Assembly: GCF_001445655.1 (NCBI RefSeq)
Contig: NZ_LNBE01000003.1
Location: 1,470,530-1,534,529 of the forward strand
Reading direction: 5' to 3'
Origin: Streptomyces roseifaciens
GTDB lineage: Bacteria; Actinomycetota; Actinomycetes; Streptomycetales; Streptomycetaceae
Length of the DNA: 64,000 nt
Shown here: positions 1-64,000 of the stretch, piece after piece
How positions within the stretch are numbered: the stretch's first letter is position 1
How the letters are laid out: each line of letters starts with the position of its first letter
Made by a program: the position numbers and the translations under genes
The notes under the pieces: model-generated
Seen by the model: only the letters and a program-made list of their open reading frames with translations
Databases searched by the model: none
What the model was told of the DNA's origin: nothing

Positions 1-1546
1 GCTGGTACTCGGGCTCCGCGGCCAGCTCCCGGACCGAGTACCGGGGCCCGTGGTCGACCACGCGGTCGGTGCGGCACATCCGCCCGTACCAGTTCCGGTT
101 CCGCGCGGTGCGCGAGGCCGTCCGCGGGATGGCGACGAGGTCGCGCGGGGCGTCCCCGGCCAGCCGGAAGGCGGCCGCCAGGGCGTGGCCCGCCAGGGAG
201 AGCCAGTCCCCGGCGTCGGACGGCGGCATCATCTTGTCGATCTCGTGGTACGCGCGGGCGATCGGCGGCAGCAGGAAGGCCCGGGACTCCAGGAACAGCA
301 GACCGCCCTGCAGCTGCACCCGGCTGAAGACGGTGAGGACGACCTCGTCCTCCCAGCTGCCCACCCGGGTCGTCAGGTAGTGCCGCAGCCGTTCCTCGGC
401 GGCCAGGTCCAGGCTGTCCGGCCACCACGTCGGGGGAGCCGGCACGCCCGGCGCGAGCCGCAGCCGTTCGGCGGCCGAGCGCCGGGCGAACGGCGCCATG
501 CGCGCGAACGCCGTGCCGGGCCCGGTGCCGCTCCAGTCCGCGGCCGGGCCCAGTCTCAGACCGCCCTTCATCACGTAGTCGTCCACGTGGATGCCGTGCA
601 GCCGGTCGCCGGGGTAGTCCCCGCCCGCGCCGAGCCGCAGGAGTTCGGCCCGGATGCGGGCGTGCACCGCGGGGACGGTGAAGCCGGCGGCGTCGGGTGC
701 GGCACCGGGGCCCGCAGGGGCGGCCCCGGGCTGCGCGAAGCGGAGCGTGGGCACGGTCGCGCCCCTCCGGGGGATCAACTCGATCGCGAAGGACCAGGAG
801 TCCACCTCGACCCCCGCTCCCACGAAGGGCGCGTAGTCGCTGTAGATGACGTCGGGGTCGGCCTGCTGGCGCCGCAGCTGTGCGATGCGGGCCGCGGTGG
901 AGCCCTGCCCGTCGGGGTGCTCCGGGGCCCGGCCGGTGGCGAGGAGGTGCAGCAGGGACATCCTGAGGTACGTGTCCACTGTCGCGATCGCCGCCCAGAG
1001 GGCGAAGAGCAGGAGTGCGGCCGGGAGATGAGGCCACACGGCTTCGGACAGCAGCGGGCCGACCCCGCTCAGGAGCCGGGCGCCGAGGAAGACGACGATC
1101 GCCAGCCCGATGATCCCCGTCAGCAGGCGCGTGACAGGGCCTGACCGGTCGCGCCCCGCCGTGCCGGTGCCGCGCTCCGTGGCACCCGCCATCGCGCGGG
1201 CCGCGAGCTGGAAGAGGCGTACGACCAGCACCAGGCCGACGCACAGGAACACGCCCGCCGCGTCGACCGGGAGCAGGAGCACCGGAACGGCGAGCATCAG
1301 CGCCCCGCGGAGCGTGGCCCGGCGCCGTGCCACGAAGCACTCCTTGAGCACCGCCACGAGGTCCACCCCGTAGGCGGGCGGAGGGACGCGGTACGGGTTC
1401 TCGGCGAGCTCCGCGATCACCGCGTCGCGGAAGTCACGGTCGAGGTGGGCCGCGCCGCGCAGGTAGGCGGTGGCGTCACCGGGGCGGCTGCCCGCCTGCG
1501 CCTCGATGAGCTGGCGGAGCGGGCTCTGGGGATCCTGCTGGCTCAT
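1..1546 (-). CDS. Unrecognised multi-spanning membrane protein, 3' end outside window
   Basis: On the minus strand an open frame starts with ATG at 1546 (MSQQDPQSPLRQLIEA) and stays open to the window edge, so at least 515 residues are coded and the C-terminus is missing. Roughly residues 77-115 and 140-205 hold two pairs of hydrophobic segments separated by a charged loop. A long soluble part follows, with motifs such as DYVMKGGLRLGPAADW and a Tyr/Arg-rich stretch near the edge (RNRNWYGRMCRTDRVV). I do not recognise the family; large Streptomyces membrane proteins of unknown function with this layout exist. It follows the single-span protein at 1646-2470 after 99 bases and is probably co-transcribed with it. 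No catalytic motif was seen. Confidence 0.7.
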   Translation of the reverse strand, partial: MSQQDPQSPLRQLIEAQAGSRPGDATAYLRGAAHLDRDFRDAVIAELAENPYRVPPPAYGVDLVAVLKECFVARRRATLRGALMLAVPVLLLPVDAAGVFLCVGLVLVVRLFQLAARAMAGATERGTGTAGRDRSGPVTRLLTGIIGLAIVVFLGARLLSGVGPLLSEAVWPHLPAALLLFALWAAIATVDTYLRMSLLHLLATGRAPEHPDGQGSTAARIAQLRRQQADPDVIYSDYAPFVGAGVEVDSWSFAIELIPRRGATVPTLRFAQPGAAPAGPGAAPDAAGFTVPAVHARIRAELLRLGAGGDYPGDRLHGIHVDDYVMKGGLRLGPAADWSGTGPGTAFARMAPFARRSAAERLRLAPGVPAPPTWWPDSLDLAAEERLRHYLTTRVGSWEDEVVLTVFSRVQLQGGLLFLESRAFLLPPIARAYHEIDKMMPPSDAGDWLSLAGHALAAAFRLAGDAPRDLVAIPRTASRTARNRNWYGRMCRTDRVVDHGPRYSVRELAAEPEYQ

Positions 1547-1645
1547 CGTCGGGAAGACCCTTCCGTCGGGGTGGACAGGGGTGAGATGGCTGGAGGAAGG
1601 AGGCTGGAGGAAGGAGGGTGCGGACGGAGGCGGGCTGCCGGACCG

Positions 1646-2470
1646 TCAGATACGGGTGTGGTCGCGTACCTGCAGCCCGTACCGGCCGGCGATCGGCGCC
1701 CACCTCCGCAGGAACTCCTGCTTGGCCTGCGTCGCGAGGCCGCTGCTCGCCACCCCGCGGTCGTACGCGGAGCCGTGGGGAACGCTGCCGGAGGAGCAGC
1801 CCGCGGCGTCCTGCGCCCACCGGGCGAACGCGCGGTCGGCCTCCGCCGAGCGCCGCCAGGCGGTCCGCAGCTCCTCCGCTGCGGCGCGGCCGCCCTCGAT
1901 GTCCTGCACGGCGATACGCGACAGGTCCTCGATCAGCCCGTCGCGCCGGACGGCGGCCGCGTCCAGATCGGCCCCGGCCGCTGCGACGGCCGCACCGGAG
2001 GCACACGATTCGACGGCGTTCACGGCGTCGGTGACCTTCTCGCGGTCCGCCGCGCTCTTCGTCAGCAGCGCGTCCAGGGCCGCGGCCTGGGACCGTCCCG
2101 AGGCGGGCGGTTCCGGTGCGGGCGAGGAGGTCTGCGGCCCCTCGGGCTGTGCCGCACCCCGCGTCGCGCTCTGCGCTGCCAATGAGGCCGACGGGCCGCC
2201 GGGCGACGGCTCGGCGCCGGCCTCGGAGCCCGAGAAGAAGACCTTGACCACGACCAGGGTGACGACCGCCGAGGTCACCGCCCCGACCGCCGCCAGCAGC
2301 ACGAATCTTCGGGACGCGGACGACCCGCGGTCACCCGGCGGCGCAGGACCGCCGCCGTCCGCCGTGCCCCCGGCCCGTGCGGAACCCCTGGACGCCGGTA
2401 CCCAACCGCCTGCGCCCCGGCGAGCCTCGCTGTCCCAGCGCATCGGTGCGCCGTCGTCGTCCTCGGCCAT
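1646..2470 (-). CDS. Single-span membrane protein of unknown function
   Basis: 274 residues starting MAEDDDGAPMRWDSEARRG. The first 50 residues are polar and Gly/Pro-rich. One membrane segment lies at about residues 55-78 (FVLLAAVGAVTSAVVTLVVVKV), followed by a Ser/Pro/Ala-rich linker and an alpha-helical extracytoplasmic part containing three Cys residues. The layout is an N-in, C-out anchored protein. No enzyme motif is visible and the function is unknown. It sits 96 bases after the signal peptidase gene and has its own promoter-like sequence, so it may or may not belong to the peptide cassette upstream. Confidence 0.75.
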   Translation of the reverse strand: MAEDDDGAPMRWDSEARRGAGGWVPASRGSARAGGTADGGGPAPPGDRGSSASRRFVLLAAVGAVTSAVVTLVVVKVFFSGSEAGAEPSPGGPSASLAAQSATRGAAQPEGPQTSSPAPEPPASGRSQAAALDALLTKSAADREKVTDAVNAVESCASGAAVAAAGADLDAAAVRRDGLIEDLSRIAVQDIEGGRAAAEELRTAWRRSAEADRAFARWAQDAAGCSSGSVPHGSAYDRGVASSGLATQAKQEFLRRWAPIAGRYGLQVRDHTRI

Positions 2471-2490
2471 ACCGTTCCCCCGTCGCTCTT

Positions 2491-2524
2491 CCGCACTGTC
2501 GTGCGGTTGGCGAACACTGTCAAC
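2491..2524 (-). promoter_or_regulatory. Promoter-like sequence with palindrome upstream of the 2470 gene
   Basis: Read on the minus strand, a TTGACA hexamer (2524-2519) is followed 17 bases later by GACAGT at a -10-like position. This overlaps a perfect inverted repeat CCGCAC-GACA-GTGCGG (2506-2491). The arrangement fits a promoter with an overlapping operator for the gene starting at 2470. It is inferred from sequence pattern only. Confidence 0.35.
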
Positions 2525-2566
2525 TCCCGGGGCAATCCGGCAGACCGGCCTCCTGTTGTCGTCCCG

Positions 2567-3058
2567 TCACCGCCGGCGCAGCACCGTTCCCAGGACGCGC
2601 TCCAGCGGGAAGTAGCCGACCTCCCGCGAATCGAAGCTCACCCTGCCGTTGTCGCCGAGGAGGACCACCTGGCCGGGCGGTACGCGCTCCTCGGGCGCCG
2701 TGGCCAGGGCGGGGACGCAGTCGAGCGGGACGAGGTCGCCGGGGAGCGCGGCCACGCGTTTGATCAGCCAGTCGCGGCCGTGGACGCCGGCCGCGCCCGC
2801 CTCGGCGCGCACCGGCGGCCGGGGCCACATGCCGCCGCTCGCGGGCCGCTCGGCCACCACGACCTGTCCCACGGCCGGCCGCGGGCCGCGCCGGACCAGG
2901 ACGCGGTCGCCGTCCCGGAAGGCCGGCGCCATGCTCGTGCCGCGGACGGTGACCACGACCAGGCCGCGCGCCAGGCACACGGCCGCACCCAGCGCCGCGC
3001 CCGCCGCGACCGCAGCCGCGCCGCGCAGCCGCCGCCGCAGCGCGGACCCGGCCGTCAC
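2567..3058 (-). CDS. S26-family signal peptidase-like protein
   Basis: 163 residues, GTG start at 3058 inside a GTGA overlap with the end of the ABC exporter gene, so translation is probably coupled. An N-terminal hydrophobic segment (about residues 13-38) is followed by the S26 serine motif GTSMAP (Ser42). The general-base lysine lies in WLIKRVAALPGD (Lys100), and the late box GDN...SFDSREVG is present. Both members of the Ser/Lys dyad are therefore there. It is short compared with housekeeping SipW/LepB enzymes and lacks a C-terminal anchor. Its place as last gene of the Cys-rich peptide operon suggests it trims that peptide's leader outside the membrane or during export. The family call is firm; the substrate is inferred. 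Confidence 0.85.
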   Translation of the reverse strand: MTAGSALRRRLRGAAAVAAGAALGAAVCLARGLVVVTVRGTSMAPAFRDGDRVLVRRGPRPAVGQVVVAERPASGGMWPRPPVRAEAGAAGVHGRDWLIKRVAALPGDLVPLDCVPALATAPEERVPPGQVVLLGDNGRVSFDSREVGYFPLERVLGTVLRRR

Positions 3059-5094
3059 CGGGGCTCCCCGGTGAACGCGGGCTCGCTCCCGGCGTCGGTG
3101 TCCGTGCCGGCCTGGTAGCCGGCCGCTTGGAGGGTGAAGAGGCGCGCGTAGCGGCCGCCGGAGCCGATCAGCTCGGCGTGCGGGCCCTGTTCCACGACGC
3201 GTCCGTCCTCCAGGACGGCGATGACGTCGGCGTCGCGCACCGCGCCCAGGCGGTGGGAGATGAGGAGGCTGGTCCGCTCGCCGCGGTGGCGCCGCAGCGC
3301 GGTGTGGATCTCGTGCTCCGCCTCGGCGTCGAGCCCCGCCGACGGCTCGTCGAGGATCATCAGGTCGCGCTGGTCCCGCAGGAACGCGCGGGCGAGCGCG
3401 AGCCGCTGCCGCTGGCCGCCGGAGAGGACCACACCGGTCTCCGGGTTGTCCTTGTCGGACTCCATGAAGAACCTCCGCGACAGCAGCGTGTCGTACCCGT
3501 ACGGCAGACCGGCGAGCTTGGCGTGGATGCCCGCGCGCTCCGCGGCCGCCTCGATCCGCGGGCGGTCGCCGAGCGCCGCGAGGTCGCCGAGGGCGATGTT
3601 CTCCGCCGCCGTCATGTCGTAGTGCATGTAGTCCTGGAACACCGCGCCGATGCGCCGCCGCAGCTCAGCCACGTCGACCGTACGGATGTCCACGCCGTCC
3701 CACAGGATCGCGCCGCGCTCGGGATCGTAGAACCGGCACAGCAGCTTCACCAGCGTGGACTTGCCGGCGCCGTTGAGCCCGACGAGCGCCAGCACCTCGC
3801 CCCGGCGCAGGTGCAGGCTGGCGCCGCGCAGCACCCACGGGTGCTCCTCGGAGTACCGGAACCACACGTCGCGCAGCTCGATGCCGCGGCCCAGCGGCGG
3901 CAGCGCGGCCGGCTGCAGGGGCACGGGCAGGTCCGGCCCGGCGCCCGCGACCACGAGGTAGTGGTCGAACATCAGCAAGGCCTGGTGCGAGCGGGCCACT
4001 TCGCTCGCCAGGGTGGCCAGCGCGCCCTGGATGCCGGCCACCGCCGCCACGAACATGACGACGTCGCCGGCCGACAGGGTGCCGGCGTGCGCGGCGCCCA
4101 CCGCCCACAGCAGTCCGCCGCCGGAGACGAGCGCGGCCAGCAGCCCGAGCCCGGACTGGACGACGGCCTCCCGCCGGTCCACCGCGCGCTTGGCGGCGTC
4201 GGCCGTACGCCGGTCGGCCAGCATCCGGCCCCGCAGGAACGCGCCGGTGCCGAAGAGCCGTATCTCCTTGGCCGCTTCGACGCTCGACAGCAGCTCGCTG
4301 TAGAACATCTGCCGGCGCTCGACCGGGCCGACGTCCCACAGCGTGCGCGCCTTGCGCCGCGCCATGGCGACCTCGGAAACCAGCGTGGGCACCGCGGCGA
4401 CCAGCACCAGGGCGGTCATCCACGGGCTCAGCAGGGAGAGCGAGCCGAGGAACCCGCCGATGGTGAGGGCGCTGCGGGCGATGCCGACGGCTCCGTCGAC
4501 GGCCTGGTTGGGCATGCCGCCGCCGGAGCTCTGCGCGAGCCGCAGCCGGTCCAGGAAGCGCGGGTCCTCGAAGCGCCCCAGGCCGGCGAAGCCCTCCACG
4601 GCCCTGAACAGCCGGTCGTCGGCGAGCAGCCCGACCCTGCGGTCGAGTTCGCGCCGCAGGTACTGGCTGATCTGGGGTACGACCGCGATGACGGTCCCGG
4701 CCGCGGCGAGCCCTGCGCCCAGGCCCACCAGCGTGCCGAGGGAGGCGCCCGAACCCAGCCCGTCGAGCATCAGCTTGGTCAGCCAGGCGGTGACCACGGG
4801 GAGGGCGCCGGCCATCAGCGTCAGCACCAGGTAGCACGCGAGGGCCGCGGGAGCCGCGCTCGCCACCAGCGCGGTGGCCGCGGCGATCCGCCGGGTGGTG
4901 GCCAGGAGGCCGCCGGAGGGTGCGGGCGGGAGGCCGGCGGCGTCGGCAGGGCCGGAGGCCGGCCCGGGGCCCGGGCCGGCCGGTGCCCCGGGGGAGGATG
5001 CGGGGCCCGGTCCAGGGCCCGGGCCGGGACCCGGTGCGGGACCCGGGCCCGGGCCGGGGGCCGCCTGCCGCCGGCCGTGGTCCTGCCCGTTCAT
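3055..5094 (-). CDS. ABC exporter (fused membrane and ATPase domains) of the Cys-rich peptide cassette
   Basis: 679 residues, ATG at 5094 overlapping the redoxin stop (ATGA). The first 60 residues are almost pure Pro/Gly/Ala repeats. Membrane segments lie at about residues 70-350 and the ATPase domain at about 400-640. Walker A is GLNGAGKST, the signature LSGGQRQRLALARAF and Walker B LMILDEPSAGLD, with the switch His in LLISHRLGAVRDAD, so the site looks catalytically complete. There is no C39 peptidase domain at the N-terminus, which is consistent with a separate S26 peptidase in the next gene. The membrane half resembles exporters found in actinobacterial RiPP clusters. Likely role: export of the matured Cys-rich peptide as a homodimer. 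Confidence 0.9.
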   Translation of the reverse strand: MNGQDHGRRQAAPGPGPGPAPGPGPGPGPGPASSPGAPAGPGPGPASGPADAAGLPPAPSGGLLATTRRIAAATALVASAAPAALACYLVLTLMAGALPVVTAWLTKLMLDGLGSGASLGTLVGLGAGLAAAGTVIAVVPQISQYLRRELDRRVGLLADDRLFRAVEGFAGLGRFEDPRFLDRLRLAQSSGGGMPNQAVDGAVGIARSALTIGGFLGSLSLLSPWMTALVLVAAVPTLVSEVAMARRKARTLWDVGPVERRQMFYSELLSSVEAAKEIRLFGTGAFLRGRMLADRRTADAAKRAVDRREAVVQSGLGLLAALVSGGGLLWAVGAAHAGTLSAGDVVMFVAAVAGIQGALATLASEVARSHQALLMFDHYLVVAGAGPDLPVPLQPAALPPLGRGIELRDVWFRYSEEHPWVLRGASLHLRRGEVLALVGLNGAGKSTLVKLLCRFYDPERGAILWDGVDIRTVDVAELRRRIGAVFQDYMHYDMTAAENIALGDLAALGDRPRIEAAAERAGIHAKLAGLPYGYDTLLSRRFFMESDKDNPETGVVLSGGQRQRLALARAFLRDQRDLMILDEPSAGLDAEAEHEIHTALRRHRGERTSLLISHRLGAVRDADVIAVLEDGRVVEQGPHAELIGSGGRYARLFTLQAAGYQAGTDTDAGSEPAFTGEPR
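4945..5070. repeat. Pro-Gly coding low-complexity tract
   Basis: Tandem GGGCCCGG-like units encode an irregular (Pro-Gly/Ala)n tail at the N-terminus of the ABC exporter. Such tracts are prone to slippage and the true length, or even the start codon, may vary between strains. Confidence 0.8.
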
Positions 5095-5645
5095 GCGGCT
5101 ACGACGGGGGAATCCAGGTTCACGTTGTTGCGCGCGATCACGGGCCTGCCGGCGCCGTCCGAGGCGACCTCGAGCAGCGTCGGGAACCCCATGATCTGGA
5201 AGGCGTCGGTCATGACGGGCTCGCTGCCCTGCACCACGACGCGGGCGACCGGGCTCAGCTCGGCGACCTGCCCCTTGGCGCGCTCGGGCGTGCCGACCAC
5301 CACGGCCAGCACCTGCTTCCGGCCGCCGGGCAGCGTCCGCGCGTACTCAGCGAACTTCGGCAGCATCTCGTGGCACGGGCCGCAGCTGGGGGAGAAGAAC
5401 GCCACCAGGGTGTCGCCCGACAGCGACTCGCGGGTCAGCACCTCGCCGTCGACGGCGACGGCCTGGAACTCGCCCACCTCTTCGCCGACCTTGATGACGG
5501 GCGGTCTGCCGGGCGCGTTGCCGTCGGCCATCTTGGACAGCATCGCGGTGTGGTCCCGCAGCCGCTTGATCACCCCCAGGGTGAGGATCAGGTCCAGCGT
5601 ACAGAGCAGTCCCACCAGGACCACCGCCGCGATCAGGACGGGCAT
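5091..5645 (-). CDS. Membrane-tethered thioredoxin-like protein (TlpA/MauD-like)
   Basis: 184 residues starting at the ATG at 5645, with a good ribosome site (GAGGAG) nine bases upstream. A single N-terminal membrane segment (residues 2-25) anchors a redoxin domain. The active site is FFSPSCGPC with Cys88 and Cys91, followed by the thioredoxin-fold cis-Pro region (IMGFPTLLEV). The gene follows mauE-like by 20 bases and overlaps the exporter start. In methylamine-utilisation loci MauE and MauD act together to form disulfides in a Cys-rich subunit. By analogy this protein should oxidise or isomerise disulfides in the ten-cysteine peptide of the same operon. The fold call is sure; the direction of the redox reaction is inferred. 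Confidence 0.88.
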   Translation of the reverse strand: MPVLIAAVVLVGLLCTLDLILTLGVIKRLRDHTAMLSKMADGNAPGRPPVIKVGEEVGEFQAVAVDGEVLTRESLSGDTLVAFFSPSCGPCHEMLPKFAEYARTLPGGRKQVLAVVVGTPERAKGQVAELSPVARVVVQGSEPVMTDAFQIMGFPTLLEVASDGAGRPVIARNNVNLDSPVVAA

Positions 5646-5665
5646 GGAAGTCGTCTCCTCTGGGA

Positions 5666-6307
5666 TCACTTGGAGTCGGTCCGGAGCCGGTTCGGAGCCG
5701 GCCGGGAGCCGGTTCGGAGCCGGTTCGGAGCCGGTTGGGAGTCGGCCGGAACCACCGGCCGCGGGGCGAGGCCCGGGGCCTCGCCGATGGGCCGGAACAG
5801 ATCGAGGATGTCGTCGAGCGCGGCGACCAGCCCGCCCAGGAGCAGACCGCCGAGCACCGCCACAGTGGCGCCGCCCGGGGTGGTCGCCCCGGACACGGCG
5901 ACGGCCGCCGCGCCGGTGACCGCCGCGGCCGTGAGGGCGAGGTTGCGCACGATGTGTCTCGGCCCCAGCGGGCTCGCCGAGGCGCCGAAACACCGGCAGG
6001 GCGTGCGCACTCCCCGCCGTACGGAGACCGCGATGGCGGCCGTGAAGACCGCCAGCAGCCCCGCTGCGATCACCAGTCCCGCCACCGTGGCGGCCGTCAC
6101 CGGCACGGCGAGGCTCACGCACACCGCGCACTCGGCGGCCACCACGGCCCGGGCCACCGACCGGGCCCGGTGTGAGGGCATGATCCGCATGCCCTCCACC
6201 GAGACCACGAAGCGGTCGAACGCTCTTCGCCCCGTTGACTTGCCGAGGGACGAGGCGAAGAAGACCACGCCGATCAGACAGTGGATGCCGATCGCCAGAT
6301 AGCCCAC
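5666..6307 (-). CDS. MauE/DoxX-like redox membrane protein
   Basis: 213 residues from a GTG at 6307 preceded by GGAGGAGG. A longer upstream frame exists but has no leader-like character. Four hydrophobic segments are visible, with two cysteine pairs: ECAVC (Cys60/Cys63) at a membrane edge and the family-typical PCRCFG (Cys104/Cys106), followed by LGPRHIVRNLAL. This pattern matches MauE, a membrane protein thought to pass electrons from a periplasmic redoxin to the quinone pool. The last 25 residues come from a tandem repeat (PAPNRLRTGSR units). It is encoded between the Cys-rich peptide and its thioredoxin-like partner, which supports a role in oxidative folding of that peptide. Confidence 0.85.
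   Translation of the reverse strand: MGYLAIGIHCLIGVVFFASSLGKSTGRRAFDRFVVSVEGMRIMPSHRARSVARAVVAAECAVCVSLAVPVTAATVAGLVIAAGLLAVFTAAIAVSVRRGVRTPCRCFGASASPLGPRHIVRNLALTAAAVTGAAAVAVSGATTPGGATVAVLGGLLLGGLVAALDDILDLFRPIGEAPGLAPRPVVPADSQPAPNRLRTGSRPAPNRLRTDSK
5671..5745. repeat. Tandem GGAGCCGGTTC repeat in the mauE-like 3' end
   Basis: Five to six imperfect copies of an 11-12 base unit (plus-strand GGAGCCGGTTC) lie at the extreme 3' end of the MauE-like gene. They encode a repetitive Arg/Pro-rich tail. Confidence 0.85.
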
Positions 6308-6451
6308 CTGGTTTTCCTCCTCCGGCTGTCGTCGTGGCGTTCCCGGTCGGGGCGGTTCGTCATCGCCGGCCGGGACTTTCATCCGGTCGGCAGGAGGGTG
6401 CTGTTCTCAGCGCCGTTCTCACTGCTGTTCCCGGTGCTGTGTTCGCGATCG

Positions 6452-6649
6452 TCAGCACTGACAGACGATCGTCGGACAGCCGTTGGAGTTGCAGCAGGCC
6501 CAGCAGGGTGCGTTGTAGCCGCACTTGCCGCTGCACTGCCAGCAGGCCGGGTAGTTGCGGCAGGCCAGGAGCTCGGCCGCCGCGGCATCGATCTCGGGCA
6601 CGAACTTCCCGAGCAGGCGACTGCCCAGCTCGGTGAGCTTTGCGTACAT
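6452..6649 (-). CDS. Cys-rich small peptide, probable secreted disulfide-rich precursor
   Basis: 65 residues. The ATG at 6649 is preceded by AGGAG with seven-base spacing; a GTG at 6664 is in frame but would bury that ribosome site. Residues 1-29 (MYAKLTELGSRLLGKFVPEI, then an Asp-Ala4-Glu stretch) form an amphipathic, Cys-free leader. Residues 30-65 hold ten cysteines with spacing C-x5-C-x2-C-x3-C-x5-C-x2-C-C-x4-C-x4-C-x-C, including two CWxC motifs, and end in Cys. There is no classical Sec signal. It heads an operon with MauE-like and redoxin proteins, an exporter and a signal peptidase, so I infer a precursor whose C-terminal half is oxidised into several disulfides and exported. It matches no bacteriocin or metallothionein class that I can name. 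A metal-binding peptide is the main alternative. Confidence 0.8.
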   Translation of the reverse strand: MYAKLTELGSRLLGKFVPEIDAAAAELLACRNYPACWQCSGKCGYNAPCWACCNSNGCPTIVCQC

Positions 6650-7553
6650 CGACACACTCCTCACGTGATCAGAACTTGACCGGATGTGACCCGGGCTTGA
6701 TCGGATCGGGTGTGAACCGGGTTGGGGCCCGGTGCTTACGCCGGTTGAGTCTCATCGCGCCGTGGCGGGGCGGATAGTGCAGTTTCCGCCGAGTGGACGC
6801 ACCGGCCGGGACGGCCGGGCCGATCTCCGGGTGGCCCGAAGCGGCTCTTGCGGAGCGCGGGAGTTGTGGTTCCGGTGCGCGGGACCGCGGAGCGGGGCGA
6901 GCAGCCGGGCCCGGTGCACCCCTGCCCGGACCGGCACATTCCTCCGCCGGGGCTGAATCCGGGCCTCCGTGTGGACCGGGAGTGCGCGCACTGGCCAGCG
7001 TCGGTGCGCGCCGTGCATCTCCGCCACCGGCGGGCGGCGGCCGGGGAAGTGGAAGAGGCGCGTTCCGGCCGACGGTTGCGCACCGGCGCACAAGGGGCCG
7101 AGGAGGTGGTTCCGCTTCCCGGCGGGGCGTGGTAGGCCCGGCGCCCAGGCTTCGTTCAGGACTTCGTTGCAGCCCTCGCGCCGGGTGCGAAGGCGCCGCT
7201 GCGGACGGCATGTCGACGTCCGGCCCCTGTTCCTCGTAGTCCGTGCGGACGCACGTGCCGTTGTCATGTCCGGGTGCGGCGGTGTTCGTGCCGGGAATCG
7301 GGTTCCTGCCGGGCGGGCGCGACCGGGGCGCGGCGGGCCGGACGGCCTCCGGCTCCGGCGTCCGCAGCGGCGGTGACGTCGCGTTCTGCCCGGCGGCGCG
7401 GGAAGGCGGGCGGGCGGTCGTACCGAGGCCGGTTCTGTCCGGCCGGTCGCGTGGGCCGTGCCCGGGGCGCATCCGTGGGGTGGTGCTCCCGCGCCGGGTG
7501 AGCGGAACGCGAACGCATGTGTGAAGTGGCCTGCGTGGGGTACGTGTTCGCTC
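6650..7553. other. Long gene-free region between divergent units
   Basis: About 900 bases separate the Cys-rich peptide gene (minus) and the secreted protein gene (plus). Open frames exist on both strands but read as Arg/Pro/Gly shadows of high G+C sequence with no ribosome sites or family resemblance. Just upstream of the peptide gene, 6675-6725 holds two imperfect direct repeats (TGTGACCCGGG and TGTGAACCGGG, 26 bases apart, each near a TTGAYCGGAT), possible operator sites for the peptide operon. Nothing else was recognised. Confidence 0.5.
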
Positions 7554-8375
7554 ATGGGGAGAGCCTTCCGGAGTGTCACTCGTGCTGCTGTTGCGCTCGC
7601 CGTCGCCTGTGCAGGAGCTCTGGCCGCCGCGCCTGCGGCACCCGCGGCGCAGACCGCCGCCTCGGTGTCGGGCGGCTGCAGCATGGACCTCGGCGCGCAG
7701 GGCAACGCCACCGGTGCGTCCGGCAGTCCGGTCTCCGTTCCCCGTGCCGACGGCCGCGTCGATCAGTTCCAGGTGTTCCACGACTCCACCGCCACGCGAG
7801 GCCTGCCGTTCGTCTGGCACCGCGCGCAGTCGGCGCCCGGAGGCTCCTACGGGGCCTGGGAGCGGGTCAGTGCGGGTACGGTCGGCCCCAAGGCGGGCTT
7901 CGTGACCGCCGTCGAGAATGCGGCGGGCGGGCTGGAGGTGTTCTGGCTCGACCACGGAGGCTTCTGCCACTCCGTGCAGGGGCCGGCGGGCGGGCAGTGG
8001 TCCACCCCGGAGGACTTCGGTCTCCAGCCGTCCCCGTACCACGGCTTCCTCGCGCTCTTCAAAAGGTCGAACGGCACGCTCATAGCCATGGCCTCCTCCG
8101 GCAAGCCGGACCGCTCCATGGAGTCGCGCACCCAGCTGAGCTCCGACGGCGTCTGGCGCCCGGCGGTGGCCATGGGCAAGGTGCCCGAGACGGACGTCGG
8201 CCTGGGGCAGCCGAGCACCATCACCGAACTGCCCGACCGGCGGCTGAAGGTGACGGCCCGTGAGTGGAACCGCGACCGCTACTGGCAGACCACCGAGGTG
8301 GCCCCGAACGACGGGATACCCAGTGGGTGGTGGTCCTCGGAGTGGCAGCTCTGCGCCACGCCGCAGTGCGACTGA
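7554..8375 (+). CDS. Secreted lectin-like (PLL/beta-propeller type) protein
   Basis: 273 residues from the ATG at 7554; upstream in-frame starts would precede the signal peptide with an Arg/Pro-rich tail. Residues 1-36 are a Sec signal with twin positive charges, a long hydrophobic core and an AAPAAPAAQTA cleavage region. The mature part has degenerate repeats of the PLL/fucolectin type: DGRVDQFQVFHDS...FVWHRAQSAPGG...YGAWERV and GGLEVFWLDHGGFCHSVQGPAGGQWSTPEDF. Four Cys residues could form two disulfides. Such proteins are secreted sugar-binding or surface proteins; no catalytic residues are seen. It stands alone, ending 77 bases before the iron box of the arginine operon. Confidence 0.75.
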   Translation: MGRAFRSVTRAAVALAVACAGALAAAPAAPAAQTAASVSGGCSMDLGAQGNATGASGSPVSVPRADGRVDQFQVFHDSTATRGLPFVWHRAQSAPGGSYGAWERVSAGTVGPKAGFVTAVENAAGGLEVFWLDHGGFCHSVQGPAGGQWSTPEDFGLQPSPYHGFLALFKRSNGTLIAMASSGKPDRSMESRTQLSSDGVWRPAVAMGKVPETDVGLGQPSTITELPDRRLKVTAREWNRDRYWQTTEVAPNDGIPSGWWSSEWQLCATPQCD

Positions 8376-8452
8376 GGCGGGGCTCCGCCACCGTACGACC
8401 CCGCCGATGTGATCTTTCCGTCGAACGAAGTCGATCACTTGCCCGATGCAGG

Positions 8453-8471
8453 TTAGGTTAGCCTAAGCTAA
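8453..8471 (+). promoter_or_regulatory. Iron box (DmdR/IdeR-type) upstream of argC
   Basis: TTAGGTTAGCCTAAGCTAA matches 17 of 19 positions of the palindromic iron box found perfect at 13067. A -35-like TTGCCC lies at 8439-8444, placing the box over the -10 region. The distance to argC is 168 bases. Expected effect: repression of the arginine genes when Fe(II)-regulator is abundant. Confidence 0.8.
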
Positions 8472-8621
8472 GTCCCGCTTCGGGTGTCGTCCTGCACTCC
8501 TCGAGACCGCCTTGCCCTGCACGGCGGTGGTAGTGCTGCACGGAATCCGATGCCGGCTCGGCCTTTCTTCGGCAGACGGATTTGTGCACATCTGTACAGC
8601 TCCGTCCTGCCCTGGCAATGA

Positions 8622-9756
<1,135 letters not shown>

Positions 9757-9760
<4 letters not shown>

Positions 9761-10908
9761 GCGTCACCGCAGCGAAGGGATTCGCGGCCGCGGGCATCGC
9801 CGCCGGGATCAAGGAGAGCGGCAGCCCCGACCTGGCCCTGGTCGTCAACCGCGGCCCGCGCCTGACCGCCGCCGGCGTCTTCACCGCCAACCGCGTCAAG
9901 GCCGCGCCCGTGGTGTGGTCGCAGCAGGTCCTGGAAGGCGGCCGGGTCTCGGCCGTGGTCCTCAACTCCGGCGGCGCCAACGCCTGCACGGGACCGGACG
10001 GCTTCCGGGACACCCGCGCCACCGCCGAGAAGGCGGCCGAGGCGCTGGGGCACAGTGCGGGAGAGATCGCCGTGGCGTCCACGGGACTGATCGGCGTGAG
10101 GCTGCCGATGGACCGGCTGCTGCCGGGCATCGGCATAGCGGTCGGCGAACTCTCGGAGCTCGGTGGTGAGAAGGCCGCCATCGCCATCAAGACCACGGAC
10201 ACCGTGCACAAGACGGCCGTGGTCCAGGGCGAGGGCTGGACCGTGGGCGGCATGGCCAAGGGTGCGGGCATGCTCGCCCCGGGCCTGGCGACCATGCTGG
10301 TGGTCCTGACCACCGATGCTGACGTCGACGCCGCCGGTCTCGACGCCGCTCTGCGCGCCGCGACCCGGAAGACCTTCGACCGGGTCGACTCCGACGGGTG
10401 CATGTCCACCAACGACACGGTGCTGCTGCTCGCCTCGGGCGCCGCCGAAGTGACCCCCGCCCAGGACGTGTTCGCCGAGGCCGTCCGGGCCGTCTGCGAC
10501 GACCTGGCCCGTCAGCTGATCGGTGACGCCGAGGGCGCCAGCAAGGACATCCGCATCGAGGTGATCAATGCTGCCACCGAGGACGACGCGGTCGAGGTCG
10601 GGCGCTCCATCGCCCGGAACAACCTCCTCAAGTGCGCCCTCCACGGCGAGGACCCCAACTGGGGCCGGGTGCTCTCGGCGATCGGTACGACGTCCGCCGC
10701 CTTCGACCCGGACAAGCTCAACGTGGCCATCAACGACGTCTGGGTCTGCCGGAACGGCTCCGTCGGCGACGACCGCGACCTCGTCGACATGCGCTACCGG
10801 GAGGTGCGCATCACCGCGGACCTGGCCGAGGGCGGCGAGTCCGCCGTCATCTGGGCCAACGACCTCACCGCCGACTACGTCCACGAGAACAGCGCGTACT
10901 CCTCATGA
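9757..10908 (+). CDS. argJ: Bifunctional ornithine acetyltransferase / N-acetylglutamate synthase
   Basis: 383 residues from the GTG at 9757 ([18 protein letters not shown]), ribosome site GAGGA seven bases upstream. The self-cleavage site is the conserved Ala-Thr in [14 protein letters not shown]; Thr179 becomes the N-terminal nucleophile of the beta subunit. ArgJ moves the acetyl group from N-acetylornithine to glutamate, releasing ornithine, so the pathway can recycle acetyl groups. Some family members also use acetyl-CoA, and the sequence alone does not settle which form this is. It overlaps argB by ATGA, giving a tightly coupled argCJBD unit that delivers ornithine next to ornithine N5-monooxygenase and hydroxyornithine-loading NRPS modules. 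Confidence 0.97.
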
Positions 10909-11840
10909 ACAACAAAGCCCGTACCGTCATCGAAGCCCTGCCCTGGCTCCGGCGCTTCCACGGCAAGACCGTCGTCGTCAAGTTCGGCGGCAACGCCATG
11001 GTCGACGAGGAGCTGAAGGCCGCCTTCGCCCAGGACGTCGTCTCGCTGCGCTACGCGGGGCTGCGCCCCGTGGTGGTGCACGGCGGCGGTCCGCAGATCA
11101 GTGCGCAGCTGGACCGGCTGGGCCTGGAGTCGGAGTTCAAGGCCGGCCTGAGGGTGACCACGCCGGAGGCCATGGAGGTCGTCCGCATGGTGCTCGCCGG
11201 GCAGGTGCAGCGCGAACTCGTCGGCCTGATCAACCGTCACGGACCCTTCGCCGTAGGCATGACGGGCGAGGACGCCCACACGATGACGGCCACCAAGCGC
11301 TACGCCGACGTCGACGGCGAACGCGTCGACATCGGGCTCGTCGGCGACATCGTCGCGGTGGAGCCGGAGACGCTGGAGGCGCTCCTGGCCTGCGGCCGCA
11401 TCCCCGTCGTCTCGCCCGTCGCGCGCGGCGCGGACGGCGAGATCTACAACATCAACGCCGACCTGGCCGCGGCCGCCCTCGCGGAGGCCCTGGGCGCCGA
11501 GAAGCTGATCGTCCTCACCGACGTCGAGGGCCTCTACGCGGACTGGCCCCGCAGCACGGACGTCATCCGCAGTCTGACGGCCGGTGAGCTGGAGGCCCTG
11601 CTGCCGCGCCTGGCCAGCGGGATGGTGCCCAAGATGGAGGGCTGCCTGCGGGCGGTGCGCGCCGGGGTGCGCACGGCACACGTCCTGGACGGGCGGGTCC
11701 CGCACTCCCTGCTGCTGGAGGTCTTCACGGGCGAGGGCGTCGGCACGGCCGTCGTCCCCGATCCACCACCGCCTGCAGCGGCCCTCGTCGCAGGGCCTGC
11801 CGGCCCCGCCGGTGCCGTCCGGGAGAGGGTTTCCGCATGA
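10905..11840 (+). CDS. argB: Acetylglutamate kinase
   Basis: 311 residues, ATG in an ATGA overlap with argJ. Amino-acid-kinase fold motifs are clear: [54 protein letters not shown] and the C-terminal GGM-like SGMVPKMEG. The enzyme phosphorylates N-acetylglutamate. The N-terminus begins [20 protein letters not shown], like arginine-sensitive hexameric kinases, but whether feedback inhibition is retained cannot be read from the sequence. A feedback-relaxed copy would make sense for siderophore supply. The last 30 residues are an Ala/Pro/Gly tail longer than usual. It overlaps argD by four bases. Confidence 0.96.
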
Positions 11841-13033
11841 GCGGGCGACAGGCCCCGGCCCCGGGGCGGAGCGGCGCCGCACTGGCGGGCCGGTGGAAGG
11901 GCGCGCTGATGGACACGTACGGCACGCCTCCGCTGGCGCTGGTGCGCGGCCGGGGCGTGACCGTCGAGGACGCGGACGGCCGCACGTACCTCGACTTCAT
12001 CGGCGGCATCGCCGTCAACGCACTGGGCCACGGGCACCCGGCGGTGGTGGAGGCGGTCGGCCGGCAGCTCGCCCTCCTCGGCCACGTGTCCAACCTGTAC
12101 GTGGCCGAGCCGCCCGTACGGCTGGCCGAGCGGCTGCTGGAACTGGCCGGCCGCGAGGGGCGGGTGTTCTTCTCCAACTCGGGGGCGGAGGCCGTCGAGG
12201 CCGCGTTCAAGATCGCGCGGCGGACGGGGCGCACCCACATGGTCACCGCCGTCGGCGGCTTCCACGGCCGCACGATGGGGGCCCTGGCGCTCACGGGCCA
12301 ACCCGCCAAGCAGGAACCCTTCCTGCCGCTGCCCGGCGAGGTGAGTCACGTCCCGTACGGGGACGTGGCGGCGCTGCGGGCCGCGGTGAGCGAGCGGACC
12401 GCGGCGGTGGTCCTGGAGCCCGTACAGGGGGAGAACGGCGTCGTGCCGGCGCCACCCGGATACCTGCGGGCCGCCCGGGAGATCACCGAGGCCGCCGGGG
12501 CGCTGCTGGTGCTGGACGAGATCCAGACGGGCATGGGGCGCACCGGGCACTGGTTCGCCCACCGGGCCGCGGAAGTCGAGCCGGACGTCGTGACCCTCGC
12601 GAAGGGGCTGGGCGGCGGGCTGCCGATCGGGGCCACCCTCGCCTTCGGGCGGGCCGCCGGACTGCTGACGCCCGGTCAGCACGGCTCCACGTTCGGCGGG
12701 AACCCGGTGACGTGCGCGGCTGCGCTCGCCGTGCTCGCCACCATCGAGGCCGACGGCCTGCTGGAGCACGTCCGGCGCGTGGGCGAGCGGCTGCGGGCCG
12801 GCATCGAGGCGACGGGCCATCCGCTGCTGCGCGAGGTGCGGGGAGCGGGTCTGCTCCTGGGCGTGGTCCTCACCGAGCCGGTGGCGGCACGTGCCCAACT
12901 CGCCGCCCAGGAGGCCGGGTTCCTGGTGAACGCGCCGGTCCCGGACGTCCTGCGGCTCGCTCCGCCGCTCATTCTCGCCGAGGAGCAGGCGGACGCCTTC
13001 GTGGCGGCACTGCCGGGGATTCTGGGCTCCTGA
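11837..13033 (+). CDS. argD: Acetylornithine aminotransferase
   Basis: 398 residues, ATG in an ATGA overlap with argB. It is a class-III PLP aminotransferase: [18 protein letters not shown], the glycine/aromatic [26 protein letters not shown], and Schiff-base Lys256 in TLAKGLGGG. It converts N-acetylglutamate semialdehyde to N-acetylornithine using glutamate. It is the last gene of the unit; unlike the common argCJBDRGH arrangement there is no argR, argG or argH behind it. The next element is the iron box of the siderophore operon 33 bases after its stop. This supports a dedicated ornithine pathway that stops before arginine. Confidence 0.96.
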
Positions 13034-13042
13034 CGCCCCGAC

Positions 13043-13085
13043 TTGACACCCCACCTGGGCGGAAAGTTAGGTTAGGCTAACCTAA
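13043..13085 (+). promoter_or_regulatory. Promoter with perfect iron box ahead of the siderophore operon
   Basis: TTGACA at 13043-13048 is followed by the perfect 19-base palindromic iron box TTAGGTTAGGCTAACCTAA at 13067-13085. The -10 hexamer (TAGGTT-like, 13068-13073) lies inside the box. Binding of a DmdR/IdeR-type regulator with Fe(II) would block the promoter directly. It is about 100 bases ahead of the monooxygenase start. Confidence 0.9.
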
Positions 13086-13181
13086 GCATCAAGTTCTTGG
13101 GTTGCCCCCACCACGCCCCTGACCTGCACAGCAGGCAGGCGTCGGCCTCGTGGGAACGAGCAACACAACGAAAGGATGAGC

Positions 13182-14600
13182 ATGTCGGTACGGCGCGGGG
13201 ACACCGCACACACGGGGTGCGGCCCCATCGAGGACCTGGTCGGCATAGGCTTCGGCCCCGCCAACCTGGCCCTCGCCATCGCGATCGACGAGCACAACCG
13301 CCGTAACCCCGGCAGTGCGATCCGCGCGGGCTTCCTCGAGCGCCAGCAGCGGTTCGGCTGGCACCAGGGCATGCTCATCGAGGGCGCCACCATGCAGGTG
13401 TCCTTCCTCAAGGACCTCGTCACCATGCGGGACCCCGGCAGCCGCTTCTCCTTCCTGCACTACCTGCAGGAGCGCGGTCGGCTCGCCGACTTCATCAACC
13501 AGAAGACGTTCTTCCCCACCCGCGTCGAGTTCCACGACTACTTCGAGTGGTGCGCGGGCGAGTTCGCCTCCGCCGTCGACTACGGCCGGACGGCCGTCGC
13601 CCTGCAGCCCGTACGGAACGACGGCGTCACCGAGTCCGTGGACGTCGTCTCCCGCAGCGTGCAGGACCCGGCCGACGAGAGCGTCCGCCGCACCCGCAAC
13701 ATCGTCCTCGGCACCGGCCTCACCCCGCGCCTCCCCGAAGGCGTCTCCCTCGGCCCGCACGTCTGGCACAACCGCGACCTGCTCTTCCGCGCCGCGGAGC
13801 TCACCGGCCGGCCGCACCGCCGCTTCGTCGTCGTCGGCGCCGGCCAGTCCGCCGCCGAGAGCGCCGAATACCTCCACCGCACCTTCCCCGACGCCGAGGT
13901 CTGCGCCGTCTTCTCGCGCTACGGCTACAGCCCCGCCGACGACAGCCCCTTCGCCAACCGCATCTTCGACCCCGCCGCCGTCGACCACTTCTACGACGCC
14001 CCCGAGGACGTCAAGCAGGCGCTGCTGGACTACCACGGCAACACCAACTACTCCGTCGTCGACGGCGAGCTGATCGAACAGCTCTACCGCACCGCGTACC
14101 AGGAGAAGGTCCAGGGGCGCGAGCGGCTGCGCATCCTCAACACCAGCCGGCTCACCGCCGTCGAGGACGTCCGCGGCGGCGGAGCGCGCGCCGTGATCCG
14201 CTCGCTCGCGTCCGGCGAGGACTTCACCCTCGACTGCGACGCCGTCGTCCTCGCCACCGGCTACCGGCCCGCCGACCCGCGCGAACTCCTCGGCGAGCTC
14301 GCCGAGGAATGCCTCACCGACGAGCAGGGCCGGCTCCGCATCGACCGCGACCACCGCGTGATGACCACCGGCCGGATCCGCGCCGGCATCTACCTCCAGG
14401 GCGGCAGCACCGAGCACACGCACGGCATCACGTCGACCCTGCTGTCCACGCTCGCCGTCCGCTCCGGGGAGATCTGCGAGTCGCTGGTGCGCGGTGTCCC
14501 GGCGGGCGCCCTCGCGGGCGCCGGTGCCGGTGTCCTTGCGGACGGGGGTGCCCGGGCGGACGGGGCGTCCGCCGACGAGCTGGCGGTCCAAGTCGGCTGA
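13182..14600 (+). CDS. L-ornithine N5-monooxygenase (siderophore)
   Basis: 472 residues from the ATG at 13182, placed five bases after AAGGA; an ATG six bases earlier lacks ribosome-site spacing. It belongs to the SidA/PvdA/CchB class: FAD motif GIGFGPANLALA, substrate region GMLIEGATMQVSFLKDLVTMRDP, NADPH motif VVGAGQSAAE, and the late VVLATGY motif. It hydroxylates the side-chain amine of free ornithine with NADPH and O2, giving N5-hydroxyornithine. The gene opens the main siderophore operon behind a perfect iron box and directly follows the ornithine genes. The last 45 residues are an Ala/Gly-rich tail absent from typical homologues. Confidence 0.96.
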   Translation: MSVRRGDTAHTGCGPIEDLVGIGFGPANLALAIAIDEHNRRNPGSAIRAGFLERQQRFGWHQGMLIEGATMQVSFLKDLVTMRDPGSRFSFLHYLQERGRLADFINQKTFFPTRVEFHDYFEWCAGEFASAVDYGRTAVALQPVRNDGVTESVDVVSRSVQDPADESVRRTRNIVLGTGLTPRLPEGVSLGPHVWHNRDLLFRAAELTGRPHRRFVVVGAGQSAAESAEYLHRTFPDAEVCAVFSRYGYSPADDSPFANRIFDPAAVDHFYDAPEDVKQALLDYHGNTNYSVVDGELIEQLYRTAYQEKVQGRERLRILNTSRLTAVEDVRGGGARAVIRSLASGEDFTLDCDAVVLATGYRPADPRELLGELAEECLTDEQGRLRIDRDHRVMTTGRIRAGIYLQGGSTEHTHGITSTLLSTLAVRSGEICESLVRGVPAGALAGAGAGVLADGGARADGASADELAVQVG

Positions 14601-14958
14601 GCCGCGGGGGCGGTGGGGCTGGTGGGGCGTCCGGCCCGCGACCGCCGGGGCCGTCCCCCATCCGGCCCCGCCGGTCCGGCCGATCCGGCTGAGGCATCTG
14701 CTTCCGCCGCGACGGCGATCAGCGCCCTCGGCGCGTACCGGCGGTGCCGGACCGGCCGGGCCCGTGGGGCACCGCCGGGATCCGCCGTCGTGGTCGCGCG
14801 CCGTTGCGGCGGAGGGGAATGCCCAGGCGGTTTGGAACCGCCTGGTCCATCCCCACCCCGGCCCCGCCGACCCCGCTCACCCCGTACCCCCTCCGCGAAA
14901 GCCGCCCGTCCGCTCCGTCGTCCCTCCCCTCTTTTCTGTCTCTCCCGAAGGGATCCCC
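14601..14958. other. Non-coding gap inside the siderophore operon
   Basis: 358 bases between monooxygenase and aryl carrier protein genes show no convincing coding frame. A clear hairpin lies at 14823-14845 (listed separately). A ribosome site AAGGGA precedes the GTG at 14959. A second promoter could lie here, but no iron box or -35/-10 pair was recognised. Confidence 0.5.
14823..14845 (+). terminator. Hairpin between monooxygenase and carrier protein genes
   Basis: Perfect 10-base-pair stem (CCAGGCGGTT / AACCGCCTGG) with a three-base loop and no T-run. It could be a partial terminator, an RNA-processing site or a stability element that lowers expression of one side of the operon. Confidence 0.45.
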
Positions 14959-15207
14959 GTGCCCTCCCCGACCCTTTCCCTCGACTCCGTTCGTCTCGAC
15001 GTCGCCGCCGTGCTCGGCGAGGAGCCCGCGGACGTTCCCGTCGACGAGAACCTGCAGGACCTCGGCCTCGACTCCATCCGCGTGATGACGCTCGTCGAGC
15101 GGTGGCGCGCCCACGGCCATGCCGTCGAGTTCGCCGAACTCATCGAGGCCACCCCCACCGTCCGCGGCTGGTACGAGCACCTGTCCGCCTCCGCGCCCGC
15201 CTCCTGA
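14959..15207 (+). CDS. Stand-alone aryl carrier protein
   Basis: 82 residues from a GTG at 14959 with AAGGGA upstream. The carrier motif DLGLDSIRVMTLVERWR places the phosphopantetheine Ser at residue 39. The segment RAHGHAVEFAELIEATPTVRGWYEHL aligns well with the C-terminal aryl carrier domain of EntB-type proteins. It lacks the isochorismatase domain, so it only carries the acid. It should be loaded with 2,3-dihydroxybenzoate or salicylate by an aryl-AMP ligase and pass it to the EntF-type C domain that starts the first NRPS. No such ligase and no dihydroxybenzoate genes lie in the window, so loading must come from elsewhere in the genome. Confidence 0.85.
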   Translation: MPSPTLSLDSVRLDVAAVLGEEPADVPVDENLQDLGLDSIRVMTLVERWRAHGHAVEFAELIEATPTVRGWYEHLSASAPAS

Positions 15208-15252
15208 CCTCCCGCCCGCCCCCTCACCCACGCGCACCGCCCTAGGAGAACC

Positions 15253-16233
15253 ATGAACCCCCGTGCCGCCCGCGGCCGTACCGCCGTCGCCCTCGCCGGC
15301 GCCGCCGCCCTGCTGACCCTGACCGCGTGCGGCGGCAACAGTTCGAGCGCCTCCGAGGCCGGGGGCGGGGGCAAGGACGGGAAGGGCCGGGTGATCGAGG
15401 CGACCAACGGCAAGGTCACCGTGCCGGCCGCGCCCAAGCGCGTCGTCGGCATCTCCTACGCCACCGGCGCCCTGCTGGACCTCGGCGTCGAGCCCGTCGG
15501 CACCAGCGCCATCGACGAGAACAACCCCGTGGAGCTGCTGCCTTCGCAGACCGAGCGGGCCAAGAGGATCACCTCGATCGGCTCGGGCATCGAGACGAAC
15601 ATCGAGAAGGTCGCCTCGCTCAAGCCCGACCTGATCGTCGTCGAGGGCGCCACCGCCTTCGACTGGAACGTCAAGAAGCTCGAAGGCATCGCGCCCACGC
15701 TCTACTTCGGCATCAAGACGCCCGTCGACCTGCTCAACGCGCAGGAGAAGATCGCGCAGGCCGTCGGCAAGGAGGACGCCTTCACCAAGCTGAAGACGGA
15801 CTACCGGCAGAAGGCCGAGAAGATCAAGAACACTTACGGGGACAAGCTCAAGTCCGTGAACTGGGCCGTCGCTTCCTCCTACGGCAACGGCGAGTTCATC
15901 GTCGACACCCGTACGTCGTGGGTGGGCCGCATCCTCGCCGACGTCGGCGCCAAGTTCGCCAAGGCGGCCGACGACGGCAAGGAGCACGAGGTGACCTACT
16001 CCCAGGAGAAGATCGAGGTCCTGTCGGACGCCGACGTGATCCTCGTACCGCGCGCGGCCGCCACCGGCGAGGTGTCCAAGGAGGTCAAGGAGCTCCAGGA
16101 CAAGCCCTCCTGGAAGCTGCTGAAGGCGTCGAAGGACAACCGCGTCCTGCCGGTCACCTACGCCACCGCCGACCGCTACGGGACCTCGATCGACGTCCTC
16201 GACCAGATCGAGAAGGTCCTCAAGGGCCTCTAG
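15253..16233 (+). CDS. Ferric-siderophore-binding lipoprotein (FepB/FecB type)
   Basis: 326 residues; AGGAG lies five bases before the ATG. The lipobox is LTLTAC with lipidated Cys26, followed by a Ser/Gly linker. The periplasmic-binding fold typical of iron-siderophore uptake follows: KRVVGISYATGALLDLGVEPVG, SLKPDLIVVEG and the helix-rich hinge near EKIAQAVG. It should capture the ferric complex of this cluster's product outside the cell and hand it to the FecCD permeases at 44008-46211. Being inside the biosynthesis operon, it is co-expressed with the NRPS. Length is normal. Confidence 0.93.
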   Translation: MNPRAARGRTAVALAGAAALLTLTACGGNSSSASEAGGGGKDGKGRVIEATNGKVTVPAAPKRVVGISYATGALLDLGVEPVGTSAIDENNPVELLPSQTERAKRITSIGSGIETNIEKVASLKPDLIVVEGATAFDWNVKKLEGIAPTLYFGIKTPVDLLNAQEKIAQAVGKEDAFTKLKTDYRQKAEKIKNTYGDKLKSVNWAVASSYGNGEFIVDTRTSWVGRILADVGAKFAKAADDGKEHEVTYSQEKIEVLSDADVILVPRAAATGEVSKEVKELQDKPSWKLLKASKDNRVLPVTYATADRYGTSIDVLDQIEKVLKGL

Positions 16234-16311
16234 CCCTCCCGGATCCCCCCGCCTCACTCCCGTACCACCACCCCCAACCTCCCCGTATCACGAACGACCC
16301 GGAAGGCCGGC

Positions 16312-29204
<12,893 letters not shown>

Positions 29205-29208
<4 letters not shown>

Positions 29209-32200
29209 CCGGCCGCCGCACCCACGAACCGACCCCTGCCGACTCCCCGACCGAGAGCGCCACCATGACTGACTCCACCGACCTGAACCCGGCAGACGAC
29301 TCCGGCGCCGGATCCGCGCTCGAGGACGTCTACCCCCTGTCCTCCCTGCAGGAGGGCCTGCTCTTCCACGCCGTCTACGACGACGGCTCCCGCGACGTCT
29401 ACGTCGTCCAGTCCCACCTCGACCTCGACGGCCCCCTCGCCACAGCCGACCTGGCCGCCGCCACGGACGCGCTGCTGCAGCGCCACGCCAACCTGCGCGC
29501 CGGCTTCTGGTACGACGACGGCGAGGACCCCGTCCAGTTCGTCCAGCGCCACGTCGACACCCCGCTCCGCGAACTCGACCTCACCGCGCTCGCCGCCGAC
29601 CGGCCGGTCCAGGAGGAAGCGGTCCGCGCCGCCATGGAGCAGGACTGGAACCACCGCTTCGACCTCGCCGAACCGCCGCTGCTGCGGCTGACCCTGCTGC
29701 GGCTCGGCCCGGACACCGCCCGCCTCGTCGTCACCTGCCACCACCTGCTCCTCGACGGCTGGTCCATGCCGATCCTCGTCCGGGAGCTGCTCACCCTCGC
29801 CGGCTCCCGCGGCGACCTCGCCGCCCTGCCGCCCGTACGCCCCTACCGCGACCACCTCGAACTGCTCGCCGGCCGGGACACCGACGCCGCCCGGCGCGCC
29901 TGGACCGCCGCCCTCGACGGCATCACCGAGGCCCACCCGGTCGCCCCCGGAGCCGGCCTCGGCACCCCGGTCGAACCGGCGGACGTGGAGGCCGAGGCCG
30001 ACCCGGACCTCACCGCAGCCCTCACCGTCGCCGCCCGGACCCGCGGCCTGACCCTCGGCAACGTCCTGCACACGCTGTGGGGCGTCCTCGTGGGCTCCCT
30101 CACCGGCGCCACCGATGTCGTCAGCGGCACCACCGTCTCCGGCCGTCCCGCGGACCTGCCCGGCGCCGACGCCATGGTCGGCCTGTTCATCAACACCCTG
30201 CCGGTCCGCGTCCGCCTGGCACCCGGCGCCACGCTCGCCGCCACCGCCGCCGCCGTCCAGGCCGAGCAGGCCGCCCTGATGGACCACCAGCACCTCGGCC
30301 TCGGCGGCATCCAGCGCCTGACCCCCGTCGAAGGCCCCCTCTTCGACACCCTGCTCGTGGTGGAGAACTACGCCGGCAGCGACGACGTCCACGGCGTCCT
30401 CGGCGCGGCCGCGGCCACCGGCGGCCTGCGGGTCACCGGCCTCGGCGCCCGCGACGCCACCCACTACCCGCTGACCATGCGCGTCCTGCCCGGCGACACC
30501 CTGCGCCTGGAGCTCGGCTACCGCCCGGACGTCTTCGACCGCGCGGCCGCCGAGCGCATCACCGACCGCTTCCTGCACCTGCTCACCCTGTTCGCCGACG
30601 CCCCCGAGACGCCGCTGGCCCGGCTCGACCTGCTGCTCCCCGACGAGCGCCGCTCGCTGGCGGGGGAGTGGAACGCCACGGACCGGCCGGTGCCCGGCGG
30701 CACGCTGGTCACGCGGTTCGCCGAGCAGCTGGCGGCGACGCCGGACGCGACGGCCGTGGTGTACGAGGGCCGCGAACTGACGTACCGGCAGCTCGACGAG
30801 CTGTCGGACGGCCTGGCCGCCGAGCTGGCCGCCGCCGGTGCCGGAGCGGACCGGATCGTCGCCGTGGCCGTGCCGCGCTCCGCCGAGCTGATGGTGTCCC
30901 TGCTGGGCGTGCTGAAGTCCGGCGCCGCCTACCTCCCGCTGGACCTCGACCACCCCGCGGAGCGCCTGGCCGGGATGGCGGACGACGCCGCGCCCGTGTG
31001 CGTGCTGACCACCGGGGCCGAGCGCCCCCGGCTCTCCTGGCTGCAGGACGTGCCCGTCCTGTTCGCCGACGCGCCCCGCGCCGCCGCCCAGCCGAAGCAG
31101 CCCGCGGCGGGCCCGCAGCACGCCGCCTACGTCATCTACACCTCCGGCTCCACCGGCCGGCCCAAGGGCGTGGTGGTCACGCACGAGGCGATCGTGAACC
31201 GCCTGGACTGGATGCGCGACGCCTACGGGATCGGCGCCGGGGACCGGATCCTGCAGAAGACCCCCGCGAGCTTCGACGTGTCGGTGTGGGAGTTCTTCCT
31301 GCCGCTCGTCAGCGGCGCGGCCGTCGTCCTGGCCCGGCCCGGCGGCCACCGCGAGCCGGACTACCTGGCCGCGCTGGCCGGGCAGGCCTCCGTCACCACC
31401 GCGCACTTCGTCCCGTCGATGCTCACCGCCTTCACCGCCGCCGCGGAGCAGGACGAGACGATCCGCAGCGCCTTCCGGGGCGTCCGTCGCGTCTTCTGCT
31501 CGGGCGAGGCCCTGCCCGCCGCGGCCGTGGACCGGTTCGCGGCCCTGTGGCCGGGCACCGAGCTGCACAACCTGTACGGGCCGACCGAGGCGGCCGTGGA
31601 CGTGACGTACCACCGCGCCGAGCCCGGTGCCGCGGTCGTCCCCATCGGCCGTCCCGTGTGGAACACCCGCCTGCACGTGCTGGACGCGGCCCTGCGCCCC
31701 GTACCGGTGGGCGTGCCGGGCGAGCTCTACCTCGCCGGCGTCCAGCTGGCCCGCGGCTACCTCGACCGCGCGGGGCTGACGGCGTCGCGCTTCGTGGCCG
31801 ACCCGCAGGGCCCGGCCGGGACGCGCATGTACCGCACGGGCGACCTGGTCCGCCGCCGGGCCGACGGCGCCGTCGAGTACCTGGGCCGCACCGACGACCA
31901 GGTCAAGGTCCGCGGCTTCCGCATCGAGCTCGGCGAGATCGAGGCCGTCCTCGCCGCCCAACCCTCCGTCCGGCACACCGCCGTCCTCGTCCGCACCACC
32001 GCGGCCGGCGCCCAGCACGTCGTCGCCTACGTCGTCCCCGGCACCGGCACCGGCGCCGACCCCGACGCCCTGCGCGAGGCCTGCGCCGCCCGGCTGCCGG
32101 AATACATGGTCCCGTCCGCCTTCGTGACCCTCGACGCGCTGCCGCTGAGCGTCAACGGCAAGATCGACCGCAAGGCCCTGCCCGACGGCACCCCCGAACT

Positions 32201-35200
32201 CACCACGGCCGGCGGCGACCGCGAACCGGCCACCGAGACCGAGGCCGCGCTGTGCGCCCTCTTCGCCGAGGTCCTCGAACTCCCCGGCGTCGGCGTCCAC
32301 GACGACTTCTTCCGCCTCGGCGGCGACAGCATCGTCTCCATCCGCCTCGTCGGAGCCGCGCGCGCCGCAGGGCTCACCCTCAGCCCGCGCGACGTCTTCG
32401 AAGGCCGCACCCCCGCCGGACTGGCGGAACGGGCCGGCCACGGCGCGCCCGCCGGCGACACCACCGGCCCGGCGGCCGCCGCCGAACTGCCCGAGCCCAG
32501 TGCGCAGGACGCGGCGGCCGTCCGCGCCGCCGTCCCCGGCGTCACCGAGATCTGGCCGCTCTCCCCGCTCCAGCAGGGCCTGCTCTTCGAGGCCCTCTAC
32601 GACGAGGACGCCCTCGACGTCTACACCTCCCGCGACGTCGTCACCCTGCGCCGCCCGGTCCCCGCGGAGACCCTGCGCACCGCGGTGACCGCCGTCCTCG
32701 ACCGGCACCCCAACCTGCGCGCCGGTTTCCTCCACGACGGACTCGACCGGCCCGTCCAGTTCATCCCGGCCGGCACCACCGTGCCCGTCACCGAGACCGA
32801 CCTGCGCACCCTCGCCCCCGAGGCCGCCGACGCCGAGCTGCGGCGGCTGCAGGACGCCGAGGCCCGCACCCGCTTCGACCTCGCCGACCCGCCCCTGGTG
32901 CGCCTGTCCTCCGTCCTCACCCCCGACGGCCGCCAGCACGTCCTCGTCACCCACCACACCCTGCTGTGGGACGGCTGGTCCACCGGCCTGTTCCTGCAGG
33001 AGCTCCTGGCCTGCTGCCACACCCTGGTGGCCGGCGGAGCCCTCCCGCAGCCCGGCCCGGCCGACGACCGGCCCCTGGCCTACCGCGACTTCCTCGCCTG
33101 GCTCCACACCCAGGACACCGCCGCCGGCGAAGTGGCCTGGCGCTCCGCCCTCGCGGGCGTCGACGAGCCCACGCTCATCGCCCCGCAGGCCCGCGAACGC
33201 GCCGCCCTGCTGCCCGAGGAGCACGTCACCGAGCTGACCGCCGCCCTCAGCTCCCGCATCACCGGCTACGCCAGGACCCACGGCCTGACGCTCAACACCG
33301 TCCTCTCGGGCGTCTGGAGCCTGCTCCTGGCCGGGCTGACGGGTCGTCAGGACGTGGTCTTCGGCACCACCGTCTCCGGCCGCCCGGCGGAGCTGACGGG
33401 CATCGACCGCACCATCGGCATGTTCCTCAACACCGTCCCGGTCCGCGCCCGTCTCGACCGGCACGAGACCGTCGCCGCCTACCTGTCCCGCCTCCAAGGC
33501 GAGCAGGCGGCCCTCCTTCCGCACCACCAGCTCAGCCTCGGCACCATCCAGCGCGCCGCCGGAGCGGGCCGCCTCTTCGACACGCTCCAGGTGCTGCGCA
33601 ACACCCCCGTCGACCAGGACGAGCGCGACCGCATCGGACAGGCCCTCGGCGTGGACGACGTCACCGACGTGGACGCCACCCACTTCCCGCTGATCTTCGC
33701 GGCCAACCCGGGGGACCGGATCGGCTTCGAATGGAAGTTCCGCCCCGACGTCTTCGGCCGCGCGACGGTCGAGGAGCACGCGGACCGCTTCGTCTCCCTC
33801 CTGGAACAGATCACCTCGGACGCCGGCGTGCTCGTCCGGCACCTCGACGTGCTGACGGAGACGGAACGCGGCACGGTCCTGGGCGAGTGGGCCGCCACGG
33901 AACGCGAGCTGCCGGAGGCCTCGGTGGCGGACCTGCTGGCCGAGCGGGCGGCGGCCGTGCCGGACGCGGTGGCGCTGGTCGAGGGCGAGCGCGTGTGGAC
34001 CTTCGCCGAACTGGACGCCCAGGTGAACCGCCTGGCCCGCTTGTTCCTCGCCCGCGGCGCCGGACCGGACCGGGTGGTGGCCCTGGGCCTGCCGCGTTCG
34101 CTGGAGATGGTGGCGGCGCTCTTCGCGGTGCTGCGCGCCGGTGCGGCGTACCTGCCGCTGGAGCTGGACTACCCCGTCGACCGGCTCGCCTACATGGTCG
34201 AGGAGACCGCACCCGTCGTCCTGATCACGGACTCCTCCGTGCGCGACCGCATGCCGGACGTCGACGGGGTTCCCCGCGTGGAGCTGGACGACGCTGCCGT
34301 CATGGCCGAGCTGGCCGGTCTGCCGGACAAGCCGGTGGAGGCGCGGGTGGATCTCGACGCCGCCGCGTACGTCATCTTCACCTCCGGCTCGACGGGCCGT
34401 CCCAAGGGTGTCGTCACGCCCTACCGCGGTCTGACCAACATGCAGCTGAACCACCGCGAGGCCATCTTCAACCCCGTGGTGGAGGCGGCCGGCGGCCGGA
34501 CGCTGCGCATCGCGCACACCGTCTCGTTCTCCTTCGACATGTCGTGGGAGGAGCTGCTGTGGCTCGTCGAGGGCCATGAGGTGCACGTCCTGGACGAGTC
34601 GTTGCGCCGTGACGCCGAGGGGCTGGCGGCCTACTGCGCCGAGCAGGCCGTCGACGTCATCAACGTGACGCCCTCCTACGCCCAGGCGCTCGTCGAGTGC
34701 GGCCTGCTGGACGAGGACCGCCACCGCCCCGTCCTGGTCCTCCTCGGCGGCGAAGCCGTGCCGGAGTCGCTGTGGCAGCGGCTGAAGGACACGCCCGGCC
34801 TGATCGGCTACAACCTCTACGGCCCCACCGAGTACACGATCAACACGCTCGGCGGCGGCACGCTCGACAGCGACACCGCCACCGTCGGCCGCCCCATCCG
34901 GAACACGCGGGCCCATGTGCTCGACGCATGGCTGCGCCCGGTCCCGGTCGGCGTCCCGGGCGAGCTCTACGTCTCCGGCGTCGGCCTGGCCCGCGGCTAC
35001 CTGAACCGTCCGGGCCTGTCGGCGGGCCGCTTCGTCGCGGACCCCTTCGGCGAGCCGGGCGGGCGGATGTACCGCACGGGCGACGTCGTCCGGTGGCGCA
35101 GGGACGGCCTGCTGGACTTCCTCGGCCGCGTCGACGACCAGGTCAAGATCCGCGGCTACCGCGTCGAGCCCGGCGAGATCGAGGACGCCCTGGCACAACT

Positions 35201-38200
35201 GCCCACCGTGGCGCAGGCCGCGGTCGTGGTCCGCGAGGACGCCCCCGGCGTCAAGCGCCTGGCCGCCTACCTCGTGCCCGCCGGAGATGTTCCCACCGCC
35301 GCGGACGTCGACGTCGCCGCCGTCCGCCGTTCGCTGGCGGAGTCCCTGCCGGAGTACATGGTCCCGTCCGCGTTCGTCGTCCTGGAGGCGCTGCCGCTGA
35401 CCGTCAACGGCAAGCTCGACCGCAAGGCCCTCCCCGCACCGGACCTCGGCGCGACCGGCACCGGCCGCGCTCCCGCGAACCCCCGGGAAGAGCAGCTGTG
35501 CGCCCTGTTCGGCGAGGTGCTCGGGACCGGCCCCGTGGGCCCCGACGACCACTTCCTCGACCTGGGCGGCCACTCCCTGCTGGCCACCCGCCTCGTCAGC
35601 CGGATCCGTACGGCCCTCGGCACCGACCTCGCCATCCGCGACCTCTTCGAGGCGCCGACCCCGGCCGCCCTCGCCGAGCGCACCGCCGGGGCCACGGACG
35701 ACCGGCCCGCACTCGTACGCCGCGAGCGCCCGGCCGAACTGCCCCTCTCGCACGCCCAGCGCCGCATGTGGTTCCTGCAGAACCTCGACGCCTCCGGGGC
35801 CACGTACAACGTCCCGCTCGTGGTCCGGGTGAGCGGCGCGCTCGACACGGACGCGCTGCGCCTCGCCGTGGCCGACGTGACCGCCCGCCACGAGAGCCTG
35901 CGCACCGTCGTGGCCGAGCACGAGGGCCGCGTCGTCCAGCGCATCCTCGACGCGCCCGCCCCCGCCGACGCGCTGCACGTCGTCACCACCACGGAGGAGG
36001 CGCTGGAGGCCGACGTCCAGGCGGCCGTCCGGCACGGCTTCGACCTCTCGCGCGAACTGCCCCTGCGTGTCACCGTGCTGGACATCGGCCCCATGGACCA
36101 CGTCCTGGTGCTGCTCTTCCACCACATCGCCGGTGACGAGTGGTCGATGCTGCCCTTCGTGGACGACCTCACCACGGCGTACACAAGCCGTGCCGGCGGC
36201 ACCGCCCCCGGCTGGCAGCCGCTGCCCGTCCAGTACGCGGACTACACGCTGTGGCAGCGCGACCTGCTGGGCGACCCCGCGGACGGGCAGAGCCTGCACG
36301 GCCGCGAGGCCGCGTACTGGAAGCAGGCGCTCGCCGGGCTCCCGGAGGAACTGGCCCTGCCCACCGACCGCCCGCGCACCCCGGCCACCGGCCTCCGCGG
36401 CGACACCGTACGGGCCCAGGTGCCGCAGGCCGTCTACCGCGGGCTGCGCGACGCCGCCACCGCCACGGGCACGACGACGTTCATGGTCCTGCAGGCGGCC
36501 GTCGCCACCCTGCTGCACCGGCTCGGCGCCGGCGACGACATCCCCCTCGGCGCCCCGGTCGCGGGCCGCTCGGACGCCGCGCTCGACGGGCTCGTCGGCT
36601 TCTTCGTCAACACGCTCGTCCTGCGCAACGACCTGTCCGGCGACCCGGCGTTCACCGAACTGCTCGGCCGCGTCCGGGAGCACGACCTGGCGGCCTTCGC
36701 CCACCAGGACCTGCCCTTCGACAGCCTGGTCGAGGCCGTCAACCCGCCGCGCGTCCCCGGCCGTCACCCGCTGTTCCAGGTGATGCTCGGGTACCGCAAC
36801 AGCGACGGCGAGGCCCGCCGGCTCCTCGGCCTGGAGAGCCGCATCCTCCCGTTCGAGCTGGGCGCCGTGAAGTTCGAGCTCGACTTCAACTTCGAGGAGA
36901 CGCCGAGCACCGAAGAGATCGACATCGCCTTCGAGTACGCGGCCGACCTCTACGACCGCTCCACCGCCGAGGCCCTCGTGGAGCGGCTCCTGTCCCTCCT
37001 CGCCCAGGTGGCCGAGAACCCGGCCCGCCGCATCGGCACCCTCGACGTGCTCACGCAGGAGGAGCGGGACGCGGTCCTGGGGGAGTGGGCGCGGACGGGG
37101 CACGAGCTGCCGGACGCCTCGGTGGCGGACCTGCTGGCCGAGCAGGCCGCTCGCACGCCGGAGGCGGTGGCCCTGGTGGCGGGCGGCCGCGTCTGGTCGT
37201 TCGCCGAGCTGGACGCCCGGGTGAACCGTTTCGCCCGTCTGCTGCTGGCGCGCGGCGCAGGCCCGGAGAAGGTGGTGGCCCTCGGCCTGCCGCGTTCGCT
37301 GGAGATGGTGGCGGCGCTCTTCGCGGTGCTGCGCACCGGAGCCGCGTACCTGCCGCTGGAGCTGGACTACCCCGTCGACCGGCTCGCCTACATGGTCGAG
37401 GAGACGGAACCCGTCGTCCTGCTCACCGATTCCACGGCGCGCGCCCGGATGCCCGAGGTCGACGGGGTCCCGCGCGTGGAGCTGGACGACGCTGCCGTCG
37501 CCGCCGAGCTGGCCGGACTGCCGGACGGGCCGGTGGGCGCGCGGGTGGATGCCGACGCCGCCGCGTACGTCATCTTCACGTCGGGTTCCACGGGCCGTCC
37601 CAAGGGTGTCGTCACGCCCTACCGCGGTCTGACCAACATGCTCCTGAACCACCGCGAGGCCATCTTCAACCCCGTGGTGGAGGCGGCCGGCGGCCGGACG
37701 CTGCGCATCGCGCACACCGTCTCGTTCTCCTTCGACATGTCGTGGGAGGAGTTGCTGTGGCTCGTGGAAGGACACGAGGTGCACGTCCTGGACGAGTCCC
37801 TGCGCCGTGACGCCGAGGGCCTGGCGGCCTACTGCGCCGAGCAGGCCGTCGACGTCATCAACGTGACGCCGTCGTACGCCCAGGCACTGGTGGAATGCGG
37901 GCTGCTGGACGAGGACCGCCACCGCCCCGTCCTGGTCCTCCTCGGCGGCGAAGCGGTCCCCGAGTCGCTGTGGACGCGGCTGTGCGAGACGCCCGGCCTC
38001 ATGGGCTACAACCTCTACGGCCCGACCGAGTACACGATCAACACGCTCGGCGGCGGCACGCTCGACAGCGACACCGCGACCGTCGGCCGTCCCATCTGGA
38101 ACACGCGCGCCTACGTGCTGGACGCGGCGCTGCGGCCGGTGCCGGTGGGCGTTCCCGGTGAGCTGTACGTGTCCGGCGTCGGCCTGGCGCGCGGCTACCT

Positions 38201-38948
38201 CGACCGCCCCGGCCTGACCGCCGGCCGGTTCGTCGCCGACCCCTTCGGCGCGGACTTCGGCGAGCCCGGCGCGCGGATGTACCGCACGGGCGACGTCGTC
38301 CGGTGGCGCAGGGACGGCCTGCTGGACTTCCTCGGCCGGGCCGACGACCAGGTCAAGATCCGCGGCTATCGTGTGGAGCCCGGGGAGATCGAGGACGCCC
38401 TGACCGGCCTGCCCTCGGTCGCCCAGGCCGCCGTGGTCGTCCGCGAGGACACCCCCGGCGTCAAGCGCCTGGCCGCCTACCTCGTGCCCGCCGGAGACGT
38501 TCCCGCCGCCGGGGACGTCGACGCCGCCGACGTGCGCCGCTCGCTGGCCGCGTCCCTGCCCGAGTACATGGTCCCGTCGGCCTTCGTCGTCCTGGACGCG
38601 CTGCCGCTGACCGTCAACGGCAAGCTCGACCGCAAGGCGCTCCCCGTACCCACCGCCGCCGACATGGCCGCCGGCGGCACGGGCCGCGCCCCGCGCGACG
38701 TGGCGGAGAAGACGCTGTGCGACGTCTTCGCCGACGTCCTCGGGCTGCCCGAAGTCGCGGTCGACGACAGCTTCTTCGAGCTCGGCGGCCATTCGCTGCT
38801 GGCCATGACACTGCTGCACCGCATCCGCGAGGCCTTCGGCACAGGCGAGGACGGACCGGGCATCGGCGACCTGTTCGCCGGGCCCACCGTCGCCGAACTC
38901 GCCGCCCGCTTCCGGGAGGCCGCACCCGCGGCTCACCGGCTCTCCTGA
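29205..38948 (+). CDS. Siderophore NRPS 2: C-A-T, C-A-T, C-A-T
   Basis: 3247 residues from the ATG at 29205 in the ATGA overlap; an ATG at 29265 is an equally possible start. Module 4: C (HHLLLDG at 179), A with the Ser code D-V-W-H-F-S-L-V-D-K, T (GGDS, Ser1042) but no E. Module 5: C with the shifted motif THHTLLWDG near 1250, A with D-M-W-N-L-G-L-I-N-K, T (Ser2124). Module 6: C (HHIAGDE at 2306), A with the same D-M-W-N-L-G-L-I-N-K code, T (Ser3197), then 24-odd residues and stop. The code closely matches that known for N5-hydroxyornithine in coelichelin-type NRPSs. It should extend the chain with Ser-hOrn-hOrn. No thioesterase, reductase or terminal C domain follows the last T, so release is unexplained; self-cyclisation of terminal hydroxyornithine is the likely route. 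Confidence 0.95.
33925..35160 (+). repeat. Adenylation domain repeat, copy 1 (module 5)
   Basis: The module 5 adenylation coding region is nearly identical to that of module 6 at 37117-38360, including an unbroken match of over 100 bases around CTGAACCACCGCGAGGCC (34446 onward and 37645 onward). Confidence 0.85.
37117..38360 (+). repeat. Adenylation domain repeat, copy 2 (module 6)
   Basis: Second copy of the hydroxyornithine-type adenylation region (see 33925-35160). The flanking C domains are not alike, so the similarity is confined to the A core, as expected from A-domain duplication or gene conversion. Confidence 0.85.
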
Positions 38949-39003
38949 CCCTCTCCCACCTCACCTGCACAAACCGCACCTGCACAAAAAGGAGCACTCC
39001 CTC

Positions 39004-39216
39004 ATGAGCAACACCACCAACCCGTTCGAGGACGACGACGCCCGCTACTTCGTTCTCGTCAACGCCGAGAACCAGCACTCCCTGTGGCCCGCCTTCGCCG
39101 AGGTCCCCGACGGCTGGACCGCCGTCCACGGCGAGGACTCCCTGCAGGCCTGCACCGACTACGTCGACGCCCACTGGACCGACATGCGCCCGGCGAGCCT
39201 CGTCGCCCGGTCCTGA
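39004..39216 (+). CDS. MbtH-family protein
   Basis: 70 residues; AAGGAG ten bases before the ATG. The full MbtH pattern is visible: NPFEDDDARYFVLVNAENQHSLWP, VPDGWTAVHGEDS, then CTDYVDAHWTDMRPASL. MbtH proteins bind A domains and are often needed for their folding and activity. Located right after the two NRPS genes, it should serve their six A domains. Length and invariant Trp/Ser/Pro residues are normal. A very strong hairpin follows it. Confidence 0.97.
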   Translation: MSNTTNPFEDDDARYFVLVNAENQHSLWPAFAEVPDGWTAVHGEDSLQACTDYVDAHWTDMRPASLVARS

Positions 39217-39237
39217 CCGGCCCCTCCCGAAGACCCG

Positions 39238-39281
39238 CCGCGGCGGGCGGACCGGGCAACCACCCGGTCCGCCCGCCGCGG
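39238..39281 (+). terminator. Perfect 19-base-pair hairpin after mbtH
   Basis: Arms CCGCGGCGGGCGGACCGGG (39238-39256) and its exact complement (39263-39281) flank a six-base loop (CAACCA). There is no T-run, as is usual in Streptomyces terminators. It separates the NRPS/mbtH part from the exporter genes. Confidence 0.75.
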
Positions 39282-39316
39282 CCGAGCCGACCTGCTGAGA
39301 GCGGATACCTGACGTC

Positions 39317-41329
39317 GTGAGCACCCAACACGCCAAGCCGGAGCACCACCCCGGCACCGCCGACGAGCCCCCGGGCCCGCCGACTGCCGAGGAGGTCCCG
39401 CCCGCCGAGGACGCCCCGGAGGAGGGCTCTCCGGAGGGCTCTCCGGAGGAGGAAGAGCAGAGCCCACGGGACCTCTCGCCCGAACGACGGCGACGGGCCC
39501 GCGCCCTGCTGCGCGGCGCCCTGCGGCCGCACTGGGCGACGGTCGGCGCGGCCATGGCCGCCGCCGGAGTCCGGCAGATCGCCTTCCTCGCGGTCCCGTG
39601 GTGCATCCAGAAGGCGCTGGACGACGGCGTCACGGCCAGGGACAATCACGCCCTGCTGGTGTGGGCCGCCGCCACCCTGTGCGCCGCGGGCATCCAGTTC
39701 GCCGGGCTCTACGGCTGGCAGTACTGGGCCGGTTCCGCCGACGCCAAGGTGGGAGCCGACCTGCGCTCCCGGCTGCTGCGGCACCTGGCCGGCCTGGACC
39801 GCGCCGCGCTCGCCTCCCGCGGCCACGGCGACCTGGCCATGCGCGCCGGCCGGGACACCGACCTGGTGCGCGAGTGGGTGCACGGCCTGGCCATCTGGGT
39901 CGTGCTGGGCACCACCTTCGTGGGCGTCCTGACCGGCATGGGCGTGCTCGACGTGTCGCTGCTGCTCGTGACGCTGGGCATGCTGCCGTTCCTGGTCTGG
40001 GTCAACCTGTACTTCCCGCGCCGCTTCGGCGCGGCCAGCGGCGCGCTGGCCGAGGCGCACGGCGTCCGCGCCGAGGCCGTCGCGGACCTGCTCCAGCTCG
40101 GCACCGGCCTGCGCGGCACGGGCGGCCACCGGCCGCTCGTGGCCCGGCACGACGCGGCCAGCGCCGCCGTCACCGACCGCACCGTCAAGGCGGCCCGGAT
40201 CGAGGCCTCCTGGGCGTCCGTCGCGCCCTTCGTGCCGCGGATGGCCGTGGCGATCGGCGTGGGCTTCGGCGGGCTCGCCGTCCTCGACGGCCGGCTGACC
40301 ATCGGCGGCCTGGTCGCCTTCACGTCCTGGATGGCCAGCATCACCCTCGCCACCCGCGTCCTGGTCGACCGGCTCCTCGCCCGCGGGCAGGCCGACGTGG
40401 CCGCCTCCCGCATCGACGAGGCGCTGTCCATCGAGGCCACCGTCACCGACCCGGCCGAGCCGGTCGCGCTCACCCCCGGCGGCGACCTGGAGCTGACCGG
40501 CGTCAGCGCGGTCCGCGACGGCGTCACCGTCCTCGCGCCGCTCGACCTGACCGTCCGCGCCGGGGAGTTCGTCGCCGTGAACGGCGCCACCGGCTCCGGC
40601 AAGAGCACCCTGCTGCGCCTGCCCGTCCGGCTCGACGACCCCGGCACGGGGGTCGTCCGCTACGGCGGCACGGACCTGCGCGAGGCCGCGCTGGACGACA
40701 TCCGCGGCCGGATCGCGTACGTCGCCCAGCGGCCGATGCTGCTGTCCGGCACGGTCGCCGAGAACCTGCGCCTCGGCCGCGACCTGCCGGACGAGGCCCT
40801 GCACGCCGCCTGCGCAACCGCCGGCATCCACGACCAGATCGCCGCGATGCCCGACGGCTACGACACCGAACTCGGCGAGAGCGGCACCGCCCTGTCGGGC
40901 GGCCAGGTCCAGCGGCTGGCCATCGCCCGCGCGCTCCTCGGCGAACCGGAGGTGCTGATCCTGGACGACTCCACGTCCGCCCTGGACACCACCACCGAGC
41001 AACTGATCCTCGACCGCCTGCACACGTGGGCCGCGGACCGCACCATCGTCTTCGCCACGCACCGCACGGCGGTCCTGGAGGCGGCGGACCGCGTCGTGAC
41101 ACTGACGGCTGCGGGCCGTGAGGGCGACCCCGCCGGTACGGTTGCCACCTCCGAGGCCGCCGCCCCCGCCGCCGGCTCTGCCGCGCCCACGGCCGCGGGC
41201 CGCGCCGGTGACACCGGCACCACAAGCAAGCGCACCGGCACCCAATCCGGTCCCGGAGGCGGCCCCGCCGCCTCCGGACCCGCACCCGCATCCGTCCCCG
41301 TCACCACCCCGGAGGGCCCCCGTGGCTGA
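39317..41329 (+). CDS. Siderophore ABC exporter half A (degenerate ATPase site)
   Basis: 670 residues from a GTG at 39317. After a Glu/Pro-rich 50-residue lead come six membrane segments (about residues 70-360), then an ATPase domain: Walker A GATGSGKST near residue 423, signature LSGGQVQRLAIARAL, Walker B VLILDDSTSALD, switch His in FATHRT. The residue after Walker B is Asp instead of the catalytic Glu. The last 75 residues are an Ala/Pro/Gly-rich tail. It overlaps the second exporter gene, which has a complementary defect, so the two should form a heterodimer exporting the finished siderophore. An IrtAB-like importer role is possible but less likely since FecCD importer genes are present. 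Confidence 0.9.
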   Translation: MSTQHAKPEHHPGTADEPPGPPTAEEVPPAEDAPEEGSPEGSPEEEEQSPRDLSPERRRRARALLRGALRPHWATVGAAMAAAGVRQIAFLAVPWCIQKALDDGVTARDNHALLVWAAATLCAAGIQFAGLYGWQYWAGSADAKVGADLRSRLLRHLAGLDRAALASRGHGDLAMRAGRDTDLVREWVHGLAIWVVLGTTFVGVLTGMGVLDVSLLLVTLGMLPFLVWVNLYFPRRFGAASGALAEAHGVRAEAVADLLQLGTGLRGTGGHRPLVARHDAASAAVTDRTVKAARIEASWASVAPFVPRMAVAIGVGFGGLAVLDGRLTIGGLVAFTSWMASITLATRVLVDRLLARGQADVAASRIDEALSIEATVTDPAEPVALTPGGDLELTGVSAVRDGVTVLAPLDLTVRAGEFVAVNGATGSGKSTLLRLPVRLDDPGTGVVRYGGTDLREAALDDIRGRIAYVAQRPMLLSGTVAENLRLGRDLPDEALHAACATAGIHDQIAAMPDGYDTELGESGTALSGGQVQRLAIARALLGEPEVLILDDSTSALDTTTEQLILDRLHTWAADRTIVFATHRTAVLEAADRVVTLTAAGREGDPAGTVATSEAAAPAAGSAAPTAAGRAGDTGTTSKRTGTQSGPGGGPAASGPAPASVPVTTPEGPRG

Positions 41330-43034
41330 GCCGGTTCTGCTCGACGAGCAGCCCGACGAGCGGCGCGTGCTGCGTCGCGCCGCCCCCTATCTGCGCCCGC
41401 ACCGGCGCGCGCTCGTCGTCGCCCTCGTGGTCGGGCTGGCCGACTCCGCCGCGCTGGTGGCCGTCGCCCCGCTGATCGGGCGCGCCACGGACGCCCTGCT
41501 CGACCGGGACCGCGGCGGGCTGCTGACCGCCGCCGTGGTCCTCGTCGTCCTCGCGGTCCTCCAGCTGGGCCTCGCCCGTGCGGGCGAGCTGCTGCTGGCG
41601 AAGGCCGGCGAGAACGTCGTGCGCAGCCTGCGCGAGAAGTGCGTGGAGAACCTGGCGTCGGCGCCGCTGCGGTTCCTGGAGTCGCACCGCACGGGCGACC
41701 TGCTGCGCCGTACGACGGGCGAGGTGGCCGCCCTGGCCTCCTTCGTGCGCATGCACCTGCGCAGGCTGGTGTCGGCGACGGCCACGCTCCTCTTCACCCT
41801 TGTCGTGCTCTTCGGCTACTCGTGGCAGCTGGCGCTGGTGCAGATCGCCGTCTTCGTGCCGCTGACGCTGCTGGTGATGCGCTGGTTCCAGCGGTCCGCG
41901 CCGCGCGCGTTCGGCGGGAAGGCGGCGGCGGAGGCGACGGTCGCGGCGACGTTCACCGAGACCCTGAACGTGCGGGAGGCGCTGCAGAGCGCCCGCGGCC
42001 TGCCGGGCTGGCTGCGCCGGTTCGACCGGGAGAACACCGCGGCCGTCGGCGCGGCCCGGCGCGCGATCCGGGTGGAGAACCGCATCGACCTGGTCGGCCT
42101 GATCGAGGGGTTCGCGCTGGTCGTGCTGCTGCTCGCCGGTGGCTGGTCCGTCTCGCGCGGCGCGATGGGCGTCGGCACCGTCGTGGTCTTCGTCCTGGCG
42201 AGCCGCAACCTCTTCGACTCCTTCTCGGACATCTCCCAGCTCGTGGGCGAGGTGCAGACGGCGCGCACGGGCCTGGCCCGGCTGCTGGACCTGCTGGCGG
42301 CCACCGACCGGGCCGCGGACGACAAGCCCCGGGAGGACGGCCCGGCCGCGGAGCTGCCCCTGCGCGGCGAACTCGCCTGCGAGGATCTCGGCTACTCCTA
42401 CCGCGACGGCACGGAGGTGCTGCGCGGCGTCTCCCTGGGCTTCCCGGTGGGCGACCGCAGCGGCGTGGTCGGCGAGACCGGCTCGGGCAAGACGACGCTG
42501 TCGAAGCTGCTGTGCGGCCTCTACGTGCCGGACCGGGGCGCGGTGCGCTTCGCCGGCGTCGACGTGCGGGAGATCCCGGAGGCGGAGCTGCGCCGCCGCG
42601 TGGTGCTGGTGCCGCAGGAAGTCCGCATGGTGACGGGCACGGTGGCGGCGAACCTGGAGCTGGTGCACAGCGCGCCGGGCCGGGCCGAGATGGAACGGGC
42701 CGTGGCCGAGCTGGGACTTCAGGAGTGGATCCGCGACCTGGGTGGTCTCGACGCCGAGGTGGGCGTGCGCGGCTCGCGCCTCTCGGCGGGGGAGCGGCAG
42801 ATCGTCGGGCTGCTGAGGGCCGCCCTGGCCGACCCGGCGGTGCTCGTCCTGGACGAGGCGACCGCCGACATCGACCCGGTGACGGCGGGCCGGCTGGAGC
42901 ACGCCCTGGACGGGATGCGCAGCGACCGCACGATCATCGTGATCGCGCACCGGCCGGCCACCATCGCCCGGCTGCCGCGGGTGATCGCGCTCGACGCAGG
43001 CCGGGTGGCGGGAACGATGGCATCTACACGATGA
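41322..43034 (+). CDS. Siderophore ABC exporter half B
   Basis: 570 residues from a GTG at 41322 with GGAGGG upstream, overlapping the end of half A. The membrane domain spans about residues 20-330. The ATPase has Walker A GETGSGKTT near residue 384, Walker B VLVLDEATADID with an intact catalytic Glu, and a switch His in IAHRPAT. The signature is LSAGERQIVG instead of LSGGQ. Paired with half A, the dimer would have one consensus site and one degenerate site, the known pattern of asymmetric heterodimeric exporters. The gene ends two bases before the third iron box. Confidence 0.92.
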   Translation: MAEPVLLDEQPDERRVLRRAAPYLRPHRRALVVALVVGLADSAALVAVAPLIGRATDALLDRDRGGLLTAAVVLVVLAVLQLGLARAGELLLAKAGENVVRSLREKCVENLASAPLRFLESHRTGDLLRRTTGEVAALASFVRMHLRRLVSATATLLFTLVVLFGYSWQLALVQIAVFVPLTLLVMRWFQRSAPRAFGGKAAAEATVAATFTETLNVREALQSARGLPGWLRRFDRENTAAVGAARRAIRVENRIDLVGLIEGFALVVLLLAGGWSVSRGAMGVGTVVVFVLASRNLFDSFSDISQLVGEVQTARTGLARLLDLLAATDRAADDKPREDGPAAELPLRGELACEDLGYSYRDGTEVLRGVSLGFPVGDRSGVVGETGSGKTTLSKLLCGLYVPDRGAVRFAGVDVREIPEAELRRRVVLVPQEVRMVTGTVAANLELVHSAPGRAEMERAVAELGLQEWIRDLGGLDAEVGVRGSRLSAGERQIVGLLRAALADPAVLVLDEATADIDPVTAGRLEHALDGMRSDRTIIVIAHRPATIARLPRVIALDAGRVAGTMASTR

Positions 43035-43035
43035 G

Positions 43036-43054
43036 TTAGGTTAGGGTTGCCTAA
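43036..43054 (+). promoter_or_regulatory. Iron box upstream of the siderophore reductase
   Basis: TTAGGTTAGGGTTGCCTAA agrees with the perfect box at 13067 in 16 of 19 positions. It lies 124 bases ahead of the siderophore-interacting protein gene and begins immediately after the exporter stop codon, so the uptake genes have their own iron-controlled promoter. Confidence 0.8.
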
Positions 43055-43094
43055 CTTCGGTTCGGAGGGGTCCTCCGGCCGTACACGTGACGCC

Positions 43095-43128
43095 CGGTGG
43101 CCCTCGCGCGCCCGCGCGGGGGCCACCG
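43095..43128 (+). terminator. Strong hairpin between iron box and reductase gene
   Basis: CGGTGGCCC (43095-43103) pairs with GGGCCACCG (43120-43128), and inner CGCGCG segments (43105-43110, 43113-43118) extend the stem. It lies downstream of the putative iron-box promoter, so it would form in the 5' leader of the reductase mRNA; it could also end exporter transcripts. Confidence 0.55.
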
Positions 43129-43177
43129 CAACGCGGTGCCGGTCCCGCGGCACACCCCGGCCAGATTGGGATGATCG

Positions 43178-44011
43178 ATGACCATTGAGACGCTCCCGCC
43201 GCGCATGCGCATCGTCCGCCATCCGCTCAAGTACCGCCTGCTGGAGGTGCGCAGGGTCGACCGGCTCACCCCCTCCACCGTGCGGGTGACGTTCGCCGGC
43301 CCCGCGCTGGAAGGATTCTGCGAGCAGGCGCCGACCGACCACGTGAAGCTCTGCTTCGCCGAGCCGGGCGCCGCACTGCCCGTCGAGCCGGTCATCAGCA
43401 ACGACACCTGGATGGACGCCCCCGTGGAGCCCATCACCCGGGACTACACCGTCCGTTACTACCGCCCCGAGGCGCAGGAGCTGGACGTCGACATGGTCCT
43501 GCACGGCGACGGCGTGGGCTCGGCCTGGGCCGCGCGGGCGGAGCCGGGCATGCGGCTCGGCGTCCTCGGCCCGCGCGGCTCCGAGATCCTGCCGATGGTC
43601 CACGACTGGTACCTGCTGGCCGCCGAGGAGACCGCGCTGCCCGCGCTCGGCCGCTGGCTGGAGATGCTGCCCGCGGGCGTCCGCGTCCTCGCCTTCGCCG
43701 AGGTGCCCGGCCCGCAGGACGAGCAGCACTTCACCACCGCCGCCGACTGCACCATGACCTGGCTGCACCGCGGGGACGCCCCGGCCGGCACGAGCGACCT
43801 GATGGAACGGGCCATCCGTACCGCCGAACTGCCCGCCGAGGGACTCGGCCACGCCTGGATCGCCGGCGAGGCCGGCACCCTCAAGCCCATCCGCCGCTAC
43901 CTGCGCCGCGAACTCGGCATGGCCAAGGAGCAGGTGGACATCGACGGTTACTGGAAGCGCGGCGTGGAGAACCACGACCACCACTCGGACGAAGAGCACG
44001 AGCACGCGTGA
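43178..44011 (+). CDS. Siderophore-interacting protein (flavin-dependent ferric reductase)
   Basis: 277 residues. It has the ViuB/YqjH-type two-domain layout: a ferredoxin-reductase-like FAD domain with RDYTVRYYRPE at about residue 88, LVLHGDGVGSAWA-like nucleotide segment (MVLHGDGVGSAWAARAEPG), and a C-terminal NAD(P)-binding domain ending GYWKRGVENHDHH. It should reduce Fe(III) in the imported complex to release iron in the cytosol. The extreme C-terminus is His/Glu-rich (NHDHHSDEEHEHA), unusual for the family and possibly metal-binding. Its stop overlaps the GTG start of the first permease (GTGA), so uptake and reduction are coupled. Confidence 0.95.
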   Translation: MTIETLPPRMRIVRHPLKYRLLEVRRVDRLTPSTVRVTFAGPALEGFCEQAPTDHVKLCFAEPGAALPVEPVISNDTWMDAPVEPITRDYTVRYYRPEAQELDVDMVLHGDGVGSAWAARAEPGMRLGVLGPRGSEILPMVHDWYLLAAEETALPALGRWLEMLPAGVRVLAFAEVPGPQDEQHFTTAADCTMTWLHRGDAPAGTSDLMERAIRTAELPAEGLGHAWIAGEAGTLKPIRRYLRRELGMAKEQVDIDGYWKRGVENHDHHSDEEHEHA

Positions 44012-45096
44012 GCACCACTGCCGCTCCCACCACCACCGACGGCCCCCGTCCCGTGCGGAACGCCGCAGGCGAGGGGCGGCCCCCGGCCCGCCGCGCTCAG
44101 CACGCGCGGCGGGCCGCCGGGCTGCTGGCCTGCACCGCCCTCGTCGCCGTCCTCGCCGTCCTGAGCATCGGCATCGGCGCCAAGACGATCCCGCCCGGCG
44201 ACGTCCTGCACGCCCTCCTGCACCCGGACCCCGGCAACGACGACTGGATCGTCGTGCGCACCTCCCGGCTGCCGCGCAGCCTCCTGGGCATCGGCGTCGG
44301 CATCGCCCTCGGCCTGTCCGGCGCGCTCATGCAGGCGCTCACGCGCAACCCGCTCGCCGACCCGGGCCTGCTCGGCGTCAACGCCGGCGCCGCTGCCGCC
44401 GTCGCCGCCGCGACCGCCCTGCTCGACCTCGGCAGCTTCAGCGCCTACGTGTGGTGCGCGCTGCTGGGTGCGGCCGTCGCCGCCGCGGCCGTCCACCTGC
44501 TGGGCACCCGCGGCCGCTCCCGGGCCACCCCCGTGCGCCTCGCCCTCGCGGGCACCGCCGTCACCGCCGTCCTCACGGCGGTCGTCAACGGCCTGATCCT
44601 GCTCGACCCGCTCACCCTCAACCGCTTCCGGTTCTGGCAGATCGGCACCCTCGGCGGCGTGGACGGCGCCCTGATCCGGCAGGTGCTGCCCTTCCTGGCC
44701 GCGGGCGCGCTGCTGGCCGCGCTGCTGGCCCGGCCGCTGAACGCCGTGGCCCTGGGCGACGACACCGCCCGCGCGCTCGGCGCCCACCCCGGCCGCACCC
44801 AGTTCGCCACCATGCTCGCCATCACCCTGCTGTGCGGGGCCGCCACCGCGGCCGTCGGCCCGATCGCCTTCGTCGGACTGGCCGTTCCGCACGTGGCACG
44901 GCTGATCGCCGGGCCCGACCAGCGCTGGGTCCTGCCCTACAGCGCCGTCCTCGCCGCCGCGCTGCTGCTCGCCGCCGACATCCTCGGCCGCGTCGTGCTG
45001 CGCCCGCAGGAGCTGGAGGCGGGAGTCGTCACCGCGTTCCTCGGAGCGCCCCTGTTCATCGCACTCGTCCGCCGCAAGAGGATCAGCGAACTGTGA
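44008..45096 (+). CDS. FecCD-type siderophore permease 1
   Basis: 362 residues from a GTG overlapping the reductase stop. A polar 30-residue lead is followed by about ten hydrophobic helices. FecCD/BtuC family signatures are clear: SRLPRSLLGIGVGIALGLSGALMQALTRNPLADPGLLGVNAGAAA-like region and the late GPIAFVGLAVPHVARLIAG, which contacts the ATPase. It forms half of the channel for ferric-siderophore import. It overlaps permease 2 by four bases. No ATPase gene follows. Confidence 0.94.
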   Translation: MSTTAAPTTTDGPRPVRNAAGEGRPPARRAQHARRAAGLLACTALVAVLAVLSIGIGAKTIPPGDVLHALLHPDPGNDDWIVVRTSRLPRSLLGIGVGIALGLSGALMQALTRNPLADPGLLGVNAGAAAAVAAATALLDLGSFSAYVWCALLGAAVAAAAVHLLGTRGRSRATPVRLALAGTAVTAVLTAVVNGLILLDPLTLNRFRFWQIGTLGGVDGALIRQVLPFLAAGALLAALLARPLNAVALGDDTARALGAHPGRTQFATMLAITLLCGAATAAVGPIAFVGLAVPHVARLIAGPDQRWVLPYSAVLAAALLLAADILGRVVLRPQELEAGVVTAFLGAPLFIALVRRKRISEL

Positions 45097-46211
45097 CCAG
45101 CCGTACCCCGCTTGCGCGCCCCCGACCGGCGTCACGGCCGCAGAGCGCGCCCCCGCGGATCACGCGCCTGCGCGCCCTGCACCTGCCCCTGCCCGGCGGC
45201 CGCCCCGCCCTCTCCGTGCGCTGGGACCCGCGCGCCGCCGCCGTCTGCCTCGCCCTGCTCCTGGCGGCGGCCGCCACGGGCGTGTGGACGCTCACCACGG
45301 GCGACTTCCGCATCCCCGTGCCCGACGTCCTGCGCGTCCTCGCCGACGACGGCAACCCCGCGTACACGTACATCGTCGAAGAGCTGCGGCTGCCCCGGCT
45401 GCTGACGGCCCTTCTGGTCGGCGCCGCACTCGGCCTGTCCGGCGCGCTCTTCCAGAACGTCGCCCGCAACCCCCTCGGCAGCCCGGACGTCATCGGCTTC
45501 ACCGTCGGCTCCGCCACCGGCGCCCTCGTCACCATCCTCGTGCTGGGCGCGGGCACGGCCTCGGTCGCCGCCGGTTCGGTCACCGGCTGCGCGGTCACCA
45601 GCGCCGCCGTGTACCTGCTCGCCTGGCGGGGCGGCGCGGCCACCTTCCGCCTCGTCCTCGTCGGCATCGGCGTGAGCGCACTGCTCTCCTCGGCCAACGC
45701 CTACCTGATCGCGAAGGCCTCCTTCACCGACGCGCAGAGCGCCCAGGTCTGGCTCACCGGCAGCCTCAACGGCCGCGGCTGGGAGCACGCGGGCACGATG
45801 GCCGCCGCACTCGCCGTCCTCGCCCCCGCGGCCCTGCTCCTCGCCCGGCCGCTGCGCATGCTGGAGATGGGCGAGGACACGGCGTCGGCGCTGGGTGTAC
45901 GGGTCGAGCGGGTCAAGGCCGCGGCGCTCGTCGTCGGCGTGGGGCTCACCGCCCTGGCCACGGCCGTCGCGGGCCCCGTGCCGTTCATCGCCCTGGTGGC
46001 GCCCCAGGTGGTGCGCAGACTCACCCGCTCCCCGGGCCCCAACCTCGCCCCGTCGGCCGTCCTTGGCGCCCTGCTGCTGGCGGCCAGCGACCTCGCCGCC
46101 CAGCGGATGCTGGCCCCCACGCAGCTTCCCGTGGGGGTCCTGACCGGGGTCGTCGGCGGCTGCTACCTGGTGTACGTGCTCGCCCGGCAGTGGCGCGCCG
46201 GCCAGGGCTGA
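45093..46211 (+). CDS. FecCD-type siderophore permease 2
   Basis: 372 residues from a GTG in a GTGA overlap. A cytoplasmic Arg/Pro-rich N-terminus of about 45 residues precedes ten hydrophobic helices. Motifs include LRLPRLLTALLVGAALGLSGALFQ, NPLGSPDVIGFTVGSATGA and GPVPFIALVAPQVVRRL. It pairs with permease 1. Its last 49 bases overlap the 3' end of the convergent GNAT gene. The usual third component, a FepC-like ATPase, is absent here and must be supplied from elsewhere. Confidence 0.94.
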   Translation: MTSRTPLARPRPASRPQSAPPRITRLRALHLPLPGGRPALSVRWDPRAAAVCLALLLAAAATGVWTLTTGDFRIPVPDVLRVLADDGNPAYTYIVEELRLPRLLTALLVGAALGLSGALFQNVARNPLGSPDVIGFTVGSATGALVTILVLGAGTASVAAGSVTGCAVTSAAVYLLAWRGGAATFRLVLVGIGVSALLSSANAYLIAKASFTDAQSAQVWLTGSLNGRGWEHAGTMAAALAVLAPAALLLARPLRMLEMGEDTASALGVRVERVKAAALVVGVGLTALATAVAGPVPFIALVAPQVVRRLTRSPGPNLAPSAVLGALLLAASDLAAQRMLAPTQLPVGVLTGVVGGCYLVYVLARQWRAGQG

Positions 46212-46774
46212 ACGGGAACGCTCCCGCTCTCCTCGGAGAGCGGGGCCCCGGGCAGGGGCCGGGCGAAGACGCGGGAGCCGCGGGCGGGATCGAGGGCGGC
46301 CACCCACGTGCGCGGCGCCCGCGAGGCGTCCGTCTCGCGGAAGCCGCTGCGGAGGAATGCCTCGCCGTCGCCGGTCGTCGCCGCGAACACCTCGGCCACC
46401 GACCGGTCGGAGGCGTGGAGCAGCAGCGCCGTCAGCAGCCGCGAGCCGATGCCGCGGCGCTGACGGCCGGGCTGCACGCAGAAGTTGTGCAGCACGCCCG
46501 CCGCCCCGGTGGCCGACAGGCCGTCACCGGGGAACGCCCGCAGGGCCACGCACCCTTCGAGGGCCCCGTGGGCGTCCTCCGCCACGAAGAACTCGGCGAA
46601 CCGCGCCGCGTAGACGTGCGGTGTGCGGCGGCGCAGCGCACCGGTCCGCATGAAGGGTTCCGACAGGGCGTACAGCCCGGGCGCGTCGGCGGCCCGCGCC
46701 GTCCGTACGCCGCCCGCTGCCGGGAGGACCGGACGGCCCTCTCCTGTACGGACCGTCGGCGGACCCAGCCTCAT
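46163..46774 (-). CDS. GNAT acetyltransferase, short N-acetylglutamate synthase-like
   Basis: 203 residues; start ATG at 46774 with GGGAG six bases upstream. The GNAT core covers about residues 23-165: VRTARAADAPGLYALSEPF, FFVAED...LEGCVALRAF, the acetyl-CoA loop QPGRQRRGIGSRLL and EAFLRSGFRET. The FVAED...GCVAL spacing and LRRRTP segment resemble short actinobacterial ArgA-type N-acetylglutamate synthases. An iron box 36 bases upstream puts it in the same regulon as argCJBD, so it may start the dedicated ornithine pathway. The other reading is an N5-hydroxyornithine acetyltransferase acting on the siderophore. The assignment between these two is open; the GNAT fold is sure. Its 3' end overlaps permease 2. 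Confidence 0.75.
   Translation of the reverse strand: MRLGPPTVRTGEGRPVLPAAGGVRTARAADAPGLYALSEPFMRTGALRRRTPHVYAARFAEFFVAEDAHGALEGCVALRAFPGDGLSATGAAGVLHNFCVQPGRQRRGIGSRLLTALLLHASDRSVAEVFAATTGDGEAFLRSGFRETDASRAPRTWVAALDPARGSRVFARPLPGAPLSEESGSVPVQPWPARHCRASTYTR
46223..46244. terminator. Bidirectional hairpin at the permease/GNAT convergence
   Basis: CCCGCTCTCC and GGAGAGCGGG form a perfect 10-base-pair stem around a two-base centre, just past the permease stop and inside the 3' end of the GNAT gene. It is placed to terminate the plus-strand uptake operon. Confidence 0.6.
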
Positions 46775-46809
46775 AAAGGGCTCCCGGTTCTCACGTCACC
46801 TGCAGAAAG

Positions 46810-46828
46810 TGAGGTAAGCCTAACCTAA
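46810..46828 (-). promoter_or_regulatory. Iron box upstream of the GNAT gene
   Basis: On the minus strand the sequence reads TTAGGTTAGGCTTACCTCA, 17 of 19 matches to the perfect box. It lies 36 bases from the GNAT start and 103 bases from the plus-strand small gene at 46931; the short distance favours control of the GNAT gene. Confidence 0.8.
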
Positions 46829-46930
46829 CTAGATCTTGGCTTCGGGAGGGGGTTCGGTGGCTGGTTTAGGCAGGAGAAGTCCGGGCACCCGACAGGTTCC
46901 AGCACCTCTGATCAGCAGGAGGCACGAACG

Positions 46931-47143
46931 ATGGACCGGGGAAGCAGCAAGCACGGCGCCAAGCGGGACGACGAGCTGAAGAAGGAAGTGCAGGAGCTGA
47001 CCCGGTCGGGACGGCCCACCCGGACCGAGGAGTGGCGCGACGCGGAGCCCCTGGCTCCGGAGGAGCCGGGCGCGGAGCCCGGGGCGGGGGAGCGGAGCGC
47101 CCCGGGCAGGGAAGGGGCCCGGCCCGGCCGCCCCCGGTCGTAG
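46931..47143 (+). CDS. Small hydrophilic protein, unknown function
   Basis: 70 residues (MDRGSSKHGAKRDDELKKEV...); AGGAG lies nine bases upstream of the ATG. The N-terminal half is charged and helical with the segment RPTRTEEWRDAEP, a pattern I associate with small conserved Streptomyces proteins of unknown role. The C-terminal half is Pro/Gly/Glu-rich and probably disordered. There are no Cys residues, membrane segment or signal. It lies divergent from the GNAT gene on the other side of an iron box, so iron control cannot be excluded. Confidence 0.7.
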   Translation: MDRGSSKHGAKRDDELKKEVQELTRSGRPTRTEEWRDAEPLAPEEPGAEPGAGERSAPGREGARPGRPRS

Positions 47144-47183
47144 CTCCCGGCCGTGGAGACTCCCCGGGCCCCTGCGGCCGGGG

Positions 47184-48242
47184 TCAGAGGATCTCGTTCG
47201 CCGTGCGCCGGTACGTGGAGCGGCGGTTGTCGATGGCCGGCCAGCGGTCGCCGTAGACGTTCCGCGTGATGGCCGGCTCCCGCAGGAAGTCGTGCGGGAA
47301 GCCGAGCGGCACCGCGCTCACCTCGTCCAGCCGTGCCACGGCGTCGGCGTCGAGGGTGACGTCCACCGAGGCCAGGTTGTCGGCCAGCTGGCTCTCCTTG
47401 GTGGCCGCCACGATCGGGACGATGTTGCCGGGCCGGCCGCGCAGCCACGCGAGCGCCACCTGCGCCGGGCTCCAGCCGCCCTGCTCGGCGACCTCCAGGA
47501 CGGCGGTGACGATCGCCTCCTCGTTGCTCCCCGGCGCGTTCTCCGGGCTCTCCGCGGTGAGCCTGCCGCTCTCGCCGCGGCGGTACTTGCCCGTCAGCTT
47601 GCCGGCTGCCAGCGGGCTCCACGCCAGGACCGCCTGGTCGAAGGCGCGGGCCTGCGGGAGCAGTTCGCGCTCGGGCGTGCGGTCCAGCAGGTTGTAGCGC
47701 AGCTGCGAACCGGCGAAGGCCGTCCACCCGCGCAGCTCGGCGAGCGTGTTCGCCTGCGCGATCTCCCACGCGGGCCAGTCGGAGACGCCGACGTACAGCA
47801 CCTTCCCGCTGCGCACGACGTCGTCCAGGGCCCGCATCACCTCCTCCACGGGGGTGAAGTTGTCCCGCGCGTGCACCCACAGCACGTCCACGTGGTCCGT
47901 GCGCAGCCGGCGCAGGCTCGCCTCCACCGACTGCACCAGGTTCTTGCGGTGGTTGCCCGCGGAGTTCACGTCCCCCTCGGCGGTGGCACAGCTGTACTTG
48001 GTGGCCAGGACGAAACGCTCCCGGCGGCCTTCCAGCAACTCGCCGAGGATGCGCTCCGACGTGCCCCCGGTGTAGGTGTCGGCCGTGTCGACGAAGTTGC
48101 CGCCGGCGTCGGCGTAGGCGTCGAGAATCCGCCGGCTGGTGTCCTTGTCGGCACCCCAGCCCCAGTCGTCCCCGATGGTCATGGCCCCGAGGCTCAGCTC
48201 GCTGACCCGCAGGCCGGTCCTGCCGAACAGTGTGTAACGCAC
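47184..48242 (-). CDS. Aldo/keto reductase
   Basis: 352 residues. The TIM-barrel AKR pattern is complete: FGRTGLRVSELSLGAMTIG, catalytic Asp52 and Tyr57 in NFVDTADTYTGG, Lys in VLATKYS, and the His of LWVHARDN. The C-terminal NADPH segment reads IVPIVAATKESQLADNLASVDV. It resembles the YajO/YccK-type and general stress AKR group that reduces aldehydes; the substrate cannot be told. It converges with the small gene before it and diverges from the mycothiol-type isomerase gene (126 bases), outside the siderophore regulon. Confidence 0.93.
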   Translation of the reverse strand: MRYTLFGRTGLRVSELSLGAMTIGDDWGWGADKDTSRRILDAYADAGGNFVDTADTYTGGTSERILGELLEGRRERFVLATKYSCATAEGDVNSAGNHRKNLVQSVEASLRRLRTDHVDVLWVHARDNFTPVEEVMRALDDVVRSGKVLYVGVSDWPAWEIAQANTLAELRGWTAFAGSQLRYNLLDRTPERELLPQARAFDQAVLAWSPLAAGKLTGKYRRGESGRLTAESPENAPGSNEEAIVTAVLEVAEQGGWSPAQVALAWLRGRPGNIVPIVAATKESQLADNLASVDVTLDADAVARLDEVSAVPLGFPHDFLREPAITRNVYGDRWPAIDNRRSTYRRTANEIL

Positions 48243-48367
48243 GAAGTTCCCCTTCGGTCCGGTCGTGTGCGATCCGGTCGCGGGGCCGACGTTACGAGCT
48301 GGAGCGCGCTCCAGCGCAAACTCCGCGGTGGTGTGTCCCCCGCCGGCCCCGTGCGTACCGTGGACTC

Positions 48368-49171
48368 ATGAGCCCCCTGAGCTTCGACCGCTTCTGCGCC
48401 GAAGTCCTCGCGCAGACCGGCCTGTTGAGGTCGTGCGTCAAAGGCGCCGACACGAGGGCCCCCGTCCCCTCGTGCCCGGGCTGGAACCTCGGCCGGCTGC
48501 TCCGCCACGTCGGCGGCACCCACCGCCGGGTCGAGGAGGCCGTGCGCACCAGGGTGACGGAATCCGCGCCCGGCCCTCTGCGCGACGGCGTCTCCGGCTG
48601 CACGGACGAGAACGGCGAGGTCCTCGACGCCTGGCTCGCCGACGGCGCGGCCCGCCTGGTGCGTACGCTGCGCGAGGCCGGCCCCTGCGCGGAGGTGCGG
48701 ACCGCCGCCGGGTCGCAGTCCGCGGCCTTCTGGGTCCGCCGGACGGTCCACGAGACGGCGATCCACCGCGCCGACGCGGCGCTTGCCGCCCGTGCCGGCT
48801 TCGACCTCGACGAGGAGCTCGCGCTCGACGCCCTGGACGAGTGGATGACGTTCGCCTCGCTCCCCGAGGCCGTCGACGCGGCCCCCGGCCGGCCCTCCCT
48901 GCTCGGGCCCGGCCGCACCCTGCATTTCCACGCGACCGGCCCGGCGCCGGACGCCACCGCGGGGGAGTGGCTGGTCGACCTCACCGGAGACACCGCCCGC
49001 TGGCGCCACGCCCACGCGAGGGCCGCCGTGGCCGTACGCGGCCCCCTGACCGACCTGCTGCTGTTCGTCCACCGGCGCCCCACCCCCAGCGGCAGCGGCG
49101 GAATCGAGATCCTCGGCGACGAGCCCCTGCTCGACCTCTGGCTGGAACGCTCCGGGTCCCGGCTGCGGTAG
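48368..49171 (+). CDS. Maleylpyruvate isomerase-family (mycothiol-dependent type) protein
   Basis: 267 residues. The N-terminal DinB-like helical bundle includes VPSCPGWNLGRLLRHVGGTHRRVEE, which contains the His of the family metal site, with a second in VRRTVHETAIHRADA. The C-terminal MDMPI-type domain (about residues 170-265) ends in VRGPLTDLLLFVHRR. This pattern is common in mycothiol-using actinobacteria. Members use a divalent metal and mycothiol, but most have no assigned substrate. It is monocistronic, divergent from the aldo/keto reductase. An upstream in-frame start exists but the ATG at 48368 begins the conserved domain. Confidence 0.85.
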   Translation: MSPLSFDRFCAEVLAQTGLLRSCVKGADTRAPVPSCPGWNLGRLLRHVGGTHRRVEEAVRTRVTESAPGPLRDGVSGCTDENGEVLDAWLADGAARLVRTLREAGPCAEVRTAAGSQSAAFWVRRTVHETAIHRADAALAARAGFDLDEELALDALDEWMTFASLPEAVDAAPGRPSLLGPGRTLHFHATGPAPDATAGEWLVDLTGDTARWRHAHARAAVAVRGPLTDLLLFVHRRPTPSGSGGIEILGDEPLLDLWLERSGSRLR

Positions 49172-49192
49172 TGAGCAGGGGCCCGGGGTGCC

Positions 49193-49339
49193 CTATGGGC
49201 GAGGCGCGGACGGCAGCACCGCCCGTATCGCAGGCAGCGACAGCACCACGGCCACCGCCACGAGCTGCCGGCCCGCGCCGAACCCCAGCACCCCCGAGGT
49301 CCCCACGAGCACCGACAGCGGCCCCGGGTAGTTCCAGCG
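49193..49339 (-). pseudogene. Possible 3' remnant of a membrane protein gene
   Basis: Read on the minus strand, about 48 codons ending at a TAG (49195-49193) give RRWNYPGPLSVLVGTSGVLG then FGAGRQLVAVAVVLSLPAIRAVL, which looks like the last two hydrophobic segments of a transporter-like protein. No start or upstream domain is found in frame. It may be a decayed gene; weak evidence. The rest of the 49172-49534 gap shows nothing recognisable. Confidence 0.3.
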
Positions 49340-49534
49340 GCGGAGGCCGCCGGTTCGGCGAGGACGGGCGTGCGGTGAGCACGAAAACCCGTTGCCCGGC
49401 CGCCCCCGCCGCCGTCACGATCGGTTCATGACCTCACGCACCACCCTCCCGCCGCTTCCGTCCGCCCCCGCCGTCCCGGCGCGTGGCCGACAGCAGCGGC
49501 CCGGGTCCGTGGGGAGTCCGACGCCCGTCCTGAC

Positions 49535-50170
49535 GTGAGCGGCGCGCTGGTCGCGGGGCTGCTCGCCGGTTACGGGATCGCCGTGCCGGTCGGCGCCGTC
49601 GGGGCCTACCTCGTCGCCCTGTCGTCCCGGACGCCGTGGAGGACCGGCGCGTGCGCCGCCCTGGGCGTCGCGACGGCCGACGGCCTGTACGCACTGATCG
49701 CCGTGGTGGGCGGCAGGGCACTCGCCCCGGCCGTCCGGTCCGCCGAGACGCCCCTGCGCTGGGCCTCCGCGCTCGTCCTCCTGGCACTCGCCGCCCGCAC
49801 CGGCGTCACCGCCGTCGCCCGGTACCGCGGACGTCAGCCGTCCGGGCGAGCCGACGGGCCCCCGTCCGGCCCTCTCCACGCGTACGTCACCCTGCTGGGC
49901 ATCACCCTGCTGAACCCCGCCACCGTCGTGTACTTCACGGCACTCGTCCTCGGCGCCCGCGCCTCGGCCGCCGCCGCGACCGGCCCGGACGAGGCGGTCT
50001 TCGTCCTCGCCGCCTTCGCCGCGTCCGCCACGTGGCAGCTGCTGCTCGCGGGCGGCGGCACGGTCCTCGGACGGTTCCTGGCCGGCTCGCGCGGGCGGCT
50101 CGCCACGGCGCTGCTCTCCACGGCCCTCATCGCGGCCCTGGCCGTACGCCTGCTGGTCACGGCCCCGTGA
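49535..50170 (+). CDS. LysE/RhtB-family exporter
   Basis: 211 residues from a GTG at 49535. Six hydrophobic segments, with the family features GIAVPVGAVGAYLVALSSRTPWRTG near the N-terminus and LLGITLLNPATVVYFTALVLG in the middle (the conserved NP). LysE-type proteins export amino acids or related small molecules. The substrate is unknown; there is no link to the siderophore regulon and no iron box upstream. Confidence 0.88.
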   Translation: MSGALVAGLLAGYGIAVPVGAVGAYLVALSSRTPWRTGACAALGVATADGLYALIAVVGGRALAPAVRSAETPLRWASALVLLALAARTGVTAVARYRGRQPSGRADGPPSGPLHAYVTLLGITLLNPATVVYFTALVLGARASAAAATGPDEAVFVLAAFAASATWQLLLAGGGTVLGRFLAGSRGRLATALLSTALIAALAVRLLVTAP

Positions 50171-50255
50171 GGCTGCGGTTGCGGACCCCGTGGACCCGCC
50201 ACAGGGTGGATTCCGGGAGAAACCCCCTTCACTGCACACACAGGGAGGCCCGGTC

Positions 50256-50423
50256 ATGGGCAAAGGCAAGGCGAAGGCCAAGCAGGTCAAGGGCAAGCTC
50301 AAGGAGACCACGGGCAATGTGACGGGCGACCGGCGCATGGAGGCCGAGGGCCGCGCCGAGAGGGTGACGGGCAAGGTCCAGGAGTCCGCGGAGAACGTCA
50401 AGAAGAACCTGCGCGGCCGCTGA
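50256..50423 (+). CDS. CsbD-family small stress protein
   Basis: 55 residues; GGGAGG lies eight bases before the ATG. The lysine-rich CsbD pattern KAKQVKGKLKETTGNVTGDRRMEAEGRAERVTGKVQ is unmistakable. CsbD-like proteins are general-stress proteins of unclear mechanism. A longer in-frame start lies upstream, but it adds residues not found in the family. A strong terminator hairpin follows 23 bases after the stop. Confidence 0.92.
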   Translation: MGKGKAKAKQVKGKLKETTGNVTGDRRMEAEGRAERVTGKVQESAENVKKNLRGR

Positions 50424-50446
50424 CCGCGTAAGACCACCGGCAGAAC

Positions 50447-50477
50447 CAGGACGGGCTGGAGGCACCAGCCCGTCCTG
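50447..50477 (+). terminator. Terminator hairpin after the CsbD gene
   Basis: CAGGACGGGCTGG and its exact complement CCAGCCCGTCCTG form a 13-base-pair stem with a five-base loop (AGGCA). It is placed to end the CsbD transcript. Confidence 0.85.
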
Positions 50478-50609
50478 AGCTGCGCCCGGACGCCGCGAAA
50501 CCGGTCAACTTTCTTGAACTTCACAGCACTTGGGTTCCCGGGACTCCCGGATCGGCTGAACCCGGGGCTTCCCCGCGCGTTCCCCGCTCACCGTGGGTAG
50601 CAACGGCCC

Positions 50610-50825
50610 ATGCGGAAACGTCTCAGTGCCCGTCTGTCCGTCGCGCTGGCCGGTGTGTTCCTCGCCCTCCTTCCTGCGGGGACGGCTCACGCGATCGATC
50701 CCAGCAGAATCACGATCCTCCCGCCCCCGAAGGTGGGCGACGTCGTCCCAGGGGTCGGGGTCATCGCCGACCACATCGTCCCCGGCGCCGGCGGGCTCGT
50801 CGCCGGCCCGAGCGCAGTCGTCTGA
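50610..50825 (+). CDS. Small secreted protein
   Basis: 71 residues with a clear Sec signal: MRKRLSARLSVALAGVFLALL, then PAGTAHA as the likely cleavage site after residue 28. The mature 43 residues are hydrophobic, Pro/Gly/Val-rich and Cys-free (DPSRITILPPPKVGDVVPGV...). It is followed 11 bases later by a second secreted protein and probably co-transcribed with it. No family recognised. Confidence 0.7.
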   Translation: MRKRLSARLSVALAGVFLALLPAGTAHAIDPSRITILPPPKVGDVVPGVGVIADHIVPGAGGLVAGPSAVV

Positions 50826-50836
50826 GGGGGAGAACA

Positions 50837-51331
50837 ATGCCTGCATGCCCCTTCGTCCGCCGGGCCCTGTCGCGCTTCGTGGCCTGTGCGGCCGTCGTGG
50901 TTCCCGCCGTTCTCGGAGGGATTCCGGCCCCGACGGCTTCCGCGGCGACAGCATCGGCCTACGTGTCCTACAGCAGCCCGACCGACCCCGTGACCACGAA
51001 CAGCTACGACGTCAGAATCACTGTGACGGTCACGAGCACCGGCAACCGGTACGACCTGACCGCCTATATGAGCGGATCGTGCCGGCGAGGCTCGTTCAAC
51101 TCGCGCGAGCCGGACATGGCTCTCCAGTTCGGCTCCACCTCGGAGCCGTGGAAGGAGGTCCAGCGACCGTGCGGGACCGGGAGCGCAGGCCGTACGACGG
51201 AGTCCTCCTACGAGGTGACCGGGTCGGGCACGCTGGCCGCGGACCGGCGGGTGCACCTCAGAGCCGGCGCTTGGGGTGGTTTCGTCATCGGCACCTGGGG
51301 GTGGGGAACCCGGACCTACGTCGTCGTCTGA
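50837..51331 (+). CDS. Secreted protein of unknown function
   Basis: 164 residues; GGGGAGAAC precedes the ATG. A signal peptide (about residues 1-37, RRALSRFVACAAVVVPAVLGG ending ASA) leads to a beta-rich mature domain with many Thr/Ser/Val strands and two cysteines (GSCRRGS and RPCGTG) that probably pair. The end is WGWGTRTYVVV. No enzyme motif is seen. It is directly downstream of the small secreted protein and convergent with the phosphatase gene. Confidence 0.78.
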   Translation: MPACPFVRRALSRFVACAAVVVPAVLGGIPAPTASAATASAYVSYSSPTDPVTTNSYDVRITVTVTSTGNRYDLTAYMSGSCRRGSFNSREPDMALQFGSTSEPWKEVQRPCGTGSAGRTTESSYEVTGSGTLAADRRVHLRAGAWGGFVIGTWGWGTRTYVVV

Positions 51332-51350
51332 CCGCCCGGCCTGCTCCTCT

Positions 51351-54110
51351 TCACGCCAGCGGCTGCTCCGCCCAGATCACCTTCCCCTCCGGGGTGTACC
51401 GCGTCCCCCACCGCTCCGCCAGCTGGGCGACGAGGAACAGGCCGCGGCCGCCCTCGTCCTCCGCGGCGGCGTAGCGCAGGTGGGGCGAGGTGCTGCTGCC
51501 GTCGGCGACCTCGCAGATCAGGGCGCGGTCGCGGACGATGCGGACGCGGACCGGGCCCGAGGCGTGGCGGATGGCGTTGGTGACGAGTTCGCTCAGGATC
51601 AGCTCGGTGGTGAACGCGGCCTCGTCCAGGCCCCACTCGGTCAGCTGCCGGGTGACGTCGGCGCGGGCGCGGGCCACGACCGCGGGGTCGGAGGGCAGCT
51701 CCCACTCGGCGGTCCGGTCGGGGTCCAGGATGCGGGTGCGGGCGACGAGGAGGGCGATGTCGTCGCGCTGCCGGGCGGGGAGCAGGGCCTTGAGCACCTC
51801 CTCGCAGACCTCGTCCGGCGTCCGGCCGGCGTGGGCGAGGGTGGAGGTGAGGATCGCGAGGCCGGCGTCGATGTCCCGCTTGCGGTCCTCGATGAGGCCG
51901 TCGGTGTAGAGGACGAGGCTGCTGCCCTCGCGCAGCTGCAGCTCCCCGGCCTCGAAGGGCAGCCCGCCCAGGCCCAGCGGCGGCCCGGCGGGGAGCTCGG
52001 GGAACTCCACCGTCCCCTCGGGGTGGACGACGGCCGGCAGCGGGTGGCCGGCCCGGGCCATGGCGCAGACGCCCGTGGCCGGGTCGTAGATCGCGTACAG
52101 GCAGGTCGCGCCCGCGATCGCGTCCTCCCCGCCCATCCCCGCGGACTCCATGTCGATGCGCCCGACCAGCTCGTCGAGGTGCCCGAGAAGCTCGTCGGGC
52201 GGCAGGTCGAGAGCGGAGAAGTTCTGTACGGCGGTGCGCAGGCGGCCCATGGTGGCGGCGGCGTGCAGACCGTGGCCGACGACGTCGCCGACGACCAGGG
52301 CCACCCGGGCCCCCGGCAGCGGGATCACGTCGAACCAGTCGCCGCCCACCCCGGCCTGGGCCGGCAGGTAGCGGTAGGCGACGTCGAGGGCGTTCTGCTC
52401 GGGCAGGCCGCGCGGCAGCAGGCTGTGCTGCAGGGTCACGGCCATGGCGTGCTCGCGCGTGAAGCGCCGGGCGTTGTCGATGCACACGGCCGCCCGCGCC
52501 GCCAGCTCCTCGGCCAGGGACAGGTCGTCCTCCTCGAAGGTGGCGTTGTCCCCCGTCCGCCAGAAGTTGGCGATGCCCATGAGCACGCCGCGCGCCTTGA
52601 GCGGCACGGTGATGAGGGAGTGGAAGCCGTAGTCCAGTATGGCCTGCGTGCGCTCGACGTCCTGGGTGCGCCAGCCGGAGGACGCCGCCAGGTCGGGTAC
52701 GAGGACCGCCTGCCCGCTGAGGAAGCCCGTCGCCTGCGGGGTGGGCGCGGCGAACCGGTGGAGCTCGCCCGCCCGGTACAGCGGATGGTCGTCGCGGACG
52801 CCGCTGAGCGCCACCCGCCGCAGCTCGGGGGCGTCGCTGCCGACCCCCGCCCGCGGCTCGTCGCCGCGCAGGACGGGCTCGGCGAGGTCGACGGTGGCGT
52901 AGTCGGTGAACCGGGGGGAGGCCACCTGGGTGAGCTCCTCGGCGGTGCGCTGGACGTCGAGCGTCGTCCCGACGGCCACGCTCGCGTCGTACAGCAGCTT
53001 CAGCCGCTCGCGCGCGGCCTCGGCCTTTCCCGCGAGGGCGCGCAGCTCGGTGGAGTCCCGCAGGGTCGCCACGCTGCCGGGCGGCCCGCCCCGGCGGTCC
53101 GTCGGCCGGTTGTTCACGGCCAGCAGCCGGTCCCCTACGGGCAGCACCACGTCGTTGGCGACGCGCCGGGACTCCAGCAGCTCGGCCATCCGGGGTTCGA
53201 GGTCGAGCTCGGCGACGGCCCGCCCCTCCACGTCCGCCGGCAGGCCCAGGAGCCGGCGCGCCTCGTCGTTGGCGAGCATCACGCGGCCGTCGCCGCCGAC
53301 GATCACGACGCCCTCGCGCACCGCGTGCAGGACCGCGTCGTGGTGTTCGTACATCCGGGTCATCTCGGCCGGGCCGAGGCCGTGCGTCTGGCGCTGCAGC
53401 CGCCGGCTGACCAGGGCCGCGCCGCCCGTGGCGAGGGCCAGCGCGGCGCCGCCGGCGGCGAGCACGACCGGCAGCTGCCGGTCGACCGCGCTGCTCACGG
53501 CGCTGACCTTCACCCCGGAGGAGACGAGGCCGACGACCGTGCCGTGGTCGTCCTGCACCGGGACGACGGCCTGCACCTCCTCGCCCAGGGGGCCGTCGAC
53601 GCTCTCGATGGTGACGTGGCCGGCCTGCGAGGGGCCGATGGTGCCGATGAACTGCTTGCCGATGAGCTCGGGCCGGGGGTGCGTGTAGCGGACGCCGTCC
53701 CGGTCGGTCACGACGATGAAGTCGACGCCCGCCTCCTTGCGGGCTGCCTCGGTCAGCGGCTGGAGCACCTTGCTGGGGTCGGGGCCCTGCAGGGTCTCCA
53801 CGAGACCGGGGCTGTGGGCGAACGCCTGTGCGGCGGCGAGCGATCGGTCGCGCGCCGCCTGGAATCTGTCGCTCCGCGCCTGGAGCACCAGCGTGACCAC
53901 CGCGGCGACGACGAGCAGCAGAACGATCAGCAGCTGCAGCAGGAACATCTGACCGGCGACGCTGCGGCTGCGCACCATCGACCGGAGACGTCCGGCCGAC
54001 GGCGCCCGTGAGCCGTTGCGCGACTGCCCCGGCTCACGCCTGCTGTCTCGGCGCCGACCGGTGAACCAGCGGCCCGAGGGCCCCGAGGAGCGGTCCCGGT
54101 TTCGGGCCAT
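51351..54110 (-). CDS. Membrane sensor PP2C/SpoIIE phosphatase with RsbW-like kinase domain
   Basis: 919 residues. In order: an Arg-rich cytoplasmic start; a membrane segment (about 55-75); an extracytoplasmic sensor of the CitA/DcuS single-Cache kind (DRDGVRYTHPRPELIGKQFIGT); a second membrane segment (about 215-235); PAS (VIVGGDGRVMLANDEARRLLG); GAF (about 390-545); the SpoIIE phosphatase (GGDWFDVIPLPG, GDVVGHGLHAAATMGRLR, LVLYTDGLIEDR); and a C-terminal HATPase (LILSELVTNAIRHA, DEGGRGLFLVAQLAERWG). Such proteins regulate sigma-factor partner-switching. Both a phosphatase and an anti-sigma-like kinase are in one chain. The ligand of the sensor is unknown. Confidence 0.93.
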   Translation of the reverse strand: MARNRDRSSGPSGRWFTGRRRDSRREPGQSRNGSRAPSAGRLRSMVRSRSVAGQMFLLQLLIVLLLVVAAVVTLVLQARSDRFQAARDRSLAAAQAFAHSPGLVETLQGPDPSKVLQPLTEAARKEAGVDFIVVTDRDGVRYTHPRPELIGKQFIGTIGPSQAGHVTIESVDGPLGEEVQAVVPVQDDHGTVVGLVSSGVKVSAVSSAVDRQLPVVLAAGGAALALATGGAALVSRRLQRQTHGLGPAEMTRMYEHHDAVLHAVREGVVIVGGDGRVMLANDEARRLLGLPADVEGRAVAELDLEPRMAELLESRRVANDVVLPVGDRLLAVNNRPTDRRGGPPGSVATLRDSTELRALAGKAEAARERLKLLYDASVAVGTTLDVQRTAEELTQVASPRFTDYATVDLAEPVLRGDEPRAGVGSDAPELRRVALSGVRDDHPLYRAGELHRFAAPTPQATGFLSGQAVLVPDLAASSGWRTQDVERTQAILDYGFHSLITVPLKARGVLMGIANFWRTGDNATFEEDDLSLAEELAARAAVCIDNARRFTREHAMAVTLQHSLLPRGLPEQNALDVAYRYLPAQAGVGGDWFDVIPLPGARVALVVGDVVGHGLHAAATMGRLRTAVQNFSALDLPPDELLGHLDELVGRIDMESAGMGGEDAIAGATCLYAIYDPATGVCAMARAGHPLPAVVHPEGTVEFPELPAGPPLGLGGLPFEAGELQLREGSSLVLYTDGLIEDRKRDIDAGLAILTSTLAHAGRTPDEVCEEVLKALLPARQRDDIALLVARTRILDPDRTAEWELPSDPAVVARARADVTRQLTEWGLDEAAFTTELILSELVTNAIRHASGPVRVRIVRDRALICEVADGSSTSPHLRYAAAEDEGGRGLFLVAQLAERWGTRYTPEGKVIWAEQPLA

Positions 54111-54226
54111 ATCCCATGTCTACCCCGCTCTCTTCCGCGGCGCGAACGGGAGCCGCCGCCGTGGCGGCCCCGTCCCCCGGCCGCGCAGGGCCCCCGGGGG
54201 CGGGCCGGGCGTGCCGGGGGCCGGGC

Positions 54227-56284
54227 TCAGACCGTGGCGATGGCCGGGTCGCTCACCCCCGTACCACCGGTCTCGACGTGCCCGGCGAAGCGGCGCAGGA
54301 AGGTGCCGTCCGTGTCCGACACCACGGTCAGGTCGTACCAGCGCCTGCTGCGGCGCAGGTCCACCGTGTGGACCAGCCGCCCGCCCGCCCGTACCGTGAA
54401 GGTCTCGCGCTTCCCGCCGTACGCGTCGGTGACCGTCAGGTGGCAGTCGGTGCCGCCCGCGTTCGTCATCGTCAGGCCGAGACCCCCGGTGCGGGCGTCG
54501 TGGCGGGCGGTCACCTCCGGGCCGGCGGCCCTGCCGGGCCCGCGGAAGGTGCGCAGGAAGCCGTTCGGGCCGAAGACGGACAGGTCGTAGACGCCCTTCG
54601 AGTAGGCCGTGTTCCAGGTGTCGGAGAGCTTCTTGCCGGCTCCGGCCGTGTACGTCCAGGGGCCGTCCGTGCGGTTGCCGGACGTGACCGTGAAGCACAC
54701 GCCCGCTGCGTCGCCCCCGCCGAAGGTGAGGGTGAAGCGCCCGGTCGAGGGGGTCGCGGTCCCGTCCACCAGCGGGGCGTACGGCAGTGGGCGCGTGGGC
54801 CGCGAGCCCTTCTCCTGCTTGGGCAGGGAGGGGTCGGACGGCGGCTTCGGCACGTAGTCCGGGTGCCGCTTGCGGTCCGGCGGCTCGTAGGCCGCGGTGT
54901 CCGGCAGCGCTGCGGGCCGCGCGTTCGCAAGGCGGAAGTCGAAGGCCGAGGTCAGGTCGCCGCAGACGGCACGCCGCCACGGCGAGATGTTCGGCTCGCG
55001 CACCCCGAAGCGGCGCTCCATGAAGCGGATGACGGAGGTGTGGTCGAAGACCTCCGAGCACACGAAGCCGCCGGTGCTCCACGGGGAGACCACGAGCATG
55101 GGCACGCGCTGGCCCAGCCCGTAGGGGCCGGCGCCGTAGCGCGCGTTCCCGGCGAAGACGTCGAGCGCGGTGTCCACGGTGGAGGCGCCACGGTCGGCGG
55201 AGGCCGGCGGGAACGGCGGCAGGACGTGGTCGAAGTAGCCGTCGTTCTCGTCGTACGTGATGAACAGGGCCGTCCTGCTCCACACCTCCGGGTCGGAGGT
55301 CAGGGCGTCCAGGACCCGGGAGATGTACCAGGCGCCGTAGTTGACCGGCCAGTTCGGGTGCTCGGAGAACGCCTCCGGCGCGGCGATCCAGGAGATCTGC
55401 GGCAGCTTGCCGGCCTTGACGTCGGCCTTGAGGACGTCGAAGTAGCCGCCGCCCTTCTTGACGTTCGTGCCGGTGCGCGCCTTGTCGTAGAGGGGGTCGC
55501 CGGGCTTGGCGTTGCGGTAGTTGTTGAAGTAGAGGAGGGAGTTGTCGCCGTAGTTGCCGCGGTAGGCGTCCTCGATCCAGCCCCAGGAGCCGGCCTTGTC
55601 CAGGCCGTCGCCCTCGTCCTGGTAGATCTTCCACGAGACGCCGGCCTTCTCCAGCCGCTCGGGGTACGTCGTCCAGTCGTAGCCGGCCTCCTCGTTGCCG
55701 AGGACCGGCCCGCCGCCCTTGCCGTCGTTGCCCGTGTGCCCCGTCCACAGGTAGTAGCGGTTGGGGTCGGTGGCCCCGATGAACGAGCAGTGGTAGGCGT
55801 CGCACACGGTGAACGCGTCGGCGAGCGCGTAGTGGAACGGGATGTCCTGCCGCGTCAGGTAGGCCATCGTCCCGGTGCCCTTGGCGGGCAGCCACTGGTC
55901 GTACCGGCCCTGGTTCCAGGCCTTGTGCCCGCCCGCCCAGTCGTGGTTGAGGCCCGCGATGAACTGCATGCCGAGGTTCCCGGCGTCCGGGTGGTAGGGC
56001 GGCACCTCCTTGGACCCGTCCGACTGGTACCACACCGGCTTGCCGCTGGGCAGGGACACCGGGCGCGGGTCACCGAAGCCGCGCACGCCCTTCATCGTGC
56101 CGAAGTAGTGATCGAAGGATCGGTTCTCCTGCATCAGGACGACGATGTGCTCGACGTCCTGGATCGTGCCGGCACTGCGGCGGGCGGGGATGGCGGCGGC
56201 GCGGTCGATGCTGCTCGACAGGGCCGCGTAGCCCGCGGTCGCGCCGGCGATCTGGAGGAATCGCCGCCGGTTGAGTTCAGGCAT
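54227..56284 (-). CDS. Tat-exported phospholipase C (phosphocholine-type)
   Basis: 685 residues from the ATG at 56284. This start puts the twin-arginine signal NRRRFLQIAGATAGYAALSSS at the N-terminus; a start 16 codons upstream does not. The phosphoesterase domain starts with VEHIVVLMQENRSFDHYFGTMKGVRGFGDPRP and continues through ITYDENDGYFDHVLPP and PMLVVSPWSTGGFV, the metal and active-site motifs of bacterial PLC/AcpA-type enzymes. Two C-terminal beta domains (about 500-685) match the repeats seen in that family. It should cleave phosphatidylcholine or related lipids outside the cell, freeing phosphate. No Pho box was identified. Confidence 0.94.
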   Translation of the reverse strand: MPELNRRRFLQIAGATAGYAALSSSIDRAAAIPARRSAGTIQDVEHIVVLMQENRSFDHYFGTMKGVRGFGDPRPVSLPSGKPVWYQSDGSKEVPPYHPDAGNLGMQFIAGLNHDWAGGHKAWNQGRYDQWLPAKGTGTMAYLTRQDIPFHYALADAFTVCDAYHCSFIGATDPNRYYLWTGHTGNDGKGGGPVLGNEEAGYDWTTYPERLEKAGVSWKIYQDEGDGLDKAGSWGWIEDAYRGNYGDNSLLYFNNYRNAKPGDPLYDKARTGTNVKKGGGYFDVLKADVKAGKLPQISWIAAPEAFSEHPNWPVNYGAWYISRVLDALTSDPEVWSRTALFITYDENDGYFDHVLPPFPPASADRGASTVDTALDVFAGNARYGAGPYGLGQRVPMLVVSPWSTGGFVCSEVFDHTSVIRFMERRFGVREPNISPWRRAVCGDLTSAFDFRLANARPAALPDTAAYEPPDRKRHPDYVPKPPSDPSLPKQEKGSRPTRPLPYAPLVDGTATPSTGRFTLTFGGGDAAGVCFTVTSGNRTDGPWTYTAGAGKKLSDTWNTAYSKGVYDLSVFGPNGFLRTFRGPGRAAGPEVTARHDARTGGLGLTMTNAGGTDCHLTVTDAYGGKRETFTVRAGGRLVHTVDLRRSRRWYDLTVVSDTDGTFLRRFAGHVETGGTGVSDPAIATV

Positions 56285-56615
56285 GAGTCTGAGAACCTCT
56301 TGGGGAGTCGGGGCTGGAACCGGGTGTTCCAAGAGCAGCGAGTGCCGGGGAAGGGGCCGTGTCGTCGGTGTGACGGGGCGTGGTACGCGAGGCGAACGTA
56401 GAGGGGAACGTAGCGGACGGCGTGGCAGAAGGGGAGCCCTGCGAAGGGGGAGAGGCGGGCTGGAAACAGGGGCGCCGGGTGGCGACGTCGGTCACCACCC
56501 GGCGGGGACGCGCCCGAGGCAGTGGAGCACGGACCGCACCGACGCCCACGGGAACTTCCCATTCAGCCGTTACGAGCGGTGTGCAGACGTGGGTGTGGGT
56601 GGCGCGGCGGCAGGC
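56285..56615. other. Gene-free stretch between phospholipase and kinase remnant
   Basis: About 330 bases upstream of the phospholipase start; it should hold its promoter. No convincing coding frame, hairpin or known operator was recognised. Confidence 0.5.
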
Positions 56616-57565
56616 TTACCGCGCCCCTTCTTGTACGCGCCGGAAACTGCCCTTCCAGTCGCTCAGCGAGCGGGGCCCCTGCACCTGCTTGTCGGCGTAG
56701 CTCCCGTCGGCGACTTCGACCAGCACGTACTGGTCTCCGGAGAACACCCGGTACTGGTTTCGGTCGTCCGGCGCCTGCATCACCTCGTCAGGTGCCACGG
56801 GCGGCCGTTCGGGTGCCGTGGCCGGCGTCGTTGCGCGCTGTTTCGCCGGACCGGTCATCAGGTACGCGGTGCCGGCACCGGCCGCGAGCAGCACGACGGC
56901 CAGCGGTATCGCGGCCCGGCGCAGACGGCTGCGCCGGCGCCGCGGCCGGAGACCAGGACGCACAGCGTGACGCCCAGCGAGAACAGGTCGCCGGCCGGGC
57001 CCGCCGGCCGGTTGTGCAGCCGTTCGGGGGCGATGAAGCCGAGGGAGCCCATCACCTCGCCGGTGCCGGTCAGCGACTCGCCGTCGGCCAGGGAGGCGAT
57101 GCCGAAGTCGGTCAGCGCGACACTGCCGTCGCCGCGCAGCAGCACGTTGGCGGGCTTCACGTCACGGTGCAGGGCACCGGCGGCGTGCACCGCCCCGAGG
57201 GCGGCGAGAAGCTGCAGACCGATCTCGGCCGCCCTGGCCGGGGGCAGCGGGCCGGCGGAGGCGAGGTGATCGGCGAGCGACGGGCCGTTCACGAGCTCCA
57301 TGACGATCCACAACCGGTCCTCGTACTCGACCAGGTCGTAGATGTCGACCACGTTGGGGTGGGAGACGCGGGCGATGGTGCGTGCTTCCCGCAGCGCCCG
57401 CCGGTGCCCGCCGCCCTCGTCCCCGAGGTACAGCTCCTTGACCGCGACGGTGCGCTGCAGCAGCTGGTCGTCGGCCCGCCAGACCGCGCCCATGCCGCCG
57501 CGTCCCAGCAGGTCGGTCAGGAGGTACCGGTCGGCGATCAGCCGCTGCTCGTCACTGGGAATCAC
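56616..57565 (-). pseudogene. Broken Ser/Thr protein kinase (PknB-type) gene
   Basis: From 57565 the frame gives a good kinase N-terminal part: glycine loop LLGRGGMGAVWRA, Lys43 in VAVKEL, catalytic HRDVKPAN (Asp135), metal-binding LTDFGIAS and FIAPERL. After GDLFSLGVTLCVLVSGR (near 56960) the kinase C-lobe is missing, and the same frame runs into SCCSRPVPAPRT and stops at 56858. In the -1/+1 frame at that point begins RRRRSRLRRAAIPLAVVLLA, a juxtamembrane and membrane segment followed by an extracellular tail (to 56616). An internal deletion of roughly a hundred codons plus a frameshift would explain this. The product would lack substrate-binding helices and the membrane anchor. Confidence 0.8.
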
Positions 57566-57601
57566 CGGGTCAACCTACGTTACGCACCGGGCGGCCCCCA
57601 G

Positions 57602-58069
57602 CTACCCCTGCCCGCCCGCGGAATCGCTCCAGCAGTTGCGCTCCCGGTCGTAGGAGAGCGTCCGGTCCGTGCAGGACTGCAGGTCCAGTTCGAGGAGCTG
57701 CTGAAAGGCGGTGACGGGCAGGTCCGCCTCGACGAGGATCCGGGTGGCCGAGCGCGTGTCCTCCAGCAGCAGCGGGCGAGGCGGCGCGGGCGGCTCGCCC
57801 GGGGAGCGCCGCAGCGCGCCTCCCAGGATCCGCTTGAGCGCGGTGCAGGCGTCCTGGGCGAGGATCTGCCCGACGTTCTGCAGGAAGCCGCTGAGCGGCA
57901 GCACGACGAGCACCAGCCAGGTGAGCGTCTCGCCGCGGAATGCCCCCAGCGTCGCGCTGTACGTCTCGACCCCCAGCCCTGCCAGCCCGTCGGTCAGCGA
58001 CCTGCGCTCTTCCTCGCCCGTGTCGGCATCGAAGTAGAGGTGTGCGGTCATGGGCGGGAGTTCGGCCAT
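57602..58069 (-). CDS. Protein of unknown function with one hydrophobic segment
   Basis: 155 residues from the ATG at 58069 (MAELPPMTAHLYFDADTGEEE); the Met at 58051 is an alternative start. The first 45 residues are acidic, then a hydrophobic stretch GETLTWLVLVVLPLSGFLQN (about 47-66), then a basic region KRILGGALRR. The rest is soluble, with two Cys (DLQSCTD, RNCWSD). It ends 36 bases upstream of the kinase remnant start, so both may have been one transcript. I do not recognise the family. Confidence 0.6.
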   Translation of the reverse strand: MAELPPMTAHLYFDADTGEEERRSLTDGLAGLGVETYSATLGAFRGETLTWLVLVVLPLSGFLQNVGQILAQDACTALKRILGGALRRSPGEPPAPPRPLLLEDTRSATRILVEADLPVTAFQQLLELDLQSCTDRTLSYDRERNCWSDSAGGQG

Positions 58070-58149
58070 GCCTGATGCTAGGGCTTCGCCCGCGAGGGAA
58101 GCAGGCGCTCCGGGCTTCTCGGGCCTCTGCCCGCGCCCGGTGCCGGCCT

Positions 58150-59109
58150 CTACGGCTTGGTCCACTCCACCACCAGACGGCCGTCCTCCTCCGCGACGTC
58201 CGTGCCGAAGGCCGCGCAGGCCCGCCGGAACCTGCGGGTGATCCACCCGGTCTCCGCCTCGTCGGCGAGCCGCGTGCGGCAGAAGTCGAGCGCGAGGGGC
58301 ACCGCTTCCACGCGGACGGGGCGGGCGCCGTCGAACGAGACCAGGAAGAGCAGGCCGAGGTCGTTGCGCAACCGGTCGTCCGTCGCGTAGTCGTCGATGA
58401 AGTCCCCGAGGTCGTAGAGCACGCGGTCCTGGACGCCGTGGAAGACGTGCGCGGAGTGCCCGGCGACGAGGGTGGCGCCCGCGGCGAGGAACTGCTGCGC
58501 CGCCCGGCGGATGTAGTCGGCCGGGCCGGAGGTCATGTTCGGGCCCCAGTGCGGCGTGACGAGGGTGATGTCCGTGCCCAGGGCGGTGACGGTCCGCAGG
58601 AGCCAGGCCGGGGCGCCGGCATCCAGGGGCGCGTAGGCGACTCCCGGCCGGTCGGGGCCCGCCGCGAAGTCGTGCGGGTGGTCGGTGACCCCGACGACGC
58701 CGAGCCGCAGCCCGCAGCGATCCAGGACGGCCGGCCGCCGCGCCGCCTCCTCGTCGCGGCCGGCCCCCGCCCAGGCGATCCCGGCGTCGGCCAGATGGCG
58801 GACGGTGTCGAGCAGGGCCTCGGGGCCGTAGTCCAGGGCGTGGTTGTTGGCCAGGTTCACACAGTCGACGCCGAGGTGCCGCAGGGTCTCCGTCGCCACG
58901 GGCGGCGCCCGGAAGAAGAACGGCTTGAAGGGGTCGCGCCAGCGCTCGCCGCGTGCGGAGACCGCGCACTCGAGGTTGAGGACGAAGACGTCGGCCTCGT
59001 GCGCCACGGCCACGACCTCGTCGGCGAACAGGCTCTCCGGCGGGTCCGTGGCGAGGCGTCCGGCGACTTCGCGGCCCAGCATGGTGTCGCCGGCGAGTGC
59101 GAGCTTCAT
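58150..59109 (-). CDS. CapA-family metallophosphatase-like protein
   Basis: 319 residues starting MKLALAGDTMLGREV. Motifs of the CapA/PgsA calcineurin-like group are present in order: GDTML, FVLNLECAVS, VNLANNHALDYG, VTPHWGPN and LVAGHSAHVFHG, which hold the Asp, Glu, Asn and His residues of a two-metal site. No signal peptide or membrane anchor is visible, unlike poly-glutamate synthesis CapA. The substrate is unknown. It diverges from polX by about 100 bases. Confidence 0.88.
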   Translation of the reverse strand: MKLALAGDTMLGREVAGRLATDPPESLFADEVVAVAHEADVFVLNLECAVSARGERWRDPFKPFFFRAPPVATETLRHLGVDCVNLANNHALDYGPEALLDTVRHLADAGIAWAGAGRDEEAARRPAVLDRCGLRLGVVGVTDHPHDFAAGPDRPGVAYAPLDAGAPAWLLRTVTALGTDITLVTPHWGPNMTSGPADYIRRAAQQFLAAGATLVAGHSAHVFHGVQDRVLYDLGDFIDDYATDDRLRNDLGLLFLVSFDGARPVRVEAVPLALDFCRTRLADEAETGWITRRFRRACAAFGTDVAEEDGRLVVEWTKP

Positions 59110-59207
59110 GGTTCAACCACCTCCTCGCCCCACCCGTTTCATTGTAGGAACAGTGAGTTTTGGGCCGGAAATGTGTCGTATTCGTACTGACGGGGAACAG
59201 CAGTCCC

Positions 59208-60932
59208 ATGGCCCGGCCCAACGAAGAGGTCGAGGCGCTGCTGCAGGAGTACGCCGACCTCGTCACCATCACCGGCGGCGACGCCTACAAGGCGCGCGCC
59301 TACGAGAAGGCCGCCCGCGCGATCGGCGGCCACCACGCCGATGTCTCCCGCCTCGACCTCAAGGGGCTGCTCGACATCCCCAACGTCGGCAAGTCGATCG
59401 CCGAGAAGGTCCTCGAATACCTGCGGACCGGCCGGCTCTCCATCGTCGAGGAGGCCAGGGCCGTCATCCCGGCCGGAGTGCGCGAGCTGATCGGCATCCC
59501 CATGCTCGGCCCGAAGAAGGCCATGCTCCTCCACGAGGAACTCCACATCTCCTCCGTCGACGAGCTCCTCGACGCCATCCACGACGAGAAGCTCCGCGAC
59601 CTCAAGGGCTTCGGCGCCAAGACCGAGGAGAACATCCTCCACGGCATCGCCCTGATGCAGCAGGCAGGCGACCGCATCCTGCTGAACGCCGCCATGGACG
59701 TCGCCGAACAGATCGTCGCCGACCTCTCCGGGGTCGACGGATGCGAGCGGTGCACGTACGCGGGGTCGCTGCGCCGGATGCGCGAGACCATCGGGGACGT
59801 CGACATCCTCGTCGCGGCCGCCCGGTCGGGCCCGCTCATGGAGGCGATCACCGAGCTGCCGATCACCGCCGAGGTCATCGCGCACGGCGAGAAGAAGACC
59901 TCCATCCGTACGACGAAGGGACTCCAGGTCGACCTGCGCGTCCTGCCGGCGGACGCCTGGGGAGCGGGACTGCTGTACTTCACCGGTTCCAAGGCGCACA
60001 ACATCCGCGTGCGCGAGATCGCGGTCCGCCACAAGTACAAGCTGTCCGAGTACGGCCTCTTCCACGCCAAGAGCGGCAAGAAGATCGTCTCGGGGACCGA
60101 GGAGGAGGTCTACGCGCGGCTCGGCCTCCCCTGGATCCCCCCGGCCCTCCGCGAGGACCGCGGCGAGATCGCCGCCGGCCTGCGCGACGAACTGCCCGAG
60201 CTCATCGAGGAAAGCGACATCCGGGGAGACCTCCACACCCACACCGACCTCACGGACGGCGTGGCGACGCTGCAGGACATGGTGACCGCGGCCGCCGGGC
60301 GCGGCTACGCCTACTACGCCGTGACGGACCACGCCCCGAACCTCTTCATGCAGCGCATGACGGACGCCAAGATCCTCGCGCAGCGAAAGCGGGTCCGCGA
60401 GCTCGACGGGAAGCACCGCAGAATGCACCTGCTGCACGGCACCGAGCTCAACATCGGCCCCGACGGCGAAGTGGACTGGCCGGACGACTTCCTCGCGGGC
60501 TTCGACCTGTGCGTCGCCTCGGTGCACTCGCACTTCAACCAGACCCGCGACGAACTCACCCGCCGCCTGCTGCGCGCCTGCGAGAACCCGCACGTCAACA
60601 TCATCGGACACCCCACGACACGGCTCATCGGCAAACGCCGGGGCATCGACGCCGACTTCGACGCGGTCTTCGAAGCCTGCGCCCGCACGGACACCGCCCT
60701 GGAGATCAACGCCCACCCCGAACGGCTCGACCTCTGCGACGAGGACATCCTGCGCGCCAAGCGTCACGGCGTGAAGTTCGCGATCAACACGGACGCCCAC
60801 TCGGTGACCCACCTGCCCTACATGCGCTACGGGGTGGGCACGGCGCAACGGGGTTGGCTGACGAAGGACGACGTCATCAACACATGGCCGCTGCAGAAGC
60901 TACGGCGGTTCCTGCGTCCCGGGAGCCGATGA
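59208..60932 (+). CDS. polX: DNA polymerase/3'-5' exonuclease PolX
   Basis: 574 residues from the ATG at 59208. Helix-hairpin-helix segments (LLDIPNVGKSIAEKV, IPMLGPKKAMLLHEEL, LKGFGAKTEENIL) come first. The X-family nucleotidyltransferase follows with GSLRRMRETIGDVDILV (catalytic Asp pair) and a third Asp in LQVDLRVL. The PHP domain runs from about residue 335: DLHTHTDLTDG, YAVTDHAP, HGTELNIG, SVHSHF and NTDAHS, complete for a metal-dependent 3'-5' exonuclease. The enzyme fills short gaps in DNA repair. A possible micro-ORF overlaps its stop. Confidence 0.96.
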   Translation: MARPNEEVEALLQEYADLVTITGGDAYKARAYEKAARAIGGHHADVSRLDLKGLLDIPNVGKSIAEKVLEYLRTGRLSIVEEARAVIPAGVRELIGIPMLGPKKAMLLHEELHISSVDELLDAIHDEKLRDLKGFGAKTEENILHGIALMQQAGDRILLNAAMDVAEQIVADLSGVDGCERCTYAGSLRRMRETIGDVDILVAAARSGPLMEAITELPITAEVIAHGEKKTSIRTTKGLQVDLRVLPADAWGAGLLYFTGSKAHNIRVREIAVRHKYKLSEYGLFHAKSGKKIVSGTEEEVYARLGLPWIPPALREDRGEIAAGLRDELPELIEESDIRGDLHTHTDLTDGVATLQDMVTAAAGRGYAYYAVTDHAPNLFMQRMTDAKILAQRKRVRELDGKHRRMHLLHGTELNIGPDGEVDWPDDFLAGFDLCVASVHSHFNQTRDELTRRLLRACENPHVNIIGHPTTRLIGKRRGIDADFDAVFEACARTDTALEINAHPERLDLCDEDILRAKRHGVKFAINTDAHSVTHLPYMRYGVGTAQRGWLTKDDVINTWPLQKLRRFLRPGSR

Positions 60933-61048
60933 GCGCCAAGAAGCACGGGCTGCGGATCGTCGACGCCCACCTGGCGGCCTCGGGCCTGACCGCCGCCCTG
61001 TCGGCACGCGAGGTTCTCACCAACGCGCGCGTGCCGACCGGGGCGTGA
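60929..61048 (+). CDS. Possible 39-residue coupled micro-ORF after polX
   Basis: ATG in an ATGA overlap with the polX stop, with GGGAG just upstream; reads MSAKKHGLRIVDAHLAASGL then TAALSAREVLTNARVPTGA. It has a plausible helical, basic composition and codon use with G/C at third positions. No homologue known to me; it could be translation read-on of no use. Confidence 0.35.
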   Translation: MSAKKHGLRIVDAHLAASGLTAALSAREVLTNARVPTGA

Positions 61049-61087
61049 CGCGAGCCCTGCAGCCATTGCGGGAGGCCGGCCCGGACC

Positions 61088-62293
61088 CTACTGCGACGCG
61101 GGGCAGAACTCCGCCTTGAAGACGTCCCCCGCGGCGTCCGTGTTGCTCAGGGTGTCGGTGTTGAAGTTGAGGACGAGGCTGTGCCGGGTGTCCGCCGAGA
61201 CGAAGGCGATGCTCTGCGTCCCGACGAACAGGCCGGTGTGCCCCCAGACTTCCGTCCCGCAGAGCGTGTACCGGAACAGCCCCAGGCCGTACGCCGCGCC
61301 CGGGTCCTCGCCGGTGGGGACGGTCGTCCTCAGCTCCCGCTGCTGCGCCGGCGGCAACAGCCTGCCCTGCAGCAGGGCGGTGAGGAAGCGGTCGAGGTCG
61401 GCCCCGGTGCTGATCAGGTCGCCCGTGGCCCGGATCAGGGAGGGGTCGAAGTCGGTGACGTCGTGCATCCTGCGGTCCGGGTCGTCGGTGAACCAGCTGT
61501 AGCTGCGTCCGGCGGGGGCCGGGACCGTGCGCTCGTGGCGCGGCAGGCGGGTGGAGTGCAGGCCGAGCGGTGCGATGATCCGGCGCTCCACCTCCTCCTC
61601 GTAGGACCGTCCGGTCGCCTTCTCCACGACGAGGGCGGCGAGGACGTAGCCCGTGGGGGTGTACGCGTAGCGGGTGCCCGGTGCGAAGCCCGGCGCGTGG
61701 GCCGTCGCGGTCCGCACGATCCGCCGGGGTGTCCAGCGGTCGTAGCGGTGCTTGAGGAACGCGGTGGTGGTGAGGTTCCTCAGGACTTCCGGGTCCCCGG
61801 TGTAGTCGAAGAGCCCGCTGGTTTGCTGGAGGAGATGGCGCAGGGTGATCCTGCGGCCGTCGTTCCCGTGCCCCCGCACCATGCCGGGCAGCCACTTCTC
61901 GACGGTGTCGTCCAGGTTGAGCCGGTGCTCGGCCTCCAGCTGCAGGAGGACCGTGGCGGTGAAGGGCTTGCCGATGCTCCCGGCGCGGAAGCGGTCCCCG
62001 GCGAGCCTCGGCCGCTTGGTGTGCAGGTCGGCGAGGCCGGCGGAGCCGTTCCAGGTGCCGTGCGCGTCGCGGACCCGCGCCAGGGCGCCGGGGACGCCCG
62101 CCTTGACGGCGGCGTCCAGGGCGGCCTGGGTGCGCTCGTGTCCTCCGCCGCGCGCGGCGGGCCGGACGTGCACGGTGGCGCCCGCCGGAGCGGGTGCCGG
62201 CGCGGCCCCCGCCATCGCGGTGGCCGTCAGGAACGCGGCCAGTACGGCTCGCGCCGTACGGACCGTCCTCGGTGAACGCGGACGCTTCGTCAT
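61088..62293 (-). CDS. Secreted serine hydrolase, beta-lactamase/D-Ala carboxypeptidase fold
   Basis: 401 residues. Signal peptide at about residues 1-39 (TARAVLAAFLTATAMAGAAPA). The nucleophile motif is SIGK (Ser106, Lys109), followed by LRHLLQQTSGL and a late HTG in VWGHTGLFVGTQ. The second motif, normally Tyr-x-Asn in GTRFSYSNTGY-like context, reads RYAYTPTGY, with Pro where Asn is expected. Family members act as carboxypeptidases, esterases or peptidases. The Asn-to-Pro change makes activity or specificity uncertain. The gene lies just after a truncated ABC exporter gene on the same strand. Confidence 0.88.
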   Translation of the reverse strand: MTKRPRSPRTVRTARAVLAAFLTATAMAGAAPAPAPAGATVHVRPAARGGGHERTQAALDAAVKAGVPGALARVRDAHGTWNGSAGLADLHTKRPRLAGDRFRAGSIGKPFTATVLLQLEAEHRLNLDDTVEKWLPGMVRGHGNDGRRITLRHLLQQTSGLFDYTGDPEVLRNLTTTAFLKHRYDRWTPRRIVRTATAHAPGFAPGTRYAYTPTGYVLAALVVEKATGRSYEEEVERRIIAPLGLHSTRLPRHERTVPAPAGRSYSWFTDDPDRRMHDVTDFDPSLIRATGDLISTGADLDRFLTALLQGRLLPPAQQRELRTTVPTGEDPGAAYGLGLFRYTLCGTEVWGHTGLFVGTQSIAFVSADTRHSLVLNFNTDTLSNTDAAGDVFKAEFCPASQ

Positions 62294-62310
62294 GACAGCC
62301 CTCCTTCAGT

Positions 62311-62351
62311 GGGGGTCGGGGGTCGGGGATCGGGATCGGGATCGGGGTCGG
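62311..62351. repeat. Short GGGATC/GGGGTC tandem repeat
   Basis: Six-base units GGGGTC, then GGGATC, repeated about six times in the gap between the exporter and serine hydrolase genes. Non-coding and likely variable in length. Confidence 0.75.
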
Positions 62352-62362
62352 TGGTGGCGCGG

Positions 62363-64000
62363 TCAGCGCACGGCGCCGCTCACCTCCTCCGGCGCCGTGG
62401 GGAGCCCCCGGTCGTTCTGCAGGGACCACAGCTCCCGGAAGAGGCCGGGGGCCTCGACGAGTTCGGCGAAGGTGCCCAGCTGGATGACCCGGCCGTGGTC
62501 GAGGACGACGATGCGGTCGGCGACCGCGACGTTGGCCAGGCGGTGGGTGACGAGGACGACGGCCCGTTCCTCGGCGATCTTGCGCAGTCCGGAGAAGATG
62601 CGGTGCTCCGCCCGGGCGTCCAGGGCGCTCGTGGGTTCGTCCATGACGAGCAGGCCCGCCGGGCGGTAGAAGGCCCGCGCGATGGCGATGCGCTGCCACT
62701 GGCCGCCGGAGAGCTCCACCCCGCCGTACCACTCGCGGGCCAGGAGGGTGTCGAGCCCGCTGCGGAGCTCCTTGACGACTTCGTCGGCGCCTGCGTGCGC
62801 GGCCGCCTGGAGGACGAGGCCGTCCCCGTCGTGCACCTGTCCGAGGGTGATGTTGTCGCGCGCGGACAGGGGCCAGTGGGCGAAGTCCTGCGGGACGACG
62901 GCGGTCTGCCGCCACATGGCCTGCGGGTCGAGTTCGCCGGAGTCGACGCCGTCCCAGGTGACCCTGCCCTCGGTGGGCAGGTACAGGCCGGTCAGCAGCT
63001 TGCTGAGGGTGGTCTTCCCCGAACCGTTCTCCCCCACCAGGGCCACGACTTCGCCGCGCCGGACCTCCAGGTCGACCTCGTGCAGCGCGGGGCGGTCGGA
63101 GCCGGGGTAGCAGAAGGTGAGGGACTCGGCGCGGACGGCCGCGGGGGCCGCGGGGGTCCGGGCGCCGCGCTGCATGCGGTGCCCGCCGGCCTCGTCGATG
63201 AACTCGGCCCAGTCGTCGAGGTAGAGGCCGGTGCGGAAGAGGCGGGCGCCGTAGGAGACCATGCCGCGCAGGGACGAGCCGACCGACCGCAGGGCGAAGA
63301 CCGCCGTGCCGGCCGAGGCGAGCGACATGTGCCCGGTGCCCAGCAGCAGGGCGAGCGCGGCCCACACCAGGCCGGAGGCGAGCCCGCCGGCCACGGCGCC
63401 CGCGAGCGCGTACCGCGCGCCCCGGTGGACCGCCTTGTCGGTGGTGGTGTGGATGCGGTTGCTGATCGAGCGGTAGCGGCCGAGGAGGAACTCGGCCATG
63501 GTGCCCGAGCGCAATTGGTCGGCGAAGAGCTTGTCGGTGACGTGCCACCGCAGGTGGTTGAGCACGCGGCGGTCGCCGCTCAGGGCGCGGGAGGTCTGGT
63601 AGTGGACCCGCGCCCCCTTCACGCTCGCGATGCCCTGCGGGAGGGTGGCCAGCAGGAGCAGCGGCAGCAGGACCGGGTGCAGGAGCGTGACCACGCCGGC
63701 CGCCGCGATCAGCGACGCGAGGCAGGCCATGAGGTCCTGGGATTCGGTGAGCAGGTCCTGGGCGACGTCCGCGCCGCGGTCGGCGGCTTCGCGCTTGTCG
63801 TTGAAGCCGGGGTGGTCGTAGGCGGCGAGCTCGGCGTTGATCGCCGCGTCGAGCATCTGGAGCTCGGCCTCGCGGGAGATCCGGGGGGCCAGCCGGCTGG
63901 AGATGTTGGCGACGGCGATGGCGAGCAGGGCCCGCGTCCCGGCCGCCCCGGCGAGGAGGGCGAGCGAGGGCAGCGCGTCCACGAGCCGGTCCTCGATGTG
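62363..64000 (-). CDS. ABC exporter (fused membrane/ATPase), 5' end outside window
   Basis: The frame is open to the window edge (HIEDRLVDALPSLALL...), so the internal GTG at 63982 is not the true start and the first membrane helices are missing. At least 545 residues remain. Membrane segments run to about 280 residues from the edge. The ATPase has Walker A GENGSGKTT, signature LSGGQWQRIAIARAF, Walker B LLVMDEPTSALD and switch His in VTHRLANVA, all consensus. The membrane part (AELQMLDAAINAELAAYDHPGFNDKRE) is of the kind found in actinobacterial peptide and lantibiotic clusters. Substrate unknown; neighbouring genes are off the window. Confidence 0.88.
   Translation of the reverse strand, partial: HIEDRLVDALPSLALLAGAAGTRALLAIAVANISSRLAPRISREAELQMLDAAINAELAAYDHPGFNDKREAADRGADVAQDLLTESQDLMACLASLIAAAGVVTLLHPVLLPLLLLATLPQGIASVKGARVHYQTSRALSGDRRVLNHLRWHVTDKLFADQLRSGTMAEFLLGRYRSISNRIHTTTDKAVHRGARYALAGAVAGGLASGLVWAALALLLGTGHMSLASAGTAVFALRSVGSSLRGMVSYGARLFRTGLYLDDWAEFIDEAGGHRMQRGARTPAAPAAVRAESLTFCYPGSDRPALHEVDLEVRRGEVVALVGENGSGKTTLSKLLTGLYLPTEGRVTWDGVDSGELDPQAMWRQTAVVPQDFAHWPLSARDNITLGQVHDGDGLVLQAAAHAGADEVVKELRSGLDTLLAREWYGGVELSGGQWQRIAIARAFYRPAGLLVMDEPTSALDARAEHRIFSGLRKIAEERAVVLVTHRLANVAVADRIVVLDHGRVIQLGTFAELVEAPGLFRELWSLQNDRGLPTAPEEVSGAVR

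Follow-up and report, generated by a model that had tools for sequence, protein, structure and literature searches.

A five-gene actinobacterial cassette linking a cysteine-rich precursor peptide to a MauE/MauD-like redox pair

The systems closest to the one described here were predicted with decRiPPter (Kloosterman et al. 2020, PMC7794033), which yielded three Streptomyces candidate RiPP families with mauE, one of them also with mauD. Every precursor of these mauE families contains at least eight Cys, and the strict filter of the method required a transporter, a peptidase and a regulator (PMC7794033). Where that study turns to function, a role of MauE in forming disulfides is offered as speculative and the function of MauD is called unclear (PMC7794033). 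The cassette studied here lies in a 64,000-nucleotide stretch of DNA (the window) from the soil bacterium Streptomyces roseifaciens and combines what marks those candidates, namely mauE, a mauD homologue, albeit a distant one, and a precursor with at least eight Cys. PMC7794033 names S. viridosporus T7A, and another S. viridosporus strain holds the present cassette (L055, 10 Cys). We consider it likely that the present family is the same as the decRiPPter mauE/mauD families as these are described there. The initial annotation had seen no named RiPP class for the peptide, but mauE/mauD candidate RiPP families had already been predicted in 2020 (PMC7794033). In our literature search only this study bore on the system, which it predicts rather than studies, and further printed accounts may exist. 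Where it treats these families, the study predicts them and analyses neither leaders nor disulfides nor an S26 site; the parity of the Cys number and the paired gain and loss of Cys are what is new here over earlier predictions.

The glycocin sublancin has a dedicated thiol-disulfide oxidoreductase, BdbB. PedC is the corresponding dedicated enzyme of the bacteriocin pediocin, as described in PMC4919988. Both systems resemble the present cassette in having a small exported disulfide peptide, a thiol oxidoreductase of its own and an ABC exporter. In contrast to them, the present cassette has no C39 domain, its leader ends in AxA and is accompanied by an S26 peptidase, and MauE takes the place of a DsbA/DsbB-type pair. 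A double-glycine bacteriocin with a C39 exporter was rejected as a reading because the ABC protein has no peptidase domain.

The five-gene cassette described earlier is real, and its coordinates on the minus strand were verified (Table 1). Frames and a domain scan bear out the genes as they had been listed: a 65-aa ten-Cys peptide, MauE, a membrane-tethered CGPC redoxin, an ABC exporter lacking a C39 domain and an S26 peptidase.

Table 1 Features of the cassette and their positions in the window
Feature	Position	Strand	Details
Precursor peptide, 65 aa	6452..6649	-	ATG at 6649; leader 1-24 (MYAKLTELGSRLLGKFVPEIDAAA), core 25-65; ORF frame and relatives
Predicted cleavage after A24 of A22-A23-A24 (AxA; Pro at -7)	6578..6586	-	precursor conservation
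MauE/DoxX-family membrane protein (PF07291)	5666..6307	-	~5 predicted TM helices (simple hydropathy on a sample); CxCFG motif; probable start 6307; longest ATG frame to 6382
Single-TM thioredoxin-like protein, CGPC, MauD-like	5091..5645	-	domain scan and MauD comparison
ABC exporter, TM region and ATPase, without C39 peptidase	3055..5094	-	domain scan
S26-family signal peptidase	2567..3058	-	GTSM (Ser) and IKRV (Lys) motifs; Peptidase_S26 1.9e-19

The ABC gene overlaps the redoxin gene by 4 bp, as does the S26 gene the ABC gene. The gap between the peptide gene and mauE measures 69 bp to an ATG or 144 bp to a GTG, and the GTG (giving 213 aa) is the favoured start because of the extent of the conserved part in MauE relatives and a GGAGG-like site. 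An attenuator hairpin in these 144 bp was dismissed as not significant (z -1.09), and a scan of 2300-7500 found no sigma-70 promoter. One terminator-like site lies within the redoxin gene, against 0.7 expected by chance. The neighbouring 274-aa protein (1646-2470) was rejected as a cassette member, having matches in only 2/80 loci.

The cassette is a real family that is widespread in actinobacteria. Around 80 actinobacterial redoxin loci, an ABC gene was found in 78, an S26 gene in 73 and a MauE gene in 71 (76, 70 and 70 without six ill-placed matches); two of the 78 ABC matches lie on the opposite strand with 34-35% identity (L082, L089), and three of the 73 S26 matches are on the opposite strand or more than 4 kb away. 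A leader-bearing Cys-rich frame is present in 78/80 loci, with E ≤0.1 in 69 and weaker in nine. The order mauE-redoxin-ABC-S26 prevails in 50 of the 66 loci that hold all four genes, while mauE follows S26 in nine (all four Lentzea among them) and in three it separates ABC from S26. Gene order thus varies and linkage outlives rearrangement. When 295 same-genus genomes were searched with the peptide, 19 matches in 17 genomes were obtained. Sixteen of them, in 14 genomes including the window's own and with identities as low as 34%, have mauE- and redoxin-like genes within the ~3 kb fetched; the remaining three (L017, L019, L020) have neither there and look like chance matches. The small frame is hence conserved next to mauE-like genes, both in same-genus genomes and in the 80 redoxin loci; the initial annotation had named a lack of such conservation as a refutation. 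Within its own genome the cassette peptide is a single copy, three other matches having E 0.59 or worse. Scans of viral contigs with the peptide and the redoxin gave no relatives.

Across the family the leaders resemble one another and close with an AxA of signal-peptidase type, whereas the cores are hypervariable. Pro at -7 and Ala at -3 and -1 occur in 100/100 distinct precursors, a count that is partly circular because the search profile and the regular expression use those positions; four Lentzea frames, set aside from the Cys-number count, read V-G-A and have no Pro. Between the window and 11 close relatives synonymous changes prevail (pN/pS 0.15 in the leader, 0.20 in the core), and purifying selection on the precursor frame is supported. 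The peptide is thus a ribosomal precursor with the conserved leader and variable core expected of a RiPP. As for post-translational change beyond cleavage, a redox pair is encoded, and the disulfides are suggested by Cys parity and pairing. The window peptide had no match in Pfam and NCBIfam scans, nor did any of 58 window-clade peptides in a Pfam scan (0/58), and the peptide had no significant match when compared with the PDB by fold and by sequence (best E 0.67 in one search).

The Cys of the window peptide are at positions 30, 36, 39, 43, 49, 52, 53, 58, 63 and 65. The leader proved conserved; ten Cys are not a trait of the family, which ranges from 4 to 12. The number is even in 97/100 distinct cores over this range (the odd ones are L038 and L079 with 7 and L078 with 11), and in 104/107 once seven plausible frames, earlier set aside, are added. 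After clustering at 60% identity 48/51 clusters are all even, and at 45% identity only 14/16 (p 0.002). On a tree of redoxin and ABC proteins covering 76 taxa, the Cys number changes 20 times and its parity 2 times (binomial 2e-4 against a null of one half). Other frames with at least four Cys in the loci also skew even (982/1468, falling tail), and one half is therefore a generous null. In 58 aligned window-clade sequences, two rows of which (P0022, P0028) were placed by eye, Cys are gained and lost pairwise in fixed partner slots; the alignment leaves out eight distinct CWQC cores (CCVNT subgroup), all with 10 Cys. Even number and pairwise gain and loss together argue for full disulfide pairing. 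Most likely the bonds would be C30-C52, C43-C65 and C53-C58, where C52 and C53 may swap, with two more among C36, C39, C49 and C63. For a cut after A24, the computed monoisotopic mass of the core is 4392.68 with five disulfides and 4402.76 when reduced. The two cores of the S. clavuligerus plasmid cassette (L106) would have masses of 4913.22 and 4797.03 Da, each with three disulfides.

The same pattern bears on two other fates of the Cys. Given 20.6% Cys and CxC and CC motifs, the Cys could bind metal, as in a metallothionein-like or metallophore peptide, and be kept reduced by the redox pair; however, pairwise loss, fixed partner slots and totals mostly of 4, 6, 8, 10 or 12 suit disulfides better, and we regard metal binding as very improbable. 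The RiPP-type leader and core anatomy would also fit thioether or other Cys crosslinks, lanthipeptide-like or sactipeptide-like, introduced by an unlinked enzyme. Cys-to-Ser/Thr crosslinks do not demand an even Cys number, though, and a known crosslinking enzyme is missing among the five products, so that we give crosslinks hardly any credence. Domain scans of these products, with flanking genes scanned in part, agree with the earlier statement that the cassette encodes no lanthionine, lasso or radical-SAM enzyme.

MauE matches PF07291 at 6e-24 (85.2 bits against a cut-off of 27), and of 71 relatives, 66 keep one Cys of its CxC motif and 65 the other. The redoxin matches Thioredoxin (4.2e-6) and AhpC-TSA (6.8e-6), both barely over the cut-off; its CxxC is present in 80/80 relatives and a Cys in the TM helix in 72/80. 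Window MauE is 33% identical to MauE of Paracoccus denitrificans (L111) over 153 aa, and by alignment and hydropathy CxC has the same place in both, between predicted TM helices 3 and 4. The redoxin shares 23% identity with Paracoccus MauD over 106 aa, anchor included; the E-values of these comparisons, 7e-4 and 1e-3, were obtained among three sequences only. A redoxin profile found MauD with 83% probability over the soluble domain. Against the MauD equivalog TIGR02661 the redoxin scores 14.9 bits, short of the cut-off of 188.6, versus 383.7 for Paracoccus MauD. By these comparisons, redoxin and MauE are distantly homologous to their Paracoccus counterparts MauD and MauE. The substrate of the mau system, the MauA precursor, contains 12 Cys, but kinship of the peptide with MauA was rejected, as there is no significant similarity and only a short leader likeness at E 0.14. 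A MauA model had no match in the peptide's own genome and none over the cut-off in 396 Actinomycetota genomes (one weak match below it), the control genomes being likewise silent.

Linkage, the CxC and CxxC motifs and the homology to MauE and MauD suggest that the pair is a dedicated thiol-disulfide system for the peptide, and among possible directions oxidation would be the likeliest. Against this reading, the residues between the two Cys vary among redoxins, and the redox potential is therefore not fixed. The pair might instead proof-read, as reductase or isomerase, disulfides that general oxidation machinery or oxygen has formed. The CGPC-type motif, weak matches to the thioredoxin, ResA and StoA models and the shuffling that ten Cys would require are in line with this. 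We nevertheless find proof-reading doubtful, because the five products include no CcdA/DsbD-like electron donor and because the role speculated for MauE is to aid disulfide formation, MauD being of unclear function (PMC7794033). We infer an oxidase role for the pair.

Where such oxidation would take place is a separate matter. The CxC loop of MauE is more positive than the preceding loop in 60 of 61 scorable sequences (of 71), and the C-flank of the redoxin more positive than its N-flank in 72/80 (equal in three). Paracoccus MauE has the same charge pattern (CxC loop with K/R 4, D/E 1), and Paracoccus MauD is weakly alike (K/R 2, D/E 1 past the TM helix, none before). These counts hint that both redox motifs are cytoplasmic, against a simple extracytoplasmic oxidase. 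Of the earlier proposal that a MauE/MauD-like pair folds a Cys-rich peptide, the link to a leader-bearing peptide, the homology and the Cys pairing are supported, and the oxidase role is qualified by these counts. MauE and redoxin could act on the cytoplasmic side and oxidise the precursor there, so that the peptide would already be folded when the ABC protein exports it. The Tat pathway exports folded proteins, and by our own reading MauA carries a twin-arginine-like leader. However, the cytoplasm is reducing, and the placement rests on simple charge counting, which agreed in just 16/27 for S26, whose domain is expected outside; oxidation before export is in our view unlikely. More generally, MauE/MauD-type pairs may be cytoplasm-facing disulfide makers whose Cys-rich substrates receive their disulfides first and are exported afterwards, the small subunit of methylamine dehydrogenase by Tat and the present large, hypervariable actinobacterial peptide family by an ABC exporter of its own; this generalisation, too, we hold to be improbable.

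The ABC protein scores 103.7 bits with ABC_tran and 23.3 with ABC_membrane, below the 28-bit cut-off of the latter; the domain scan agrees with the initial annotation that it is an exporter without C39 domain. The GTSM and IKRV motifs of the S26 protein are retained in the consensus of its relatives, and their Ser and Lys are presumably the catalytic residues of the S26 family. We propose that the five genes form a self-contained pathway whose product is a small cystine peptide released by secretion, and give the full mechanism a probability of about 0.68. The ribosome would make the 65-aa precursor, a step supported by the conserved frame, and the shared leader may direct it to the dedicated ABC exporter. 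Judging from the site and the linked peptidase, the cassette S26 protein would cut past AxA at residue 24 to release a 41-residue core. The ten Cys of this core would form five disulfides, as supported by even Cys number and fixed-pair gain and loss, with MauE and the redoxin as the dedicated system.

In 16/80 loci an AraC-like gene has its end within 250 bp on the upstream side of the precursor, one member being typed by Pfam. Some related cassettes lie beside AraC- or SARP-type regulators, some are on plasmids and one is in the laboratory species S. clavuligerus. Due to these regulatory neighbours or the plasmid location of some cassettes, and due to the diversification of the cores under a stable leader, the product probably belongs to secondary metabolism and serves antagonism or signalling, although any bioactivity is a guess.

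In conclusion, the family comprises about 100 distinct natural cores, most with two to six predicted disulfides and each with one small cassette, and sequence alone has yielded a disulfide map that can be tested. The family would offer a second, far simpler substrate for learning the roles of MauE and MauD.

The cassette in the window consists of five genes in a single direction, whose products are a 65-aa peptide with ten cysteines, a MauE protein (PF07291), a thioredoxin-like CGPC protein with one transmembrane helix, an ABC exporter and an S26 peptidase. Gene frames and domain matches across the region agree with the five-gene anatomy that the initial annotation had described. The cassette is present once in its own genome (8.64 Mb, 13 contigs), and the redoxin of S. 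hiroshimensis is 97% identical to that of the window, suggesting a Streptomyces near this species. Features are compiled in the table, including two repeats in the MauE and ABC proteins.

Features of the cassette, its relatives and the neighbouring gene cluster.
Feature	Sequence	Coordinates	Strand	Remark
Five-gene cassette	window	2567-6649	minus	
Start of ABC protein	window	about 4950-5062		PGPGPG repeat
Redoxin residue 15	window	5601-5603	minus	Cys inside TM helix
MauE C-terminus	window	5666-5745		repeated RTGSRPAPNRL-like tail, absent from the relatives aligned with it
Putative siderophore cluster	window	8453-43034		
TTAGGTTAGCCTAAGCTAA	window	8453-8471		iron box-like
argC/J/B/D-type genes	window	about 8625-13033		named by eye
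Orn/Lys N-monooxygenase	window	13176-14600		
NRPS	window	16312-29208		5 condensation and 3 AMP-binding stretches
ABC protein	window	41118-43034		
Two tandem precursors	L106, S. clavuligerus plasmid cassette	3677-4169		six Cys each
Inverted peptide-mauE-redoxin copies	L018 and L022 (G137:C1)	about 4347469 and 4360102		about 12.5 kb apart
MauE/MauD charge patterns	L111, Paracoccus denitrificans mau locus	3909-5073		

A peptide search of 295 genomes of the same genus gave 19 matches in 17 genomes, and mauE and redoxin genes adjoin 16 of these matches, in 14 genomes including the window's own (3 kb fetched per match). Matches L017, L019 and L020 appear to be due to chance. Changes between the window and its close relatives are predominantly synonymous (pN/pS 0.15 for the leader, 0.20 for the core). 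A genome scan with a redoxin profile found 102 loci, and the best 80 of the 102 span Streptomyces, Embleya, Micromonospora, Nocardia, Nonomuraea, Actinomadura, Lentzea and others. In these best 80, an ABC match is present in 78, an S26 match in 73 and a MauE match in 71; two, three and one of these, respectively, lie on the opposite strand or at a distance of more than 4 kb and may not belong with the redoxin. A Cys-rich frame bearing the leader was found with the leader profile in 78/80 loci (with E values of 0.1 or better in 69, and weaker ones, as poor as E 10, in the other nine); the same search found no precursor frame in L095, and L040, also without one, is cut by a contig end. Among the 66 loci having all four other genes, mauE stands first in 50, after S26 in nine (eight redoxin-ABC-S26-mauE, including all four Lentzea, and L088) and between ABC and S26 in three. 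The two inverted copies L018 and L022 carry identical 6-Cys peptides and identical redoxins. Locus L025, recorded as Streptosporangium nondiastaticum, has a cassette similar to those of Streptomyces, with peptide and redoxin 95% and 85% identical to those of the window; its species label may be wrong.

Leaders are similar across precursors, with the consensus M-x-x-K-L-E-x-L-G-S-R-L-L-x-x-F-V-P-x-V-x-A-x-A, and the cores of 31 to 59 residues have a median net charge of +1 and 20.6% Cys, followed by G, A, S, N, Y and W. Pro at -7 and Ala at -3 and -1 occur in 100/100 distinct precursors, a conservation that is partly circular because the search profile and a filter use these positions. Four Lentzea frames, excluded from the parity count, show V-G-A instead and lack the Pro. 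The conserved pattern is that of the signal peptidase I rule, and most cassettes have their own S26 enzyme. Since the hydrophobic stretch of the leader looks short, in our judgement, for a Sec signal, and since the cassette includes an ABC exporter, the precursor would be exported by the ABC protein and then cut by S26.

The number of cysteines is even in 97/100 distinct cores, with 4 (3 cores), 6 (18), 7 (2), 8 (32), 10 (42), 11 (1) or 12 (2) per core. Frames with fewer than three Cys were left out of this count, and ten more were filtered out, namely seven plausible precursors (8 or 6 Cys) and three junk frames. Clusters are all-even in 59/62 cases at 70% identity, 48/51 at 60%, 24/27 at 50% and 14/16 at 45%. 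One half is a generous null for parity because, through a tail effect, other frames also favour even numbers (982/1468 of those with at least four Cys). In a 76-taxon tree built from redoxin and ABC proteins, in which three taxa are odd, the number of Cys changes 20 times and parity twice, and a protein search gave 37 relatives of the peptide, all with even Cys numbers.

Odd numbers occur in 0/66 distinct cores of the CWQC type, the window's clade. The alignment comprised 58 of these cores, as eight CCVNT-subgroup cores (10 Cys each) were poorly alignable by eye. Four cysteines are invariant, and the other slots co-vary in presence as a-h, e-l, i-j, f-m and d0-j'. On the tree, the 36 loci with this pattern account for eight type changes. 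In the scripted slot table a-h, e-l and f-m each have one or two discordant rows, all of them the misplaced sequences P0022 and P0028, which are concordant by eye; the three discordant rows of i-j are sequences bearing d0-j'. Because slots are gained and lost together in the 58 cores, we predict disulfides C30-C52, C43-C65 and C53-C58 in the window peptide, together with two bonds among C36, C39, C49 and C63. The prediction rests on these slots without use of the AlphaFold model, which is modest (pLDDT near 80 in core blocks, near 50 in the leader) and gave no significant match in a comparison with the PDB.

The redoxin CxxC is kept in 80/80 relatives, the Cys inside its TM helix in 72/80, and the two Cys of the MauE CxC in 66/71 and 65/71. 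Paracoccus MauE shares the CxC site and MauD the anchor with the cassette proteins, whereas MauD lacks the TM-helix Cys. MauD aligns with the cassette redoxin profile (hhalign probability 83% over the soluble domain), and the redoxin falls short of NCBI's cut-off for MauD. Charge counts place both cassette redox motifs on the cytoplasmic side, a placement to be taken as a warning and not as a result because the same counting performed poorly on S26 (16/27 agreed). In Paracoccus, the charge pattern of MauE agrees with a cytoplasmic Cys motif and that of MauD weakly so, despite which their substrate carries an export leader.

In 16/80 loci an AraC-like gene ends within 250 bp upstream of the precursor. 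SARP-like (BTAD) frames occur in 28, some of which share sequence with other genes and may be spurious; Pfam typed one member of each kind. Cassettes are plasmid-borne in S. atratus, S. clavuligerus and others, S. clavuligerus being a species well suited to laboratory work. Regulator-like neighbours and plasmid location fit secondary metabolism and mobility. Beside the cassette, the argC/J/B/D-type genes, Orn/Lys N-monooxygenase, NRPS and ABC protein suggest a cluster for a hydroxamate siderophore that provides its own ornithine; the genome has a second copy of its argC, which is 85% identical. TTAGGTTAGCCTAAGCTAA resembles the consensus of the actinobacterial iron box.

The cassette is a real peptide system that was predicted earlier, and the papers that we found contain no study of it. 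Its genes, their conservation and linkage and the Cys statistics are shown, while export, cleavage, oxidation and bioactivity are inferred. The decRiPPter candidates include three families that have mauE, one of which has mauD as well, each precursor having at least 8 Cys, and its authors suggest that proteins of the mauE/mauD families modify the precursor (PMC7794033), so that the central inference on the cassette is already in print. Our analysis adds the breadth of distribution, the leader and its putative S26 site, the evidence from parity and pairing, a set of predicted disulfides and the puzzle over topology.
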